A stretch of 64,000 nucleotides of DNA, from contig JANBVI010000088.1 of NCBI GenBank assembly GCA_024239075.1, positions 228,085-292,084 of the forward strand, written 5' to 3'. Below, piece by piece: positions 1 through 64,000 of the stretch. This DNA is from Fischerella sp. CENA71. GTDB taxonomy: Bacteria > Cyanobacteriota > Cyanobacteriia > Cyanobacteriales > Nostocaceae. Under the pieces are notes generated by a model. The model searched no databases, had not been told where the DNA came from, and worked only from the letters and a program-made list of their open reading frames with translations. Position numbers and translations under genes: made by a program. How positions within the stretch are numbered: the stretch's first letter is position 1; each line of letters opens with the position of its first letter.

Positions 1-1
1 C

Positions 2-1342
2 TCCACCACTTAAAGCCGCAACGTTTTTGAAGACTGTATCACCACTAAATAAAAAGCGTCCTAGCAATGTACGAACGTCTTCGTTTTTCCAGTCGGGGAC
101 TTCATCATGAATAGTTTCCATGACGGTTTTTTCTAAGTCTAAAGCTTCCGCCTGGTTTTGTTCAAAATATCCTGGGATGACATTATGTTCACCTAATTTA
201 ACAACGCCTTCTGTGGCTTTTTCCATACCCATGATTAGGCGTAGCAAAGTTGATTTACCTGCACCATTGGGAGCAACAAAGGCAATGCGATCGCCTCTTT
301 CAATCAGGAGATTTGCTCCTAAAAACAAAATTTTGTCATCGTAGATATGAGTTAAATTTTTGATTTCTACTACTTCTCTGCCACTGCGGGGTGCAGGAGG
401 AAAATGAAATTGTAGTGTTTTAACTCCAACTGTTGGGGCTTCTATACGTTCAATTTTTTCGAGTTGTTTTTCCCGGCTTTTGGCTTGGGTGCTACGGGTA
501 GCGCTAGCACGGAATTTATCAACAAAAGCTTGTTGTTTTTCTAATTCTTTTTGCTGACGTTCGTAAGCATTAATTTGTGCTGTTTGGTTTTCAGCTTTTT
601 GTTGTAAAAACGCTGAGTAATTACCGAGATAAGTAGTGGAAACACCACGTTCTGTTTCTACAATTTGCGTACAGAGACGATCTAGAAATTCCCGGTCATG
701 GGAAACTATGACCATGGGCGTATTTAAGCCTTTGAGGTAATTTTCTAGCCATTCAATTGTTTCTAAATCAAGGTGGTTTGTTGGCTCGTCGAGTAATAAT
801 AAATCAGGCTCTTGCAGAAGGATTTTACCCAAACTGATCCGCATTTGCCAACCGCCACTAAAGGCGCTGACGAGGCGATCGCCATCTTCTGGTTCAAAGC
901 CCATTTCTGGTAATATCTTGCCGATGCGTGCTTCTAAGCCATAACCATCTAGGGCTTCAAATTTTCGTTGTAGCTTATCTAATTTATTAATTAGTTTATC
1001 CAGTTCTTCTGGAGAGGCGCTCTCCATCTGATGCTGCACTTCCAGCAAAGATAACTGTACCTGATTTGCTTCCTTGAAGACTGTCCACAATTCTTCTCTG
1101 ATGGTACGGCTGGGGTCTACATCGAATTCTTGATTGAGGTAGGCTATGTGTAAACTAGCAGGACGAATGATTTCGCCAGAGGTTGGCTCAATCTTACCAG
1201 TGATAATTTTGAGTTGGGTAGATTTACCTGCGCCGTTCACACCGACTAAACCAACGCGATCGCCTATCTTAACTTCCCAATTGATATCCTTGAGAACTTC
1301 GCCAGTCGGATAAATTTTACTAATATGTTCTAGTCGCAGCAT
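2..1342 (-). CDS. ABC-F family ATP-binding protein, 3' end off the window
   Basis: This is a soluble, duplicated ATP-binding protein of the ABC-F family (Uup/YdiF/EttA type), which has no membrane domain and usually acts on ribosomes. Reading starts at ATG 1342 (MLRLEHISKIYPTGE). The first ATPase domain has Walker A GVNGAGKST, signature FSGGWQMR and Walker B LLLLDEPTNHLD. The ABC-F interdomain linker follows, rich in K, Q and E. The second domain has Walker A GAGKST (near 255-275) and reaches its own LSGG signature exactly at the window edge, so only the last part (second Walker B and any tail) is missing. No partner gene is adjacent. The family is certain; which ABC-F subtype is not. Confidence 0.93.
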   Translation of the reverse strand, partial: MLRLEHISKIYPTGEVLKDINWEVKIGDRVGLVGVNGAGKSTQLKIITGKIEPTSGEIIRPASLHIAYLNQEFDVDPSRTIREELWTVFKEANQVQLSLLEVQHQMESASPEELDKLINKLDKLQRKFEALDGYGLEARIGKILPEMGFEPEDGDRLVSAFSGGWQMRISLGKILLQEPDLLLLDEPTNHLDLETIEWLENYLKGLNTPMVIVSHDREFLDRLCTQIVETERGVSTTYLGNYSAFLQQKAENQTAQINAYERQQKELEKQQAFVDKFRASATRSTQAKSREKQLEKIERIEAPTVGVKTLQFHFPPAPRSGREVVEIKNLTHIYDDKILFLGANLLIERGDRIAFVAPNGAGKSTLLRLIMGMEKATEGVVKLGEHNVIPGYFEQNQAEALDLEKTVMETIHDEVPDWKNEDVRTLLGRFLFSGDTVFKNVAALSGG

Positions 1343-1562
1343 TGAGTGTCTCCAAGGTAGGCAACAAGCCGGGAAGGCTAACTCACATCGAGTCCAATCT
1401 TAACAAAATTTAACTACAAATTTCGATGTGATAAATTCCGTGAAGACAAAAAATATTTTGCTCAGTGAAAACTATTGAACCCACATTCCGCAGGTAAGCG
1501 AGGAAATCAATGGTATTTTTGATGAATGACACCATCAGTATCACAAATAAGAGTACAGGATA

Positions 1563-1990
1563 TTAGACCTCTTGCAAAAGTCCCATAAGCGTGGGACAAC
1601 TAGCTTAGAGCTTTCTTGACATCTATGAGCTACGAAAATGCAAAAAACCTGAAACCAGAAGAATTCAAACTATGAGTGTGGTGTGCATCCTCTGACTTTT
1701 AGCCAGATGACGGAGGTAGTGCGCTTACATTTGAACTCTTGGGCGATAAAGGATATCAAAGAATTCATAAACTTCATGCCAAGAGCCAAATACCAAAAAA
1801 TAAACCGATTAGGCGGTCAACTCAACCGTGAAGAGAAAAAAGTAATCAAGAGTTAGCCAAAGTCCGAGTTGTAGGTGAGCATATCAATCGCAAACTGAAA
1901 ATATTTAAAATTTTGTCTGACCGTTATCGCAATCGTCGAAAAAGATTTGCTTTAAGATTTAATCTCATAGCTGGTTTGTACAACTATGAG
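1563..1990 (+). pseudogene. Decayed, internally deleted IS5-family transposase
   Basis: This is a relic of a cyanobacterial IS5-like insertion sequence. It opens with AGACCTCTTGCAAAAGTC, which resembles IS5-group termini. A reading frame from ATG 1625 (MSYENAKNLKPEEFK) then breaks by stop and frameshift and resumes as GVHPLTFSQMTEVVR. It jumps to LGDKGYQRIHKLHAK and ends in the conserved tail HINRKLKIFKILSDRYRNRR ... FNLIAGLYNYE, again with stops and frame changes. Roughly half of a normal transposase (about 280 aa) is missing, including most of the DDE core. It cannot be active. The 3' end runs almost into the next gene on the opposite strand. Confidence 0.8.
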
Positions 1991-1999
1991 CATTCACAA

Positions 2000-2176
2000 T
2001 TAAGCATCAGTAGTGACGACAGCTTCAACAGTTGCTTTTTGTTGGGGAACATCCACAGAAGTAATTGCCCAACGTAAAGGTTCACCTTGTTTTTCCAATT
2101 CTGCTTCAATCGTTTTTTGTAATTCTGTAGGGGTTTCTTGGAGGTTAATTTCTGCGGTAATAAAATGAGTTGTCAT
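2000..2176 (-). CDS. Small conserved cyanobacterial protein (58 aa)
   Basis: The frame from ATG 2176 to TAA 2000 encodes 58 residues, beginning MTTHFITAEINLQETP and ending VEAVVTTDA. The composition is soluble and acidic, without membrane segments or cysteines, and codon use resembles its neighbours. It resembles small hypothetical proteins common in Nostocales, but I know no function for it. It lies on the same strand as the ferredoxin gene, 145 bases downstream of it. The intervening stretch holds short tandem repeats and a hairpin, so co-transcription is uncertain. Confidence 0.6.
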   Translation of the reverse strand: MTTHFITAEINLQETPTELQKTIEAELEKQGEPLRWAITSVDVPQQKATVEAVVTTDA

Positions 2177-2249
2177 TGTATTTGTTGGTTGTTAGTGGTG
2201 AATAGTTAGTGGTTAGTGGTTAGTATAAAACAATTAACTACTGTACGGC

Positions 2250-2308
2250 CGAAGCATTTGTATGGGTATCTTGAATTAAAAACGAAATATTTTCGTACAA
2301 ATGCTTCG
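2250..2308. repeat. Hairpin repeat with CGAAGCATTTG arms
   Basis: A perfect 13-base inverted repeat, CGAAGCATTTGTA (2250-2262) and its complement (2296-2308), encloses a 33-base spacer. A related copy with the same CGAAGCATTT/AAATGCTTC arms occurs at 41055-41112, so this is a dispersed family. It sits downstream of the ferredoxin gene and could also act as a terminator. Confidence 0.7.
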
Positions 2309-2320
2309 CCCCTACTAACA

Positions 2321-2635
2321 TTATTTACCGAATTGTAATTGATAAACTGTATCTTCTTTTTCTGTGGCAATTTTTAAATCAGAACGAGGATAGGCAACAC
2401 AAAGTAAGACGTAACCCTGTTTTTGCAGTTCTGGACTAACGCCCATGCCATCAGTTTGGTCTACTTTACCGGAAAGAGTTTGACCAGCACAAGTTGTGCA
2501 AACGCCTGCATGACAGGAACTAGGTAATTCTAACCCTTCTGCATCTGCAACTGATAAGATTGTTTGATTTTCGGGAACTTGTAAGGTATGAGTTTTGCCT
2601 TGATGTTGAATTTCAACGGTGTAAGTCTTAGACAT
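2321..2635 (-). CDS. Plant-type 2Fe-2S ferredoxin
   Basis: This is a soluble one-electron carrier of the plant/cyanobacterial ferredoxin family. The preferred start is ATG 2635 (MSKTYTVEIQHQGK), giving 104 aa; a longer reading from 2707 adds 24 residues without family similarity. The cluster ligands are Cys41, Cys46, Cys49 and Cys79 in the canonical C-X4-C-X2-C-X29-C arrangement (SCHAGVCTTC ... LLC). The sequence differs from the main photosynthetic PetF (HAGVCTTC rather than the usual RAGACSTC loop), so it is probably one of the minor ferredoxins. Its redox partner cannot be read from the context. Confidence 0.92.
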   Translation of the reverse strand: MSKTYTVEIQHQGKTHTLQVPENQTILSVADAEGLELPSSCHAGVCTTCAGQTLSGKVDQTDGMGVSPELQKQGYVLLCVAYPRSDLKIATEKEDTVYQLQFGK

Positions 2636-2799
2636 ATACTTATAAAGATGCGATACAACAGACAAATTTATTATTTTATCTGAATTAGTTAAAAATATTG
2701 CAGACATTAAATAAACTTTGGATTTTGCTTGGGTTGGGGGATTTTACCAGAGTTTTATAATAATCACAGAGAATTAGTTAAATTTGCTTAGTTATATTT

Positions 2800-2892
2800 A
2801 TGCGCGATCGCATTGTATTAAAAACTGTATCCGCAAGTCTGCCTTTTGGTACTCTAAAAGCTTTGGCGACTATTGTGGGTGTGGGAGAGTAA
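2800..2892 (+). CDS. Possible 30-aa leader peptide before the TIR-GUN4 gene
   Basis: A short frame, ATG 2800 to TAA 2890-2892, encodes MRDRIVLKTVSASLPFGTLK plus ten residues. It ends three bases before the TIR-GUN4 start, and its final codons (GTGGGAGAG) contain the likely ribosome binding site of that gene. It could be a translated leader that couples to the downstream gene, or chance. No family is recognised. Confidence 0.25.
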   Translation: MRDRIVLKTVSASLPFGTLKALATIVGVGE

Positions 2893-2895
2893 GCA

Positions 2896-3891
2896 ATGAC
2901 ATTTGATGTGTTTCTGGCTCACAATAGTCAGGATAAGCCAAAAATCAGGATTATTTATAAAAACCTTCAAAAATTAGGCTTGAATCCCTGGCTTGATGAA
3001 AAACAAATTAGACCAGGACAACTTTACCAAGATGTGATTCAGCAAGCAATCCAGCAAATCCAATGTGTTGCTGTTTTCATTGGTACAACAGGTTTAGGAA
3101 GGTGGCAAGCCCTTGAACTTCATGGTTTTATCAGTCAATGCGTAGAAAGACACATTCCGGTAATTCCTGTGTTACTACCTGGTGTTCAGTGTATTCCAGA
3201 TAATCTAATTTTTCTCAGGCAGTTTCATCAAGTTTGCTTTGAGTGTGACATTGAAGAAGACTTTGAAGCTTTTAAAACTTTGTATTGGGGTATTACTGGA
3301 GAAGAACTGGAGATAGATAACACAATTTTCTCTCAACCGCATAAGAACACTTTAGACTCTCTTAACTCATATCCTGCTACTCAGCCACCTACTAAAACTG
3401 ATGACCTCTCCTCAGAAAAAGGCATAGACTACACCAGACTGCGTGATTTATTGAAAGCAGGAAAATGGAAAGAGGCTGACGCAGAAACTGATCGGGTGAT
3501 GATTCAGGCTGTAGGTAAGAAAGATGGCAACTGGTTCACCAAAGACGAACTCTTAAATTTTCCTTGCACTGACTTAGGCACAATTGACCAACTGTGGGTC
3601 AAATACAGCAATGGACACTTTGGCTTTAGCGTCCAGAAGGAAATTTACTTGAGCAAGAGCGTTGACGGTAAAGCTGACGGCAAATATGACAAAGAAGCTT
3701 GGGATAAGTTTGGCGACCGCGTAGGATGGAGGGTGAATAGTAGTTGGATACGATATAAAGACGTAACTTTTAACTCCTCAGCCCCACGGGGACACCTCCC
3801 CAGCCTATTGTGGTGGTTGGGTGGTGGGGTATGGGGTGGTGGTGGTGTGGTCTCTTCTCTTGCATCGAGACTTGTAAAGTGTAGCATTTAA
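2896..3891 (+). CDS. TIR-GUN4 fusion protein
   Basis: The 331-aa protein joins a TIR domain to a GUN4 domain. Residues 1-135 are TIR: MTFDVFLAHNSQDK opens the fold, and GRWQALELHGF carries Glu74 at the position of the NADase catalytic glutamate in enzymatic TIRs. Residues about 175-331 are GUN4 (IDYTRLRDLLKAGKWKEAD, LNFPCTDLGTIDQLWVKYSN, FGFSVQKEIY, GDRVGWRV). GUN4 is the porphyrin-binding regulator of Mg-chelatase. The end (APRGHLPS ... SSLASRL) matches the usual low-complexity tail of cyanobacterial TIR-GUN4 proteins, so the gene looks complete. TIR domains often act in NAD-depleting phage defence. A tetrapyrrole-sensing TIR effector is an inference. It stands alone apart from a possible leader peptide. 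Confidence 0.88.
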   Translation: MTFDVFLAHNSQDKPKIRIIYKNLQKLGLNPWLDEKQIRPGQLYQDVIQQAIQQIQCVAVFIGTTGLGRWQALELHGFISQCVERHIPVIPVLLPGVQCIPDNLIFLRQFHQVCFECDIEEDFEAFKTLYWGITGEELEIDNTIFSQPHKNTLDSLNSYPATQPPTKTDDLSSEKGIDYTRLRDLLKAGKWKEADAETDRVMIQAVGKKDGNWFTKDELLNFPCTDLGTIDQLWVKYSNGHFGFSVQKEIYLSKSVDGKADGKYDKEAWDKFGDRVGWRVNSSWIRYKDVTFNSSAPRGHLPSLLWWLGGGVWGGGGVVSSLASRLVKCSI

Positions 3892-3892
3892 G

Positions 3893-4150
3893 GATCTCAT
3901 GAGTACCATAATTGCTAAAGTCGTAGAAATAACCCTGCTGTATTCCTGCTGCTTTCGGGTTAGGGTGGATATATCGCAGAATATTTAATGCACGGCGTTT
4001 ATCTGTATTAGCAAAACCTGTACTGTGATAACGCTTTTCCCAAAAATGCCCAGTATGGTTGAGCATCCGGTTAAAACACTTAGCAGTATACCAATTCAAC
4101 CAGTGCATAATCTTTAGAGAATGTTTGAACAGTCTTTTTGTTAGTAACAA
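3893..4150 (-). pseudogene. Truncated REP-associated tyrosine transposase (RAYT) fragment
   Basis: On the minus strand the residues WLNWYTAKCFNRMLNHTGHF, WEKRYHS and NILRYIHPNPKAAG match the C-terminal half of IS200-like RAYT (Y1_Tnp) proteins; the tyrosine in RYIHPNP is at the nucleophile position. The N-terminal HUH half is missing, and the family C-terminus after SNYG is replaced by unrelated sequence running into the TIR-GUN4 tail. It is a relic, but REP-like palindromes next to it (4158-4254 and 4906-5002) are the sort of repeats such enzymes mobilise. Confidence 0.75.
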
Positions 4151-4157
4151 AACGTTT

Positions 4158-4254
4158 TCGATCCCCCTAAATCCCCCTTACAAAGGGGGACTTTAAGAAA
4201 TTTCCCCCTTTAAAAAGGGAGGTTAGAGGGGATCAAAACGTTATTAGACAACTT
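4158..4254. repeat. REP-like palindromic repeat, copy 1 (inverted relative to 4906-5002)
   Basis: About 97 bases rich in GGGGGA/TCCCCC blocks (GATCCCCCTAAATCCCCC ... AGAGGGGATCAAAACG) that can fold into nested hairpins. The same sequence in opposite orientation lies at 4906-5002, including the flanking AACGTT and AGACAACTT. Confidence 0.8.
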
Positions 4255-4285
4255 GATAGAACTTGTTGTTTACACCATAGCCTTT

Positions 4286-4672
4286 TTAAGGAGGATTAGA
4301 GAGGATAAAACCCTGTATCTGCTCACACACACTATCAAACTGATTTAAAACTTGACTATTTGTAAACCTAATAATCTTTAAACCATATCCTTCTAGAATT
4401 CTTGTTCTCTCTATGTCATATTCTTGACCTTCATCTGTAAAATGACTATCCCCATCAATTTCAATCACTACTTGTAAAGTGGGACAATAGAAATCAACTA
4501 TAAAATGATCAATTGGTCGTTGCCTTAAAACCCGAAATTGAAAATCTCTCAGATACTCACACCACAGTTTTTTTTCTGCTGGGGTCATGTTTTTGCGAAG
4601 TTCTTTTGCTCTTTCTACAAGCTTTGGATTGTAAGGTAAATGGAAATCGCTACTGTTAAGGTTGTTTGTCAT
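4286..4672 (-). CDS. DUF559 (Vsr/PD-(D/E)XK-like) endonuclease-domain protein
   Basis: This 128-aa protein belongs to DUF559, a small family related to the very-short-patch-repair endonuclease fold. Seen residues: MTPAEKKLWCEYLR near 29-42, then FRVLRQRPIDHFIVDFYCP, then VVIEIDGDSHF. Asp60, Glu71 and Asp73 form the expected acidic metal site. It ends ARTRILE-like (ERTRILEGYGLKIIRFTNSQV), the usual last strand and helix. The start ATG 4672 gives the usual family length. It is alone and bracketed by two inverted REP-like repeats, which suggests movement as a unit. The substrate is unknown. Confidence 0.9.
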   Translation of the reverse strand: MTNNLNSSDFHLPYNPKLVERAKELRKNMTPAEKKLWCEYLRDFQFRVLRQRPIDHFIVDFYCPTLQVVIEIDGDSHFTDEGQEYDIERTRILEGYGLKIIRFTNSQVLNQFDSVCEQIQGFILSNPP

Positions 4673-4905
4673 AGTTTCTGCGTTTATGTCTTTAAACTCC
4701 TTGAAAACGTATGAAATAACATTAAAGTCCCCCTTTTAAAGCTAAGGTATACACACAAGTCTTAATCTAGAGCAGCAAAGCTAGCTAGAGCAAAAATATA
4801 AACCTAGTAAATCCGTTATTATTGGAAATTTTGGTTTACCTATTTACGCCTGTTTCAATAATAAAAAACCTACCCTAGTTTATTTTGCCGTTCTAGGTCT
4901 TAATA

Positions 4906-5002
4906 AAGTTGTCTAACAACGTTTTGATCCTCCCTAACTCTTATTGAAAAGGGGGAAATTTCTGAAAGTCCCCCTTTTTAAGGGGGATTTAGGGGGATCA
5001 AA
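4906..5002. repeat. REP-like palindromic repeat, copy 2
   Basis: Inverted partner of the repeat at 4158-4254, with the same order of blocks on the opposite strand (AAGTTGTCTAACAACG, then GGGGGAAATTTC, then GGGGGATTTAGGGGGATC). A shorter inverted motif pair, at 4741-4762 and 5005-5025 (CTTGTGTGTA.ACC.TAGC), lies just inside and outside it. The rest of 4673-5217 holds no gene that I can support. Confidence 0.8.
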
Positions 5003-5217
5003 TGACTTGTGTGTAAACCATAGCCTTGCAGGGAAGAGGTATTCTACAGGTAGGCTTCCCTCCGTAAGGAAAACAAGCTAGGTCAAGGGGTTTTCCAGAT
5101 CCCGTGAAAAGTCAGACTTCTCAAAAAAGTCGGGGATCTATGTTCTTAAGAAAGATGCATAACTGCTATATAATAAAGGTTTGCATTAACCTAGAATTTC
5201 CGTAATCTTAAAATTGA

Positions 5218-6114
5218 ATGACCCGTTTTATACATGATCAATTCGCCAAAGACTACCTCGAAGAATTATTAAAAGATTACGGAGAAGTCAAAGCATCAGA
5301 AAAAGTCTCAGGAGAGATTAAAGAAATAGATGTTTTCTTCACTCCTGCCAAACAGCAAAACTCTAACTTACAAATACTGGGTTTGCTAGGAAGATTTGCA
5401 GAAAATCCTGCCATCATAGAACCATTCCGCAATCCAGCCGCTAGCGATGAAATCTGCGATTGTATTCTAAAATTATTAGAAGTCAAAGCTTTATTGCGAC
5501 GAGAAGCTAAAGCCAATAAAACTAAACTTCAGGACTCAGAAATTCCCAAGTTGTGGGTTCTGACTCCAACGATATCCGAAACTAGATTGTCTAGCTTTGG
5601 AACTATAAAAAAAGCAGGTTGGTTATCGGGAGTACATTTTCTTCCAGAAGCCTTGCGGACAGCAATTGTGGCGATACACCAACTACCGCTCACACCAGAG
5701 ACATTATGGTTGAGGCTTTTGGGTAGAGGAAGTGTGCAGTCACAAGCGATTATCGAGTTGCAAGCGTTACCATTAAATCATCCATACCAAAAAGCAACCC
5801 TCGAATTAGTTTACAACTTGCGCGAAAACTTGAGAGTAAATCAAGAATTAGAAGCAGATGATCGGGAGTTAATTATGCGTTTAGAACCACTTTATCAAAG
5901 AGATAGGGAACAAGCCAAAGAAGAAGGAAGACAAGAAGGAGAACAAGACTTAATACTGCGTCTACTAAATCGCCGTATTGGTGAGATTGATGAATCATTA
6001 ATCGAGCGAATTAAAGAATTATCAATTGAACAATTAGAAAATCTGGGAGAGGCATTGTTAGATTTTTCTAGTGTTGCTGATTTAGAAAGTTGGTTAAACC
6101 AACACTTAGGATAA
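5218..6114 (+). CDS. DUF4351-domain protein of cyanobacterial Rpn/PD-(D/E)XK type
   Basis: The 298-aa protein begins MTRFIHDQFAKDYLEELLKD. The N-terminal two thirds resemble the nuclease-like region found in multicopy cyanobacterial DUF4351 proteins, including ASEKVSGEIKEIDVFF with a conserved E-I-D that may be a metal site. A charged helix (QAKEEGRQEGEQD, about 235-248) leads into the C-terminal DUF4351 (LILRLLNRRIGEID ... SVADLESWLNQ). Such genes are often numerous and transposon-like in these genomes. Function is unknown; recombination-promoting or nuclease activity is an inference from the fold family. Confidence 0.8.
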   Translation: MTRFIHDQFAKDYLEELLKDYGEVKASEKVSGEIKEIDVFFTPAKQQNSNLQILGLLGRFAENPAIIEPFRNPAASDEICDCILKLLEVKALLRREAKANKTKLQDSEIPKLWVLTPTISETRLSSFGTIKKAGWLSGVHFLPEALRTAIVAIHQLPLTPETLWLRLLGRGSVQSQAIIELQALPLNHPYQKATLELVYNLRENLRVNQELEADDRELIMRLEPLYQRDREQAKEEGRQEGEQDLILRLLNRRIGEIDESLIERIKELSIEQLENLGEALLDFSSVADLESWLNQHLG

Positions 6115-6373
6115 GTAATGAGTAGATAAATTTATAACCAATTTTCTATATCATGTAAACAACAATTAATCCCTTAATAATAGAGATTGTGCCAATTAAA
6201 TACTTTCAGTTTGAATTGATACTTAAAACTAAACTTTAAGTATCAGATAAAATTGTTAATAACCAATTATCAGTAAGACTTTCAGCTATAAAACAAGGTA
6301 AGCTTTTATAGCCAAGTCTTGCCTAAAAATATTTCATAATTAAGGGGAGAACATCCCAACGGAGAATACAAAA

Positions 6374-9064
6374 ATGCTAGAACAATACCGTCAACATGTT
6401 GCAGAAAGGGCAGCATTAGGAATTCCCCCTTTACCGTTGGATGCGAAGCAAACCTCAGAATTATGTGAATTACTGAAGAATCCGCCCAAGGGTGAAGAAG
6501 AAACATTATTACATTTATTGCGCGATCGCGTACCTCCCGGAGTCGATCCAGCAGCTTACGTCAAAGCCGGATTTTTGACTGGAATCGCTAAAGGCGAAAT
6601 CACCAGCCCCCTAATTTCACCAATTGCAGCAGTGCAAATGCTGGGGACAATGGTAGGAGGCTACAACGTCCAATCTTTAATCGAACTGCTACAAACTCCG
6701 ACTGTATCCTTCTCAGATTCTTCTGAAACACCCCTAGTGATGGGGGGAGAAGGTAAAGAACCAATCGCAGCCTACGCAGCCGCTGCCCTCAGCAAAACTT
6801 TGCTGGTGTACGATGCCTTCCACGATATCTTAGAATTATCCAAAGTCAACCCCTTTGCTAAACGAGTAATTGATTCTTGGAAAGACGCAGAGTGGTTTAC
6901 TGTTCGTCCCGAAGTACCCGAAGCGATTACCGTCACCGTCTTTAAAGTTCCTGGCGAAACTAACACCGACGATTTATCTCCCGCCACCGAAGCGATGACT
7001 CGCCCGGATATTCCTTTACACGCTTTAGCAATGCTACAATCACGGATGCCTGGGGCGTTGGATACCATTGCCGAATTGAAGAAAAAAGGATACCCCATCG
7101 CCTACGTCGGAGATGTCGTCGGTACTGGTTCCTCTCGCAAATCAGCCATTAACTCAGTACTTTGGCACATTGGTAATGATATTCCTTATGTTCCTAATAA
7201 GCGGGCAGGCGGATATATTTTAGGTGGTGCGATCGCCCCCATTTTCTTCAACACTGCTGAAGATGCTGGTGCTTTCCCTATCCAGTGCGATGTCACCAAA
7301 ATGGAAACCGGGATGGTAATTACCATTTACCCCTACAAAGGTGAAATCACCACACATGTAGAGACGCGCCATGGCACGTCTGAGGAAGTAATTTCTACAT
7401 TTAGCCTCAAACCCGATACCATTTTGGATGAAGTCCGCGCCGGGGGACGTATTCCCTTATTAATAGGGCGTACTCTCACCGATAAAACCAGACTTGCATT
7501 AGGTTTAGAACCCAGTCCGATTTTTACCCGTCCCCAACAACCGACTGACACAGGTAAAGGCTATACCCTTGCTCAAAAAATGGTGGGTAAAGCCTGCGGT
7601 TTACCAGGTGTGCGCCCCGGTACTTACTGCGAACCAATTATGACTACCGTTGGTTCCCAAGATACCACGGGGCCAATGACACGGGATGAATTGAAAGAAC
7701 TCGCTTGTCTTGGTTTCAGTGCAGATTTGGTAATGCAAAGCTTTTGTCACACTGCTGCTTACCCCAAACCAGTAGATATCAAAACTCACCACGAACTACC
7801 AGACTTTTTCGCTTCTCGTGGTGGTGTGGCTTTGCGCCCTGGTGATGGTATTATCCACTCTTGGCTAAACCGGATGCTGTTACCAGATACTGTGGGAACA
7901 GGTGGCGACTCTCATACTCGTTTCCCCTTGGGTATTTCCTTTCCTGCTGGTTCCGGGTTAGTAGCATTTGCCGGGGCGTTGGGTGTGATGCCTCTGGATA
8001 TGCCAGAATCAGTTTTGGTACGTTTCAAAGGCGAATTGCAACCGGGTGTAACTTTGCGAGATATTGTTAACGCTATTCCCTATGTTGCGATTCAAAAAGG
8101 TTTACTGACAGTAGAAAAGCAGAACAAGAAAAATGTTTTTGCTGGGCGGATAATGGAAATTGAAGGCTTACCAGATTTGAAAGTTGAGCAAGCTTTTGAA
8201 CTTACTGATGCTACAGCCGAACGTTCTTGTGCTGGTTCCACAATCAAACTCAGTATAGAAACTGTATCTGAATATCTGCGTTCTAATGTTGCTTTGTTGA
8301 AAAACATGGTAGCGCGGGGTTATGGTGATGCTAAAACGATCATGCGTCGCGTCGCCAAAATGGAAGAATGGTTGGCAAACCCGGTATTAATGGAAGCAGA
8401 TCCCGATGCGGAGTATGCGGAAATTATCGAAATTGATTTGAACGAAATCAAAGAACCAATTGTAGCAGCACCGAATGATCCTGATAATGTAAAGCTATTA
8501 TCGGAAGTAGCAGGCGACAAAGTTGATGAAGTATTCGTTGGTTCTTGTATGACGAATATTGGTCATTATCGTGCTACTGCCAAAGTATTGGAAGGTGCAG
8601 GCGCAGTCAAAACCCGCTTGTGGATTTGTCCACCCACCCGCATGGATGAACACCAATTAAAAGAAGAAGGTGTGTACGGTATTTTTGGGGCTGCGGGTGC
8701 GAGAACAGAAATTCCAGGGTGTAGTTTATGTATGGGAAATCAAGCGCGAGTTGAAGATGGTGCGACGGTGTTTTCTACTTCTACCCGCAACTTTAATAAT
8801 CGCATGGGTAAGGATGCGCGAGTGTATCTTGGTTCCGCCGAATTATCAGCAGTTTGTGCATTATTAGGGCGCGTTCCCACAGTACAGGAATATATGGATA
8901 TTGTGGGTAAAAAGATTCAGCCTTTTGCTGGGGATTTGTATAAGTATTTGAACTTTGATCAAATTGCTGGTTTTGAGGATGAAGGTAGGGTGATTGCGTT
9001 GGAAGATATGCCTAAGATTGAGGATATTTTGGGAATTCCGGCTGGTACTTTGCGTACTCCATAG
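6374..9064 (+). CDS. acnB: Aconitate hydratase B (bifunctional aconitase / 2-methylisocitrate dehydratase)
   Basis: This 896-aa TCA-cycle enzyme interconverts citrate and isocitrate in the cytosol. It has the AcnB order: HEAT-like N-terminus ([16 protein letters not shown]), swivel domain, then the catalytic core. The 4Fe-4S ligands are visible as Cys725 (VGSCMTNIG), Cys783 and Cys786 (PGCSLCMGN); [13 protein letters not shown] is the active-site loop. It is slightly longer than E. coli AcnB (865 aa). One insertion near residues 328-337 (VETRHGTS) coincides with a fragment of a dispersed hairpin repeat (7357-7382). The gene stands alone and a short GC-rich hairpin follows the stop (9073-9090). 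Identification is secure. Confidence 0.97.
7357..7382. repeat. Fragment of a dispersed GTAGAGACG hairpin repeat inside acnB
   Basis: TGTAGAGACGCGCCATGG followed by CACGTCTG is close to the intergenic hairpins at 11389-11417 and 36975-37013. Here it is read in frame as V-E-T-R-H-G-T-S within aconitase, where E. coli AcnB has a shorter loop. Confidence 0.65.
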
Positions 9065-9140
9065 TTAAATTTGGGTGGGCGATGCTCACCCCACTTAACT
9101 ATGTCTAATTTACAACAGATTCAAGTTACAGTTGCTTGAT

Positions 9141-9155
9141 AACCTAAAATAGGTT
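9141..9155. promoter_or_regulatory. Predicted controller-protein operator upstream of the methylase
   Basis: AACCTAAAATAGGTT is a perfect 6-3-6 palindrome, 77 bases before the methylase ATG. It matches the two palindromes ahead of the controller gene (11276-11306), which share the AACCYA-N3-TRGGTT plan. Confidence 0.7.
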
Positions 9156-9231
9156 ATTTTTAGAGGTTGAACGAGACTTTTTAAAAGGCAGAACAGGTGT
9201 GGCAGTGATACTTCACAAACATTTTCTCCCA

Positions 9232-10296
9232 ATGAATGAAATTTTTTTGGGGGATTGCATGGAACTGCTGAAAAGCTTGCCGGATGAGTGCGTTGATTTA
9301 GTAGTCTCCTCTCCTCCCTACAATCTGGGCAAGGAGTACGAGGGAAAAAAGGCTCTTGAAATTTATTTGGAAGAACAGACATCTGTACTACGTGAGTGTA
9401 ACCGAATTCTCAAAAGTACAGGTTCGTTGTTCTGGCAGGTTGGTGCTTTCTCTGATAGAGGGATGCTAATTCCCCTCGATATTCGTTTTTTTCCAATTCT
9501 AGAATCTTTTGGATTAATTCCTCGTAACAGAATTATATGGGCTAGACAACATGGTCTTCATGCCCAGAAGAAGTTTTCTTGCAGACATGAAACAATTCTC
9601 TGGTTCACTAAATCTGATGAATATACATTTAATTTAAATGCTATTAGAGTTCCGCAAAAATACCAAAATAAGAAGCATTATCGAGGAAGCCGTAAAGGTG
9701 AACTGTCTTGTAATCCAGATGGAAAAAATCCTGGAGATATTTGGCTATTTCGTAATGTCAAACACAATCATGAGGAGCAAACCATACATCCTTGCCAATT
9801 TCCCGAAGATTTGATAGCCAGAATTATCTTAGCTACAACTAATAAAGGTGAAATAGTTTTTGATCCTTTTATAGGTTCTGGCACAGTGGCAATTGTTGCT
9901 AGAGACTATGAACGAAATTTTATAGGGTCAGAAATTGATCCAAAATATTATCAAGTTGCTCTACGTCGTTTAAGTGGCGAACCCGATCAAAATGGTTGTT
10001 TTCCAAATTTAAAAACTCTGCGAGATTATGTAGAAAAAACAGGTCAATCTATCGAAAAATATCGGTTTGATGTGCAGATAGGTAGCAGAGCTTCGGAACG
10101 CAGCAAAGCAAAGATATTCCCAGAAGAATATCATTTGCAGGAGATGGAGGAAAGATTACTTTACGAAGAAGCTGCTTTTGCTGCTAATCTGCGTGAAGAA
10201 GAACCTCCTGTAGATCCAAAAGTAAATGGCAATGGAAAAAAGACAATATTACCAAACCAAATAGGGGAACAAATCAAACTGAATTTATGGAGCTAA
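9232..10296 (+). CDS. Type II DNA methyltransferase (N4-cytosine/N6-adenine, beta-class order)
   Basis: This modification enzyme transfers a methyl group from SAM to an exocyclic amino group in DNA. The catalytic motif IV, SPPYNLG, is at residues 27-33. The SAM-binding motif I, FDPFIGSGT, is near residues 210-218, followed by NFIGSEIDPKYY. This order (catalytic before SAM motif) is the beta class. ATG 9232 is preferred because MNEIFLGDCMELL is the usual family start; a frame from 9199 adds 11 residues. The C-terminal 80 residues are charged. It is convergent with the adjacent endonuclease gene (gap 8 bases), forming one restriction-modification unit. The recognition site cannot be read directly; the BglII-like partner suggests a GATC-centred site. 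Confidence 0.92.
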   Translation: MNEIFLGDCMELLKSLPDECVDLVVSSPPYNLGKEYEGKKALEIYLEEQTSVLRECNRILKSTGSLFWQVGAFSDRGMLIPLDIRFFPILESFGLIPRNRIIWARQHGLHAQKKFSCRHETILWFTKSDEYTFNLNAIRVPQKYQNKKHYRGSRKGELSCNPDGKNPGDIWLFRNVKHNHEEQTIHPCQFPEDLIARIILATTNKGEIVFDPFIGSGTVAIVARDYERNFIGSEIDPKYYQVALRRLSGEPDQNGCFPNLKTLRDYVEKTGQSIEKYRFDVQIGSRASERSKAKIFPEEYHLQEMEERLLYEEAAFAANLREEEPPVDPKVNGNGKKTILPNQIGEQIKLNLWS

Positions 10297-10304
10297 ATTA
10301 TTTA

Positions 10305-10979
10305 TTAGAATAGGCGAAGTAAACAACGACTACTGGCTAAACGACCAGATATTATTTGGCATTGTCGAGTAATTCTCGTTTGAATTGTTCTGGAGTATCT
10401 TGCTGATGAATACACAGTCCAGATAGCAGGTACAGTAGCATTTTGCTGTTCAAATAATCCGACAAGTCGAATTGGCACGTCAAATACATGATGATCAGTT
10501 AGGGCTGTTAACTGCCTAACAGCTTGCTCGTAGTAAAGAGTGCTATTTGAAGCTGGAAACATCAGAGCTTTTGTAATCAAAATTACAAGCTGAGTTGGGT
10601 ATCCAGCAAATATAGTGCCAGCCTTGAAAAATAATTCTGAGCGCAAAGTGTTGTTGAGTAAAAACGGATAGTTAGAAAATTGACTTTCAACGATTACACC
10701 AGCTTTGCCAAAATCAATATCTGTACCCAAAAATTTGTATGCCTCCGGAATAGGGATATTTGCTTTCCATTCCAGTTTTACTAAAGCAGCTTTTATATAC
10801 TCATTTGTTCCTACAGGATCAAAGATGGGATTACCCTGAATTCCTGCTTGATCAGAAGCTTTAATGTGTAAAGGCATTTCACTGAGGGCAGTGCTAATCT
10901 CATCCCATTCATTGCTGTAATAAGTATCGATGACCTTATCCGCCGTATTGAAATCAGTAGACTGAATTAAAATATTTAC
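10305..10979 (-). CDS. BglII/BstYI-like type II restriction endonuclease, unusual start
   Basis: This is the cutting partner of the adjacent methylase. The core IDFGKAGVIVESQFSNYPFL carries the D ... E-x-Q metal site seen in BglII and BstYI. MFPASNSTLYYEQAV and VFDVPIRLVGLFEQ resemble homologous endonucleases. An internal ATG at 10877 gives only 190 aa. The same frame stays open upstream for 34 codons (NILIQSTDFNTADKVIDTYY ...) and protein-like sequence continues to 10979, where it overlaps the controller stop. No ATG, GTG or TTG exists there. Either ATT 10973, five bases after GAGGAG, or a mutated GTG (now GTA at 10979) would be the start. The gene may therefore be weakly expressed or inactive. 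Its stop is 8 bases from the methylase stop. Confidence 0.8.
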   Translation of the reverse strand, partial: VNILIQSTDFNTADKVIDTYYSNEWDEISTALSEMPLHIKASDQAGIQGNPIFDPVGTNEYIKAALVKLEWKANIPIPEAYKFLGTDIDFGKAGVIVESQFSNYPFLLNNTLRSELFFKAGTIFAGYPTQLVILITKALMFPASNSTLYYEQAVRQLTALTDHHVFDVPIRLVGLFEQQNATVPAIWTVYSSARYSRTIQTRITRQCQIISGRLASSRCLLRLF

Positions 10980-11224
10980 TCCTCTCGTTTGTAGTTAAGT
11001 AGTTTTTCTATAAAATCTGTCGGGTTAATTTGGAGTGCTTCAGCCACTTCCAAGAATTCGATCAAGTCCAGACGACGCTCACCGCGTTCATACTTTGATA
11101 CATAAGATTGAGGGCGGCGTAGCTGCACTGATAACTCTGTTTGAGTAAGTCCAGCTATATTGCGAGCTTCAATAAGTAGTTGGCGAAATAGATTATATTT
11201 TTCGCTGAAAACAGATTTAGGCAC
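10976..11224 (-). CDS. Controller protein of the restriction-modification system (XRE-type HTH)
   Basis: The 82-aa protein is a helix-turn-helix regulator: LIEARNIAGLTQTELSVQLR then RPQSYVSKYERGERRLDLIE form the HTH, at residues about 17-56. Small XRE proteins directly upstream of an endonuclease gene are the C (controller) proteins that delay restriction until methylation is established. Its stop (TAA 10976-10978) overlaps the region where the endonuclease reading starts, so the two are translationally coupled. Two palindromic operators lie 52 bases upstream. ATG 11224 is preceded by a CCAAGGAGGC-like Shine-Dalgarno. Confidence 0.9.
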   Translation of the reverse strand: MPKSVFSEKYNLFRQLLIEARNIAGLTQTELSVQLRRPQSYVSKYERGERRLDLIEFLEVAEALQINPTDFIEKLLNYKREE

Positions 11225-11275
11225 TTGAATTTGCCTCCTTGGGATGAGGCGAAGCTGAATTCAATTAGATACTAA

Positions 11276-11306
11276 AACCTAATATGGGATAAACCCAAAA
11301 TGGGTT
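11276..11306. promoter_or_regulatory. Tandem operators (C-boxes) of the controller gene
   Basis: Two 15-base palindromes with 16-base spacing: AACCTAATATGGGAT (11276-11290, imperfect) and AACCCAAAATGGGTT (11292-11306, perfect). Two sites of unequal quality are typical of C-protein autoregulation. A third site lies before the methylase at 9141-9155. Confidence 0.7.
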
Positions 11307-11388
11307 ATTTACTGATCTGTAATTACCTGCGGAACTTTTAATCTCAATACGGTTCGGATGAGACAAATCGATTAGACATCTAAACCCT

Positions 11389-11417
11389 GTAGAGACGTGC
11401 TATGGCACGTCTCTACA
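11389..11417. repeat. Dispersed hairpin repeat (GTAGAGACGTGC type)
   Basis: TGTAGAGACGTGC and its complement enclose a three-base loop. Relatives occur at 36975-37013, inside the MITE-like copies near 37.1 and 46.9 kb, and inside acnB. Confidence 0.75.
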
Positions 11418-11643
11418 AAGGATCATGGTCTTAACTGAACCGTATTGTATTATGTCTCTATCTCGTCGTTAATTCCGCTCTGATTTCAGTAAAAAGCGAT
11501 CACACCCTCAACTCCACAAGTGCGATCGCTCTTCAACTTTCGATACTTTAAAATAAGCTTTTTGGTCAAAAGCCAATCATAAATCGTACAAAAATAGTTA
11601 ATCGCACCTCGATTTTGAGAAGTGCGATCGCCTTTCCATAACT

Positions 11644-11880
11644 TTAATTCAAACTTTCATCTGCTTGACAATCAAACAGAACCACAAAGTTACCTTCAGG
11701 TGAAATCTGGCGCAAACGTTGCATGTGTCCGTCGGCGTCAGAACGACTACGGAAGCGAGCAATAATCTGACGCTGTGTATCAGGTAGCAAACGGGCAATT
11801 ACCCAGGAATTTAGTCGATTTTTGTAGGCAACAGTCTGGGTACTGGTCTTTGGCTCGTTGTATTGTGTATTTTGTGTCAT
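11644..11880 (-). CDS. Small conserved cyanobacterial protein, paralogue of 59315-59515
   Basis: The 78-aa protein has the core LNSWVIARLLPDTQRQIIAR then FRSRSDADGHMQRLRQISP. It aligns with the 66-aa protein encoded at 59315-59515 (LNPWCIVRLSPNMQNQIVAR, FRRRNDAEAHLQVLRRL). The core carries a charged helix suitable for binding nucleic acid or protein, but no known domain is recognised. A strong hairpin lies 31 bases upstream of the start, as for the paralogue. Such proteins are frequent in filamentous cyanobacteria, often near mobile DNA. Function unknown. Confidence 0.75.
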   Translation of the reverse strand: MTQNTQYNEPKTSTQTVAYKNRLNSWVIARLLPDTQRQIIARFRSRSDADGHMQRLRQISPEGNFVVLFDCQADESLN

Positions 11881-11911
11881 GATTAGGTTATCGATAAAGT
11901 GTTTAGCAAAG

Positions 11912-11949
11912 GGCGTTAGTCACTCTCTTGGCGGGGATGTACTAACGCC
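11912..11949 (-). promoter_or_regulatory. Leader hairpin before the 78-aa gene
   Basis: GGCGTTAGT and ACTAACGCC form a nine-base stem around a 20-base loop, 31 bases upstream of the start codon. On the minus strand it is followed by CCTTTGC. It may act as an attenuator or mRNA-stabilising leader. Confidence 0.5.
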
Positions 11950-12788
11950 TTATCTTCTTTGAAGAATTTAACCCCATATCACAATTATTGTCAATTGTCA
12001 ATTAACACCATCAACTTAGGTAGAGCGTACAGTCAGAGAAAACGCGCAGGAGTTAGTAAATATTAAAGTAGCAGTTAGACTAAGTACACCTGGTATTAAA
12101 AATAGGGCTTAGGTGATCAAGGCTTACAGACTAAGCATGAGAGATTTCATACAGTCTTTTTGTGATGTATCACATTTAGTTGTTCATCTTTAATACATAA
12201 CCAAGAATACCAGGAATATTGAAAAAGAAGGAATAAAATTCCACCTCTATTCTGTGAGCCTAATTTATGGGCGTCCATTTTTATATTCCTAGTTGGAAAA
12301 AAGATTCAGGAACACCCAAGCAGAAAATTTGGTTCGTATTTCCGCTTACGTGATTTGTATCAAAGCACAGAATTTGCACTAGTGCAAGTAGTTCATGAGT
12401 CATTATGAACTATAAGTATGCCACTTTGTAAACTGCCCTTTTTTGTCTAAGTATATGGGTATCTCTAAAAAACTATCATTTAAACCTGCTACGAAAATGG
12501 CAGTAAAATTAAGGGAATGAAAGGTTTTCATACTTTTTTGAAAGTATAAGCACATAGACTTTCTAATCAAACAAGATTTAGAAGCTCCTCAAGCAATTAT
12601 TACAAATATTTCTACAATCCAAATCATAACCTTCATATCCACAGTTTTGGCAAAATGGCAACTAGAGTAATTTGATGCTACTTATGATGTAATTAAGCTT
12701 TCCAGTGAAATGGCAGCGCAGGCTCAAACAAACTTCCACAAGCATGATTTTTCATGCTGTGGAATTTTTCAGAATTTCAAGCAAAAAT
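11950..12788. other. Intergenic region without recognisable genes
   Basis: About 840 AT-rich bases. I see only very short frames (for example MGVHFYIPSWKKDS from 12268), no tRNA and no clear repeat. It probably holds the promoter of the polysaccharide cluster. Confidence 0.5.
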
Positions 12789-14078
12789 ATGGGAGAAGAA
12801 ATAGCAATTTCCCTAAAAAATATCTCTAAATGCTTTAAATGCTATATTCATCCTGTAGATAGGCTCAAAGAAATTTTTTTACCTGGAAAAACCAGAGCTA
12901 GTGAATTTTGGGCATTACGAGATATTAATTTAGAGATTCCAAAGGGTGAAACTGTAGGAATTGTTGGTAAAAATGGTTCTGGTAAGAGTACCTTACTACA
13001 AATTATTGCTGGCACTTTGACACCAACTACAGGTGAAGTGATAGTAAATGGCCGTGTTTCGGCATTGTTAGAATTAGGCAGTGGATTTAACCCGGAATTT
13101 ACTGGTAGACAAAATGTATTTTTTAATGCCAGATTATTAGGATTAAATCAGAAAGAAATTGAAGATAAATTTGACTCAATAGCCAGTTTTGCTGATATTG
13201 GAGATTTTATTGATCAACCAGTTAAAACTTATTCTAGTGGAATGTTTGTCCGTTTGGCTTTTGCGGTAGCAGTAAATGTCGAACCAGAAATTTTAATTGT
13301 TGATGAAGCGCTAGCAGTGGGGGATATAGTTTTTCAACATCGCTGTATGCGTCGGATGCGAAGTTTAATGGATTCTGGAGTTACCACATTATTTGTATCT
13401 CATGATTCTGGAGCAGTTAAAACATTATGTAACTCAGCAATCATGATTCATGAAGGTAAAAATTACTTTTCGGGAACGCCTAATGCTGCGATTATCAAGT
13501 ACATGAAGCTGGTTACAGAAACAGAATTAGGAATAATTACTAAGGAAGAAGAAAATCCATCTCATCATCAACACAATTCTCAGCAATCTTTAGTAAAGTC
13601 TCAGCCTACTCGCAGAGGAAATCGGAAAGCATTAATCAAAAATATTCAATTATTTAACAAAATTGGAGAAGAATTAGGAGATACACCTACCATAGGATTT
13701 AATGAACAAGTTCAATTAATTATTGAACTCGATATTTATGAAGCTTTACAAACATGTATAGTTGGTTTTTTTATTTGTGACAAAAATGGCAATGAGCTAA
13801 TTGGTAGTAATACATTTGAAGAAAATTACCCAATTGATAAATTAGAGCCAGGAGAACAGTTAAAAATAGAATTTACATTTCATTTACCATTACGTCCAGG
13901 CTCTTATAGTTTAACTGTAGCGGGTGCAGAAAACTATACAGCAATGACATTTGACTGGATTGACAATGCAATAGTATTCCAAGTGCTTCCCCCTGATACA
14001 GGTAAGCGTATCCATGCTTGGGTAGATTTACCAATCAGTGTTCGGGTGTCACCTCAAAAATTACCAGCAATCAGATAA
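12789..14078 (+). CDS. Polysaccharide-export ABC transporter ATPase (Wzt/TagH type) with C-terminal carbohydrate-binding domain
   Basis: This ATPase would power export of O-antigen-like glycans across the inner membrane. From ATG 12789 (MGEEIAISLKNISKCFK) it has Walker A VGKNGSGKST, signature YSSGMFVRLAFA, Walker B ILIVDEAL and switch His in VSHDSGA. After a Q/S-rich hinge, residues about 290-420 form a beta-rich Wzt_C-like domain (FNEQVQLIIELDIYEAL, LPLRPGSYSLTVAG) that in Wzt reads the glycan terminus. A longer reading from 12705 adds 28 unrelated residues. The matching permease (Wzm) is not in the window, which is unusual. It heads a four-gene run with short gaps. Confidence 0.92.
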   Translation: MGEEIAISLKNISKCFKCYIHPVDRLKEIFLPGKTRASEFWALRDINLEIPKGETVGIVGKNGSGKSTLLQIIAGTLTPTTGEVIVNGRVSALLELGSGFNPEFTGRQNVFFNARLLGLNQKEIEDKFDSIASFADIGDFIDQPVKTYSSGMFVRLAFAVAVNVEPEILIVDEALAVGDIVFQHRCMRRMRSLMDSGVTTLFVSHDSGAVKTLCNSAIMIHEGKNYFSGTPNAAIIKYMKLVTETELGIITKEEENPSHHQHNSQQSLVKSQPTRRGNRKALIKNIQLFNKIGEELGDTPTIGFNEQVQLIIELDIYEALQTCIVGFFICDKNGNELIGSNTFEENYPIDKLEPGEQLKIEFTFHLPLRPGSYSLTVAGAENYTAMTFDWIDNAIVFQVLPPDTGKRIHAWVDLPISVRVSPQKLPAIR

Positions 14079-14093
14079 TAAGAGCGTATTTGT

Positions 14094-15185
14094 ATGATTA
14101 TTAAATCAGAAAAAGATTATCCTTTATTACCAAACATAACTATCGAAGAACTAGATGAAAATAGTAGTTTAAAAAAAATGCTTTATTGGGTAGGAGAAAA
14201 TAAACGTGTCATTGATTTTGGCTGCGCTACAGGTTATTTTGCTAGGCTACTAAGTAGCAAAGGCTGTCAAGTTACTGGAATTGAAATTAATGTCAATGCT
14301 GCAAAGATCGCTGAAGAATATTGCGAAGAAGTGATTGTTGCTGATTTAGATTTTGTGAATTTAAGAGATATTTTATCAGGGCAAACTTTTGATGTAGCTG
14401 TATTTGGAGATATTCTAGAACATCTGCGAAACCCTTGGAGAATATTAGAAGAAACTAGACAAATATTGCAGCCAGGAGGATGTGTAGTTGCTTCTATTCC
14501 TAATATTGCTCATGGAGCAATTCGACTAGCTTTATTACAAGGAAAATTTGAATATACAGAACTCGGCATTTTAGACAATACACATTTAAGATTTTTTACT
14601 CGTGAAACAGTTAGAGAATTATTTGAGCGTTCTGGATATTTTGTTGATACTTATGAACAAATAAAATTACCTATTTTTTCTGGCTCAGACTGGATACCCT
14701 ATATAGATAAAAATAAAATTGATATTAATGTCATTCATACTATTGAACAAGATGAAGATGCTGATACATTGCAGTTTGTCCTGAGAGCATTCCCATTAAG
14801 TTTAGAAGGTAAATATTCCTCTTTATATCAACAATATTCTCAACTGTCTGAGGAATATAATTATTGCCAAAATCAGCTAAAAGAAATATATGCTGAGTTA
14901 AAGCGATCGCAGTTTGATTTAGAAGATAAACAAATTCAGTTAGAACAAACTCAAACCCAATTAGAACAAGCAAAAAATCAACTGCAACAATCTCAATCTC
15001 AGTTACAAGAAATTCAACAGCAATGGCAAAATACACAAACCCAGTTACACCAAGCTCATACAGCTTGGGAACATTGTCAAAACATTATCAGAGCAATGGA
15101 AAGTAGTAAATTTTGGAAACTTCGTCAAGCTTGGTTTCAACTTAAAAAGCTTTTATTTTGCAAAAGGGAACTCAGCAATGATTAA
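14094..15185 (+). CDS. SAM-dependent methyltransferase with coiled-coil tail
   Basis: The 363-aa protein has a class I methyltransferase domain: RVIDFGCATGYFARLL near residue 38 binds SAM, and VAVFGDILEHLRNP and PGGCVVASIPNIAHG follow. Residues about 240-335 are a long Q-rich coiled coil (LEQTQTQLEQAKNQLQQSQ). The protein ends in AMESSKFWKLRQAWFQLKK, a tail shared with the next gene product. It starts 15 bases after the ABC ATPase and overlaps the next gene by 8 bases. The likely role is methylation of a growing glycan, possibly as a chain terminator measured by the coiled coil; that is an inference from WbdD-type systems. Confidence 0.88.
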   Translation: MIIKSEKDYPLLPNITIEELDENSSLKKMLYWVGENKRVIDFGCATGYFARLLSSKGCQVTGIEINVNAAKIAEEYCEEVIVADLDFVNLRDILSGQTFDVAVFGDILEHLRNPWRILEETRQILQPGGCVVASIPNIAHGAIRLALLQGKFEYTELGILDNTHLRFFTRETVRELFERSGYFVDTYEQIKLPIFSGSDWIPYIDKNKIDINVIHTIEQDEDADTLQFVLRAFPLSLEGKYSSLYQQYSQLSEEYNYCQNQLKEIYAELKRSQFDLEDKQIQLEQTQTQLEQAKNQLQQSQSQLQEIQQQWQNTQTQLHQAHTAWEHCQNIIRAMESSKFWKLRQAWFQLKKLLFCKRELSND

Positions 15186-16452
15186 AGTAAAAGAACAGTC
15201 TGAATTAACATTGAATCAAACAAAATTGAACTCTCGCCATTTAGAATTATTAGCAAATCAAACAGAATTAAATACTAAATATATACAACCGCAGCTAATT
15301 TCAAATTATCATCAAGCTAAATATGAAAAAAAATTTTATAAATCCACACAACTAGAACCAAAACCTGTTAAAATTCAAGACTCAAATTTAACTATAGATG
15401 AAAAAAGACTATTATATATATCTCGCCTAAAAGCGGCAAAATTATGTGAAAATATGGGTAATTACCCGTGGAATTTGAAATCAAATTCTGCATATGATAG
15501 GTGTGAAAAACCTTCTATATCTGTGATCATTACACTTTATAACTATTCAGAGTACATTTATGAATGTTTAGAAAGTATTGCTAAAACAGACTTAGCTAAC
15601 ATCCCAGGAGGTATTGAAGTCTTAGTTATCGACGACTGTTCAACAGATAATTCCGCTAATTTAGTTGCAGAATATTTGCAACAATCTCAATTACCAATTT
15701 GTTTAGTTAGTAAGTGGTTTAATACAGGTTTAGCAGATGCTAGAAACGTAGGATTGAGACTCTCTCGTTCTCCCTATATTTTTATCTTAGATGCTGATAA
15801 TTGGATTTACCCCAATTGTTTATCTATTCTTTATGAAACAATTAAATCTTCCCGACATGCAGCGGTTTATGGGGAAATACAAAGATTTGATCACCAAACT
15901 AGACAAGAAATGAATCGTATCTCCTGCTATGACTGGGATGTACATAAATTAGTCAAACAGCCATATATAGATGCTATGGCTCTGTTTGATAAAAATATAT
16001 TACTTAAACTAGGTGGATATTCTACAGAATTAATTGAATATGGTTGGTTTGGATGGGATGACTACGATCTCTGGTTAAAAATCGCTCAGTCAGATTACTC
16101 TTGTAAACTTGTCCCGACAGTACTTAGTTACTATAGAGTACATTCAGAATCTATGATTCATACAACTAACAAATATGCGCTTAATCTAGCTAAATATTTT
16201 TGCCATAAATTTAGAAATTTAGCTAATAAATATTCTAGCTCAGATATGTGGTTTGGATTTCCTAAAAGTGAAATTTATCTCGAATTAAACCTATCTCCTC
16301 AACAAAATCAAACTAATTTCATTTTACAGGAACTGCAATATGCTTATGCTCAAATTGCAGCCATGGAATCAAGTAAGTTTTGGAAATTGAGAAATCAATG
16401 GTTTAAAGTTAAGAGAATGTTAAGTTTGGCAAAAGATATTGAGATTCATTAG
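15178..16452 (+). CDS. Family 2 glycosyltransferase with C-terminal SKFWKLR tail
   Basis: The 424-aa enzyme would add a sugar from a nucleotide donor. Residues 1-115 are a Q/N/L-rich extension without known domain. The GT-A fold starts at PSISVIITLYNYSEYIYE, continues through VLVIDDCSTDNSA, and has the metal-binding ILDADNWI. WFGWDDYDLWLK is the acceptor-side motif. The end, AAMESSKFWKLRNQWFKVK, repeats the tail of the upstream methyltransferase. The start overlaps that gene by 8 bases, indicating coupling. Confidence 0.9.
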   Translation: MIKVKEQSELTLNQTKLNSRHLELLANQTELNTKYIQPQLISNYHQAKYEKKFYKSTQLEPKPVKIQDSNLTIDEKRLLYISRLKAAKLCENMGNYPWNLKSNSAYDRCEKPSISVIITLYNYSEYIYECLESIAKTDLANIPGGIEVLVIDDCSTDNSANLVAEYLQQSQLPICLVSKWFNTGLADARNVGLRLSRSPYIFILDADNWIYPNCLSILYETIKSSRHAAVYGEIQRFDHQTRQEMNRISCYDWDVHKLVKQPYIDAMALFDKNILLKLGGYSTELIEYGWFGWDDYDLWLKIAQSDYSCKLVPTVLSYYRVHSESMIHTTNKYALNLAKYFCHKFRNLANKYSSSDMWFGFPKSEIYLELNLSPQQNQTNFILQELQYAYAQIAAMESSKFWKLRNQWFKVKRMLSLAKDIEIH

Positions 16453-16488
16453 TTGTTCGTAGTGAGTGCTTTAGCAGTCTAAATTTAA

Positions 16489-17418
16489 ATGAAAAACTAT
16501 AGAGTAGCAGCTTACATAACAGCTTATCAGGAAATAGATGCACTTCAGAAAACTATCACAGCTATCACAAAACAGTCATACCCAATTGAAGAAATATTTA
16601 TAGTTGATAATTCCAAAAATCAAATCATCACTAATAACAGCCAGGAAAATATAATTGTAGATTTCCATCCTGAAAACATTGGAGTTGCTGGAGGGTTAAA
16701 AATTGCCGTTAGCTGGGCTATCCAAAAAGGCTATGATTTTCTTTGGTTGTTTGATCAAGATAGTGAACCGGATGCTGATGTTCTAGAAGAATTATTAACT
16801 AATTATCAAGATTTATCGAAAAACCAAAATATAGGAATCATTGCTCCTGCAATATTTGATATCAATACAAAGCAAGAATTCCCTGGTTCTATGTTTGCAA
16901 ATTACAAGCTTGCGCCGATATCTGGAATTGATGAAATTCAAAATATTTATTATTGTGATGCTGTTATTACATCGGGTTCTCTAATCAACATCAATGCAGC
17001 TAAATATGTTGAACTACCAAGAGTAGATTTATTTTTAGATGCTGTAGACTATGCTTACTGCATGAATTTCCGAAATAAAGAATATAAAATTGTTGTTGTT
17101 AAAAATGCGGTAATGAAACATCGGCTCGGAAATTATTCCCAAGTGAAAGATAGATTGAAAAAATATACAAACACATTTAGTACTTTTATTTGTTCTCCTT
17201 CTCGCTATTACTATGCTTGTAGAAATCATACTTTTTTTGAAACCCGGCTGGTACAAAAACAGTTCTTATATCGTTCAATAGCTTACAGAATAAAAGTTTT
17301 ATTGACGATGATGGAGAGAATTATCCGTTACGAGCCAGATTTCATATTAATCAAATTATGGGCTTGTATTGTAGGGACTTTTGATGGTTTTCGTGGTAGG
17401 CTGGGTAAGACTTGGTAA
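16489..17418 (+). CDS. Family 2 glycosyltransferase (rhamnosyltransferase-like)
   Basis: The 309-aa enzyme has a GT-A core: VAAYITAYQEIDALQKTI, IFIVDNSKN, then the metal motif FLWLFDQDSEPD near residue 88. NIGVAGGLKIAV is typical of RfbF/WbbL-like rhamnosyltransferases. C-terminal helices carry SPSRYYYACRNH. It starts 36 bases after the previous gene and closes the polysaccharide run. The acceptor and sugar are unknown. Confidence 0.88.
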   Translation: MKNYRVAAYITAYQEIDALQKTITAITKQSYPIEEIFIVDNSKNQIITNNSQENIIVDFHPENIGVAGGLKIAVSWAIQKGYDFLWLFDQDSEPDADVLEELLTNYQDLSKNQNIGIIAPAIFDINTKQEFPGSMFANYKLAPISGIDEIQNIYYCDAVITSGSLININAAKYVELPRVDLFLDAVDYAYCMNFRNKEYKIVVVKNAVMKHRLGNYSQVKDRLKKYTNTFSTFICSPSRYYYACRNHTFFETRLVQKQFLYRSIAYRIKVLLTMMERIIRYEPDFILIKLWACIVGTFDGFRGRLGKTW

Positions 17419-17457
17419 ATAATATTTATAGCAAATAGTTTAGACTACAAACTAAAT

Positions 17458-18060
17458 TTACAAGAAAGTCTGTAAAATAAATACAGCGATCGCACTTAAT
17501 CCATCACCAAACTCTGGAATCAAAAATAGCATCATTAAAGCAAACAATCCAAAGTGTGTATATTGTAAACCTTTTAAACTGGGGAATATTTCGCTAAATA
17601 TATAGAAACCATCCAAAGGTGGAATAGGTAGGAGATTAAACAAGAACAACATCAAATTGATATGTGCTGCCATATAAAAGAATTTAAAACTCAAAAACTC
17701 TGCATATGTAGAATCAGCAAGTAATTTTAATATTGCAATACATAAAAAAGCCAAACCTAAATTACATAATGGCCCTGCTACTGATACTAAAATATTACTC
17801 AAGGTTTTTAAGCGAAACTTAGATGCATTAATTGGCATTTTTCCCCAAGCAATACCAGCTACACACAGAAATAATATTGATTCCCAACCCATATGTACTA
17901 GAGGATTAAGAGTTATGTGTCCTTCTTTGCGGGGAGTATCATCTCCTTGACTCAAAGCAACTAAACCATGAGCAAGTTCATGTAAACTAATTGAGATGAT
18001 GACAATAATCATCACTCTGAAAAAGACTATTGGACTAATAATTAGTGTTTCGATAAACAT
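17458..18060 (-). CDS. Site-2-protease-like M50 membrane metalloprotease
   Basis: The 200-aa protein is a membrane-embedded zinc protease. His27-Glu28-x-x-His31 (SLHELAHG) is the zinc and catalytic motif in the first segment, and NLLPIPPLDG supplies the third ligand (Asp). Other hydrophobic segments are at about 8-26, 62-75, 88-112 and 130-148. The length fits the short, PDZ-less cyanobacterial S2P group, which has a role in regulated intramembrane proteolysis or unknown functions. The start is 12 bases downstream of the prohibitin gene stop, so the two are probably co-transcribed. Confidence 0.92.
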   Translation of the reverse strand: MFIETLIISPIVFFRVMIIVIISISLHELAHGLVALSQGDDTPRKEGHITLNPLVHMGWESILFLCVAGIAWGKMPINASKFRLKTLSNILVSVAGPLCNLGLAFLCIAILKLLADSTYAEFLSFKFFYMAAHINLMLFLFNLLPIPPLDGFYIFSEIFPSLKGLQYTHFGLFALMMLFLIPEFGDGLSAIAVFILQTFL

Positions 18061-18072
18061 AGTGATAAGCAG

Positions 18073-18918
18073 CTACTTATTAGCTTGTTTTTGAGAGTCC
18101 AAATTAGCAAGGTTAATATTAATTAATGGCAAGCTGCCATTACCACCCATTACTGTGGGAAAATGTCCATCCCATTTTTCTATTGCTTGCTTTTGCAATA
18201 ACTCTGGAGTTAAAGTTAGCCGTAATAATTTTTGTGCTTCTGCTTGGCCTTTAGCACGGTTAATGTCTGCTTGTGCTTCTTGTGTTGCTCGTTTCGCAAT
18301 AAATTCTGCTTGTTTAGCTTCTTGTTCAGCTATTTGTTTAGCTTCAATCGCTCGACTAAATTCAGGAGAAAAAGCAAAATCTACTAAAGAAACATCATCA
18401 ACAATTACACCATAAGCAGCAAGACGAGTTTTCAAATAATTATCAATTTCTTGTTTTAATTCGGTTCTTTTAGTGATGATTTCTTCTGCTGTTTTTTTAG
18501 CAGTAGCTGCTTTCAAAACTTCAGAGACTGCGGGAGTCATAATTCCCACAACAATTTGTTCATTATCTCCAACTTGTTGAAAAACTTTATTTGTCCGTGC
18601 TGGATCTATATGCCAATTGACAGCTAGTTCGGTTGTAACTTTTTGCAAATCACGAGAAGCAGCATCCGCTTTAAAACTATTTTGAGCAACTCTAACATTC
18701 AATTTTCTCACAGATGTAATTAGTGGCACAATTGGATGGATACCTTCATCTAATACCCTGTCTTGAACTTTACCAAATTGCATGACAACACCCCTTTCTC
18801 CGGCGTTTACAATAGTAAAGGGGCGGAAAAGAAATGCCAATATTAATACCATCACTCCTCCACCAAAATAAAAAGCAAGAGGAGAATTTTTTTCTATGTT
18901 TCTTCTGTTGTTATGCAT
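18073..18918 (-). CDS. Prohibitin / SPFH-family membrane protein
   Basis: The 281-aa protein has one N-terminal transmembrane segment (about residues 13-32, FYFGGGVMVLILAFLF), an SPFH domain (RGVVMQFGKVQD, HPIVPLITSVRKLNVRV) and an alanine-, glutamine- and glutamate-rich coiled coil at 200-250 (IAEQEAKQAEFIAKRATQEA). This is the plan of bacterial prohibitin-like proteins, which form large ring complexes on membranes and modulate proteases. Its neighbour is an M50 protease on the same strand, which fits that association, though the link here is an inference. Confidence 0.93.
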   Translation of the reverse strand: MHNNRRNIEKNSPLAFYFGGGVMVLILAFLFRPFTIVNAGERGVVMQFGKVQDRVLDEGIHPIVPLITSVRKLNVRVAQNSFKADAASRDLQKVTTELAVNWHIDPARTNKVFQQVGDNEQIVVGIMTPAVSEVLKAATAKKTAEEIITKRTELKQEIDNYLKTRLAAYGVIVDDVSLVDFAFSPEFSRAIEAKQIAEQEAKQAEFIAKRATQEAQADINRAKGQAEAQKLLRLTLTPELLQKQAIEKWDGHFPTVMGGNGSLPLININLANLDSQKQANK

Positions 18919-19195
18919 ACTTGTGTTCTCCGCAGTAAAGTATATTTTCCTAATCTAAAATACTTAGTCAGTGAGTGCTGAAGTACTCACTAAAAACATC
19001 GCAACTTTAATATGTGGCTAACTACTACTCTGCTAAAACTAAAATTTGATATTCAGACTTTCACAAAAAGTTACAATTTTGTTTTAAATGTTTTAAATTA
19101 ATGACATTATTTTAGATACACCATTTCCTGTAATTATTTCGCAACAATTCTTTTCTATCGAATGGTAGTCATTGACTACTCATAAAATTTTAGAT

Positions 19196-19861
19196 ATGAA
19201 GATTAATCAACGTCATGCTTGGACTCTGACAATAGAAGAAGCGATCGCTATCCAAGAAGAAATGCAAACCGAGGTGATCACCTCAGATCAACTCCAAGAA
19301 CCTGTACAGTATGTTGCTGGCGTCGATATGGGTTTTGAAGCTGATGGTACTATTAGCAGAGCAGCAGTAGCAGTACTGAGTTTCCCAGATTTGAAATTAC
19401 AAGAGACGAGTATAGCCCGCCGTCCGACATCTTTTCCCTATATCCCTGGTTTCCTTTCATTTCGGGAAATACCTGCTGTCTTAGATGCCTTGGAAAAGAT
19501 AAAAATTACACCAGATTTGATTTTATGCGATGGTCAAGGAATAGCCCATCCTCGGAGATTTGGCATAGCTTGTCACCTGGGAGTCATCATAGATATACCT
19601 ACTATTGGTGTAGCAAAATCCTTACTCATAGGTAAACATGAAGAATTATCAGAAACACGAGGTAGTTGGCAACCCTTAATCCATAAAGATGAAATAATTG
19701 GGGCAGTATTGCGAACACGTGTCGGAGTCAAGCCAGTGTATGTTTCTAGCGGACATCGCATCAGTTTATCCACGGCAATTGACTACGTATTACGTTGTAC
19801 GCCAAAATATCGTTTACCAGAAACTACACGGATTGCTGATAAATTAGCAAGCGATCGCTAA
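19196..19861 (+). CDS. nfi: Endonuclease V (deoxyinosine 3' endonuclease)
   Basis: This repair enzyme nicks DNA one base 3' of deoxyinosine. The visible motifs are QYVAGVDMGFE (active-site Asp in the first strand), IPGFLSFREIPAVLDAL, CDGQGIAHPRRFGIACHLG and IGVAKSLL. The start ATG 19196 (MKINQRHAWTLT) gives 221 aa, the usual length; an upstream TTG at 19172 adds eight residues. The gene ends with a HIP1 octamer overlapping its final codons. It is a single gene in opposite orientation to the prohibitin pair. Confidence 0.95.
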   Translation: MKINQRHAWTLTIEEAIAIQEEMQTEVITSDQLQEPVQYVAGVDMGFEADGTISRAAVAVLSFPDLKLQETSIARRPTSFPYIPGFLSFREIPAVLDALEKIKITPDLILCDGQGIAHPRRFGIACHLGVIIDIPTIGVAKSLLIGKHEELSETRGSWQPLIHKDEIIGAVLRTRVGVKPVYVSSGHRISLSTAIDYVLRCTPKYRLPETTRIADKLASDR

Positions 19862-20033
19862 GTAAAAATTTGCACAAAATTGTCACAAGTTAAATTTGGA
19901 AATGCTATCAATATAAGTTACTTTTTAAAGTTTCATCTAAATATGTTTTAATTAGTTGCTTATACCTGCCTCATCGTGTTAGGAATCGCACAGGGAGGAA
20001 TTGTATTTAAAATATAGGTTTTGGGGGAGAAGA

Positions 20034-20750
20034 ATGAACGCACTAACTTTACAATGGCACGACGCAGGTCAAACTAAAACTCAGAAAATTCACGAAACAC
20101 AGCCAAGTAAAAATCCTGGCACTATCCGTATTGGTCGCGACCCAGTCCGGTGTGATATTATTTTGAGCCATCCTACAGTATCAGGCTTACACATAGAAAT
20201 CTTTTTTAACGCCCAACAGCAGCGTTTTTTGATTAAAAATTTACGTGAACAAAATCCTCCTCTTGTAGATGGGCAGAAATTAGTACAAGGTGAAATGCCT
20301 TTGAGTGAAGGTAGCATTATTTATTTAGGACAACAACAACTCAAAGTCACAGAAGTTTCTGTTCCAGGAGGTAGCACCGTACCGCCAACAATTTTGACGC
20401 CCCCACAGCCACAAGTCATCAATCCTCCGCCAATTCTTGTACCACAACCACAGGTACATCCCAATTATTACCAGCCCACACCACAACCACATCAACAACC
20501 ACAACCACAGGTACATCCCAATTATCATCAGCCCGCACCACAACCACAACCACAACCACAAGTAGCAGCACATCACCATCATCCAGTCACACCCGCCGTA
20601 CAGCAGCAACCACAACCACAAGGTGTTTATGGATTGCAATGTCCCAGATGTAAAAAACTTTCCTCATATAAACACTTGTTACTAGGCTGTCAGCACTGTG
20701 GTCATTCTTTACAAGATGCCCTCAGTGTATTAGTACCACCAAATCGTTAG
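20034..20750 (+). CDS. FHA-domain protein with proline/glutamine-rich linker and zinc ribbon
   Basis: The 238-aa protein begins at ATG 20034, behind GGGGGAG; a TTG at 20001 would add 11 residues. Residues about 1-105 are an FHA phosphothreonine-binding domain (TIRIGRDPVRCDIILSHPTVSGLHIEI). The middle is a degenerate repeat of PQPQ and QVHPNY units, about 90 residues. The end is a four-cysteine ribbon (LQCPRCKKLSS ... GCQHCGHSL). FHA proteins assemble on phosphorylated partners, usually downstream of Ser/Thr kinases. The next gene also has an FHA domain. Confidence 0.85.
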   Translation: MNALTLQWHDAGQTKTQKIHETQPSKNPGTIRIGRDPVRCDIILSHPTVSGLHIEIFFNAQQQRFLIKNLREQNPPLVDGQKLVQGEMPLSEGSIIYLGQQQLKVTEVSVPGGSTVPPTILTPPQPQVINPPPILVPQPQVHPNYYQPTPQPHQQPQPQVHPNYHQPAPQPQPQPQVAAHHHHPVTPAVQQQPQPQGVYGLQCPRCKKLSSYKHLLLGCQHCGHSLQDALSVLVPPNR

Positions 20751-20866
20751 AAACTTGTAAATAAATAAAGAGAGACAAGGGAGAATAACTAATAACAATT
20801 GACCCCTGACAAATGACCAATGACTAACTACTTTAAATATTTATTTGCTTATAAACAAAAATACTT

Positions 20867-22882
20867 ATGAATACTGGTTCTTTAGAAATTCAATTACTTT
20901 GGCAAGATCCTGTCACAGGAGAAAGACGAGAACCAAAATTGAAGGTACCTGTTGCTTTCGGTAGAGAATTTGCCCGGATGCCTGCTGAACTCAGGGGACA
21001 ACAAGTCGCCCGGATGGTATTAAATAATGACCAAGTTTCTCGCTTTCATGCCTTGATTGAATGGGAACAAAATCAACTGGTAGTGACAGACCAAGGAAGT
21101 GTTAATGGTATCTATGTCAATGGTCAACGCCAGACACAGGCTATGATCAATAGTGGCGATGTTGTGCAAATAGGCCCTTACGTAATTTCTGTAACTTTTG
21201 CTGCCTCAATTCCAGCCAGTCCACAAATACCACCAATACCACATATTCCACCTAGTCCTCCCCCAGCAGTCCCCAGTGGAAATTCGGTCATTGTCTTTAA
21301 TCCCAACACTAACCTCCCAGATCCTACCTTAGCTCCGCAAGTAGTAACACCACTGGGCAGCAATTTTCCGCCGCCAATATTTCAGCAAGAAGTTGTCCCT
21401 GTCCAGGCGCTTCATGCAACCGGTATGCCAGTAGATGAAACTTATTATTTAGCTGTTGGGGCAGGTTTAGGTAGTTTTTTTTGGGTAGATTTACTGAGAT
21501 TGTCTGGTGTTTCGAGCGACAAAATAGTGGCGCTGGGTATAGATAAAGAACCCTATGCCCGTTACAAACTTTTGTGTATGAATTCGCAAATTCCTTTACA
21601 TGAAAGATTGCGTTCTAATTCTGACTCTTGTCCTGATAATATTTGGGGTTGGCCTAGCTATGCTTTACGAGAAGCTTGGCATGACTTTGGCAAAGGTAGA
21701 ATCAATGAGTCTATGAAACACCTGTGGAAGGTTTTTGCTGAACCTACTTTTGCTGAAACTTATACTCCCCGTGCAGGTAATGTTTTTAATTCTATTGATC
21801 GGGAGGCAAAACGCATCGGTTGGGACAAAATTTATCAGTTTGGACGAGTGTTGGCAATTCGTAAAACCAATGATGGCAGATACTGCGTAGCCTATTCTCG
21901 CGGACGTGGGAACCATGCTTTTTTTGTCACTCGTTATTTACACATAGCGACTGGCTATCCAGCACTGCAATTTCTTCCCCATTTACAAGCTTATCGGGAG
22001 AGATATAAAGATTTTAGATCGGTTGTGAATGCTTACGAAGATCACAACCATGTTTATGAACAGCTAGAACGTCAAGGGGGTATAGTCTTAATTCAAGGAC
22101 GAGGCATTGTTGCTTCTCGCATTGTGCAACGCATCTATGAGGCACGGAAGAGAAACCCGAATATTTCTATTTTGCATTTAATGCGATCGCCAAAACCCCA
22201 AGGTAATAAATATGGTACTTCTCAGCGTACCGTTAAAAATCATATCGAGTTGCAACCATTTAACTGGCCCAAAGCCTGTTGGGGTGGAGAACTACGAGAA
22301 GTCCTAGAAAAAGCCAATCCAGAACAGCGTAAAGAATTAATATCTAATCGAGTCTGGGGCGGTACCACCACCGCAGATCGCTTAGACTGGCAGTTGATCA
22401 CAGAGGTGGGACTTAAAGAAGGTTGGTATAAAATTCAATTTGCAGTCGTCACCAGAGTTGAACAGGATGGTCAAAATCATCTGATTGCCTATATTCAAGA
22501 TAAAGACTTTGGCGAAATTCAACTCCCTGCTGTTGATTTTATTATTGATGCCACTGGTCTTGATGCCAAGGTCAAAGAAAGCCCCCTACTCCAAGATTTA
22601 GTTGAACACAACCACTTACCACTTAATCCTGTGGGACGTTTGAGTGTTGCCAACGACTTTGAGTTAGTAGAAATGCGTAATGGACAAGGTAAAATTTATG
22701 CTGCTGGTGCAATCACATTCGGCGGTCCTCACGCAGCAGTTGACAGCTTCCTCGGCTTGCAATATGCCTGTCTATGTGCTGTTGATGGTCTAGTCGCCGC
22801 CCGTGCGCCTGGTGTACATCGTCTCAATTTTATCAGTTCCTTTGGACAATGGTTAAAGTGGGTGTTTAATCAATCACCCTAG
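20867..22882 (+). CDS. FHA domain fused to a FAD/NAD(P)-binding oxidoreductase-like protein
   Basis: The 671-aa protein has an FHA domain at residues about 20-110 (AFGREFARM ... NNDQVSRFHALIEW, DQGSVNGIYVNGQ). A proline-rich linker (SPQIPPIPHIPPSPPPAVP) follows. Residues about 195-660 form a two-dinucleotide fold: YYLAVGAGLGSFFWV is the first GxGxxG-like loop, HIATGYPAL the ATG motif, and GIVLIQGRGIVASRIV the second nucleotide loop. IYAAGAITFGGPHAAVDS fits the closing FAD motif. The architecture resembles flavin monooxygenases of the SidA/FAD-NAD(P) class. Substrate unknown. It lies 116 bases after another FHA gene. Confidence 0.8.
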   Translation: MNTGSLEIQLLWQDPVTGERREPKLKVPVAFGREFARMPAELRGQQVARMVLNNDQVSRFHALIEWEQNQLVVTDQGSVNGIYVNGQRQTQAMINSGDVVQIGPYVISVTFAASIPASPQIPPIPHIPPSPPPAVPSGNSVIVFNPNTNLPDPTLAPQVVTPLGSNFPPPIFQQEVVPVQALHATGMPVDETYYLAVGAGLGSFFWVDLLRLSGVSSDKIVALGIDKEPYARYKLLCMNSQIPLHERLRSNSDSCPDNIWGWPSYALREAWHDFGKGRINESMKHLWKVFAEPTFAETYTPRAGNVFNSIDREAKRIGWDKIYQFGRVLAIRKTNDGRYCVAYSRGRGNHAFFVTRYLHIATGYPALQFLPHLQAYRERYKDFRSVVNAYEDHNHVYEQLERQGGIVLIQGRGIVASRIVQRIYEARKRNPNISILHLMRSPKPQGNKYGTSQRTVKNHIELQPFNWPKACWGGELREVLEKANPEQRKELISNRVWGGTTTADRLDWQLITEVGLKEGWYKIQFAVVTRVEQDGQNHLIAYIQDKDFGEIQLPAVDFIIDATGLDAKVKESPLLQDLVEHNHLPLNPVGRLSVANDFELVEMRNGQGKIYAAGAITFGGPHAAVDSFLGLQYACLCAVDGLVAARAPGVHRLNFISSFGQWLKWVFNQSP

Positions 22883-22940
22883 AGTGCTGGGGACAAGGAA
22901 GACACGGGAGACAAGGGAAATTATTTAACAAGTCTCTTCC

Positions 22941-22994
22941 CAATGACTAATGACTAATGACCATTGACCATTGACTATTGACCATTGACCATTT
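22941..22994. repeat. Short tandem heptamer repeats (STRR)
   Basis: Runs of AATGACTAATGACTAATG and TTGACCATTGACTATTGACC, the heptamer repeats typical of heterocystous cyanobacteria. The remaining bases from 22883 to 23220 show no gene that I trust. Confidence 0.8.
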
Positions 22995-23220
22995 CTGTAT
23001 CTTCTTCTATGGTTTATGAATTTATTGTAAAGACAATCAGTAGTAGAATGCTCATGAACTCAATTTTAAAGTTCACCAATCCAATCGAGAAAAGCAAGGC
23101 AATAGCAATTGTCTTGTGTAAAAACTGTGTGAAAGAAGTTATTTGCTTAAAAATCAGATACTCTGAAATGGTGTAGAAATGTATAGAATTTTGTAAAGAT
23201 ATAAAATATAGTTTGTTCAA

Positions 23221-23955
23221 ATGCAGTTATTTTTAACACCTTCTTCAATGCAGCTGTCTACTCGACCAACTAAAAGTCAACCTTTAAAGATGATCGCACT
23301 GGGGGACAGTTTGGTATATGGGTTCGGTGATCCAGAAGGAGGTGGCTGGGTTGAACGACTACGGCGACAGTGGATGTCACCTGATAGTCCTGGTCATATC
23401 ATCTATAATTTGGGTGTCCGAGGCGATCGCGTCCAACAAGTAGCCCAAAGGCTAGAAGTTGAATTTCGTCATCGTGGTGAACTACGCAATCAAGTTCCAG
23501 ATTTAATCATTCTCTCAGTCGGTGTCAACGATTCAGCCCGCTTAGGTCGTTCAAATGGGCGCAACTATACAGACTTTGAAACTTTTCAAACGCAAATCAC
23601 TTCCTTAGTGGAAATGGCCCAGCAACTTTGTCCTGTATTATTTGTCGGTATGACACCTGTTGATGAGTCAAAAATGCCATTTCTTGATTGCTTGTATTAT
23701 AATCACGCTGATCAGCACCTTTACAAAGAAGCAACTCGACTAGCTTGTCTGCAAAGGGGAATCCCCTATCTTGATATTTTCCGAAAATGGACTGAACGTG
23801 GTAGAGATTGGTGGTCAAAACGACTGAGTCATGACGGTCTTCACCCTAATACCTTAGGCTATCAAGCTTTATTAGCAGATGTGACTCATTGGGAAGCGAT
23901 CGCAGCTTATCAACATAAATCCTATTTTTCAGCCTCAAAAAAAGATAACATCTGA
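23221..23955 (+). CDS. SGNH/GDSL-family hydrolase
   Basis: The 244-aa esterase-like protein has the family blocks: IALGDSLVYGFG with nucleophile Ser30, LGVRGDRVQQVA (block II), LSVGVNDSARLG (block III) and SHDGLHPNTLGYQ with Asp205 and His208. No signal peptide is obvious, so it is probably cytosolic. Substrate unknown. A second possible start is the internal ATG at residue 10 or 24. Confidence 0.9.
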   Translation: MQLFLTPSSMQLSTRPTKSQPLKMIALGDSLVYGFGDPEGGGWVERLRRQWMSPDSPGHIIYNLGVRGDRVQQVAQRLEVEFRHRGELRNQVPDLIILSVGVNDSARLGRSNGRNYTDFETFQTQITSLVEMAQQLCPVLFVGMTPVDESKMPFLDCLYYNHADQHLYKEATRLACLQRGIPYLDIFRKWTERGRDWWSKRLSHDGLHPNTLGYQALLADVTHWEAIAAYQHKSYFSASKKDNI

Positions 23956-24066
23956 AATAAGATCAAAAATTCTTCATTCTGGTTTTTGAGTCTGGAATCT
24001 CATACACCATTGACGTTCCGATAGGATATTTTTAATTTTTAATTTTTAATTTTTAATTCTGAAAAG

Positions 24067-24501
24067 ATGACTCCCACTTTATTAGGTCGCTGGCAAACTC
24101 GATTATTATTACTAGCAACTGTAGGTATATTCGTATCTATACCCTTTGCATTGGGTTTAGTTGGTTCTCCCGCTGGCATAGTTTATTTTTGGATCATTAT
24201 ATATGTCGCTATATTTGGAATTGTTTGGGATATAGTATATGATCAAATCCAAAAAAGACGCTGGGATAGAGACTGGCCAGCACTTTATCAAGTATTAGCT
24301 GGTATCTGGGAATTTATATTTATAATTTGTGGAATCAAAGTTTTTGGCTTTTTACCTGTATTAATTCCCAAAGAAGAGTTATCTCCTTTCTGGATATTTG
24401 CACATTACAGTGTTGTTTGGCTAGCAGTTTTTATTGCTTCGCAATCTTTAATGCGAATCATATTTCCTCGATGGCGCTTCCGTGGAGGTCAATGGCTATA
24501 A
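24067..24501 (+). CDS. Small multi-pass membrane protein
   Basis: The 144-aa protein is conserved-looking in cyanobacteria and has about four hydrophobic segments (13-34, 36-58, 78-98, 108-130), with basic connectors such as YDQIQKRRWDRDWPALY. It ends RWRFRGGQWL. I recognise no functional family. A TTTTTAATTTTTAATT run precedes it. Confidence 0.7.
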   Translation: MTPTLLGRWQTRLLLLATVGIFVSIPFALGLVGSPAGIVYFWIIIYVAIFGIVWDIVYDQIQKRRWDRDWPALYQVLAGIWEFIFIICGIKVFGFLPVLIPKEELSPFWIFAHYSVVWLAVFIASQSLMRIIFPRWRFRGGQWL

Positions 24502-24514
24502 AGTTTTACAATAG

Positions 24515-24544
24515 AGGGAAGCAGTTCAACCTACTAGCTTCCCT
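24515..24544 (+). terminator. Hairpin downstream of the membrane protein gene
   Basis: AGGGAAGC and GCTTCCCT form an eight-base stem with a 14-base loop, 14 bases after the stop. No strong T run follows, so its function as terminator is tentative. Confidence 0.5.
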
Positions 24545-24567
24545 AAAAGAATTATATTTTTACTTTA

Positions 24568-24801
24568 TTAATAATCTCTAAGTCCTGCACAAAGACTGAC
24601 ATTTTCACCAAACCATGCAAAATCTAATTCGGTTTCAGTGAAATTGAAACCAATAGAAGCAGCAAAATCAACTATTTTGGTTTTATCCCAATCCCAGATA
24701 CCAAAAACGCCTTTATTAGAGCATTTGTTGTAGTATTGCTCGTAGAGGACTTGATCTGAATTTAACAGATCATAAAAAGCATTAACTTGTTCTAGTGACA
24801 T
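24568..24801 (-). CDS. Nif11-domain protein
   Basis: The 77-aa protein has the Nif11 signature: MSLEQVNAFYDLLNSDQVLY at the start, then TKIVDFAASIGFNFTETELDF. Nif11 domains serve as leader peptides of ribosomally made peptides or as small stand-alone proteins. Here there is no double-glycine site and the tail is short (GENVSLCAGLRDY, one cysteine, another cysteine at residue 27). No lanthipeptide or other maturase lies nearby. It is probably a stand-alone Nif11 protein. Confidence 0.8.
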   Translation of the reverse strand: MSLEQVNAFYDLLNSDQVLYEQYYNKCSNKGVFGIWDWDKTKIVDFAASIGFNFTETELDFAWFGENVSLCAGLRDY

Positions 24802-24945
24802 AAAAATTCGTTTCCAATGATAGGATTTTGTGAGTTTACTAAAAACTACACAGCTTACTAGGGTAATTTCTGTCTAGATACTTTATGCTTTTCAATGTTT
24901 TTGCTTCGCCACAAGGATAAAATTGAAAATAGTCACTAAAATTCT

Positions 24946-26541
24946 ATGATTCCCCGTTTGCAAGTTAACAATATTAGTAAATCTTACCTTGGTTGTTTCG
25001 CAAACAAGCAGGTGAATTTGGCAATTCAACCAGGTGAGATTCATGCTTTGTTGGGAGAAAATGGGGCGGGTAAGAGTACCCTCATGAAAATTATCTACGG
25101 GGTGGTGCGCCCTGATCGTGGTGAAATTTTTTGGCAAGGACAACAGATTAATATTAATAACCCAACAAAAGCGCGATCGCTAGGAATTGGTATGGTGTTT
25201 CAGCACTTTTGTGTGTTTGAAACCCTGACTGTGACAGAAAATATCGCCCTCGCACTTCCTCCTAGCGAAAAATGGGATTTAGCAGCAATTAAGCGCAAGA
25301 TTCGCGTTTTATCTCAAGAATACGGTTTAGATATCAATCCTGATCGCCCAGTTCATACATTATCTGTAGGTGAAAAGCAGCGAGTGGAAATCATCCGTTG
25401 TTTGTGTGTTGCAACCAAATTGCTAATTTTGGATGAACCCACAGCGGTGTTGACTCCCCAAGAAACAGAGAAGCTATTCCTGACCTTGCGCCAAATTGCT
25501 GCTAGTGGTTGCAGTATTTTATTTAGTAGTCACAAATTACAAGAAGTGCGATCGCTATGCACTCACGCAACAGTATTGCGAAATGGCGAGGTAGTAGCAC
25601 AATGTAACCCCCAAGCAGAGACAACCCAAAGTTTGGCAAAGATGATGGTTGGCGACGATCAGGGAATTTTGGGACATGGGGGACAAGGGGAGACTGGGAC
25701 ACGGAGACACGGGGACACGGGGAAACATATCTCCGCGTCACTGCGTCTCCCGCTCTCCGCGTCTTCTTTTCCCGATCCCCAATCCCCAATTTACTTACAA
25801 GTTCGGGATTTGTGCTTGGAATCAAAGCATTCTTTGGGAACAGCGTTGCAGCACATCAATTTAGAAGTTCACAGTGGTGAAATTGTTGGTATTGCAGGAG
25901 TTGCGGGGAACGGACAAAGCGAACTATTAGCAGTTTTGAGTGGTGAGGTCATCTGTCCTCAGGCAGATATGATTATGTTGGGAGAGATGCCTATTGGTGA
26001 TTGTGATGTCCTCAAGCGTCGGCGTTTGGGTTTGGGATATGTGCCAGAAGAACGCTTGGGAGTGGGTGTTGTGCCAAATATGAGCCTGTTGGAAAATGCT
26101 TTGCTAACTGGTTACTCACAAGGATTACTGCGGCGTGGTATAATCCGGCAGCGCAAGTTAAAAAATTGGACTAGTAGAATTTGCAGTGCTTTTAATGTCA
26201 AACAGGCGGGGTTAAATTCTCTTGCTGGTAGTTTATCGGGTGGTAATCTGCAAAAGTTTATTATCGGGCGAGAGATTCAGCAAAACCCGACTATATTGAT
26301 TGCAGCACATCCGAGTTGGGGTGTAGATGTGAATGCAACTGCAACGATTCATGAAGCTTTAATCGAAATCCGAGATTTGGGTGCAGGAGTGCTGGTGATT
26401 TCTGAAGATTTGGATGAGTTGTTGACGTTGTGCGATCGCATTGGCGTAATTTACAAAGGACAACTTTCTCCCTTTCTAAGAATTGCAGATATCAGTCGCG
26501 AGCAAATTGGCCGTTGGATGGGAGGAATTGGTTTTGTTTGA
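24946..26541 (+). CDS. BMP-type nucleoside/purine ABC transporter ATPase (two NBDs)
   Basis: The 531-aa ATPase has two ABC domains, like YufO/NupO and sugar RbsA-type proteins. NBD1 (residues 1-230): GENGAGKSTL, LSVGEKQRVEI, LLILDEPTAVL. NBD2 (about 285-531): GVAGNGQSELL, LSGGNLQKFI. In NBD2, Walker B is degenerate (ILIAAHPSWGVDV), typical of the family. The linker, residues about 240-285, is replaced by a G/T/R/H-rich stretch (ETGTRRHGDTGKH) encoded by repetitive DNA. Two permeases follow. Location before purine catabolism genes suggests purines or nucleosides as substrate. No substrate-binding lipoprotein gene is visible in the window. Confidence 0.93.
   Translation: MIPRLQVNNISKSYLGCFANKQVNLAIQPGEIHALLGENGAGKSTLMKIIYGVVRPDRGEIFWQGQQININNPTKARSLGIGMVFQHFCVFETLTVTENIALALPPSEKWDLAAIKRKIRVLSQEYGLDINPDRPVHTLSVGEKQRVEIIRCLCVATKLLILDEPTAVLTPQETEKLFLTLRQIAASGCSILFSSHKLQEVRSLCTHATVLRNGEVVAQCNPQAETTQSLAKMMVGDDQGILGHGGQGETGTRRHGDTGKHISASLRLPLSASSFPDPQSPIYLQVRDLCLESKHSLGTALQHINLEVHSGEIVGIAGVAGNGQSELLAVLSGEVICPQADMIMLGEMPIGDCDVLKRRRLGLGYVPEERLGVGVVPNMSLLENALLTGYSQGLLRRGIIRQRKLKNWTSRICSAFNVKQAGLNSLAGSLSGGNLQKFIIGREIQQNPTILIAAHPSWGVDVNATATIHEALIEIRDLGAGVLVISEDLDELLTLCDRIGVIYKGQLSPFLRIADISREQIGRWMGGIGFV
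25670..25795. repeat. Dispersed repetitive sequence in frame inside the ABC ATPase linker
   Basis: GGGACACGGAGACACGGGG followed by CTCCGCGTC ... CCCGATCCCCAATCCCC is of the kind usually found between genes in these genomes (compare 35780-35835 and 37995-38060). Here it encodes about 40 linker residues without breaking the frame. Confidence 0.7.
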
Positions 26542-27595
26542 TTTAAAATTAGAACCCCGTGAACAACCCGCAAAAATTTGGTTAGTTTTATCACCCCTAC
26601 TAGCATTACTAGGAACGGTAATTGTAGGTTTTTTTCTATTTCGTTTGTTGGGTAAATCTCCCATCACTGCATTTACTACTTTATTTATCTCGCCTTTAAG
26701 TAGTTTGCACGGAATTACAGAAATAGCAGTTAAAGCAGCACCAATTTTGTTGATTGCTGTTGGTTTATCTGTATGTTTTCAAGCCCAAGTTTGGAATATT
26801 GGTGCGGAGGGACAATTTACTCTGGGGGCAATTTTTTCTAGTGCGATCGCCTTGATATTTGCTAATTTTAATAACTATATTTTACTTTTACTTTGTTTAC
26901 TGGCTGGGATAGTAGGTGGTGCAATTTGGGCTAGCATCCCTGCTGTATTAAAATTGAAGTTTTATACCAATGAAATTCTCACCAGTTTGATGTTAAATTA
27001 TATAGCAATTTCTATCTTAAATTATTTAGTCAGAGGAATTTTAAAAGACCCACAAGGATATAATTTTCCTGAATCTGCACCTTTTAGTGAGTATGCCAGC
27101 TTACCATCATTAATTATCGGAACACGCTTGCATTTGGGTGTAATTTTCGCCTTGGTAGCAGCATTGTTAATTTGGGGAATGCTGCGACAAACATTTTTTG
27201 GTTTTAGTGTGCGCTTAGTTGGTGCAAGCCCTAGCGCTGCAAATTATGCTGGGATAAAAAGCGATCGCATTATTTGGCTAAGTTTAATTATCAGTGGTGC
27301 TTTAGCCGGTTTAGCTGGTGCGTGTGAAGTTCTCGGCCCCATTGGACAATTGCGTCCTTTTATTTCTCCTGGTTATGGTTATGCTGCTATCCTAGCTGCA
27401 TTTATTGGTCGTTTACACCCATTGGGAATTATTTTATCAAGTTTATTGATGTCATTATTTTATGTCGGTAGTGAACTATTACAGATCAAATTAGGACTTC
27501 CCCTAGCTTTAGCAGGAATTTTCCAAGGTATTTTGTTTTTCTTTCTTTTGGCAGGTGATTTATTGATTTTTCAGCGGATAATCAAGAATCAATAG
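26534..27595 (+). CDS. BMP-type ABC transporter permease 1
   Basis: This integral membrane protein (about 353 aa) resembles YufP/NupP, with roughly ten hydrophobic segments. PILLIAVGLSVCFQAQVWNI, GAEGQFTLGA and the cytoplasmic LVGASPSAANYAGIKSDR loop are typical of the BPD_transp_2 family. The TTG at 26534, nine bases after GGGAGG, is the preferred start; a TTG at 26483 would overlap the ATPase by 59 bases. It overlaps the ATPase stop and so is translationally coupled. It forms a heterodimer with the next permease. Confidence 0.9.
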   Translation: MFDLKLEPREQPAKIWLVLSPLLALLGTVIVGFFLFRLLGKSPITAFTTLFISPLSSLHGITEIAVKAAPILLIAVGLSVCFQAQVWNIGAEGQFTLGAIFSSAIALIFANFNNYILLLLCLLAGIVGGAIWASIPAVLKLKFYTNEILTSLMLNYIAISILNYLVRGILKDPQGYNFPESAPFSEYASLPSLIIGTRLHLGVIFALVAALLIWGMLRQTFFGFSVRLVGASPSAANYAGIKSDRIIWLSLIISGALAGLAGACEVLGPIGQLRPFISPGYGYAAILAAFIGRLHPLGIILSSLLMSLFYVGSELLQIKLGLPLALAGIFQGILFFFLLAGDLLIFQRIIKNQ

Positions 27596-27690
27596 TCATT
27601 CATTAATGGTCATTTGTCATTGGTCATTTGCCAATGGTCAAGGATCAAAGATCATTTGTGATTAACTACTAACCAGTAACCAAGTAAGCA
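27596..27690. repeat. Short tandem repeats between the two permease genes
   Basis: Degenerate TGGTCATT/AACTACTAACC units (GGTCATTTGTCATTGGTC and relatives). They interrupt what is otherwise an operon. Confidence 0.75.
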
Positions 27691-27704
27691 CTAACCACTA
27701 ATAA

Positions 27705-28610
27705 ATGATTCTTACGGACATTCTCAACGACACATTACGCGCAGCTACACCTTTAATTTTGGCAGCATTAGGTGAATTAGTGGCAGAAAAATCAGGGATT
27801 TTAAACCTTGGTGTAGAGGGAATGATGTTAGTTGGTGCTGCTAGTGCTTTTATTGTCGTTTCAGTTACAGATAATATCTATTTGGGATTCTTAATTGCCT
27901 TATTCACAGGTATGGCGATCGCTTTGATTCATGCTGTACTAACTATTACTATAAATGCCAATCAAGTAGCAACAGGTTTAGCCCTTAGTATCTTTGGTTC
28001 TGGACTAAGTGCCTTTATAGGAGCAGATTATATTGGACAAACAATTACTGGATTGCAACCTCTAAACATCCCAATTTTAAAATCTATACCCTTGATTGGG
28101 AAGGCTTTTTTTCAGCAATATATTTTAGTATATATTTCAATTATTTTAGTATTTTTTGTCGCTTGGTTTTTACAAAAAACGCGATCAGGACTGATCCTGC
28201 GGAGCGTCGGTGAATCAAGCACAGCAGCTGATGCTTTGGGCTTACCAGTCAATAGAGTCCGTTATTTAGCAGTTTTGTTTGGTGGGGCGATGGCGGGGTT
28301 AGCAGGAGCTTATCTTTCCCTAGCATATACACCTTTTTGGGCTGAGAATATGACAGCTGGACGGGGATGGATTGCGATCGCTTTAGTTGTGTTTGCAAAT
28401 TGGAAACCCATCAGAATTTTGCTAGGTGCTTATTTATTTGGTGGAGTTAGCGCCATCCAGTTAATTCTGCAAGCTTTAGGAGTAGATATTTCCCCTTATC
28501 TTTTATCTTCCTTGCCTTACCTTGCAACTATTATAGTGCTAATCATCATCTCACGGAATAATACCACTCGTATTCAATTAGGCGCACCGACATCACTAGG
28601 AAAAACATGA
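27705..28610 (+). CDS. BMP-type ABC transporter permease 2
   Basis: The 301-aa integral membrane protein resembles YufQ/NupQ. ALGELVAEKSGILNLGVEGM is the diagnostic motif; LRSVGESSTAADALGLPVNR is the coupling loop. About eight to nine hydrophobic segments are present. With the upstream ATPase and permease it makes a complete importer core. A 109-base gap filled with short repeats separates it from the first permease. Confidence 0.92.
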   Translation: MILTDILNDTLRAATPLILAALGELVAEKSGILNLGVEGMMLVGAASAFIVVSVTDNIYLGFLIALFTGMAIALIHAVLTITINANQVATGLALSIFGSGLSAFIGADYIGQTITGLQPLNIPILKSIPLIGKAFFQQYILVYISIILVFFVAWFLQKTRSGLILRSVGESSTAADALGLPVNRVRYLAVLFGGAMAGLAGAYLSLAYTPFWAENMTAGRGWIAIALVVFANWKPIRILLGAYLFGGVSAIQLILQALGVDISPYLLSSLPYLATIIVLIIISRNNTTRIQLGAPTSLGKT

Positions 28611-28771
28611 CAAAAATTATGAAAATCTAAATTTTTACTTCTTTTTCATGACAAAAACATCTATTAATTACTTTGTGTTTTTTGTGTCTTTTGTGTTATC
28701 CTGCGGCAAGTCTCTGTCGCGTCTACCTTAATATAAATATTCTTTTTAAGTAAAAATAATTCATAATTCTT

Positions 28772-29635
28772 ATGCAGCCTCCATCATTTCAACCAATTAC
28801 ACAACGTCCAGTTTTAACATTACCCAATCATGCCAGAGTTGGTGTATGGGTAGTCATGAATGTCGAACATTTCACCTTTGGAAAACTAGGAACAGCAATT
28901 CAACCTCATTTAAATAGTTATCCAGAAATTGCTAATTATGGTTGGCGAGACTATGGTAATCGCGTCGGTATTTGGCGTTTATTTGATTTATTTGCTGAGT
29001 TAGAAATACCTGTAACTGCGGCAGTTAACGGCGAAATTTGCATATTTTATCCTGAAATTATCGCAGCTATTCAGAAATATGGCTGGGAAATCATGGCACA
29101 TGGAATTAATAATTCTACTGGTCATAGTGGGATGGATAGAGATAGAGAAATCGAGATAATTGATACAACATTAACTTTACTAGAACAAGCCACAGGTAAA
29201 AGTCCTAAAGGATGGTTAACACCAGGTTTTGCCATCACAGAATCAACTTTTGAATTATTATATTCAGCCGGGATTGCTTACACAGCCGACTGGGTAAATG
29301 ATGACCAACCCTATTGGTATCCATTACCAAATGGTCGCTTGCTAGCTATTCCTTACACCATCGAAGCAAATGATATTACTTTATGTTTAAGTAACCGTTT
29401 TTCTGGTGCAGAATTTGCCCAAGCTATAGAAGATCAATTTGATCAGCTTTGGCAAGAAGGAGAAACACAAGGACGAATCATGGCAATAGGTTTACATCCA
29501 TTTATTGTTGGTCAACCATTACGATTAAAGTATTTAAAGCAGTGTTTACTGCATATCAAAAATCAACCTGATACTTGGTTCACTACAGGTGAAGAAATTT
29601 ATGAATTTCTCAATGTAAATAATTTTATTAGCTAA
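28772..29635 (+). CDS. Polysaccharide-deacetylase-fold protein, probable allantoinase (PuuE-like)
   Basis: The 287-aa protein has the NodB fold. RDYGNRVGIWRLFDLFAEL, PVTAAVNGEIC, WEIMAHGINNSTGHS and GWLTPGFAITESTF resemble PuuE allantoinases, a cofactor-independent class distinct from metal-dependent AllB. MAIGLHPFIVGQPLR supplies the late histidine motif. The context (ureidoglycolate lyase and xanthine dehydrogenase downstream) strongly favours purine ring degradation: allantoin to allantoate. Sequence alone would allow other deacetylases. Confidence 0.82.
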   Translation: MQPPSFQPITQRPVLTLPNHARVGVWVVMNVEHFTFGKLGTAIQPHLNSYPEIANYGWRDYGNRVGIWRLFDLFAELEIPVTAAVNGEICIFYPEIIAAIQKYGWEIMAHGINNSTGHSGMDRDREIEIIDTTLTLLEQATGKSPKGWLTPGFAITESTFELLYSAGIAYTADWVNDDQPYWYPLPNGRLLAIPYTIEANDITLCLSNRFSGAEFAQAIEDQFDQLWQEGETQGRIMAIGLHPFIVGQPLRLKYLKQCLLHIKNQPDTWFTTGEEIYEFLNVNNFIS

Positions 29636-29672
29636 TAATTAAAAAAGCAAATTTTATATAGCAAAAACACTT

Positions 29673-30245
29673 ATGGCAGCTTCAGATACACAAGTTTTAA
29701 AAATTCCTGTAATTGATGCCAATCCTGATAACATCAAACCATATGGATATCTTTTAGGCGATGATGTCAGTAAACCAGGTTTAGGAATTCCTTTTTATCA
29801 AGGTCGAGTTATAGAAGGTGAAAATATTGATTTTACCTACCGTGGAACAGCAACTTTTAGAACTGCAAAAATTATGCCAGGTTATCCTTCGATTCTTTGG
29901 CTAGAGCGCCACAGGCATATGACTCAATTATTTATTGCTTTAGGACAATCCCCATTTATTATGGTGATGGCACCACCTAATCATAAACAAGGCAAAAATT
30001 TACCAGATTTAACTGAAGTTAAAGCCCTAAAATTTCCTCCCGGACATGCGCTTTTACTACACTTAGGTACTTGGCATGATTTTCCTATCGCCTGTGATCA
30101 ACCAGTAGTAATTTTAACTGCAAATTCTGATGAAGTAGTCACAGCTTTAAGTCAAATGCAAGAACCAGGTGAAATGAATCAAGGTGATGTTTATAAAATT
30201 TCTCTCCCGCAAAGATTGGGTTATGAAATTCAGTTAGATGTATGA
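29673..30245 (+). CDS. allA: Ureidoglycolate lyase
   Basis: The 190-aa cupin-like protein releases urea and glyoxylate from ureidoglycolate. The signatures are PSILWLERHRHMTQLFIALG, with the metal- or substrate-binding histidines, GHALLLHLGTWHDFPI and VVILTANSDEV. The length agrees with the AllA family. It starts 37 bases after the PuuE-like gene, so probably the same transcript. It provides a late step of purine catabolism. Confidence 0.85.
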   Translation: MAASDTQVLKIPVIDANPDNIKPYGYLLGDDVSKPGLGIPFYQGRVIEGENIDFTYRGTATFRTAKIMPGYPSILWLERHRHMTQLFIALGQSPFIMVMAPPNHKQGKNLPDLTEVKALKFPPGHALLLHLGTWHDFPIACDQPVVILTANSDEVVTALSQMQEPGEMNQGDVYKISLPQRLGYEIQLDV

Positions 30246-30256
30246 TATTTCAAGCG

Positions 30257-30340
30257 CAATCCAAAATCCAAAATCGTTCGACTGACTTGTACTGAGCCTT
30301 GTTGAAGTAGCGCTCACGACGAAGTCTAAAATCCAAAATC
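30257..30340. repeat. Dispersed 83-base repeat, copy 1
   Basis: CAATCCAAAATCCAAAATCG ... GTCTAAAATCCAAAATC. An almost identical copy in the same orientation lies at 44689-44771 (main difference TTGTTGAAG versus TTGTCGAAG). Confidence 0.9.
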
Positions 30341-30370
30341 AGATGACTCTGCGTTCAAAATTAATCAACA

Positions 30371-31183
30371 ATGGATTTGCCAAACATTGAAACTTATTTA
30401 TGTCCTCATGATGTCCAATCTATTGATAACTGGAGTCAAGATTGGGCTTGGTTGGCTGGTGGAACATGGTTATTTTCTGAACCCCAACCACATTTACATG
30501 TTTTGGTAGATATGCAATCTTTGGATTGGTCAGAAATTCTCGTAGAAAAAGATAATTTAGTGATTGGTGCGACTTGTCCACTTATAAAATTATTACAATA
30601 TCCTTGGCAATTAGAATGGACTGCTGCTGAAGGACTAAAAAATGCAGTTTCTTTCCTCGCTGCATCATTAAAAGTGATTAATGTGGCGACTGTGGGAGGT
30701 AATTTATGCCTAGCATTATCCGTAGGAACCCTCGCGCCAATTATGATTGCCTTAGATGCAAAATATGAAATTTGGAATTTACGAAGAGAATCACGTCTAG
30801 TCGCCGCAGCAGATTTTCAAATTGGTTCTCGTCAGACAATTTTACAACCATCAGAAGTGTTAAGACGGGTTTTAATTCCTGTGGAAAATTTAAAACGGCG
30901 AGTCAATTATCAACGTTTTGGAATTGCAGCCACAGATCCAGCTTTAGCAATAGTCGTGAGTACTTATAATCCTGATAATTCCCAATTAAGCTGTGTAATT
31001 GGTGCAAGTATTCCTGCACCCCGTCGCATCGAATCTGATGCTGATCTAAACTTAGATAAATTACCTTCTCTACAAAATATCAACTTTATTGATAACCCCA
31101 AAGCCAGTGCAATCTATCGTCAAGAAATAACACAAATTTTAATCAAGCGATCGCTTCATCAATTAACATGCAACAAGCATTAA
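30371..31183 (+). CDS. Xanthine dehydrogenase, FAD-binding subunit
   Basis: The 270-aa flavoprotein passes electrons from the Fe-S centres to NAD. WLAGGTWLF is the first FAD loop, VNVATVGGNLCLALSVGT the second, both characteristic of CO-dehydrogenase flavoprotein subunits. RVNYQRFGIAATDPALAIVV follows. It overlaps the large subunit start by 16 bases, so the two are coupled. The subunit is at the short end for the family, and the usual AGGTDL reads AGGTWL. Confidence 0.9.
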   Translation: MDLPNIETYLCPHDVQSIDNWSQDWAWLAGGTWLFSEPQPHLHVLVDMQSLDWSEILVEKDNLVIGATCPLIKLLQYPWQLEWTAAEGLKNAVSFLAASLKVINVATVGGNLCLALSVGTLAPIMIALDAKYEIWNLRRESRLVAAADFQIGSRQTILQPSEVLRRVLIPVENLKRRVNYQRFGIAATDPALAIVVSTYNPDNSQLSCVIGASIPAPRRIESDADLNLDKLPSLQNINFIDNPKASAIYRQEITQILIKRSLHQLTCNKH

Positions 31184-33816
31184 AATTCCAAATTAACAAC
31201 CAAACTTTTACAGTAACTTCTCATCCTGGAACGACTCTTTTAACTCTACTCAGACAACTTGGTTGGTTTGGTGTTCATCGGGTTTGCGATAGTGGTGATT
31301 GTGGTGCTTGCACAGTTTGGGTAAATGATACACCAATTCATAGTTGCATTTACCCAGCAATGCGAATAGCCAATCAATCAGTCACCACCATCGAAGGTTT
31401 ATCAACAAATGGCGAACTCGCACCAATACAACAAGCATTTTTGCACAAACAAGGATTTCAATGTGGTTTCTGTACTCCGGGTATGATTATGAGTGCAGCC
31501 AAGCTACCACATTTTGCATCGTCAGAAGAATTACGTTTGGCGTTGAAAGGTAATCTTTGTCGCTGTACAGGGTATCAGGCGATTGTTGAGAGTATTAATC
31601 AATCTCGATCGCAGATCAACACAGATACACACAGATGTCATGTGGTTGTAGATTCACCGAGTTTGATCGGAAAAAACATTCCCAAACAAGACGGTACAGC
31701 AATTGTCACCGGAAAAGCATCCTACACCGCAGATTTTGTACCACCTGGTTTACTCCACTTGAAAGTACTGCGATCGCCTCATCCGCACGCGCGCATCCGC
31801 AAGATTCATACCGATGCAGCCAAAGCAATCCCCGGTGTTGTTGCTGTTTTCACCCACGCAGATGTTCCCAGAATACCTTACACCACTGCTGGACACGCCG
31901 AACCAGTCCCCGATCCTCTCGATCATTATTTATTAGATCAGAAAGTGCGATTTGTAGGCGATCGCGTTGCTGTTGTGGTTGCTGAGTCACCAGTTATTGC
32001 TGAACAAGCTTGTGATTTGATAGAAGTCGATTATGAAATTTTACCTCATGTTATCGACCCGATTTCAGCCATGAATAATGGTGTTGTTATTCATGATGAA
32101 CCAGAATCTTTACAAATTCCTGATCGCGATCGCAATCTTGCTGGACAAATATTTCTCGAATCTGGTGATATTGAAGCCGGTTTTGCACAAGCAGATTTTA
32201 TATTAGAAAATACCTATGATTTGCCTGCTTTACAACATGTGCATTTAGAACCACATGTCACAATTTCTTGGTTAGAAACAGATGGAATATTAGTTGTTCG
32301 TTCCAGTACCCAAGTACCATTTCATTGCCAACGTTTGCTTGCTCAAGTTTTCAATATTCCTCAAGATAAAATCCGTGTTTATAAAGCTCAAATTGGTGGT
32401 GGATTTGGTAATAAGCAAGAGATTTTATCAGAAGACTTATGTGCTTTTGCTACTCTGATGACGGGCAAACCTGTACAATGGGAGTTTACCAGAAAAGAAG
32501 AATTTACTGCTACAAATAGCCGTCATGCAATGACAATTCGCCTGAAAAGTGGAGTTAAAAAAGATGGAACATTTGTAGCACAAGATATGGAAGTAATTGC
32601 CAACACTGGTGCTTATGGCAATCATGGACAAACGGTAGTATTTTTAGCAGGTTATATTCCTTTAGGTTTGTATCGTTGTCCAAATAAAAGATTTAGAGGA
32701 TTTGCTGTTTATACAAATACCATGCCCGCGGGTGCATTTCGTGGTTATGGCGCAACTCAAGGCACTTTTGCCATGGAAAATCAAGTTGATGAAATCGCAG
32801 AAAAACTCAACATTGATCCTGTAGAGTTGCGACAAAAAAATATTATTTGTCCGGGTGATGTGATTAATTTAGGTCAATCATCAGCAGACCATTTTAATTT
32901 AATTGGTAGCTATGCTGTAGATGAATGTTTTGCCAAAGTTGTGCAGTCCCTTGGTTATATTTCCGGTACACCATCAATCATAAATGGTTCTCGGCGGCGT
33001 GGGGTGGGATTTGCTGTGTCAATGCAAGGTAGTGGTTTATCCAAAATCCACCTTGCTAGTGTCAAGTTATCGCTTTTAGCTGATGGGAAGTATGAGTTAA
33101 GAACCGGTGCTGTAGATGTGGGGACTGGTTCTGATACGACGCTGCGCCAAATTGCGGCGGAGGTTTTGGGTGTAGATATAAGTGAAATAAAGATTATTTC
33201 TGGAGACACACAAGAAACGCCTTTTGATGCGGGTTCTTATGCGTCGGCGACGTTGTATATTTCTGGACAAGCTGTGAAATTGGCGGCTGAGAAGTTAAAG
33301 AATAAACTACAAAGACACCAGGAAAACGAAGAAAATATTAGTGTTGATGTAGCTTATACGGCGGATGAATCGACTTTAACTTTTGCTGTGCAGGGTGTAG
33401 AGGTGGAAGTTGATACGGAGACGGGGAAAATTGAGGTTTTGAGGTGTGTACAGGCGATTGATTTGGGTAAAGCAATTAATCCCAGGATTTGTGAGGGACA
33501 GGCGACAGGTGGGATTGCGATGGGAGTTGGTTATGCGTTGATGGAAGAGTTGCTGTTTGATCAAAAAGGTAAAATTGTGAATCCAACGCTACGGGATTAT
33601 CGCATTCCCACTGCTGCTGATGTGCCAGTAATGGAAATATTTCTAATTGAAAAAGCCGATCCCTATGGGCCTTTTGGTGCAAAGGGAGTGGGAGAAATTA
33701 CTACCAACTGTACAGCAGCAGCGATCGCTAATGCTGTTGCTCATGCTACAGGTGTCAGGTTACGTCAATTACCAATGCTACCCGAACGAGTTTGGCGAGC
33801 GATCGCTTTTCATTAG
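31168..33816 (+). CDS. Xanthine dehydrogenase, fused 2Fe-2S and molybdopterin subunit
   Basis: The 882-aa protein oxidises hypoxanthine and xanthine to urate. Residues 1-155 hold two 2Fe-2S centres: CDSGDCGACTVW plus C in IHSCIYPAM, then CGFCTPGM and CRCTGYQAI. From about 165 the Mo domain follows: IGKNIPKQDGTAIVTGKASY, IGGGFGNKQE (Moco loop), GAFRGYGATQGTFAMENQVD, and the catalytic glutamate in GAKGVGE near the C-terminus. In many bacteria these are separate subunits (XdhC-type and XdhA-type); here they are fused while the FAD domain stays separate. The junction (residues 148-160) contains ACACAGATACACACAGATG, which looks like repeat DNA. It overlaps the convergent FKBP gene by four bases. 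Confidence 0.94.
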   Translation: MQQALKFQINNQTFTVTSHPGTTLLTLLRQLGWFGVHRVCDSGDCGACTVWVNDTPIHSCIYPAMRIANQSVTTIEGLSTNGELAPIQQAFLHKQGFQCGFCTPGMIMSAAKLPHFASSEELRLALKGNLCRCTGYQAIVESINQSRSQINTDTHRCHVVVDSPSLIGKNIPKQDGTAIVTGKASYTADFVPPGLLHLKVLRSPHPHARIRKIHTDAAKAIPGVVAVFTHADVPRIPYTTAGHAEPVPDPLDHYLLDQKVRFVGDRVAVVVAESPVIAEQACDLIEVDYEILPHVIDPISAMNNGVVIHDEPESLQIPDRDRNLAGQIFLESGDIEAGFAQADFILENTYDLPALQHVHLEPHVTISWLETDGILVVRSSTQVPFHCQRLLAQVFNIPQDKIRVYKAQIGGGFGNKQEILSEDLCAFATLMTGKPVQWEFTRKEEFTATNSRHAMTIRLKSGVKKDGTFVAQDMEVIANTGAYGNHGQTVVFLAGYIPLGLYRCPNKRFRGFAVYTNTMPAGAFRGYGATQGTFAMENQVDEIAEKLNIDPVELRQKNIICPGDVINLGQSSADHFNLIGSYAVDECFAKVVQSLGYISGTPSIINGSRRRGVGFAVSMQGSGLSKIHLASVKLSLLADGKYELRTGAVDVGTGSDTTLRQIAAEVLGVDISEIKIISGDTQETPFDAGSYASATLYISGQAVKLAAEKLKNKLQRHQENEENISVDVAYTADESTLTFAVQGVEVEVDTETGKIEVLRCVQAIDLGKAINPRICEGQATGGIAMGVGYALMEELLFDQKGKIVNPTLRDYRIPTAADVPVMEIFLIEKADPYGPFGAKGVGEITTNCTAAAIANAVAHATGVRLRQLPMLPERVWRAIAFH

Positions 33817-34241
33817 TCAATTTGGACTAACTGAATATCAAATATCAGTTCTTGTCCTGCTAAGGGATGGTTAGCATCGAGAGTGATTTGCGAGTCTGAA
33901 ACTTCCGTGACAACCACTGGAATTGCTTGACCATTACTCTGAGAAATTTGTAGCATTTGACCCACCTCTACAGATATATCTGTGGGAATGCGTTCTTTGT
34001 CAACTACCATCACCAATTCTGGACGGTAAGGGCCATAAGCTTCATCTGCTGGAATATTTGTCCTCTTGGATTCTCCTGGAGTCATACCAACTACAGCCTG
34101 TTCAAAGCCGGGAATCACTAACCCTTCACCAATAGCAAACTGCAATGGATCTCGTTCAGCAGAAGAATCGAATACTGTGCCATCATCTAGCTTACCTGTA
34201 TAGTGAACTTTCACAGTATCACCTAGTTTGGCTTGTCCCAT
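33813..34241 (-). CDS. FKBP-type peptidyl-prolyl isomerase (SlyD-like)
   Basis: The 142-aa protein catalyses proline isomerisation during folding. GDTVKVHYTGKLDDGTVFDS and VIPGFEQAVVGMTPGE are FKBP motifs. The segment EAYGPYRPELVMVVDKERIP to DANHPLAGQELIFDIQL is the SlyD insert-in-flap arrangement. It lacks the histidine-rich tail of E. coli SlyD, so metal storage is unlikely. Its end overlaps xanthine dehydrogenase tail-to-tail by four bases. Confidence 0.94.
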   Translation of the reverse strand: MGQAKLGDTVKVHYTGKLDDGTVFDSSAERDPLQFAIGEGLVIPGFEQAVVGMTPGESKRTNIPADEAYGPYRPELVMVVDKERIPTDISVEVGQMLQISQSNGQAIPVVVTEVSDSQITLDANHPLAGQELIFDIQLVQID

Positions 34242-34484
34242 TTTCTTCTCCTTAAAATTTTAGTTCACTACGCCTTCCCACCCTAGTACTTCTACGAGCA
34301 AATGTATGCCGATTTTGTTATTTATTAAGATTTTGATTGACTTTGCAACATAATTTAAGTCAATGGTCAATAGTCATTTGTCATTTCATGCGATGCTCAA
34401 AGAGCGCTGCATAGGAGCATCCCAGTCGTGAATTTTTCTTGCAAGCAATAAGAAAAGTTTGCTATAGTTATAAATTAGTGATTT

Positions 34485-34557
<73 letters not shown>

Positions 34558-34652
34558 TCTTTTTTACTTGTTGCATACTCAATCATCTGACTCATCTGGC
34601 GTAAAGTTTGCCTAAAATCCTAAAAGATTTCGATTTTATCATTCAATTATTT

Positions 34653-35714
34653 GTGCGTCCATACACTGCTATTTTAATAGTACCTACTGGCATTGGGGCA
34701 GCAATTGGTGGTTATGCAGGCGATGCATTACCCGTTGCCAAAACAATTGCCCAGGTTTGCGATCGCTTGATCACTCATCCCAATGTCATGAATGGTGCGA
34801 CTTTATATTGGAATCTGCCCAATGCTTTCTATGTTGAAGGTTATGGACTTGACAAGTTTGCTGGTGGATGCTGGGGTTTGCGTCCAGTTCATCAAAATCG
34901 GATTGGTTTACTTTTAGATCAAGGTATAGAACCAGAATTGCGCCTGCGACACCTGCAAGCAGCGGACGCAGCTAGAGCAACTTTAGGATTGTCTTTAACA
35001 GATTATGTAGTTAGCGATGCACCGCTAAACGTAGAACTACGTACATCGGCTTCTGGTGCAAGTTGGGGAACTATTGGTAATCCAGATAGTTTACTCCGAG
35101 CAGCAGAAATATTAATTAACAAAGCTGGTGCAGAAGCGATCGCAGTTGTGGCTCGTTTCCCCGATTATATTGATGAACAAGCAGATCAAAACTACCGTCA
35201 TGGCAAAGGCGTAGATCCAATTGCTGGGGCTGAAGCTGTGATTAGCCATTTACTAGTGCGACAGTTTCAGATTCCTTGCGCCCATGCACCAGCCTTTTTA
35301 CCTCCATCCCTCGATCCCGATTTATCTCCTCGTTCAGCTGCTGAAGAATTAGGTTATACTTTTTTACCATGTGTTCTTGTTGGTTTAAGCCGCGCCCCCC
35401 AATTTATCGTGAGGGAAACTAAGCAAATACTTGAACCAACAGATATTTGGGCTAATCAAGTAGACGCTGTAATAGTACCAGCAACCGCATGTGGCAGTAG
35501 CGCCTTACTTAGTCTTAGCCAGACGCAATCCCTGATAGTCACAGTTCGAGAAAATCATACTCTGCTTCAAGTTCCTCCCCAACCTTTAGGGATAAAATCA
35601 GTAGAGGTTAACTCATATTTAGAAGCAGTGGGCGTATTAGTTGCCCATAAAGCTGGCATTAACCCCTACGCCCTTAGTCCTGAACTATCGCCATTGCGTT
35701 GTTTAGGTCATTAG
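34653..35714 (+). CDS. DUF3326-domain protein
   Basis: The protein (about 353 aa) has the strongly conserved cyanobacterial/plastid-lineage family sequence ILIVPTGIGAAIGGYAGDA, WNLPNAFYVEGYGLDKFAGG, NRIGLLLDQGIEPELRLRHL and ELRTSASGASWGTIGNPDSL. No biochemical function is known. The GTG at 34653 (VRPYTAILIVPTG) matches where the family alignment begins; a TTG at 34608 would add 15 residues. Confidence 0.88.
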   Translation: MRPYTAILIVPTGIGAAIGGYAGDALPVAKTIAQVCDRLITHPNVMNGATLYWNLPNAFYVEGYGLDKFAGGCWGLRPVHQNRIGLLLDQGIEPELRLRHLQAADAARATLGLSLTDYVVSDAPLNVELRTSASGASWGTIGNPDSLLRAAEILINKAGAEAIAVVARFPDYIDEQADQNYRHGKGVDPIAGAEAVISHLLVRQFQIPCAHAPAFLPPSLDPDLSPRSAAEELGYTFLPCVLVGLSRAPQFIVRETKQILEPTDIWANQVDAVIVPATACGSSALLSLSQTQSLIVTVRENHTLLQVPPQPLGIKSVEVNSYLEAVGVLVAHKAGINPYALSPELSPLRCLGH

Positions 35715-35837
35715 TCGTAGAGACGCTATGTTCCTCGCGTCTGTACAATAGTCAAAAGTCAATTATCAATAGTTGTTCTCCCCCGCGTCCCCCACTTTCC
35801 TACTCCCCGACTCCCCTACTCTCCAATCCCCAATTCC

Positions 35838-36419
35838 GTGACTCAACCAGAAAAACAAGAGCCTGAAGTACCATACCTGACACGCACCCAAGTCCTGGTG
35901 GCTATGGGAGTAACTGCTGTAGTCTTATGGATTATTGCCAAACTATGGTTGTATTTTGGCAGTTTTACCCTAATGCCTTTAACGTGGAATTCAAGAGATT
36001 TACTTTTAGGTGTAGGTTTAGGCTTGAGTATTACTGGTTTGAGTGGTTTAGCTTATCAACTTTGCCCTCCTTATCGCAAAAGTGCTAATTATTATTTAGA
36101 GATAGTTCTCAAACCTCTAGCTTTACCTGATTTAATTTGGCTGGGATTATTACCAGGATTAAGTGAAGAATTATTATTTCGTGGTGTAATGTTGCCAGCT
36201 TTTGGATTAGATGATGCTGCTGTCATTGTATCCAGTCTTTGTTTTGGGGTTTTGCATTTGAGTGGTTCTCAACAATGGCCGTATGTGATTTGGGCAAGTA
36301 TTGTTGGATTGATACTGGGATATAGCGCCTTGCTCAGTGGTAATTTATTAGTACCAATTATTGCTCATGTTTTTACAAACATTATTTCTAGTTATTTGTG
36401 GAAAGTAGGACGATATTAA
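35838..36419 (+). CDS. CPBP-family intramembrane metalloprotease
   Basis: The 193-aa membrane protein is of the Rce1/ABI type. The motifs are LSEELLFRGVML (paired glutamates), FGVLHLSGSQQW and IIAHVFTNI (metal histidines). Five to six hydrophobic segments are seen. Members process prenylated proteins in eukaryotes and act in bacteriocin immunity or unknown roles in bacteria. The start is GTG 35838. Upstream, 35760-35835 contains the CCCCAATCCCC-type repeat. Confidence 0.9.
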   Translation: MTQPEKQEPEVPYLTRTQVLVAMGVTAVVLWIIAKLWLYFGSFTLMPLTWNSRDLLLGVGLGLSITGLSGLAYQLCPPYRKSANYYLEIVLKPLALPDLIWLGLLPGLSEELLFRGVMLPAFGLDDAAVIVSSLCFGVLHLSGSQQWPYVIWASIVGLILGYSALLSGNLLVPIIAHVFTNIISSYLWKVGRY

Positions 36420-36480
36420 CAATTAAAAATTAACAATTAAACATTAAAAATTTTTGTTTTTTTATAAGCAAGACGAAATT

Positions 36481-36894
36481 ATGGCTACTAGTATAATTAT
36501 TCCCATTGCTGCATTAATTATCACATGGTTTGTTCTGAAAGCCTTGTTCAATGTATTGAAGATAGTTGTTAGCACAACAGCGATTATTTTGGTAGTTTTT
36601 ATTGTTTTGATTCTGTTTGGTTATAGTCCCCAAAACTTTACGCAAGAAATCATTAACCTACCTCAAAATTTTGACCAAATAGTAACAGACGCTAGAAATT
36701 ACCTACCTCAAAATTTTGACCAAATAGTAACAGACGCTAGAAATTACCTATCTCAAAATTTTGACCAAATAGTGACAGACGTCAGAGATTATCTACCTCA
36801 AAATTCTGACCAAATAGTAACAGACACCAGAAATTATTTACCTGAAGCTTTCAATCAAGTAGTGATAAAAGTAAGAAATTTGCTGGGCTTGTAG
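36481..36894 (+). CDS. Membrane-anchored protein with five 15-residue tandem repeats
   Basis: The 137-aa protein from ATG 36481 (MATSIIIPIAALII) has a hydrophobic N-terminal half with two membrane segments (2-20, 30-50). The C-terminal half is built from the unit LPQNFDQIVTDARNY repeated four times, with a fifth degenerate unit. The repeat units are amphipathic, so the tail may form a continuous helix. The nucleotide identity of units 1-3 indicates recent expansion. No function is recognised. Confidence 0.75.
   Translation: MATSIIIPIAALIITWFVLKALFNVLKIVVSTTAIILVVFIVLILFGYSPQNFTQEIINLPQNFDQIVTDARNYLPQNFDQIVTDARNYLSQNFDQIVTDVRDYLPQNSDQIVTDTRNYLPEAFNQVVIKVRNLLGL
36658..36882 (+). repeat. 45-bp tandem repeat (four near-identical units plus one degenerate)
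   Basis: Units start at 36658, 36703, 36748, 36793 and 36838, each beginning CTACCTCAAAATTTTGACC or a close variant. All are in frame in the membrane protein above. Confidence 0.92.
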
Positions 36895-36974
36895 TTGGTT
36901 ACAGTGGGAGCATCTCAAATGTTGAAAAAAAATCGCCTGTGATTGAAATCGCAGTCTCATAGTCCACAATTATT

Positions 36975-37013
36975 TGTAGAGACGTGCCTTAGAGCTATTG
37001 GCACGTCTCTACA
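36975..37013. repeat. Dispersed hairpin repeat (GTAGAGACGTGCC arms)
   Basis: TGTAGAGACGTGCC and its complement enclose TTAGAGCTATT. It is related to 11389-11417. Confidence 0.8.
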
Positions 37014-37081
37014 GACCAGTTTTTTTGTACTAAAAATCCTTAACTGAACCGTATTGGTCTTTAGACGACTTGTGCTATTAG

Positions 37082-37184
37082 CTAATACCATTTCACGTTA
37101 ATCACGATCCATATAAATTTGTAGAGACGCGCTGTTTGAAGCGTCTCTACACCGCCTGTATTTGTACCAAGGTTTAGTGAAATT
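37082..37184 (+). repeat. MITE-like repeat, copy A
   Basis: About 103 bases from CTAATACCATTTCACG to GGTTTAGTGAAATT, ends carrying the inverted motif CCATTTCAC/GTGAAAT. Inside is a 30-base palindromic core (37121-37150, GTAGAGACGC ... GCGTCTCTAC). The inverted copy B is at 46920-47024. The rest of 36895-37411 shows no gene. Confidence 0.85.
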
Positions 37185-37411
37185 GTCTAAGGGTTTAAAC
37201 CTTTAGTAGTATATTGCAAAAATTGGAATGCTCTCGCTACAGTAACACTGGCAGTTACCAGTTTTAACAATAAACTATGTCATCTACTCAAAAGTAGAGT
37301 TAAAGATAGTACCAAAAATTAGCCGGAGTCTATCTTAGGGTTATACCCTGCTTGCTGAGAAATTTTCTAGCCTGATTGTAGGTTTATTCTCAGCTAAGGA
37401 AAAATTTTTAT

Positions 37412-37975
37412 ATGACAACCAACATTTCTGATAACATCAACAAAAATGACAATCGATCGCTATGGATGGGTATTATCCTGACTGTTTTGGGAATAATTGC
37501 GATCGCACTACCTGTTGTCTCGACAATTTTTGCTGAAACCTGGGTTGCAGTCATTCTGATTTCTGCTGGGTTTGCCAAGTTATTCTATGCCTATAATACC
37601 CGTGAACAAGGCGGCTTTGTTTGGAAAATATTATTGAGTGGTCTTTACATCGCTACAGGTCTAATGCTGTTTATTTATCCTCGCACAGGTATTCTGACAC
37701 TAACTCTGTTACTGGGTAGTTTCTTATTAACTGAAGGCGTTTTTGAGCTAATTCTCGCATTCAAGTTGCGCCCACAACAAAACTGGACTTGGGTACTCAC
37801 TGATGGCATTATTACCCTTATTTTAGGTGGAATGATCTGGTTCCAATGGCCTTTCAATGCACCTTGGCTACTTGGAACACTGGTTGGTGCTAGTATTTTG
37901 TTCACTGGTGTTTCTCGTGTAATGTTGTCGTTGAATGGGCGTTCTGCTTTAAATCCTTCCGATCAAGCTGTGTAA
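37412..37975 (+). CDS. HdeD-family (DUF308) membrane protein
   Basis: The 187-aa protein has six hydrophobic segments in three repeated pairs, as in the HdeD/DUF308 acid-resistance family. SLWMGIILTVLGIIAIALP and GGMIWFQWPFNAPWLLGTLV are characteristic. The physiological role in cyanobacteria is unknown, with stress protection being the usual suggestion. The gene stands alone. Confidence 0.88.
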   Translation: MTTNISDNINKNDNRSLWMGIILTVLGIIAIALPVVSTIFAETWVAVILISAGFAKLFYAYNTREQGGFVWKILLSGLYIATGLMLFIYPRTGILTLTLLLGSFLLTEGVFELILAFKLRPQQNWTWVLTDGIITLILGGMIWFQWPFNAPWLLGTLVGASILFTGVSRVMLSLNGRSALNPSDQAV

Positions 37976-38088
37976 TTGTTAAGCAGTTAGAATAAGTAAG
38001 GGAACGAGGGACAAGGGAAGGGAGACAAGGAGGAATTAGTCTATAATTATTCTCCGCACACTCCCTCACTCTTCTTTGGAGGTGTAAT

Positions 38089-38454
38089 ATGACAATTACT
38101 TTGAATCACACCATCGTACCAGCACATAACAAAGAAGCAGCAGCGCAGTTTTTTGCACAAATTTTTGGTCTGAAAGTTGAACCTTCTATCGGTCACTTCG
38201 CTGCTGTGCATGTTAATGATACTCTGACGCTTGACTTTGCTGATAGAGAGGAATTTGAGTCACATCATTATGCATTTCATGTCAGTGATGAGGATTTTGA
38301 TGCAATTTTTGAGCGAGTTAAAGCAGCAGGATTGGAATATACTAGCGATCCCATGCACCAAAATAAAAACCAAATTAATCATAGAAATGGGGGACGTGGT
38401 TTCTATTTCTATGATCCCGACGGTCATAATTTAGAAGTGTTGACCCGTCCATAG
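38089..38454 (+). CDS. VOC-family (glyoxalase/bleomycin-resistance fold) protein
   Basis: The 121-aa protein has one or two babbab modules: LNHTIVPAHNKEAAAQFFAQ at the start, YAFHVSDEDFDAIF in the middle and FYFYDPDGHNLEVLTRP at the end, with a metal-type His and Glu. The substrate is unknown. TTTGGAGGTG gives a good ribosome binding site eight bases before ATG 38089. Confidence 0.88.
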   Translation: MTITLNHTIVPAHNKEAAAQFFAQIFGLKVEPSIGHFAAVHVNDTLTLDFADREEFESHHYAFHVSDEDFDAIFERVKAAGLEYTSDPMHQNKNQINHRNGGRGFYFYDPDGHNLEVLTRP

Positions 38455-38488
38455 ATATATCGCATAAAATCAATTAAATAACGCAGGA

Positions 38489-39139
38489 CTACCCACCAAC
38501 AGCTTGTTGTGCTGCTAGGGCGATCGCTTGTGGTAATATTTTGTGTTCTTGTACTTGAATTCTGGCGTGGAGAGTTTCAGGTGTGTCATCAGCTAAAACA
38601 GGAACCGCCGCTTGCATTAAAATCGGCCCACTGTCCATTTCCAGACCAACTAAATGCACTGTACAGCCAGTAATTTTGACACCAGTAGCTATAGCTTGTT
38701 CTATGGCACGAGAACCTTTAAAACTGGGTAACAAGCTGGGATGAATATTAATAATTTTGTCTGGGAAAGCATCAATTAATACTTGGGTTACTAGTCGCAT
38801 CCAACCAGCCATAATTACCCATTCGACATCATACTGCTGTAGAACCTGGACTATTTGCCGATCAAACTCTTCACGGCTACTATGATCACGGTGATTAAGA
38901 AGTACAGCAGGTACACCCCAATTAGCAGATCGGACTGCGGCATAGGCATCTGGGTTATTGTAAATTAAAACTTGAATTTGGGCGTTGAGTTGCCCATCTT
39001 TGATGGCTTGGGCGATCGCTTCAAAGTTACTACCACTTCCTGAAGCCATGATTCCCAATTTTATGGGCTTGTGTTGATTAAATGCGTCTTGAATTTGAGG
39101 AGAAACCAGGCTAAAGATAGAATCAGGGCGGAGTGTCAT
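38489..39139 (-). CDS. purN: Phosphoribosylglycinamide formyltransferase
   Basis: This purine-biosynthesis enzyme transfers a formyl group from 10-formyl-THF to GAR. In 216 aa it shows KLGIMASGSGSNFEAIAQAI (phosphate loop), EWVIMAGWMRLV, NIHPSLLPSFKG with the catalytic His, and ITGCTVHLVGLEMDSGPIL with the catalytic Asp. An N-terminal extension of about 25 residues precedes the usual start. It is divergent from the sugar permease gene by 21 bases. Confidence 0.96.
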   Translation of the reverse strand: MTLRPDSIFSLVSPQIQDAFNQHKPIKLGIMASGSGSNFEAIAQAIKDGQLNAQIQVLIYNNPDAYAAVRSANWGVPAVLLNHRDHSSREEFDRQIVQVLQQYDVEWVIMAGWMRLVTQVLIDAFPDKIINIHPSLLPSFKGSRAIEQAIATGVKITGCTVHLVGLEMDSGPILMQAAVPVLADDTPETLHARIQVQEHKILPQAIALAAQQAVGG

Positions 39140-39160
39140 AACGACAGGTTAATTTTATAA

Positions 39161-40054
39161 ATGCCAAAGATATATAGTAAATCTAGTCAGTCGTGGTTGG
39201 ATAATGATAGCGCTGCTGCTTGGTTTTTTCTAGCTCCAGCACTAATTTTATTAGGTATTTTTATCCTTTGGCCAATTGCCTATTTGTTTTATCTCAGTTT
39301 TACTAGTGGTATTTTCAGTTCTGGCGGTACACATTGGGTAGGCTTGAAAAATTACTGGCGTCTGTTATCTGACTCCGATTTTTGGCAAGTTATTTTTAAT
39401 ACTATTTATTTTACTCTTGCTAGTGTTATTCCAAGTCTGGTGATTCCTTTGGGAATAGCACTGTTGTTAAACCAGACTTTGCCTTTAGGGGGATTTATCC
39501 GCAGCCTTTATTTTTTACCCTCGATGATCTCTCTAGTTGCTGCGGGTTTGGGATTTCGCTGGTTATTTCAAAATGATGGTACAATTAACGCCCTATTGGA
39601 TTTTATTGGTATAAAAGCTATTCCCTGGTTAAGTAGTACTGTATGGGCAATGCCAGTACTGATTATCTTGAGTGTTTGGAAACAAATCGGCTTCAATATG
39701 GTGGTGTTTTTAGCAGGCTTGCAAACAATTCCTCAAAGTCGATACGAAGCGGCGGAACTTGATGGTGCTAATAGTTGGCAAAAGTTTTGGTATATTACCT
39801 TACCTGGATTGCAATCAACCTTAATTTTTGCGATCGTTACCACCATGATTTTTACATTACGCAGTTTTGAGCAAGTTTATGTGATGACTGGTGGCGGACC
39901 TCTGAATTCTACTAATTTAATGGTTTACTACATTTACCAAGAGGCTTTTGCTCAATTTGATTTTGGTTATGCAGCCGCCGCAGCAACGGTATTATTTGCG
40001 GTGACACTGCTGCTGGTGTATTTGCAGCTACAAACCTGGAATGATGAGAGTTAA
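39161..40054 (+). CDS. Sugar ABC transporter permease (MalF/UgpA type)
   Basis: The 297-aa membrane protein has six hydrophobic segments. The coupling EAA loop YEAAELDGANSWQKFWYITLP is near residues 195-216. WFFLAPALILLGIFILWPIA and PLNSTNLMVYYIYQEAF are typical of carbohydrate-uptake-1 permeases. No ATPase, second permease or binding protein gene adjoins it. Stand-alone MalF-type permeases are common in cyanobacteria. Confidence 0.93.
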   Translation: MPKIYSKSSQSWLDNDSAAAWFFLAPALILLGIFILWPIAYLFYLSFTSGIFSSGGTHWVGLKNYWRLLSDSDFWQVIFNTIYFTLASVIPSLVIPLGIALLLNQTLPLGGFIRSLYFLPSMISLVAAGLGFRWLFQNDGTINALLDFIGIKAIPWLSSTVWAMPVLIILSVWKQIGFNMVVFLAGLQTIPQSRYEAAELDGANSWQKFWYITLPGLQSTLIFAIVTTMIFTLRSFEQVYVMTGGGPLNSTNLMVYYIYQEAFAQFDFGYAAAAATVLFAVTLLLVYLQLQTWNDES

Positions 40055-40139
40055 TAAAAAAATGCTTCTAGCTATAGATTTTAAATAAGGTGATTTTATA
40101 CTCGAATAAAACTTAAATACTATATCTACATCTAGATTA

Positions 40140-40718
40140 ATGTTTGTAAACTATATCACCTTGATGTTGATTAATATGGTAGCCGGACTATTTCTCTTAG
40201 CTGGCTACGTGTATTTTGGCTTAGATCACGCTTATCAAAAACGTTGGATTCCTGGATTTGGGATGACAGGAGCGATCGCACTCGTTACCGGTTTACACAT
40301 GACTTTTACGTGGCCAGTACGGGGAGTTTTCAACATTGCTTATGGTGAAATGACGGTATTGTTCGGTATTTTATTTTTGTCTGCTTCCTTAGCTTTAGCC
40401 TTGGAATGGGATTTGCTCACAGTAACAATTTATGGCTTTTTTGCTGGACTTGCTGCAATTGTAATTGGGGTACGCATCATTAATCTAAATTTGACACGGA
40501 ATCCACTTCTCTCAGGAATTGGATTTATTTTAACGGGATTAGGTGGAGTTTGTGCAGCGCCAACTCTGTATCTAAAAACAAATCGTCAGTGGCGCTTATT
40601 TGGTGCAATCTTGTTAGTAATTGCTGCCCTCATTTTTGCTTTTGTCGGTTATATTACATACTGGAATCATCTGGGCGAATATTCTAATTGGAAACCATTA
40701 CCAATGCGAACACCATAA
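40140..40718 (+). CDS. DUF981 family membrane protein
   Basis: The 192-aa protein has about six to seven hydrophobic segments. YVYFGLDHAYQKRWIPGFGM and WPVRGVFNIAYGEMTVLFG fit DUF981. It has no known function. A CCCTGAT hairpin follows 56 bases after the stop. Confidence 0.82.
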   Translation: MFVNYITLMLINMVAGLFLLAGYVYFGLDHAYQKRWIPGFGMTGAIALVTGLHMTFTWPVRGVFNIAYGEMTVLFGILFLSASLALALEWDLLTVTIYGFFAGLAAIVIGVRIINLNLTRNPLLSGIGFILTGLGGVCAAPTLYLKTNRQWRLFGAILLVIAALIFAFVGYITYWNHLGEYSNWKPLPMRTP

Positions 40719-40773
40719 ACATTTATCAATGCTAGCGATCGCATGAAAGTGAAAGTTCTGAATTATAAACATT

Positions 40774-40791
40774 CCCTGATTTTTATCAGGG
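40774..40791 (+). terminator. Hairpin after the DUF981 gene
   Basis: CCCTGAT-TTTT-ATCAGGG, followed by TATTTTGAC, is a plausible intrinsic terminator. Apart from this and the repeat at 41055-41112, the stretch 40719-41150 holds nothing that I can support. Confidence 0.6.
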
Positions 40792-41054
40792 TATTTTGAC
40801 AGAAAATTGCCATTAAGAACGTACTATTATGGTTTTCACAATTTATCAGAGATTTTTTTGGATTTTCTCTTGATTTGCTATCTAGCTTATAAAGATTTTG
40901 GGTGTAATCTCAAGATACAGATGTCATCAGGGCAAAATAGAACACTTGTTCCGAATAAACGCATGAAACCACTTCAATTTGGAATTCATGATTCGGAATA
41001 CTGAATTACTTTGAACATTGATTATTGGTAAAAAATTTTGCAGGACTTTACGGA

Positions 41055-41112
41055 CGAAGCATTTAGATGATTATTGATTTATTTGACAAAAATATTTATC
41101 AACAAATGCTTC
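41055..41112. repeat. Hairpin repeat related to 2250-2308
   Basis: CGAAGCATTT and AAATGCTTC arms about 40 bases apart, with the same CCC-TTACTA right-hand flank type as the copy at 2250-2308. Confidence 0.6.
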
Positions 41113-41150
41113 CCCCTTACTACATCTAGGCACAATTAGGTAAACATAAC

Positions 41151-41771
41151 ATGAAAAATCATGCTGACAAGCAAGAGCAATTATTAAGTCAAATCACAGA
41201 TAAAAATATAGAAGCTAGAGACTTTAGTGGATGTGATTTAAGTGGAATTGACCTCAGAGGAATTGATTTAAGCAGAATTAATTTTAGAGGAGCAGACTTA
41301 CGTAATGCAAATCTCAGTGGAGCTATACTGATTGGTGCAAATCTCAGAGAAGCAAATCTACAACAAGTAAATTTCTCAGATGCTGATTTAAGTCAAGCTG
41401 ATTTAACCCAAGCAAATTTGTGTGGCGCTTGTTTGTGGCGAGTAAAATTAAATGATAGTAAATTATGGAATGCTTCTGTGTGCAGCGCTGATTTAAGGGA
41501 AGCTAATTTGAGTACAGCCCAATTAATAGAAGCATCGTTAGTTGAAGCTAATTTAGTCAGAGCAAATCTCACTGAAGCAAAGTTATGTGGAGCTATCTTA
41601 ATAGAAGCCAATTTTAATCAAGCCAATTTAACAGGTGCAGATTTAAAATGGGCTAATCTTATGGCAACAAATTTAAGTGAAGCTAATCTTGAAAATGCCA
41701 ACTTCAAAAATGCAAAACTCTATGAAACAATTATGCCCGACGGAACGATTCAAGTAGATTTGAAAAGATAG
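41151..41771 (+). CDS. Pentapeptide-repeat protein
   Basis: The 206-aa protein consists largely of A(D/N)LXX pentapeptides from about residue 22 to 192 (for example DFSGCDLSGIDLRGIDLS), which fold into a right-handed quadrilateral beta helix. No signal peptide or other domain is visible. Such proteins are abundant in cyanobacteria with mostly unknown roles; some mimic DNA or bind membranes. Confidence 0.93.
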   Translation: MKNHADKQEQLLSQITDKNIEARDFSGCDLSGIDLRGIDLSRINFRGADLRNANLSGAILIGANLREANLQQVNFSDADLSQADLTQANLCGACLWRVKLNDSKLWNASVCSADLREANLSTAQLIEASLVEANLVRANLTEAKLCGAILIEANFNQANLTGADLKWANLMATNLSEANLENANFKNAKLYETIMPDGTIQVDLKR

Positions 41772-41864
41772 AGAACGGCGAACAAGGAGGATATAGAGCA
41801 TTGGTATTTTTCTGTCCCTTATCCTCCTTGTCTCCCCACATTTCCCTTTTTCCAATCTCTGTAC

Positions 41865-42644
41865 CTAAAACTCTCTTTGGGAAAAAATGAGGATGGCGAT
41901 CGCTAACAGCATCAAGGTATATAGTAAGCCGTAACCAATGTTACTAATTAGGATCATTGAGTTAGGCAATGCAGCTAGACCGTAAATAGCATCATTTTTT
42001 ACGTCTAATCTAGATAAATCTGGCAATACTAGATACAAAGCTTGAGTGAATGTTTCAATCCCATGTTTAGAACCGAGACGACCTAGTTTTAATACGTCTT
42101 GACTTATATTCCCCATTAAATACACAGCAAATGTTAACACTGTTGCTAATAGTGAACTAGTAAAAACACCCAAGGTAATAGCAACAGCAGTCATTAAAGA
42201 CAACTGCAAAAACAGAAAAAATACAGCTATTAGAATACTGACTATTGAGTAGGAAACTTGACTAAATAGCAAAAAAACAAGAGTGATCACTGTCATAGCA
42301 GTAATCAAAACTGCTAGCAAGATCAACAAGCCTAAATATTTCCCAACGATCAATTCACCACGACTAATAGGTTTAGCAATTAACACCAAAACAGTACGTT
42401 TCTCAATTTCTTTATTAATTAATCCAGTACCAACAAATACGGCGACAACCAAACCAAGCAGATTCATCGCCGCCAAAGCAAAATCGAGAAAAAGTTTATC
42501 TTCTGCGGTAGCAGCAAATTGAGGAAAAAAGTAAATAGCAAGAGAAAGGATAATGATGTAGAAGCCGATCACAAACAGAATGCGATCGCGCACTACTTCT
42601 CGAAACACATTTGTTGCTATTACATAGAGTCTGCCAAAATTCAT
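41865..42644 (-). CDS. fraE: FraE: ABC-2 type permease of the filament-integrity operon
   Basis: The 259-aa membrane protein has about six hydrophobic segments. GTGLINKEIEKRTVLVLIAK and PISRGELIVGKYLGLL are the ABC-2 motifs. It lies directly after a FraD-type gene on the same strand, matching the fraC-fraD-fraE order. In Anabaena FraE is needed for heterocyst maturation and long filaments. ATG 42644 with GAGG six bases before is preferred over GTG 42656, which overlaps the fraD stop. Confidence 0.85.
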   Translation of the reverse strand: MNFGRLYVIATNVFREVVRDRILFVIGFYIIILSLAIYFFPQFAATAEDKLFLDFALAAMNLLGLVVAVFVGTGLINKEIEKRTVLVLIAKPISRGELIVGKYLGLLILLAVLITAMTVITLVFLLFSQVSYSIVSILIAVFFLFLQLSLMTAVAITLGVFTSSLLATVLTFAVYLMGNISQDVLKLGRLGSKHGIETFTQALYLVLPDLSRLDVKNDAIYGLAALPNSMILISNIGYGLLYTLMLLAIAILIFSQREF

Positions 42645-42652
42645 ATAAAACC

Positions 42653-43666
42653 TCACAGCGCAGGTGGTGAACCTATAATGCGGTTGCTACTGCGACCACA
42701 TGCAATTTCTGCTACTCTCAATACTTGGTCTGATCTGCTAGAAACGTTAACTGGTTCTACCCGACAAGTTTTTCTCAGATAATATTCACGTCCAGTAGAA
42801 GTAGGGCCACTCCAGACACTCAGTAAATCTAATTTATAGATATCAGGATTTTTCTGATCGAGACTAGATATACGTGCTTCTGTACGCCACAAAGACTTTT
42901 CATCAAATTCACGTAAGCTTGTTTCTATTACTTCTCTACCTAAACTATTAACTCTCGCATTCCCACTTTTTAACCACTGTTCTACTTCTGACCAAGGTCT
43001 ATTAGCTATTTGTTCTTTCACTATTGGCTCAAGCTTACCCAGAATTAAACCACCATTTCTTGGAGTTTTACTAAGTTGTGGTTCTGTTCTAAGTACAAAA
43101 GTACGCTTAATGTTATCTGTCTGTAAACTCGGAAATTCTTCTAACCATTTATTTACTACAAATCCGAACTGCAACCAACAACTAATCACCATACAAACAG
43201 CAACTAAAACAATAATTCTTTGGCGTTCTTCTATTTTAGGAACCTGAGTGCTAAACTCCGTTCCTGTTCCTTCAAAAAATTCTGGGATTGCTGTAATTAA
43301 TGCAGAAATTGTTGGCCAGAAAACAATTGTTCTGGTTGTAATTTCTTGTCCTGACTCTCTAAAAGCAAAAGCACTTACTAAAAACCCGGTTACTAATGCT
43401 CCAATAGGCATATTAGTGCCAGGAATCACTACAGGATTTTCAGTTGTATACCAAGCAGTTCCTGCAATTAATAATGCCCAACCACAAAGAGCGATCGCCG
43501 ATTTTACAAAGCCTGTTGATAAAGAAGACATCAACCAAGAAAAAATACTTAAATATATTAATGTTTGCCAAGCAAAAGCTCTTTTGGGAAGAAAGAAATC
43601 TTTAATATTGTCGTAAATATTCCCAATAAAACCAAAAACACCTAATAAATCTTTAATTAACTCCAT
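42653..43666 (-). CDS. fraD: FraD: septal junction component (DUF5357)
   Basis: The 337-aa protein has an N-terminal membrane half with about five segments (residues 35-190, for example FAWQTLIYLSIFSWLMSSL and LIAGTAWYTTENPVVI). A soluble C-terminal half with WSEVEQWLKSGNARVNSLG follows and would lie in the periplasm. Length and order match Anabaena FraD, which forms the plug module of septal junctions linking neighbouring cells. Its stop touches fraE, and fraC is 150 bases upstream. Confidence 0.85.
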   Translation of the reverse strand: MELIKDLLGVFGFIGNIYDNIKDFFLPKRAFAWQTLIYLSIFSWLMSSLSTGFVKSAIALCGWALLIAGTAWYTTENPVVIPGTNMPIGALVTGFLVSAFAFRESGQEITTRTIVFWPTISALITAIPEFFEGTGTEFSTQVPKIEERQRIIVLVAVCMVISCWLQFGFVVNKWLEEFPSLQTDNIKRTFVLRTEPQLSKTPRNGGLILGKLEPIVKEQIANRPWSEVEQWLKSGNARVNSLGREVIETSLREFDEKSLWRTEARISSLDQKNPDIYKLDLLSVWSGPTSTGREYYLRKTCRVEPVNVSSRSDQVLRVAEIACGRSSNRIIGSPPAL

Positions 43667-43816
43667 ATTGCAACCTTTAAATGACTAGTAAAATTTTTTA
43701 TTAGAATCATCAGTTTTTTACTTTATTGCGTGATAACAAAGCTTTAACACATCCTAATTCCTACTTCACATTTTATGTATAATTTACTTTATAAATCAAA
43801 TATTTTTGACTGTTAA

Positions 43817-44353
43817 TTAAACAATTCTGATAATCAAAAATAGAATCAAGACGACAGCAGTGTAACTAAGCGCATTAGCAATTAATACACTAGTAAATAT
43901 ATTTTTTGCTTGTAGTCTCATCTTAAATTCCCGACGAGACAAAATCTTTTGACTATCAGATTCATCTTGTTTTTTCCAAAAATCAGTCAGTGAAATTAAC
44001 GCGGCTCTTAAAATGAATGATTTAACTACAAAAGTTCCAAAGAAAACTATAAATGCAGTCAAAATCATTGAGTTTATCATACCAGGAAGTATTTGATCAA
44101 AGAAAATCAAATTCATTAAGCCTGTTCTCAATCTGACAGGTATAAATGGTTCTATCCAAAAAAAGATTATCCAACCGACTACATTGGAAAATAAATTCAT
44201 GCAAATGGCATAAAAGCTAGAGGTTTTTTTATCAAATTTAAGAACTGAATTTAAAATATAAGCTTCTAACGGAATAGAAATCAACAAAAATAAAAAACTA
44301 AATAGAATTGCACCAAGAGGTACTACTTTGGGAAGCAGAGGTAAATCAAACAT
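43817..44353 (-). CDS. fraC: FraC: filament-integrity membrane protein
   Basis: The protein from ATG 44353 (MFDLPLLPKVVPLGAILFS) has 178 residues, matching the reported FraC size; an upstream start at 44416 adds 21 residues. About four hydrophobic segments are seen, with a charged loop (SLTDFWKKQDESDSQKILS) before the last. FraC localises to septa and is needed for filaments to stay long. It heads the fraCDE operon. Confidence 0.82.
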   Translation of the reverse strand: MFDLPLLPKVVPLGAILFSFLFLLISIPLEAYILNSVLKFDKKTSSFYAICMNLFSNVVGWIIFFWIEPFIPVRLRTGLMNLIFFDQILPGMINSMILTAFIVFFGTFVVKSFILRAALISLTDFWKKQDESDSQKILSRREFKMRLQAKNIFTSVLIANALSYTAVVLILFLIIRIV

Positions 44354-44900
44354 AAGCAGAAACAGGTAGTTACGATATTTAACTATGGTTATAAGGGTAT
44401 CAGGGTTTAGGGGCAATACTTTTCGGATTAAAACTCTTTAATATGGAGTTATGGTCTAGGAATTTTCTCTCTCATAGCTTTATTTCCTCACTCTTTTACA
44501 CTCTTTATCGAATGACTTAAGAAAGTATAGCTGCAAGCTAGTCAAATGATGAGGGTCACTATCGCATTATTTGTATTTTTTAGGATTTCTTGTTTTTTCT
44601 CCACTAAGCACTGCCCACTCTATTCCAATACAGTTTATGATTGATAATTCCGAGCAGGGTACAAGAAAGCGGATTTATCCATGGGAGTCAATCCAAAATC
44701 CAAAATCGTTCGACTGACTTGTACTGAGCCTTGTCGAAGTAGCGCTCACGACGAAGTCTAAAATCCAAAATTGTTTGACTCCTCCTACACCTGTACACCC
44801 TTACACCACTAAACCCATTTTCAAGAGGGTATATTTTCCCTACCTTCTGATACAAAACCTTGGGTAAGATAAAAAACTGCCACTTACAGCTTTGAGTGAG
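44354..44900. other. Divergent intergenic region between fraC and cobA fusion
   Basis: About 550 AT-rich bases. It contains the second 83-base dispersed repeat (44689-44771) but no gene or riboswitch that I can recognise; a cobalamin riboswitch box (GCCACTG type) was looked for and not found. Confidence 0.5.
44689..44771. repeat. Dispersed 83-base repeat, copy 2
   Basis: Same orientation and near-identical to 30257-30340, including CGTTCGACTGACTTGTACTG and AGCGCTCACGACGAAGTC. Confidence 0.9.
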
Positions 44901-46037
44901 ATGACAAGGAACGGGATTGGAATTCGCACAGCACAAGTGCGTCAACAAAGAGTTACAGGGCAAATTCACGTTTATGATGGTGCAGGTAAAGGTAAATCCC
45001 AAGCAGCTTTAGGAGTCGTTTTGCGCTCAATTGGCTTGGGAATCCATACACCTAGTAATTCCAACCGCGTCTTGCTGCTGCGGTTTTTAAAAGGGCCAGA
45101 ACGAGATTATGATGAAGATGGAGCGATCGCAGCTTTGCAACGCGGATTTCCCCATTTAATTGACCAAGTTCGCACCGGAAGAGCAGAATTTTTTGGTCCA
45201 GATGAAATTACGCCCTTTGATCGATATGAAGCTGCACGGGGTTGGGATGTAGCAAAAGGTGCGATCGCTTCTGGTTTATATTCAGTTGTGGTCTTGGATG
45301 AAATTAACCCTGTCTTGGATTTGGGTTTATTATCAGTGGATGAGGTAGTACGAACACTCACATCCAAACCTGAAGAGTTAGAAATTATAGCTACTGGTCG
45401 TGCAGCTCCGCAAAAGTTGCTAGATATTGCGGATTTACACTCGGAAATGAAACCCCATCACCACCCAACTGCAAGCGAACTCTTACTTGAAGGTATTGAA
45501 ATTTATACGGGTGCTGGTAAAGGTAAGTCTACTAGTGCTTTGGGTAAAGCGCTACAAGCCATCGGTCGAGGTATTAATCATCCAGGTTCTACCCGTGTAT
45601 TAATTATGCAGTGGCTTAAAGGTGGTAGTGGTTACACTGAAGATGCAGCATTAGCAGCTTTGCAACAGTCATATCCAGATGTGATTGATCATCAACGCTG
45701 CGGAAGAGATGCGATCGTCTGGCGTAATTCTCGCCAAGAATTAGATTATGTCGAAGCAGAACGAGGTTGGGAAATTGCTAAGACTGCGATCGCATCTGGA
45801 CTTTATAAAACTATCATCTTAGATGAACTCAACCCCACAGTAGATTTAGAATTACTACCTGTAGAACCAATTGTTCAAGCTTTACTCCGCAAACCTCGCC
45901 ATACCGAAATTATCATCACTGGTCGCTGCCAAAATCAACCAGCCTATTTTGACCTGGCTAGCATTCACTCTGAAGTGTATTGCCATAAACATTATGCTAA
46001 TCAAGGTGTGGAACTGAAGCGAGGTGTAGATTTTTAA
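44901..46037 (+). CDS. Tandem-fused CobA-type corrinoid adenosyltransferase
   Basis: The 378-aa protein contains two CobA/BtuR/CobO-like ATPase domains in tandem. Copy 1 (residues about 18-185) has IHVYDGAGKGKSQAALG and VVVLDEINPVLDLGLL. Copy 2 (about 198-365) has IEIYTGAGKGKSTSALG and TIILDELNPTVDLELL. Both keep the phosphate loop and the DE acidic pair, so both may be active. The enzyme adds 5'-deoxyadenosyl to cobalt in B12 intermediates. The usual CobA is a homodimer of single domains, which this fusion could replace. ATG 44901 is preferred to TTG 44892. Confidence 0.9.
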   Translation: MTRNGIGIRTAQVRQQRVTGQIHVYDGAGKGKSQAALGVVLRSIGLGIHTPSNSNRVLLLRFLKGPERDYDEDGAIAALQRGFPHLIDQVRTGRAEFFGPDEITPFDRYEAARGWDVAKGAIASGLYSVVVLDEINPVLDLGLLSVDEVVRTLTSKPEELEIIATGRAAPQKLLDIADLHSEMKPHHHPTASELLLEGIEIYTGAGKGKSTSALGKALQAIGRGINHPGSTRVLIMQWLKGGSGYTEDAALAALQQSYPDVIDHQRCGRDAIVWRNSRQELDYVEAERGWEIAKTAIASGLYKTIILDELNPTVDLELLPVEPIVQALLRKPRHTEIIITGRCQNQPAYFDLASIHSEVYCHKHYANQGVELKRGVDF

Positions 46038-46039
46038 GT

Positions 46040-46140
46040 TAGTCATTGGTCATTGGTCATTGGTCAAATGTCAATAGTTTTTCATACTTGACACTTGACG
46101 ATTAACTATTGACTCTGGACAATTGACCCTTGACTAATAG
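46040..46140. repeat. Short tandem heptamer repeats
   Basis: GTCATTGGTCATTGGTCATT followed by degenerate TTGACACTTGACG-like units after the cobA fusion stop. Confidence 0.8.
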
Positions 46141-46279
46141 CTATTAATTCTTCCTTCTCGCGAGAGAAAAAGCAAGTATGTCAAAAGTTTGATGAAAAAT
46201 TAAGATGAAACAGCACAAATTATATTAGGAGATACTGCAATCATAGTTTTCCATTGCAACAAAATCATCTCATCAACCT

Positions 46280-46711
46280 ATGGAAACCGAAGTACAGCAA
46301 AAACAATACAATGATGCTACCTCAGCAGAAGCTGTGGCAGCAATTGAAGGTTCAGATAATCAAAACTTACCAAAGTTACCTCCAGCCCAAGAACCAGAGA
46401 CTCAATTCCAGCTAATTACTAGAGAATTAGTTAATTTTTGGCAGGATTTTTCCCAAAACTTTACTAAATTTTTTCAAGCATACAAGCAGATATTCATTAT
46501 TCTGGCTTGGTTACTAGCAGCAATTGTGACTGCTAAGGTTATTCTGGCTGTACTGGATGCAATCAATGATGTTCCGTTAGCACAACCAGTATTGGAGTTA
46601 ATAGGAATTGTTTACACAACTTGGTTTGTTTTCCGTTATCTCGTTAAAGAATCTACTCGCCAAGAATTAACAGCAGAAATTGAGTCTCTCAAAAAGCAAT
46701 TTTTGGGTTAA
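46280..46711 (+). CDS. CAAD-domain thylakoid membrane protein
   Basis: The 143-aa protein has an acidic, soluble N-terminus (1-50), an amphipathic helix (NFWQDFSQNFTKFFQAYKQ) and two hydrophobic segments (70-92, 100-118) separated by AINDVPLAQP. This is the CAAD domain, named from its attachment to some cyanobacterial aminoacyl-tRNA synthetases and shared with CURT1 proteins that curve thylakoids. The end is a charged helix (EIESLKKQFLG). Here it is stand-alone. Confidence 0.88.
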   Translation: METEVQQKQYNDATSAEAVAAIEGSDNQNLPKLPPAQEPETQFQLITRELVNFWQDFSQNFTKFFQAYKQIFIILAWLLAAIVTAKVILAVLDAINDVPLAQPVLELIGIVYTTWFVFRYLVKESTRQELTAEIESLKKQFLG

Positions 46712-46849
46712 TTTAAGTAGTTTGATGCAAATAAATTCAAATTTGCATCATGAGTAATAGTGGGCAATAAATAAATTTTTCTCTTTGATTTATTAATTAT
46801 TTTTATTTATGCCTGCATATCTGATCAAAATATGTTTTGTTGAGAAAAT

Positions 46850-46884
46850 AAGCTCCCCAAATTATTCAATAATTCGGGGAGCTT
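46850..46884 (+). terminator. Strong hairpin downstream of the CAAD gene
   Basis: AAGCTCCCC ... GGGGAGCTT with additional AAATTATT/AATAATT pairing, followed by GTTGTT. The stem is long, though the T run is weak. Confidence 0.7.
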
Positions 46885-46919
46885 GTTGTTACGAAAAATT
46901 TAGGAATTATATAGTGATC

Positions 46920-47024
46920 CCATTTCACTAAAACCTTGGTACAAATACAGGCTGTGTAGAGACGCGCTGTTTGAAGCGTCTCTACAAATTTATATGGATC
47001 GTGATTAACGTGAAATGGTATTAG
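46920..47024 (-). repeat. MITE-like repeat, copy B
   Basis: Inverted copy of 37082-37184, from CCATTTCACTAAAACCTTGG to GTGAAATGGTATTAG. Its palindromic core (46956-46985) has the same orientation on the + strand as in copy A, although the flanks are inverted. Confidence 0.85.
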
Positions 47025-47243
47025 GGATATTTTTGTTCAAAGAGGACTAAAATATTTACTACAAACTCTGTAGTAAAAAATATTTGTACAAGATATTTAT
47101 TATATATGTCTGTAGACAGATAAAATTATTTTTTTGCATTTTCTAAACACTTCTTTAGGTAGTTTGGCTGGTTTGATTAAAAAACTAATATAGTCCTTGG
47201 ATTGAATGATTAAAACACATTAATTAAAGGAGTACATAAAATT

Positions 47244-47654
47244 ATGGCTAATGAAGCTTATAAAAAAGGAGCAGATACATCTGATCGCGTTCGTGAAAAT
47301 AAATACGATCCACATATCGTCCCTGCTGAAACTGCTGCACGTCAAGAGAGAGAAGGAGACTTATTTAAAACAAAACCTACAGAAGAAAGAGAAGCCAGTG
47401 CGTCTACAGATGATCAAACTCATCCTGGTGAAAGTATACGTACCACAGATGGCTATACTGTAGATAAAGAAGGTTTATTAAATAACTATGCGGTTGAACC
47501 AGAAATGTACTACGAAGTACCAGGTGATGCACGTCAAGAAGCAGAAGAAGATACAGAACATCGTGTTGAAGAACTAACAGAAATTAACGAAGATAAGCAA
47601 GGCGAATTAACAATGGAAGGCGATCAACGGGGTAGAGGTCCCGGTGTAATTTAG
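47244..47654 (+). CDS. Highly charged hydrophilic protein
   Basis: The 136-aa protein (MANEAYKKGADTSDRVREN) is rich in E, D, K, R, T and G, lacks hydrophobic segments and cysteine, and looks mostly disordered, like hydrophilins. The end is EGDQRGRGPGVI. AAAGGAG nine bases before ATG gives a clear ribosome site. A strong terminator follows at 47703. I do not recognise the family; a stress-protective role is a guess from composition. Confidence 0.75.
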   Translation: MANEAYKKGADTSDRVRENKYDPHIVPAETAARQEREGDLFKTKPTEEREASASTDDQTHPGESIRTTDGYTVDKEGLLNNYAVEPEMYYEVPGDARQEAEEDTEHRVEELTEINEDKQGELTMEGDQRGRGPGVI

Positions 47655-47702
47655 TTTTTTTAGTGTTGCTAAGTTGGGAATTTTACGTCTAGGAAGGTAA
47701 TC

Positions 47703-47737
47703 GCGATGATTGAGAATTTTCTCACTCATCGCTTTTT
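47703..47737 (+). terminator. Intrinsic terminator
   Basis: GCGATGATTGAG-AATTTT-CTCACTCATCGC followed by TTTTTG: a 12-base stem with one mismatch and a T run, between convergent genes. Confidence 0.85.
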
Positions 47738-47744
47738 GTTGGAG

Positions 47745-49295
47745 TCAAATAGTAAATGGTTGAATTTGGCGATCGCGCCACTGACGCTGATAACGTTCGA
47801 CAACTAAAGGACGAACAACGAACTTGGGAGGACAACCATCTTTGACATCAATACGCAAACAGGAATATGGTCGGCGTTTTTGGGAACCTTGTCCCGCGCG
47901 ACCTAGAAATAATTGGGAACGCGCTACTAATTTTTGATCTTCTAATAAATCTGTTCCCTCAGTCCGTTGGCGTCGCAAACTGTAACCACTACCACCACAA
48001 ACAATCCAGTTGATATTGCTGTCAGCGTGACCTGTATTCATTGTTTGTATGTGTTCTAAACAATGGGCGTGGCCGTTCAAAACTAAATCTACTAAGGGAC
48101 GACCTCCAGCTAGAGAACCAACTTTTGTTGCTACCCCATCCAGCACATCACGGATGCGATCGCGCACAGCCAAAGTTTGCGCCTGATTCCATTTTGTAGC
48201 TTCTGTGACATAGGGGGGATGGTGAAAATAAATTACTCTTCCCCGCACTTCTTTGGTGTGCCACGATTCTATTAATCGCTGCTTTAGCCAATCTAATTGT
48301 TCAGTATCTACTACCGTTTTATGGTCAGCAGCAAGTTGCTTGTCGATATCAACAACAATTTCTTCTATTTGTGACAATTTTGCTCGCAAATCATCCAGAT
48401 GTTCTGCTTCACTAGGATTATTGGGATCTAGTTGGTTCGAGGTTTCCATAATTTCCTGCTTTTGCTGTTCCATCTCGACACGGCGCTTTTCCAAAATTTG
48501 GCGAGCAACTTCTCCTTGTTGTGTTGCTGGCAGTGGTGATGGATCGTTGAATGTATTAGAATCTAAAGCGAAGAAATCTATGCCAGAATAGCGGAAAGTA
48601 TAGTAACGATTAGGTAGACGGGTAAAAATTCCCGGTTCGTAATGCAGACATCGACCAGTATCAGTTTTGGCTGTGTAGTGTGTATCTAAATGACGTGCTA
48701 GGTCTGGTGGAAGCATGAAAACTTTTAAATAGTCTAGGAAGGCTCGTGCATAGGCGTCACCTTGTCTAGAACCATGCCAACCAACATCTAAATCCAATTT
48801 ATTACCGAGAATATTACGTAGAGGTAGAGTAACTAAAGAGATTAATCCATACACCAGCGGTAAATCATAGTAATCGTGATTTCCTGGTACGGGTAGAATG
48901 GGAAACTCGAAAATCATCTGGTCGTAAGCAATATGTTGGGGTTGCTCACCTCCACAGATAAACTCTCGGTAAGGTTCAATGAAGTTTTTTTGGTAATACT
49001 CGCTTGATCCCACTAAGTAAATCACATCACCTGTATGCAGCAGAAAACGGCATTCCTGACGATAGGGAAGCATCAATTCTGCTACTTGGCGTTGGGGATT
49101 GTATGTATAATGTGAGCCGGAACCACTATCACCCACCACTAAGAATGAAAATTCTGGTTCCTCGGCTCGGTCGTCATTGAATACTAGCCGAGTTTGGTCT
49201 ATGCTACGTTGTAAAACCAACGGATCTTGCCACTTTACCCGTTGGTTCATTTTACGAATTTTATCAGCGATCGCAGGATCAGATACAAATCTCAT
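47745..49295 (-). CDS. Calcineurin-like metallophosphoesterase
   Basis: The 516-aa protein carries the two-metal phosphoesterase blocks: FLVVGDSGSGSHY (Asp), LLHTGDVIYLVG (Asp), VPGNHDYYDLP (Asn-His), then a long helical insert (residues about 255-330, EKRRVEMEQQKQEIMETSN), FHHPPYVT and LVLNGHAHCLEH. No signal peptide is visible, so it is probably cytosolic. ATG 49295 (MRFVSDPAIADKI) is preferred over TTG 49316. Substrate unknown. Confidence 0.9.
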   Translation of the reverse strand: MRFVSDPAIADKIRKMNQRVKWQDPLVLQRSIDQTRLVFNDDRAEEPEFSFLVVGDSGSGSHYTYNPQRQVAELMLPYRQECRFLLHTGDVIYLVGSSEYYQKNFIEPYREFICGGEQPQHIAYDQMIFEFPILPVPGNHDYYDLPLVYGLISLVTLPLRNILGNKLDLDVGWHGSRQGDAYARAFLDYLKVFMLPPDLARHLDTHYTAKTDTGRCLHYEPGIFTRLPNRYYTFRYSGIDFFALDSNTFNDPSPLPATQQGEVARQILEKRRVEMEQQKQEIMETSNQLDPNNPSEAEHLDDLRAKLSQIEEIVVDIDKQLAADHKTVVDTEQLDWLKQRLIESWHTKEVRGRVIYFHHPPYVTEATKWNQAQTLAVRDRIRDVLDGVATKVGSLAGGRPLVDLVLNGHAHCLEHIQTMNTGHADSNINWIVCGGSGYSLRRQRTEGTDLLEDQKLVARSQLFLGRAGQGSQKRRPYSCLRIDVKDGCPPKFVVRPLVVERYQRQWRDRQIQPFTI

Positions 49296-49518
49296 AATTA
49301 TATAGTCAAGGGTCAATCGTCCAGAGTCAAGTGTTAATTATCCAGAGAATTTTATATTGACCATTGACTATTGACCGTGAACCACTAACTTACTTAATTT
49401 TGGTTTATTGATAATAAACTAAAAGTCTACCGACGAACAGTAGTATATTGAATAGAGACTTTAGATCACTAAAAGTAGCTCTTTTAGATGTATTTTGTAG
49501 CCAAAAAGGAAAATTTAG

Positions 49519-50481
49519 ATGCGGATTGCTGACGATATTACAGAATTAGTGGGAAGAACTCCTTTAGTTCGGTTGAATAGAATTCCCCAAAGCGCGGGAG
49601 CAGTAGCCCAGATTGTGGTGAAGTTGGAAAGTATGAATCCAGCTGCATCTGTGAAAGACAGAATTGGGGTGAGTATGGTGGAGACTGCGGAAGCAGCAGG
49701 CTTGATCAAACCAGGACAAAATGTTTTAGTTGAGCCAACTTCTGGGAATACGGGTATTGCTTTGGCAATGGTGGCAGCGGCTAAGGGCTATGATTTAATT
49801 TTGACAATGCCTGACACCATGAGTAAAGAAAGACAAGCTATGCTGAGAGCTTATGGTGCAAAATTGGTGTTAACGCCAGGAGTAGAAGGAATGCGGGGTG
49901 CGATAGTTCGGGCTGAACAAATAGCAGCACAAACGCCTAATGCTCGGATGTTACAGCAGTTTCGTAATCCTGCCAATCCCAAGGTGCATCGAGAAACCAC
50001 AGCTGAAGAAATCTGGCAAGATACTGATGGAAAGGTAGATATTGTGGTGGCGGGAGTCGGTACTGGTGGAACAATCACTGGTGTAGCGGAAGTAATCAAA
50101 CAACGTAAACCAAGTTTTCAAGCGATCGCAGTGGAACCAGCTAACAGCCCTGTATTAGCCGGAGGTCTACCCGGGCCGCATAAAATTCAAGGTATCGGTG
50201 CTGGATTTGTTCCAGATATTTACCGTCCAGACTTAGTGGATGAAGTGATTCAAGTCACAGATGAGCAATCGATTTCCTATGGTCGTCGTTTAGCGAGAGA
50301 AGAAGGGCTGCTATCAGGTATTTCGGCTGGTGCAGCTTTGTATGCAGCGATTCAAGTGGCGAAGCGTCCAGAAAATGAAGGTAAATTGATTGTGATGATT
50401 CAGCCTAGTTTCGGTGAGCGCTACTTGAGTACATCACTTTTCCAAGAACCACAAGAAACTGAGTGGTTGCAGAAAGTCTAA
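49519..50481 (+). CDS. cysK: Cysteine synthase A (O-acetylserine sulfhydrylase)
   Basis: This PLP enzyme makes cysteine from O-acetylserine and sulfide. [14 protein letters not shown] carries the PLP lysine, [11 protein letters not shown] binds the substrate carboxylate, and [15 protein letters not shown] binds the PLP phosphate. The 320-aa length is standard. It starts GGAAAATTTAG-ATG. It is the last ordinary chromosomal gene before the Tn7-like element, whose left end begins 630 bases downstream. Confidence 0.95.
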
Positions 50482-50645
50482 TTACTGACTATGAGGAACA
50501 AGATAGAAAGTAAATAAATCTATTGACATAATAATGCTCATCGTAAAGTAGAGAAAGAGGCGGGCATTGCTTGCCGCTTTCACTACTTTTTTGGTAACTG
50601 TGTGGAAGTGCGATCGCTATATATCAAGATACAGCGATTCAACAT

Positions 50646-51031
50646 GTGACTTAAAGGAAAAGATTGCCGTTTTTTAAAGTAAAAGCTTGCCGAACCCATA
50701 ACCTGACTAGCTTTACGGTAAAACCACGCTCTCCAAAAACGTGAAAAGTGTATTAAACCCTTACGCAGTATAGGATGAACGCCGATTTGGTCACGAACCA
50801 AAAATGGCGATCGCTCCAACGCTAGTCATCAAACTCTTATACAGAGGGCATTTTTCTCTATCTATTGTTTGGACTCACGGCAGGCTTTGACTTAAATTCT
50901 TGGGACTGGTGGTAACTTTATCGTTTAACTGTAGTCAACAACCACAGATACAAATCGTAATAATTAGGTTTTCAGGCTTTGATGCGGCAAGCTTATCCTT
51001 TAATTTTCGGCAATCTTTTTCTTTAAGTCAC
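50646..51031. repeat. 47-base inverted repeats just outside the Tn7-like left end
   Basis: GTGACTTAAAGGAAAAGATT ... AAGCTTGCCG (50646-50692) and its near-exact complement (50985-51031) bound a 292-base interior with no gene. Additional GCTTGCCG/CGGCAAG motifs lie at 51049-51066. The region may be a small non-autonomous element or a structured RNA locus. Confidence 0.75.
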
Positions 51032-51111
51032 AATCGCACGAACCATAAGCTTGCCGTCGCGGCAAAGTTATGGGTAAAGTCACAACTGTTAGATAAACTG
51101 GCAATTGAACC

Positions 51112-51322
51112 TGTACAGTGACTAATTATTTGTCGTCATGACAAATTAATGTCGTTAAAGAAATGCTTGCAATACAAAGGTTTTAGCTACTCAAGAGTTA
51201 TTACATTATTCTTTAGCCGTGACCAAATAAATGTCGTTTTCCGTAAGAATGACAAATTAACTGTCGCTTCAATAATTACAAAAAAGGTTTTGTATATTTT
51301 CATAATGACAAATTGACTGTCG
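51112..51322 (+). mobile_element. Left end of the Tn7-like (V-K CAST type) transposon with five TnsB-type sites
   Basis: The end begins TGTACAGTGAC at 51112, the terminus of known V-K elements. Five repeats of the plan RTGAC-CAAATTAA-TGTCG occur at 51118-51135, 51138-51154, 51219-51236, 51249-51266 and 51305-51322. The five bases before it, GAACC (51107-51111), would be the target duplication. Confidence 0.88.
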
Positions 51323-51389
51323 TTTTCCCTATATATAGAATAACATAATGTATTTATAAATCAATTTTGTTTCATAAGCAAAAAATCCT

Positions 51390-53129
51390 ATGTCTGATTT
51401 TACTGTTCATACCGCAGTGGATACTGCGGAAACTTTATTACAAAACAACAACTTATCTCCTGAGAAGAATGTGATTGTTACAGAACTCTCAGAGGAAGCC
51501 CAACTCAAGCTAGAGGTCATCCAAACTTTACTTGAGCCTTGCGATCGCATAACTTATGGGCAGAAACTGAAAGAGGCTGCGGAAAAACTGGGTGTGACAG
51601 TGCGAACGGTGCAGCGTTTAGTAAAAAAATGGGAAGAGGATGGCTTAGTCGCATTCACTCAGACAGGTAGGGCGGATAAAGGAAAACATCGAATTGGTGA
51701 GTTTTGGGAAAACTTCATCATTAAAACTTACAAGGAAGGTAACAAGGGTAGTAAACGCATGACTCCCAAACAAGTTGCCCTGAGAGTTCAAGCTAAAGCG
51801 CGAGAACTAGGCGACTCCAAGCCTCCTAATTACAGGACAGTTTTAAGGGTATTAGCTCCTATTTTGGAACAAAAAGAAAAAACTAAGAGTATCCGCAGCC
51901 CTGGTTGGAGAGGAACAACACTTTCCGTTAAAACTCGTGAAGGACAAGATTTATCTGTTGATTACAGCAACCATGTCTGGCAATGTGACCATACCCGTGT
52001 AGATGTTTTGCTAGTAGATCAACATGGTGAACTTATAGGTCGTCCTTGGCTAACAACTGTAATTGATACCTATTCTCGTTGCATTATGGGTATCAATTTG
52101 GGTTTTGATGCGCCTAGTTCAGTCGTAGTAGCTTTAGCATTACGCCATGCAATTTTGCCAAAAAGGTACGGTTTAGAGTACAAACTGCACTGTGAATGGG
52201 AAACTTACGGTAAGCCAGAACATTTTTATACTGATGGGGGTAAAGATTTTCGTTCAAACCACTTAAGCCAGATTGGGCCGCAATTGGGGTTTGTTTGTCA
52301 TTTACGTGATCGCCCTTCAGAAGGTGGAGTAGTTGAGCGTCCTTTTAAGACGTTGAATGACCAACTATTTTCAACGCTTCCAGGGTACACCGGATCTAAT
52401 GTACAGGAACGCCCAGAAGATGCAGAGAAAGATGCAAAACTCACCTTGCGGGAACTAGAACAACTACTTGTTCGCTACATTGTTGACCGCTATAACCAAA
52501 GTATTGATGCGCGAATGGGTGATCAAACTCGCTTTGGGCGTTGGGAAGCGGGATTGCCTTCAGTACCAGTGCCAATTGAAGAACGTGATTTAGATATCTG
52601 CTTGATGAAACAGTCACGGCGCACAGTACAAAGAGGTGGATGCTTACAGTTTCAAAATGTGATGTATCGAGGAGAATATCTAGCGGGATATGCTGGGGAA
52701 ACGGTCAATTTAAGATATGACCCCAGAGATATCACAACGGTGCTGGTTTATCGTCAAGAGAAAAGCCAAGAAGTTTTTCTGACTCGCGCTCATGCTCAAG
52801 GTTTGGAGACTGAGCAACTCTCATTAGATGAAGCTGAAGCTGCTAGTCGTAGACTGCGTAAAGCAGGTAAAACCGTCAGCAACCAAGCCTTATTACAAGA
52901 AGTAATTGAGCGTGATGCTCTGGTAGCAAACAAGAAAAGTCGCAAGGAACGCCAAAAATTGGAGCAGGAAATTTTGCGTTCTACTGCGGTTAATGAAAGT
53001 AAAAATGAATCCCTACCATCTCCAGTTATGGAAGCAGAAGAAGTGAAATCTATTACTGAGGTGCAATCTTCATCCTCAGAACTAGAGGTTTGGGACTATG
53101 AACAACTGCGTGAAGAATATGGATTTTAA
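51390..53129 (+). CDS. tnsB: Transposase TnsB
   Basis: The 579-aa DDE transposase cuts and joins the transposon ends. Residues about 40-110 are helix-turn-helix DNA-binding modules (KLKEAAEKLGVTVRTVQRLV). The RNase H core has Asp200 (WQCDHTRVD), Asp282 (FYTDGGKDF) and Glu316 (GGVVERPFKT), spacing as in the V-K TnsB family. A beta-barrel and a charged C-terminal tail (ELEVWDYEQLREEYGF) that would contact TnsC follow. The start lies 67 bases after the last TnsB-type site, so the gene is probably autoregulated. tnsC starts three bases after its stop. Confidence 0.95.
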   Translation: MSDFTVHTAVDTAETLLQNNNLSPEKNVIVTELSEEAQLKLEVIQTLLEPCDRITYGQKLKEAAEKLGVTVRTVQRLVKKWEEDGLVAFTQTGRADKGKHRIGEFWENFIIKTYKEGNKGSKRMTPKQVALRVQAKARELGDSKPPNYRTVLRVLAPILEQKEKTKSIRSPGWRGTTLSVKTREGQDLSVDYSNHVWQCDHTRVDVLLVDQHGELIGRPWLTTVIDTYSRCIMGINLGFDAPSSVVVALALRHAILPKRYGLEYKLHCEWETYGKPEHFYTDGGKDFRSNHLSQIGPQLGFVCHLRDRPSEGGVVERPFKTLNDQLFSTLPGYTGSNVQERPEDAEKDAKLTLRELEQLLVRYIVDRYNQSIDARMGDQTRFGRWEAGLPSVPVPIEERDLDICLMKQSRRTVQRGGCLQFQNVMYRGEYLAGYAGETVNLRYDPRDITTVLVYRQEKSQEVFLTRAHAQGLETEQLSLDEAEAASRRLRKAGKTVSNQALLQEVIERDALVANKKSRKERQKLEQEILRSTAVNESKNESLPSPVMEAEEVKSITEVQSSSSELEVWDYEQLREEYGF

Positions 53130-53132
53130 ACA

Positions 53133-53963
53133 ATGACAGATGCACAAGCGATCGCCCAGCAATTGGGTGGGGTGAAACCAGATGATGAGTGGTTGCAAGC
53201 TGAAATTGCTCGTCTCAAGGGTAAGAGCATTGTTCCATTACAGCAGGTAAAATCTTTGCATGATTGGTTAGATGGAAAACGTAAAGCACGGCAATCTTGC
53301 CGAGTAGTTGGAGAATCACGCACGGGGAAAACAGTTGCTTGTGATGCCTACAGATACAGGCAAAAAGTACAGGCGGAGGTGGGAAGACCACCAATTGTCC
53401 CTGTGGTTTATATTCAGCCACCCCAAAAATGCGGTGCAAAGGATTTGTTTCAAGAGATTATTGAGTATCTCAAATTCAAGGCAACTAAGGGAACAGTATC
53501 AGATTTTCGCGGCAGAACAATGGAGGTATTAAAAGGCTGTGGCGTAGAAATGATCATTGTTGATGAAGCTGATCGGCTTAAGCCTGAGACTTTTGCAGAG
53601 GTGCGTGATATTTATGACAAGTTAGGCATTGCTATTGTTTTAGTAGGAACTGACCGTTTAGAAGCAGTAATTAAGCGAGATGAACAAGTTTATAACCGCT
53701 TTCGGGCTTGTCATCGCTTCGGTAAGTTATCTGGAAAAGATTTCCAAGACACTGTACAAACTTGGGAAGATAAAGTTTTAAAGTTGCCATTGCCTTCTAA
53801 TCTCATTAGTAAGGATATGCTGCGGATTCTGACTTCGGCAACAGAAGGTTACATTGGTCGGCTAGATGAAATTCTTAGGGAAGCAGCAATCCGTTCTTTA
53901 TCAAGGGGATTAAAGAAGATTGACAAGTCTGTTTTACAGGAAGTCGCCCAGGAGTATAAGTGA
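53133..53963 (+). CDS. tnsC: Transposition regulator ATPase TnsC
   Basis: The 276-aa AAA+ ATPase polymerises on target DNA and recruits TnsB. Walker A is GESRTGKT (residues 60-67), Walker B IIVDEAD (142-147), with VLVGTDRLE as sensor region and FGKLSGKDFQDTVQTWEDK following. The length equals that of ShTnsC. It overlaps tniQ by four bases (ATGA-type) and is preceded by tnsB with a three-base gap, so one operon. Confidence 0.95.
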   Translation: MTDAQAIAQQLGGVKPDDEWLQAEIARLKGKSIVPLQQVKSLHDWLDGKRKARQSCRVVGESRTGKTVACDAYRYRQKVQAEVGRPPIVPVVYIQPPQKCGAKDLFQEIIEYLKFKATKGTVSDFRGRTMEVLKGCGVEMIIVDEADRLKPETFAEVRDIYDKLGIAIVLVGTDRLEAVIKRDEQVYNRFRACHRFGKLSGKDFQDTVQTWEDKVLKLPLPSNLISKDMLRILTSATEGYIGRLDEILREAAIRSLSRGLKKIDKSVLQEVAQEYK

Positions 53964-54463
53964 TGACAGCACCAGATGTTAAACCTTGGCTTTTTATTAT
54001 CCAGCCTTATGAAGGGGAAAGCCTGAGCCATTTTCTAGGTCGATTTAGACGTGCTAACCATTTATCTCCTAGTGGGTTGGGTAAATTGGCAGGTATTGGT
54101 GCAGTGGTAGCACGGTGGGAAAGGTTTCATTTTAATCCTCGCCCTAGCCAAAAAGAGTTAGAAGCGATCGCATCTGTGGTAGAAGTGGATGCAGACAGGT
54201 TAGCTCAAATGCTTCCACCTGCTGGAGTTGGGATGCAGCATGAGCCAATTCGCCTGTGTGGGGCTTGTTATGGCGAAAATCCCTGCCATCGAATTGAGTG
54301 GCAGTATAAGTCTGTATGGAAATGCGATCGGCATCAACTCAAAATTTTAGCGAAGTGTCCAAATTGTGAAGTACCTTTCAAAATACCTGCGCTGTGGGAG
54401 GATGGGTGCTGCCATAGATGTAGGATGCCATTTGAGGAAATGGCAAAGCTACAGAAAGGTTAA
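53960..54463 (+). CDS. tniQ: Target-complex protein TniQ, short V-K type
   Basis: The 167-aa protein bridges the target-recognition complex and TnsC. An N-terminal TniQ segment (LFIIQPYEGESLSHFLGRFR, LGKLAGIGAVVARWERFHFN) is followed by two zinc ribbons (CGACYGENPC ... CDRH; CPNC ... CCHRC). This short form, about a third to half the size of TniQ in Tn7 or I-F CASTs, is characteristic of V-K elements. A relic of a second copy of its last 40 codons lies at 58992-59092. Confidence 0.93.
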   Translation: MMTAPDVKPWLFIIQPYEGESLSHFLGRFRRANHLSPSGLGKLAGIGAVVARWERFHFNPRPSQKELEAIASVVEVDADRLAQMLPPAGVGMQHEPIRLCGACYGENPCHRIEWQYKSVWKCDRHQLKILAKCPNCEVPFKIPALWEDGCCHRCRMPFEEMAKLQKG

Positions 54464-54655
54464 TGATAACGCCAGAAAAAGGTATGAAATTAACCAAGTT
54501 TCTGAATTAATCTGGTTGTCTAAAAAATTTGTGCGATCGCAAGCAACATTGTTTGTACTGTTGATGTTGTGTGAGCGTAATTTCCATGTTTCTAAATTAG
54601 GCATGAAATGTATAATTATCTAGTTATTCGTGTATTTACTGGTTAAAACTATTAA

Positions 54656-55024
54656 ATGCTTACTCTTACACCAGAGGAAATTAGTCAGTTTCGCAGCCAG
54701 TTGGCAGATAGCCCAGAGGCTTTAGCCGCTTTGGATGCAATAGAAGAGTGTGAAGGCTATTTAGATGATGCAATTCCACTGCTAGTTATGCGGGAAACTG
54801 CACAGGAAGCAGATAGAGGATTAAACGATTGGTTAGAAAAAATCCGCCAATTTGTTTGTCAAGAGGAAGTTAGAGAAGCTTTGGAATCTGGATTCATCGC
54901 TCCAATTATAGAACCATTGGCTGCAAGTGCAGGTATTCCTTTAGGTACTGCGACTGCACTTAGTATATTGGTGTTTAAATTGGGTGCGAAAAAGTTTTGT
55001 AAAGTACCGGAATCTGATGCTTAA
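54656..55024 (+). CDS. Small helical cargo protein with hydrophobic C-terminus
   Basis: The 122-aa protein begins MLTLTPEEISQFRSQLADS. The first 85 residues are acidic and helical; residues about 92-115 are hydrophobic (ASAGIPLGTATALSILVFKL), which could insert in a membrane. The gene is convergent with the CHAT-TPR gene and overlaps it by four bases. No family is recognised. Being paired with a CHAT protease-like gene, it could be a substrate or partner; this is speculation from position. Confidence 0.65.
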   Translation: MLTLTPEEISQFRSQLADSPEALAALDAIEECEGYLDDAIPLLVMRETAQEADRGLNDWLEKIRQFVCQEEVREALESGFIAPIIEPLAASAGIPLGTATALSILVFKLGAKKFCKVPESDA

Positions 55025-58000
55025 AGCCCAGAAGCTATAAATCCAGCCCAGTAGTAAGGATTTGCAAAAGGTAAAGGTTGACGTTGCTTGATTAGTTTCA
55101 AAGATTCTTGAAATCTAATGCGTTTTCCTACTCTTAATTGAGCCAGGACGGTTTCAATTTGGGGTTTGTGTTCTTCTAAAAATTGGTCTAATCCTTCAAT
55201 AGTCAGATTTCGCAGCCAGTTTTGAGCTTGCTTCAGGGCTATGGCAATATCTCCTGCTTCTAGGTTATCAAGTTTGACTAAGTTTTCGTAGAATTTAATC
55301 ATTAAAAAGCTGGTAGAAAGGTCATCTACTTTCCAGAGGGAACTAACAACACTGGGACTACCTGCTAACAGAAAACCACTAGGTAAACCAATGTACTCGT
55401 CACTGGTATTTTGAAAATCAATCAATCCAGTTTCACAGGCGGAAAGGGTAACGAGTCGACATTTTTCTAATTTGAAACTGAAGATTTTATCTAAAGTCAA
55501 ACATTTTTCTAAATCGTGAGTTTTCCCTGCTCGTAAATTCAGGTAACGTTCGGAGTCTGTTTTTCTGGGTGTGTCTGCGATAGGTGCATCTGCCAAAATT
55601 AAGGCTGATTTACCGGGGTTGGTTAAATTAAAATACCCATGACAGCTAAAGTGGGCGCAGTGGTAAGTATTTACGTCAGAATTATTAATTGCTGTGAGTG
55701 TTGCTGCTGTTTTTTTCAGGACTTTGGCAGGATTAAAATAGCTTTGAATAATTTGTACTTCTAAATCTGTATAGTTTAAATCGCCTGTGGGGTTTTGAAT
55801 TGCAAACAGGGATTGAAAATCAGGGCGATCACGCTTTTGTACTTGTTGCAGTAATTGACAACTGGGTGCATAACTAACACCACCAGCAAATAAATCCATA
55901 AGACAAGGTGAAATTTCATAATTTTGACTTAGGGACTTCCAAATAAAAAAATAATCAATTAATGTGGTGAGCAGGGGGAGAAGAAATCTGATAGTTATAT
56001 TCGATCTAAGAATTGAGTAAATTATTTCTTGGAAGTCCATTACTGGAAGTGCATGAAGGGGAAATAAGTGTAGGAACTGATGGGGAATGAGGATAAGTTT
56101 ATCACAGCAATTTGGTATCTGGGTTAGTATTTCATCAATATGCAGAATCGAAGCTAATTCTTTGAGTTCTTCTTCTAACCTATTCTGCCACTGGTCTTTT
56201 TGATTGTAGTAGTTTCGTAAATATTGATTTATCCAATTTCTCAAATCATCTTGGTCTTTTGGTTGGGATTGCCAAATTGTTACCTCTGCTTTATGTGTGA
56301 CAATAAATGCTATAAGTTTCTCATCGAGAATATACCACTCGATAATGGCTGTATGCTCATCCAAAGCAGTATGGACTGAATCAAATTTGAAACCATAACC
56401 AACTCTTAAGTAGCGGTTTTGCAATTCATTACGTTGCTGTCGTAACTGTTGTAGATGTTGTGCTAAGACTTTTGGATTTTCAGCTTTGCCATTTTGGATT
56501 TGATATTGTCCTGTAGCTATTTCATCCCTGTATTTTTCTAGTTTAGTGGCATCTTCTGGGGAAAAGATAGTTTTAGAGTCACGTTCAAGAATCTGTTCAA
56601 CTAAATTGCGAGTTTTGCTACGTTCAACATATTCAATTGCTTCTGTTATCTTACCTAGTTCTACCTTACCTAGTTCTAGGCAAACTTCTACCATGCAGCT
56701 ATAAACTTGGTTAAAGCGTTCCGCTTGCTTGCGTTTGCTTTCTTCCCCAGACACTATTTCTGAACGCAAAGTTTCTACTGTATCAATGGCAGATTTAAAG
56801 CCATCGTAAGCTGAGGCAAGCTCGTTTTTCTTTTGGTAAGCAAATCCCAATAACAACCAACATTCTGCATGATTTTGAGGAAAACCGTCAAAAGTAAAAA
56901 CTTTCAGAGCTTCTTTGCAACAATTGATGGCCTGATCTAAATTCTCAGCCTGCTTCTCTGTGATTGTTTCAAGGTATGTAGCAGCGAGATTATTTTGCGT
57001 GAGCGCCCATTCATAGCGAAAATTTTCAAAAGTAAAAACTTTCAGAGCTTCTTTCCAACAATCGATCGCCTGCTTTAAATTCTCAGATCGATCTCCTAAT
57101 ATTATGCCACTGTAAGCAGTAGCGAGATTATTTTGCGTACCTGCCCATTGTTGGGGATAATCGTCAAAAGTAAAAACTTTTAGAGCTTCTTGATGACACT
57201 TAATCGCCTGCTCCTCTAGCCTTCTTTCTCTGTAAGCACTACCTAAATTATTTTGAGTGACTGCCCAATCTTGGCGATCATCGTCAAAAGTATAAACTTT
57301 CAGAGCATCGTTGAAACAATTGATCGCTTTCTCTAAATTCTGTGTCGGTTTTCCTAGTATTCTTTTAGTGTAAGCATTACCTAAATGATTTTGCGTAAAT
57401 GCCCACTTTCTAGGAAAATCTTCAAGGGTATAAACATTAAGAGCTTCTCTGCAACAAGCGATCGCTTGCTCTAAATTCTGTGCCTGATCCCCTATTATTC
57501 TCTTACTGTAAGCATTAGCGAGTTCATTTTGTGTATCTGCCCATTGTTGGCGATAAGCTTCAAAAGTAAAAACTTTCAGAGCTTCTTTGTAATAATCAAT
57601 CGCCAGTTCTAGATTCTGCGCTTGTTCCCCTAGTCTTTTTTCCCTGTAAGCATTACCTAACTTATATTGCATATCTGCCCATGCATAGGGAGAAGCTTCA
57701 TAAGTAAAAACTTTCAAAGCTTTTTGATAACAAGTAATCGCCTCCTCTTCTAGTTTTTTTTCCTTATAAACATTACCTAAATTATTTTGCGTAATTGCCC
57801 ATAGTTTTGGATCAACATCAAAAGTAACAACTTTTAGAACTTCTTGGCAACAATTCATGGCCAGTTCTAAATTCTGCGCCCGCTTCCCTAATTTCCTATC
57901 TAGGTAGAAAGCAGAGAGAATATTTTGCGTAACAGCCCATTGTTGGGGATCAGTGTCAGAAGTATAAACTTTTAGAGCTTCTTGAAAACAATTGATGACC

Positions 58001-58575
58001 TGTTCTATATTCTCAGAGTGCTTTCCTAATCTTCTCTCAACGTAAGCATAAGCGAGATTATTTTGGGTCATTGCCCACTCTTTGGGAGAAGCTTGCTGAG
58101 TGAAGACTGTCAACACTATTTCATAACCAGTGATGGCAATTTCCATATTACTGGCTTTGTCACCCAAGGAAAACTCACTTATACGATTACTGAAATTGAA
58201 AATAACTTTTGCTGTTTTTTGTGCAGTGTATGTTTCCACTTCCGCCAAAGCTGCACTAGCCCAACACCGCAAAACCTCTGCGAGGGTAAGATTTAGTTTT
58301 TCGGTATTTGCATCCAGCAAGCTGTCAATAGCCTCCTCGTATCTACCATGTACTGTTGCTCGCTGTGCTTTGACTAAAAATAGTAAATCTGCTGTTGCTC
58401 GCAGTACTTTGAGTAAAAATTGTAAATAAACTTTTGACTCTTCTCCTAATCCTTTTTGTTGTAATAGAGTGTAATATTTTTCTTCATTCTCCACCAGAGG
58501 AAATGGTGGTAACACTTCAACCAGCACTCTCTTTGAGGCATTCCAGAGCCATTTTCCAATTTTCCGCATAGTCAA
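55021..58575 (-). CDS. CHAT-domain, TPR-repeat protein (caspase-like)
   Basis: The 1184-aa protein has a long array of TPR units (residues about 150-640), each near WAxTQNNLGxAY then EALKVFTF. A coiled-coil region follows (EKYRDEIATGQYQIQNGK). The C-terminal CHAT domain (about 850-1184) has the catalytic pair His979 (HFSCHGYFN) and Cys1047 (LSACETGL). CHAT proteases act in eukaryote-like death pathways and in several bacterial defence systems, with the TPR array sensing a trigger. Its start overlaps the stop of a short upstream frame. It is cargo of the Tn7-like element. Confidence 0.92.
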   Translation of the reverse strand: MTMRKIGKWLWNASKRVLVEVLPPFPLVENEEKYYTLLQQKGLGEESKVYLQFLLKVLRATADLLFLVKAQRATVHGRYEEAIDSLLDANTEKLNLTLAEVLRCWASAALAEVETYTAQKTAKVIFNFSNRISEFSLGDKASNMEIAITGYEIVLTVFTQQASPKEWAMTQNNLAYAYVERRLGKHSENIEQVINCFQEALKVYTSDTDPQQWAVTQNILSAFYLDRKLGKRAQNLELAMNCCQEVLKVVTFDVDPKLWAITQNNLGNVYKEKKLEEEAITCYQKALKVFTYEASPYAWADMQYKLGNAYREKRLGEQAQNLELAIDYYKEALKVFTFEAYRQQWADTQNELANAYSKRIIGDQAQNLEQAIACCREALNVYTLEDFPRKWAFTQNHLGNAYTKRILGKPTQNLEKAINCFNDALKVYTFDDDRQDWAVTQNNLGSAYRERRLEEQAIKCHQEALKVFTFDDYPQQWAGTQNNLATAYSGIILGDRSENLKQAIDCWKEALKVFTFENFRYEWALTQNNLAATYLETITEKQAENLDQAINCCKEALKVFTFDGFPQNHAECWLLLGFAYQKKNELASAYDGFKSAIDTVETLRSEIVSGEESKRKQAERFNQVYSCMVEVCLELGKVELGKITEAIEYVERSKTRNLVEQILERDSKTIFSPEDATKLEKYRDEIATGQYQIQNGKAENPKVLAQHLQQLRQQRNELQNRYLRVGYGFKFDSVHTALDEHTAIIEWYILDEKLIAFIVTHKAEVTIWQSQPKDQDDLRNWINQYLRNYYNQKDQWQNRLEEELKELASILHIDEILTQIPNCCDKLILIPHQFLHLFPLHALPVMDFQEIIYSILRSNITIRFLLPLLTTLIDYFFIWKSLSQNYEISPCLMDLFAGGVSYAPSCQLLQQVQKRDRPDFQSLFAIQNPTGDLNYTDLEVQIIQSYFNPAKVLKKTAATLTAINNSDVNTYHCAHFSCHGYFNLTNPGKSALILADAPIADTPRKTDSERYLNLRAGKTHDLEKCLTLDKIFSFKLEKCRLVTLSACETGLIDFQNTSDEYIGLPSGFLLAGSPSVVSSLWKVDDLSTSFLMIKFYENLVKLDNLEAGDIAIALKQAQNWLRNLTIEGLDQFLEEHKPQIETVLAQLRVGKRIRFQESLKLIKQRQPLPFANPYYWAGFIASGL

Positions 58576-58742
58576 TCCTCCAACTGTATTGTCATCTTTG
58601 CCTCCGCTTCTACCATCTGCAAGAAGCCAGCATCAACTAAATTTTGGTTTGCTGCCAAAATTTCTTGGATTTTATCGTGACTACGACAATTGAAAAGGCT
58701 TTGAATGAGTTTGAAATAGTCTGGCTGACGCTGTTCGTTCAT
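58572..58742 (-). CDS. Short protein equal to the usual N-terminus of cyanobacterial CHAT proteins
   Basis: The 56-aa product (MNEQRQPDYFKLIQSLFNCR, EILAANQNLVDAGFLQMVEA) matches the segment at the very N-terminus of many cyanobacterial CHAT-TPR proteins. Here it ends LED-stop, overlapping the CHAT gene start (ATGA), so the domain is separated but translationally coupled. Either the split is natural or a deletion created it. Starts at 58766 or 58751 are also possible. Confidence 0.65.
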   Translation of the reverse strand: MNEQRQPDYFKLIQSLFNCRSHDKIQEILAANQNLVDAGFLQMVEAEAKMTIQLED

Positions 58743-58991
58743 GGGTAAGGTCATGAGACGTAGCACTTAACATCATGGAATGAATTCAACACCAACACGT
58801 TAGATTCCAGAAACGTGTAGAATTTCATCACATGTGATGCGTTCCCAATGATGAGAAGTTGCTCTACATCTACATTTAACAAAAAACTAGCTAATGAAGT
58901 TCTTAAGATTATCCCTTAATTGTTGATGAATGCGATCGCTCGCTAGCAGTTTCAGGTATAAAGAAGATGCGATCGCTATAATTTTTGTTTA

Positions 58992-59092
58992 CTCTACAAG
59001 TGTCCAAAGTGTGGGGCTAGGTTTGAAAACCCTAATCTTTAGGAAGATAGGTGTCGAAGACCATTTGCCGAAATGGCAGCGTATCAAAAGCC
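58992..59092 (+). pseudogene. Relic of a second tniQ (3' end)
   Basis: The + strand reads YKCPKCGARFENPNL, then stop in place of the conserved tryptophan, then EDRCRRPFAEMAAYQKP. This parallels the intact TniQ end AKCPNCEVPFKIPALWED ... CRMPFEEMAKLQKG. Only about 34 codons are left. At 59255-59271 GTGACATAATGGTGTCA resembles a TnsB-type site (12 of 17 positions). The rest of 58767-59314 holds no gene that I can support. Confidence 0.75.
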
Positions 59093-59314
59093 TGTTATTA
59101 ACTTGAGGAGCTTAAATGTTAATTCTTGATTATTGGCAGCGATCGCTGTATACTTAGAGTACAAATGTACTATAAAGCATAAGAAATAGTCTGCTTAAAA
59201 CTCCGGTTATTTTTGCTGCATACTTGCATACTCAATGTCAAGATAATTTTCATCGTGACATAATGGTGTCACTATATAGATAAGGAGTTTGCAGCCAGTG
59301 TTTTATGCCTGATG

Positions 59315-59515
59315 TTACTTTACAGCAGTAAGGTCTTGTTGCTCTAACGCCACATTGAAAATTAGTGTAAAACTCATGCCAGGGATGAGTCGGCGCAAAA
59401 CTTGTAAATGCGCTTCCGCATCGTTGCGGCGACGAAAACGAGCGACAATCTGGTTCTGCATATTAGGTGAAAGTCGGACTATACACCAAGGATTGAGCTT
59501 TTCAAGGTAAGTCAT
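59315..59515 (-). CDS. Small conserved cyanobacterial protein, paralogue of 11644-11880
   Basis: The 66-aa protein (MTYLEKLNPWCIVRLSPNMQ) shares its core with the 78-aa protein at 11644-11880: L-N-x-W, then QxQ(I/V)(I/V)ARFR-RxDA-xH-Q-LR. A hairpin lies 39 bases upstream, as in the paralogue. Role unknown. The gene is in the cargo region and may come with the two upstream genes on the same strand. Confidence 0.75.
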   Translation of the reverse strand: MTYLEKLNPWCIVRLSPNMQNQIVARFRRRNDAEAHLQVLRRLIPGMSFTLIFNVALEQQDLTAVK

Positions 59516-59554
59516 GAAGTTCTCCTGGTAATATCTGTAAATTCCAAGACAAAA

Positions 59555-59580
59555 GCCAGCCTACTGATACACAGGCTGGC
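59555..59580 (-). promoter_or_regulatory. Hairpin between two minus-strand cargo genes
   Basis: GCCAGCCT and AGGCTGGC form an eight-base perfect stem. Read on the minus strand it is followed by TTTTGTC, so it may terminate the upstream HTH gene or act as leader of the 66-aa gene. Confidence 0.65.
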
Positions 59581-59618
59581 AAGAAATATCATTTTGATAT
59601 TGAAATTAGATGCAGTTT

Positions 59619-59921
59619 CTACTCACTTTTATCTGGAAAACACAGTTTCTGCAACAGTTCTTGGGGAATCTCCTCAAAGTGTTCCAGCAGAAAGTTCATC
59701 AGTGCAAGGTGGCGTAAATCGGCTGGCATGGGACGGCGGTAGTTTTTACCTCTCGCAAACCAACGCCGAACAGTGGACAGGGAGCGATCGCAAATCTGCG
59801 CCATTTCTTCATAACTCACCTGCCACTTGCAGTAAAATTGCTTGGGAGTCATACCTAACTGGCAATAACTGTAGAATTGCATCAAATCTTGCTCTCGCTG
59901 TTTGAGAGGATGAGGATTCAT
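59619..59921 (-). CDS. Helix-turn-helix protein (100 aa)
   Basis: The protein from ATG 59921 (MNPHPLKQREQDLMQFYSYC) has a putative HTH at about residues 38-60 (YEEMAQICDRSLSTVRRWF) and ends with an acidic helix. This family occurs in several copies in filamentous cyanobacteria, often on plasmids or in islands. The start is only two bases after the stop of the 183-aa gene, so the two form an operon. Confidence 0.75.
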   Translation of the reverse strand: MNPHPLKQREQDLMQFYSYCQLGMTPKQFYCKWQVSYEEMAQICDRSLSTVRRWFARGKNYRRPMPADLRHLALMNFLLEHFEEIPQELLQKLCFPDKSE

Positions 59922-59923
59922 AA

Positions 59924-60475
59924 CTATGACTCCTCGCTGATTGATTCTAAATCTTCCTCCCAAGCAATATCGGCTGATATCCAAGCAGCACTGGGGCTAT
60001 CTTTGCTCAACCAAATCAGGTAGCACCAACTCCAGCAGCAGCGATCGCTTGCAAAGCTATAAAATCGACCAATGACAATACCCCAGTCAGTATCGCTTTC
60101 ATGAGAAAGCCAACGCAAGCGATCGCCATATAAAAATCTGGGTGTCTTGGCTACATCAGGAAAGTTAGCGGGAAGCTCAATAGATGTGTCTGGGTATTTG
60201 AGGTTAATCAAACCTGGAGCTATATCTTGGTGACTGTGCCGGATGAGATTGAGATAAGCGGCAATTAATTTACCATTGATGCTGTGAGTTAATCCAGAAA
60301 TCAGAATCGCAGCTAGACTTTCTATTTCTTGCGGCTGAAGTTCCACCCAAGTGCTATCAAAGTCAGCATCAGAGTAGTTGTTGAGCTTTGACAATAATTC
60401 TGTGATGCCAAAATCACCTAAAGCTTGTTGATAAGCTCTGTGTTCATCTGTTTTGTAGCTAACAGGCTTTAACAT
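59924..60475 (-). CDS. Conserved cyanobacterial island protein (183 aa)
   Basis: The protein from ATG 60475 (MLKPVSYKTDEHRAYQQALG) has a helical N-terminal half (residues 1-95, including TWVELQPQEIESLAAILISG) and a C-terminal half with RFLYGDRLRWLSHESDTDWG and a W/C-rich strand pair (CCWSWCYLIWLS). AGGAG lies eight bases before the start. No function is known. It pairs with the downstream HTH gene. Confidence 0.75.
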   Translation of the reverse strand: MLKPVSYKTDEHRAYQQALGDFGITELLSKLNNYSDADFDSTWVELQPQEIESLAAILISGLTHSINGKLIAAYLNLIRHSHQDIAPGLINLKYPDTSIELPANFPDVAKTPRFLYGDRLRWLSHESDTDWGIVIGRFYSFASDRCCWSWCYLIWLSKDSPSAAWISADIAWEEDLESISEES

Positions 60476-60503
60476 TGTATATGTCTCCTGTGATATGGGG
60501 GCC

Positions 60504-60545
60504 AAAAGCCAGCATCCGCCCTGAGAAAGTTGATGGCTGGCTTTT
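60504..60545 (-). promoter_or_regulatory. Leader hairpin before the 183-aa gene
   Basis: AAAAGCCAGC and GCTGGCTTTT form the base of a stem with GATG/CATC extension, 29 bases upstream of the start. On the minus strand it is followed by TTTT, so it looks like a terminator or attenuator in the 5' leader. Confidence 0.65.
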
Positions 60546-60647
60546 GACTTATAAGTAATTATACGCTAAAATAAAGTGTTTTTGTGTTGATTAGTGTGTT
60601 TTAATGCGTTTAACATAAAAATAATCAAAATTGCTTATGATAATGAC

Positions 60648-60818
60648 ATGGCAAAAGTAACTGTAACTATTTATATGGAAGAAGAAGATAAAGAGGCCCT
60701 GCAATTGTTAGCTGATGCAGAGGAGCGTTCTTTGTCTCAAATGGCGGTGTTAATTGTGAAACGAGCGATTAAACAAGCTCAGAATGAGGGCAAAATTCCA
60801 CCAAGTCAGGGTAAATAA
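60648..60818 (+). CDS. Ribbon-helix-helix protein (56 aa)
   Basis: The protein from ATG 60648 (MAKVTVTIYMEEEDKEALQL) has the ribbon-helix-helix plan: a TVTIY strand, then helix EEDKEALQLLADAEE and helix LSQMAVLIVKRAIKQA. Such proteins are small DNA-binding repressors (antitoxins, plasmid regulators). No toxin gene is next to it. It lies 299 bases ahead of hsdM and divergent from the 183-aa gene. Confidence 0.8.
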   Translation: MAKVTVTIYMEEEDKEALQLLADAEERSLSQMAVLIVKRAIKQAQNEGKIPPSQGK

Positions 60819-61116
60819 GGTGTAAACGCTTAGTGAGTTTGAGTTGCGATCGCCTAGTGTGTCAAGAAATAATTAACGAATAGATTTGCTGTAGAGACAG
60901 CGTTTATCGCGTCTCTCTCCAATTGTCTGATCTTTGTTGGGACGTTATTTTAGGTTAAAAAATTCCTATATAGGAATTAAACGTGCTAAGTATATTTGTT
61001 TGGGCTATGCGAAAAGATAACAGATTCCCTCGTTGCCAAAACAGTTAATATGTAAACTTATAATTTTTTAGGCGAAGTAGACAGTCATAATTTCGCCTAA
61101 GCATCGCTAACAAACT

Positions 61117-63276
61117 ATGCTCAATATCAATCAACTTGAATCTTCCCTGTGGGAAGCCGCAGACCAACTCCGCGCTAACTCAAAACTCAATGCCAATGAA
61201 TACAGTATGCCCGTACTGGGGCTAATTTTTCTTCGCCATGCGACAAATCGCTTCAATGCTGTACAAGCGGAGATTGAAAAGGGTTTACCCTCGCGGGGTG
61301 GAAAAAAACGTCCGATTACCAAAGATGACTTTAAAGGAAAGTCAGCAATTTTCTTACCAGAAGAGGCTCAGTACGATCGCATCTTGAATTTGGCAGAAAA
61401 CGCAGATATTGGCAAAGCTATCAATGCAGCGATGAAAGCGATTGAGAATGAAGCCAAGATGTTGCAGGGGGTGTTACCAAAGGAGTACACCAGTTTTGAG
61501 CCGGATTTGCTGTATAGTTTGGTGCGAATTTTTGACCGGGAGGAGTTACGGACAGCTACGGGCGATGTGTTTGGGCGAATTTATGAGTATTTTTTAAATA
61601 AGTTTGCCATGAGTGGCGCACAGGAAGGAGGAGAATTTTTTACACCGCCTTCTTTGGTACGCACAATTGTAAATATGATTGAACCTGACCGGGGAAATGT
61701 CTTAGACCCTGCTTGCGGTAGTGCGGGTATGTTTGTGCAGACGGGACATTTTGTGGAAAATCGCGGTGAGGATGCATCTGCAAAAATTACTTTTTATGGA
61801 CAGGAAAAATCCGATACTAACACCCGTTTAGCGCGGATGAATTTGGCGGTTCACGCTTTAGAAGGGATAATTCGCCAGGGTAATACTTTTTACGATCGCT
61901 GGGAAGAGTTGCTGGGTCAATGTGATTTTGTCATGTCTAACCCACCGTTTAATGTCGATGGTGTAAGTCCAGAGAAGGTGAAGACTGACCCCCGGCTGTT
62001 TACTGAGAAAAAGATACCGGGAATTGCGGCGAAAACTAAAGCAGTGAGCAATGCAAATTACCTGTGGATACAGTATTTTTACAGTTACTTAAATGAGCGA
62101 GGTAGAGCCGGGTTTGTAATGGCGAGTTCGGCATCAGATGCAGGACATGGGGAAAAGGAGATTCGGGAAGAGTTAATCGCTACCCAAGCAGTGGATATGA
62201 TTATCTCGATTGGGACGAACTTTTTTTACACAAAATCTCTACCTTGTACATTGTGGTTTTTTGACAAGGGAAAACCAGCAGAACGCCAAGATAAGGTGTT
62301 GATGATTGATGCGCGGAATGTCTACCGGGTAGTGACGCGCAAAATCCGCGATTTTAGTGAAGAACAACTCCAGAATATCACTGCGATCGCTTGGTTGTAT
62401 CGCGGTCAGCAAGAACGTTATTTAGGGTTGGTGCGGGAATATTTAAACAAGACGCATCAAGAAGCGGGGACTATTGAAGATGCGTTGACACAGTTAGAAG
62501 AACCGTTAGCTAAGTTGACACAATTATTGCAGACTTTTAGCGATAGTCTTGGAGCTTCCCTTCCTTTATTAAAAGATTTACCGGAAGTTGAGGGATTAGT
62601 TGCTGAAGATATCGCTAATCAGAATATAGAGACTTTCCGCGCTACTTTGGCTGAGTTGGAAGCGGGGATTCAAGAATTTACGGCGGCGAGAGAAGGTTTA
62701 ATTAGTGAGTTACAAGTGCATCTTGCATGGTTTGCAACTCAAGCTGAGTCACTTTCTACTAACGAAGCGCAAAAAGAATGTGCAGCAAAGTTTGTACATT
62801 TTATTCCCCAATTGAAAACCCTGCAAAAGCACATCAATGAAGTACATAAAGTCGCCAGTCGTGCTGTGGAACTGGCGGAGAAAAAGCTAGAAGCGCGGAA
62901 ACAGGATATTTGGGATGGAAAGGAAGTTAAAAAACAACGTGATGCACTGGATATAGTGCGAGATCAGGCTATTTTTGCTATTAAGTCTACGCTGTATATG
63001 AAAGCACAAGTTACCTGGTTACAATCTCGCTTTCCCGAAGCGGTGTTTGTGGATGTACCAGGGTTGTGTAAGGTGGTAACACGGGATGAAATAACCCAGC
63101 AGGATAGTAGTTTAACACCTGGGCGTTATGTGGGTGTGACGGCTTTGGATGGAGAAGATGAGGAGGATTTTGAGGAGAGAATGCGGGAAATTCATTTAGA
63201 GTTGGCGAGTTTGAATGAGGAAGCCGTGGAGTTAGCAGCGAGTATTGCGGCGAATTTTGAGGAGTTGTTAGGATGA
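61117..63276 (+). CDS. hsdM: Type I restriction-modification DNA methylase subunit
   Basis: The 719-aa N6-adenine methylase works with HsdS (specificity) and HsdR. The N-terminal helical domain (LESSLWEAADQLRANSKL) is followed by GRIYEYFLNKFAMSG, EGGEFFTPPSLVRTIV, SAM loop VLDPACGSAGMF and catalytic NPPF at Asn275. A helical C-terminal extension (residues about 450-719) makes it longer than classical HsdM (about 520 aa). It overlaps hsdS by four bases. Type I systems are frequent cargo in Tn7-like elements of cyanobacteria. Confidence 0.95.
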   Translation: MLNINQLESSLWEAADQLRANSKLNANEYSMPVLGLIFLRHATNRFNAVQAEIEKGLPSRGGKKRPITKDDFKGKSAIFLPEEAQYDRILNLAENADIGKAINAAMKAIENEAKMLQGVLPKEYTSFEPDLLYSLVRIFDREELRTATGDVFGRIYEYFLNKFAMSGAQEGGEFFTPPSLVRTIVNMIEPDRGNVLDPACGSAGMFVQTGHFVENRGEDASAKITFYGQEKSDTNTRLARMNLAVHALEGIIRQGNTFYDRWEELLGQCDFVMSNPPFNVDGVSPEKVKTDPRLFTEKKIPGIAAKTKAVSNANYLWIQYFYSYLNERGRAGFVMASSASDAGHGEKEIREELIATQAVDMIISIGTNFFYTKSLPCTLWFFDKGKPAERQDKVLMIDARNVYRVVTRKIRDFSEEQLQNITAIAWLYRGQQERYLGLVREYLNKTHQEAGTIEDALTQLEEPLAKLTQLLQTFSDSLGASLPLLKDLPEVEGLVAEDIANQNIETFRATLAELEAGIQEFTAAREGLISELQVHLAWFATQAESLSTNEAQKECAAKFVHFIPQLKTLQKHINEVHKVASRAVELAEKKLEARKQDIWDGKEVKKQRDALDIVRDQAIFAIKSTLYMKAQVTWLQSRFPEAVFVDVPGLCKVVTRDEITQQDSSLTPGRYVGVTALDGEDEEDFEERMREIHLELASLNEEAVELAASIAANFEELLG

Positions 63277-63902
63277 GTCGGTCAAAGTCAACTTTAGGTG
63301 AACTAGCTTTTTTTCAACGTGGTTTTGATATTACGATGAAACAATTAGAGGATGGAAATTATCCTGTTATATCTTCCTCTGGAGTTCAGGGCTACCATTC
63401 AGTTGCAAAAGCTAAAGGGCCTGGTGTGATTATTGGTCGTAAAGGTACGCTGGGTTCTGTGCATTATATTGAAAGCGATTTTTGGCCTCACGATACAACT
63501 TTATGGGTCAAAGATTTTAAAGGCAATAATCCTAAGTTTGTTTATTACTTTTTGAAAACATTAGAACTAGAGAGATTTGATTCTGGGGGAGCAAATCCAA
63601 CTCTTAATCGGAATCATATTCATGGTCTGGAGATTATTAAGCCTTCACCAAAAACCCAACAACGCATAGCTGATATTTTATCAACTTACGATCGCCTGAT
63701 CGACAACAACAACCGCCGAATAGCACTGCTAGAAGAATCCATCCACCTGCTTTACAAGGAATGGTTTGTACATCTGCGCTTCCCTGGGTACGAATCAGTG
63801 AAGGTAGTTGATGGTATTCCACAAGGTTGGAACTTGAAAAAGCTTGAAGAACTTGGATTACTTGGTAGAGGTAAATCTAAGAGGGTGTTTGAAAAGTTTT
63901 GA
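63273..63902 (+). pseudogene. hsdS: Type I specificity subunit, truncated by an IS5-family element
   Basis: The frame gives 209 aa, about half of a normal HsdS. The first target-recognition domain is present (LGELAFFQRGFDI, IIGRKGTLGSVHYI, PHDTTLWVKDF, NPTLNRNHIHGLEI), with the central conserved helix (RIADILSTYDRLIDNNNRRI). The second half begins with GIPQGWNLKKLEELG and breaks at GRGKSK, where the natural family sequence normally continues HRPR. The remaining residues RVFEKF come from the inserted element (from about 63881). The rest of hsdS would resume beyond the insertion. A half-size HsdS can sometimes dimerise, so residual function is possible. Confidence 0.9.
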
Positions 63903-64000
63903 TGGGTCAAAATTTATGCTAATCGCCTCAGCATGATGCGAATCATGGCAAGGTAGATAAACGTCTCTGATGTTTCGGGTAATAACTCATAGTCTCTAAC
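63881..64000 (-). mobile_element. End of an IS5-family insertion sequence
   Basis: GAGGGTGTTTGAAAAGTTTT at 63881 looks like the terminal repeat. The flanking TAA or CTAA would be the target site. The rest of the element lies outside the window. Confidence 0.75.
63914..64000 (-). CDS. IS5-family transposase, C-terminal fragment at the window edge
   Basis: The minus strand reads RDYELLPETSETFIYLAMIR then IMLRRLA-stop. This is the conserved C-terminus of IS5/IS427-group transposases from cyanobacteria. Only 28 codons are visible, and the remainder is beyond the window. It looks intact at this end. Confidence 0.85.
   Translation of the reverse strand, partial: VRDYELLPETSETFIYLAMIRIMLRRLA

Follow-up and report, generated by a model that had tools for sequence, protein, structure and literature searches.

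Nucleotides 51112-63880 of the window, the 64,000-nt stretch of Fischerella sp. CENA71 DNA analyzed here (C88:228085-292084, genome G000), are confirmed by sequence comparison as half of a type V-K CRISPR-associated transposon (CAST) closely related to ShCAST. The other half resides on contig C64 of the same genome, and was monitored in locus L010 (C64:165000-184999). The reading proposed here, to which we assign a probability of about 97%, is that of a V-K CAST of approximately 21.9 kb without the insertion sequence (IS), guided by an anchor crRNA to a tRNA-Val gene, endowed with defence-like cargo, and interrupted in hsdS by an IS5-like element. The features of the two halves are listed in Table 1.

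Table 1. Features of the two halves of the element (plain numbers, window; L010, locus on contig C64)
Feature	Position	Strand	Remarks
Target-site duplication GAACC, one copy	51107..51111	.	second copy after far end, contig C64
Transposon right end (tnsB side)	51112..51345	+	TGTACA terminus and five TnsB-type repeats
tnsB, DDE transposase, 579 aa	51390..53129	+	Pfam: Mu transposase C-terminal domain (Mu-transpos_C) and rve
tnsC, AAA ATPase, 276 aa	53133..53963	+	Pfam: TniB/AAA
tniQ, 167 aa	53960..54463	+	Pfam: TniQ
122-aa protein	54656..55024	+	no Pfam match
TPR-CHAT protein, 1184 aa	55021..58575	-	
Small ORF beside TPR-CHAT gene	58572-58766		
Cassette orf66	59315..59515	-	
Cassette orf121	59619..59984	-	weak sigma-70 region 4 / helix-turn-helix match
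Cassette orf193	59924..60505	-	no Pfam match
Cassette ribbon-helix-helix protein, 74 aa	60594..60818	+	
hsdM, type I methyltransferase	61117..63276	+	
5' part of hsdS, broken by IS	63273..63880	+	3' part on contig C64
TAA duplicated by IS	63878..63880	.	
One end of IS5-like insertion sequence	63881..64000	.	contig stops inside
tRNA-Val (anticodon GAC)	L010:9406-9479		
GGTTC, then far (left) transposon end TGTACAGTGAC	end from L010:9489		
Anchor spacer	L010:9641		points towards transposon end
cas12k	L010:10366-12285	minus	NCBIfam model 981 bits, cut-off 150
cvkR (MerR type)	L010:12313-12819	plus	
hsdR	L010:12832-16044	minus	
HATPase, STAS-like and PIN genes	L010:16238-18081	plus	
3' part of hsdS	L010:18108-18632	minus	
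Insertion sequence	from L010:18634		

Transposition genes and right end

The lengths of the tnsB, tnsC and tniQ products and the catalytic residues of TnsB given in the initial annotation are borne out by the ORFs, by Pfam and by the residues themselves, Asp200 being found in WQCDH, Asp282 in FYTDGG, and Glu316 in VVERP. The terminal sequence TGTACAGTGAC starts at 51112, immediately after GAACC, and is part of an end which includes five inward-pointing repeats of the type TGAC..AA..TGTCG. These had been noticed at the outset, and are confirmed by counting. The expression, devised after inspection of the same five repeats, has no match elsewhere in the window on either strand, and is found in a simulated stretch 0.002 times on average, and once at most (2000 order-1 Markov simulations). 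The half was correctly assigned to a V-K element, but was labeled left. In the layout outlined in passages of PMC9938897, the left end follows a tRNA gene, the CRISPR array is near the left end, and tnsB-tnsC-tniQ are next to the right end; the tnsB side is therefore named right end here.

No Pfam match to TnsA was detected among 16 element proteins scanned (orf64, orf66 and the 3' hsdS piece stand outside this set). According to passages of PMC11406308, V-K elements are devoid of TnsA and transpose replicatively.

A 48-nt inverted repeat, 85% complementary (50645-50692 and 50985-51032), is located between cysK and the element, along with more copies of the motif.

The half residing on contig C64

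Cas12k, a MerR-like CvkR gene, CRISPR repeats and a far end with inverted TnsB-type repeats terminating in TGTACA followed by GAACC had all been predicted to lie beyond the window, and all were found on C64, where cvkR adjoins cas12k and is reversed at its start. From the tRNA side, the order is transposon end, repeats, anchor spacer, altered repeat, three 37-nt repeats, tracrRNA-like region, and cas12k. The left end features four repeats matching the expression derived from the right end (0.018 expected, simulation maximum 2).

The CRISPR array is made up by three identical 37-nt repeats and an altered one. The region preceding the anchor spacer (L010:9642-9704) begins directly after the third spacer of the array, and includes bases 1-32 of the repeat, then some 21 AT-rich bases, and GGGTTGAAAG. 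The region downstream of cas12k, between the gene and the array, is conserved in all eight elements aligned, and is a candidate tracrRNA gene; the predicted tracrRNA has a counterpart on C64 as a conserved, tracrRNA-like region.

Contig break and insertion sequence in hsdS

Contig C88 ends at the window end. The initial annotation had assigned to the element the whole 51112-64000 interval. This holds true up to 63880, the last 120 bases (63881-64000) belonging to the insertion sequence which breaks hsdS. The DNA from about 63877 to the window end is found at seven further places in the genome at 98-100% identity, and in four of the seven cases the contig ends after about 120 bases of the copy. 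Copies at contig ends are typical of repeats which could not be spanned during assembly. An eighth place, on contig C14, hosts a whole copy of 913 bp, 85% identical over 121 bases compared, which looks IS5-like from the appearance of its protein pieces.

On C64, the ends of two different insertion sequences are fused at L010:18751-18757 with no gap, the second sharing 116 identical bases with the end of contig C70. Because of this fusion the C64 assembly is regarded as imperfect, and may be misjoined at this point; a real nested insertion at L010:18751 is a possible alternative. The DNA of C64 beyond L010:18751 was rejected as part of the element, as an IS5-like end fused to 116 bases identical to C70 resembles an assembly join.

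Joining the two halves

GAACC, in element orientation, borders both the C64 end and the element end at 51112, the insertion sequence is flanked by TAA on each contig, and the hsdS frame continues from the window piece into the C64 piece. In two relatives, the counterparts of the hsdS pieces, searched separately, are directly joined (GRGKS/KHRPRN in L230 of G010; ARGKS/KHRPRN in L229 of G224, with one stop further on; the slash marks the junction). The 3' piece is 75-76% identical to these counterparts, the 5' piece only 38-49%. The whole order tnsB-tnsC-tniQ-CHAT-cassette-hsdM-hsdS-PIN-STAS-HATPase-hsdR-cvkR-cas12k is found on one contig, C22, in G196. Identity is high for hsdM (95%), PIN (99%), STAS-like (99%), HATPase (91%), hsdR (98%), cvkR (91%) and cas12k (89%), whereas HsdS is only 37% and the CHAT protein about 46-48% identical. 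The G196 element further differs in lacking a match to the 122-aa protein and in having a different anchor spacer, and no tRNA is called there. Taken together, GAACC, TAA, the in-frame hsdS and the G196 order lead us to treat the C88 and C64 halves as one element, 21,911 bp long with the insertion sequence excluded; the duplications and the hsdS junction are the reason for counting cas12k in it. The halves lie on two contigs, with an insertion sequence between them that was read only in part at this place.

Two Cas12k genes (on C70 and C64) and four TnsB homologs reside in the genome, all on separate contigs, and the window half might in principle pair with the Cas12k gene found on C70, beside tRNA-Arg, and C64 with the tnsB gene of C63. 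Such an exchange of partners is very improbable. GAACC, TAA and the hsdS frame agree with C64 as the partner of the window half; moreover, the C70 sequence stops within hsdM at ...FKP and that of C63 continues at YTGVKTAV, so that C70 and C63 fit each other. Data from relatives point the same way. Among the matches listed, 12 TnsB proteins of at least 500 aa are at least 85% identical to that of the window outside this genome, and for seven of them the TnsB contig also hosts a long Cas12k match, at a distance of up to about 21 kb. Five of the seven Cas12k proteins are 82-90% identical to that encoded by C64 (90, 89, 89, 89 and 82%); the other two, 71% and 69% identical (the latter copy with a stop), are no nearer to it than the Cas12k of C70 itself (69%). 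For the remaining TnsB proteins listed, only a 55-aa Cas12k piece is found on the TnsB contig in G112, and Cas12k is on other contigs in four of the 12.

In view of the insertion sequence in hsdS and the apparent shortening of the CHAT gene, the element may have lost the ability to move. This is unlikely, as breakage is seen in the cargo only, the reading frames of tnsB, tnsC, tniQ and cas12k are open over their full length, and neither the anchor nor either of the ends is missing.

Relationships with known elements

The best matches in the PDB are the proteins of ShCAST (Tn7747, Scytonema hofmannii), the bit scores being 1128 for TnsB, 507 for TnsC, 366 for TniQ, and 1174 for Cas12k. At the level of proteins, to which this comparison refers, the four components are very similar and almost equal in length. 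The next other TnsB scores 113 bits, the TnsB of Tn7 60 bits. CvkR matches Alr3614 at 296 bits (PDB sequences).

No Cas protein was found among ten window proteins scanned, as would be expected of a non-CRISPR transposon of the Tn5053/Tn7 type merely resembling V-K elements. Such an identity is next to impossible: Cas12k, CRISPR, the tracrRNA-like region and the anchor spacer are all on the adjoining C64 half, and TnsB is far nearer to its ShCAST than to its Tn7 counterpart. A right end devoid of Cas12k and CRISPR, or a TnsB grouping with the Tn7 relatives, had been indicated at the start as arguing against a CAST; neither was encountered. The non-CRISPR class was rejected, as the element contains the CRISPR effector Cas12k.

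The V-K element also resembles AnCAST of Anabaena sp. PCC 7120, as described in passages of PMC9938897, in having a MerR-type cvkR (Alr3614) which lies at the start of cas12k in the opposite orientation, in carrying R-M genes as cargo (at a general level), and in the general V-K layout, whose left end features a tRNA, an anchor spacer and a truncated repeat. It differs in the L010:9642-9704 region, which does not consist of a short, isolated truncated repeat. The same passages report 118 such V-K systems in 88 strains. A TnsB match was found in 174/218 genomes of the family searched. TnsB copies in genomes of the same genus are distant only (best 52% identity among the matches listed). The tnsB-tnsC-tniQ stretch matched eight plasmid records (64-71% identity), in all of which less than 80% of the query was covered.

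Target site and anchor spacer

The anchor spacer AGAGCGCTACGTTGACAT matches tRNA-Val over 18 nt with no mismatches, next to a GTT PAM, with 62 bp to the transposon end. Values reported in passages of PMC9938897 for V-K elements are an anchor of about 17 nt and a GTN PAM 46-82 nt away. A search of spacers, including a delocalised one, against 51000-51111 had been suggested at the start. The delocalised spacer exists, on C64, but has no match in 50800-51111 (best, 8/17 mismatches), its target being tRNA-Val, beyond the other end. In the whole window, the best matches of the three array spacers have 13, 16 and 14 mismatches, the best match of the anchor 3/17. When the array spacers were compared to the plasmid collection, none gave a convincing match, one hitting a Rhizobium plasmid over 19 nt at chance level (E 0.9), the others nothing.

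Of four other genomes in the genus, two (G002 and G004) show an empty-site junction. The site beside tRNA-Val reads TTTGGCAATTGACCCTAAATAATGG in G004 and TTTGGCAATTGACCCTAACTAATGG in G002, versus GGCAATTGAACCTAAATGG here once the element is removed, the differences being one flank substitution and a few bases towards the tRNA. The cysK-side flank aligns (94%) in G001 and G002, within about 0.4 and 0.25 kb of the tRNA side, respectively; only 53 bases of it (81%) are in the G004 locus. G003 has a different sequence beside tRNA-Val. Repeat-like pieces, TTTGTCACCGACGACAGATGATTAGTCGCTGTATA, adjoin the same tRNA-Val in this genome (L052), and are possibly the remains of a CAST end.

In all eight V-K elements examined, two from this genome and six from relatives picked for close TnsB, a protospacer with a GTN PAM outside the left end is matched by a spacer located behind a repeat-like end. 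Over 17 nt, matches are perfect in five elements, have one mismatch in two, and two mismatches in one; matches were reported only if associated with GT and at most two mismatches. A tRNA gene overlaps the protospacer in 6/8 elements (ARAGORN). In G060 the anchor is identical, and tRNA-Val (gac) is also present.

In the proposed mechanism, a short anchor crRNA, produced beside the left end, would guide Cas12k to tRNA-Val at the GTT PAM. The signal would pass via TniQ and TnsC to TnsB, which would join the element, with its left end towards the tRNA, to the DNA 62 bp downstream of the PAM, leaving the 5-bp GAACC duplication. The remaining crRNAs are presumably meant for other targets, and cas12k is presumably under repression by CvkR. 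The parts of the element, its ends, the duplications, the empty site, the guide-target match and the IS break are read in the DNA; by analogy, RNA-guided joining, replicative transposition and repression by CvkR are inferred from published work on ShCAST and AnCAST.

Cargo genes and the small cassette

The payload listed in the initial annotation (CHAT-TPR, type I R-M, small regulators) was recovered in the window by protein family scans as CHAT-TPR, HsdM, HsdS and ribbon-helix-helix genes, and hsdR, HATPase, STAS-like and PIN genes are further cargo on the C64 half. The type I R-M and TPR-CHAT genes make the cargo defence-like. In two relatives (L218 and L220) TPR-CHAT shares a continuous reading frame with the equivalent of the small ORF found here at 58572-58766, and for this reason the window copy of the TPR-CHAT protein looks N-terminally shortened. 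L218 and L220 carry the cassette block described below together with CHAT and hsdM, and there is no listed TnsB on their contigs.

The orf66-orf121-orf193/ribbon-helix-helix cassette is kept at 81-91% in three of six V-K elements of relatives (G119, G148, G196), and was not found in the compared stretches of the other three (G060, G068, G194). Relatives of orf193 were detected in 57/212 genomes. Among the matches listed, 20 of 43 orf193 places, this genome included, are at most 25 kb from a TnsB place, a further one is 25.3 kb away, and the rest are distant or on contigs with no listed TnsB. Places were taken from the first 44 matches listed, dropping the second piece of the same G118 gene, and compared to the listed TnsB places; since the two genome samples differ slightly, the linkage is a lead and not a rate. 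That the cassette travels with V-K CASTs, and may serve the transposon, e.g. by acting as an addiction module or by controlling transposition besides CvkR, is a doubtful proposition.

Just before the cassette, at about 58947-59090 (plus strand; L212:521-664), a 52-aa stretch is 46% identical to the TniQ end. A cvkR-like remnant is found in G119 at the corresponding place. The tniQ-like remnant looks as if the cassette came with the remains of another CAST.

Other elements in the genome

One of the four TnsB homologs, a count which includes that of the window, is in two pieces. A second V-K CAST, whose TnsB is 69% like that of the window, is carried by contigs C63 (L047) and C70 (L008, L009). 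It lies beside tRNA-Arg (anticodon CCG), which its anchor spacer matches at 16/17 positions, with PAM GTG, and is seemingly also broken by an insertion sequence, in hsdM. Its 5-bp duplication was not found, AAAAA flanking the C63 end and TTAAA the C70 end, when both ends are taken as TGTACA. A third tnsB-tnsC-tniQ set, with TnsB 50% like that of the window and no Cas12k assigned, resides in L048 (G000:C38:1-16000). Its tnsB end is near a CRISPR array, followed by genes resembling type III cas genes by eye. On contig C66 (L049), a TnsB relative (58-59%) is split into two ORFs and cut short beside an apparent gene for another transposase.

Significance

The sequence data describe a real V-K CAST, nearly complete and of a kind already known, the guide found on the other half accounting for its position beside tRNA-Val. 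Half a CAST could be correctly recognized from raw sequence. The element fits published V-K biology, is ordinary for cyanobacteria, and leaves knowledge of V-K elements unchanged; what it offers is a complete natural V-K element close to ShCAST, for which the guide, the target and the full-length machinery are documented, along with an empty site from the same genus.
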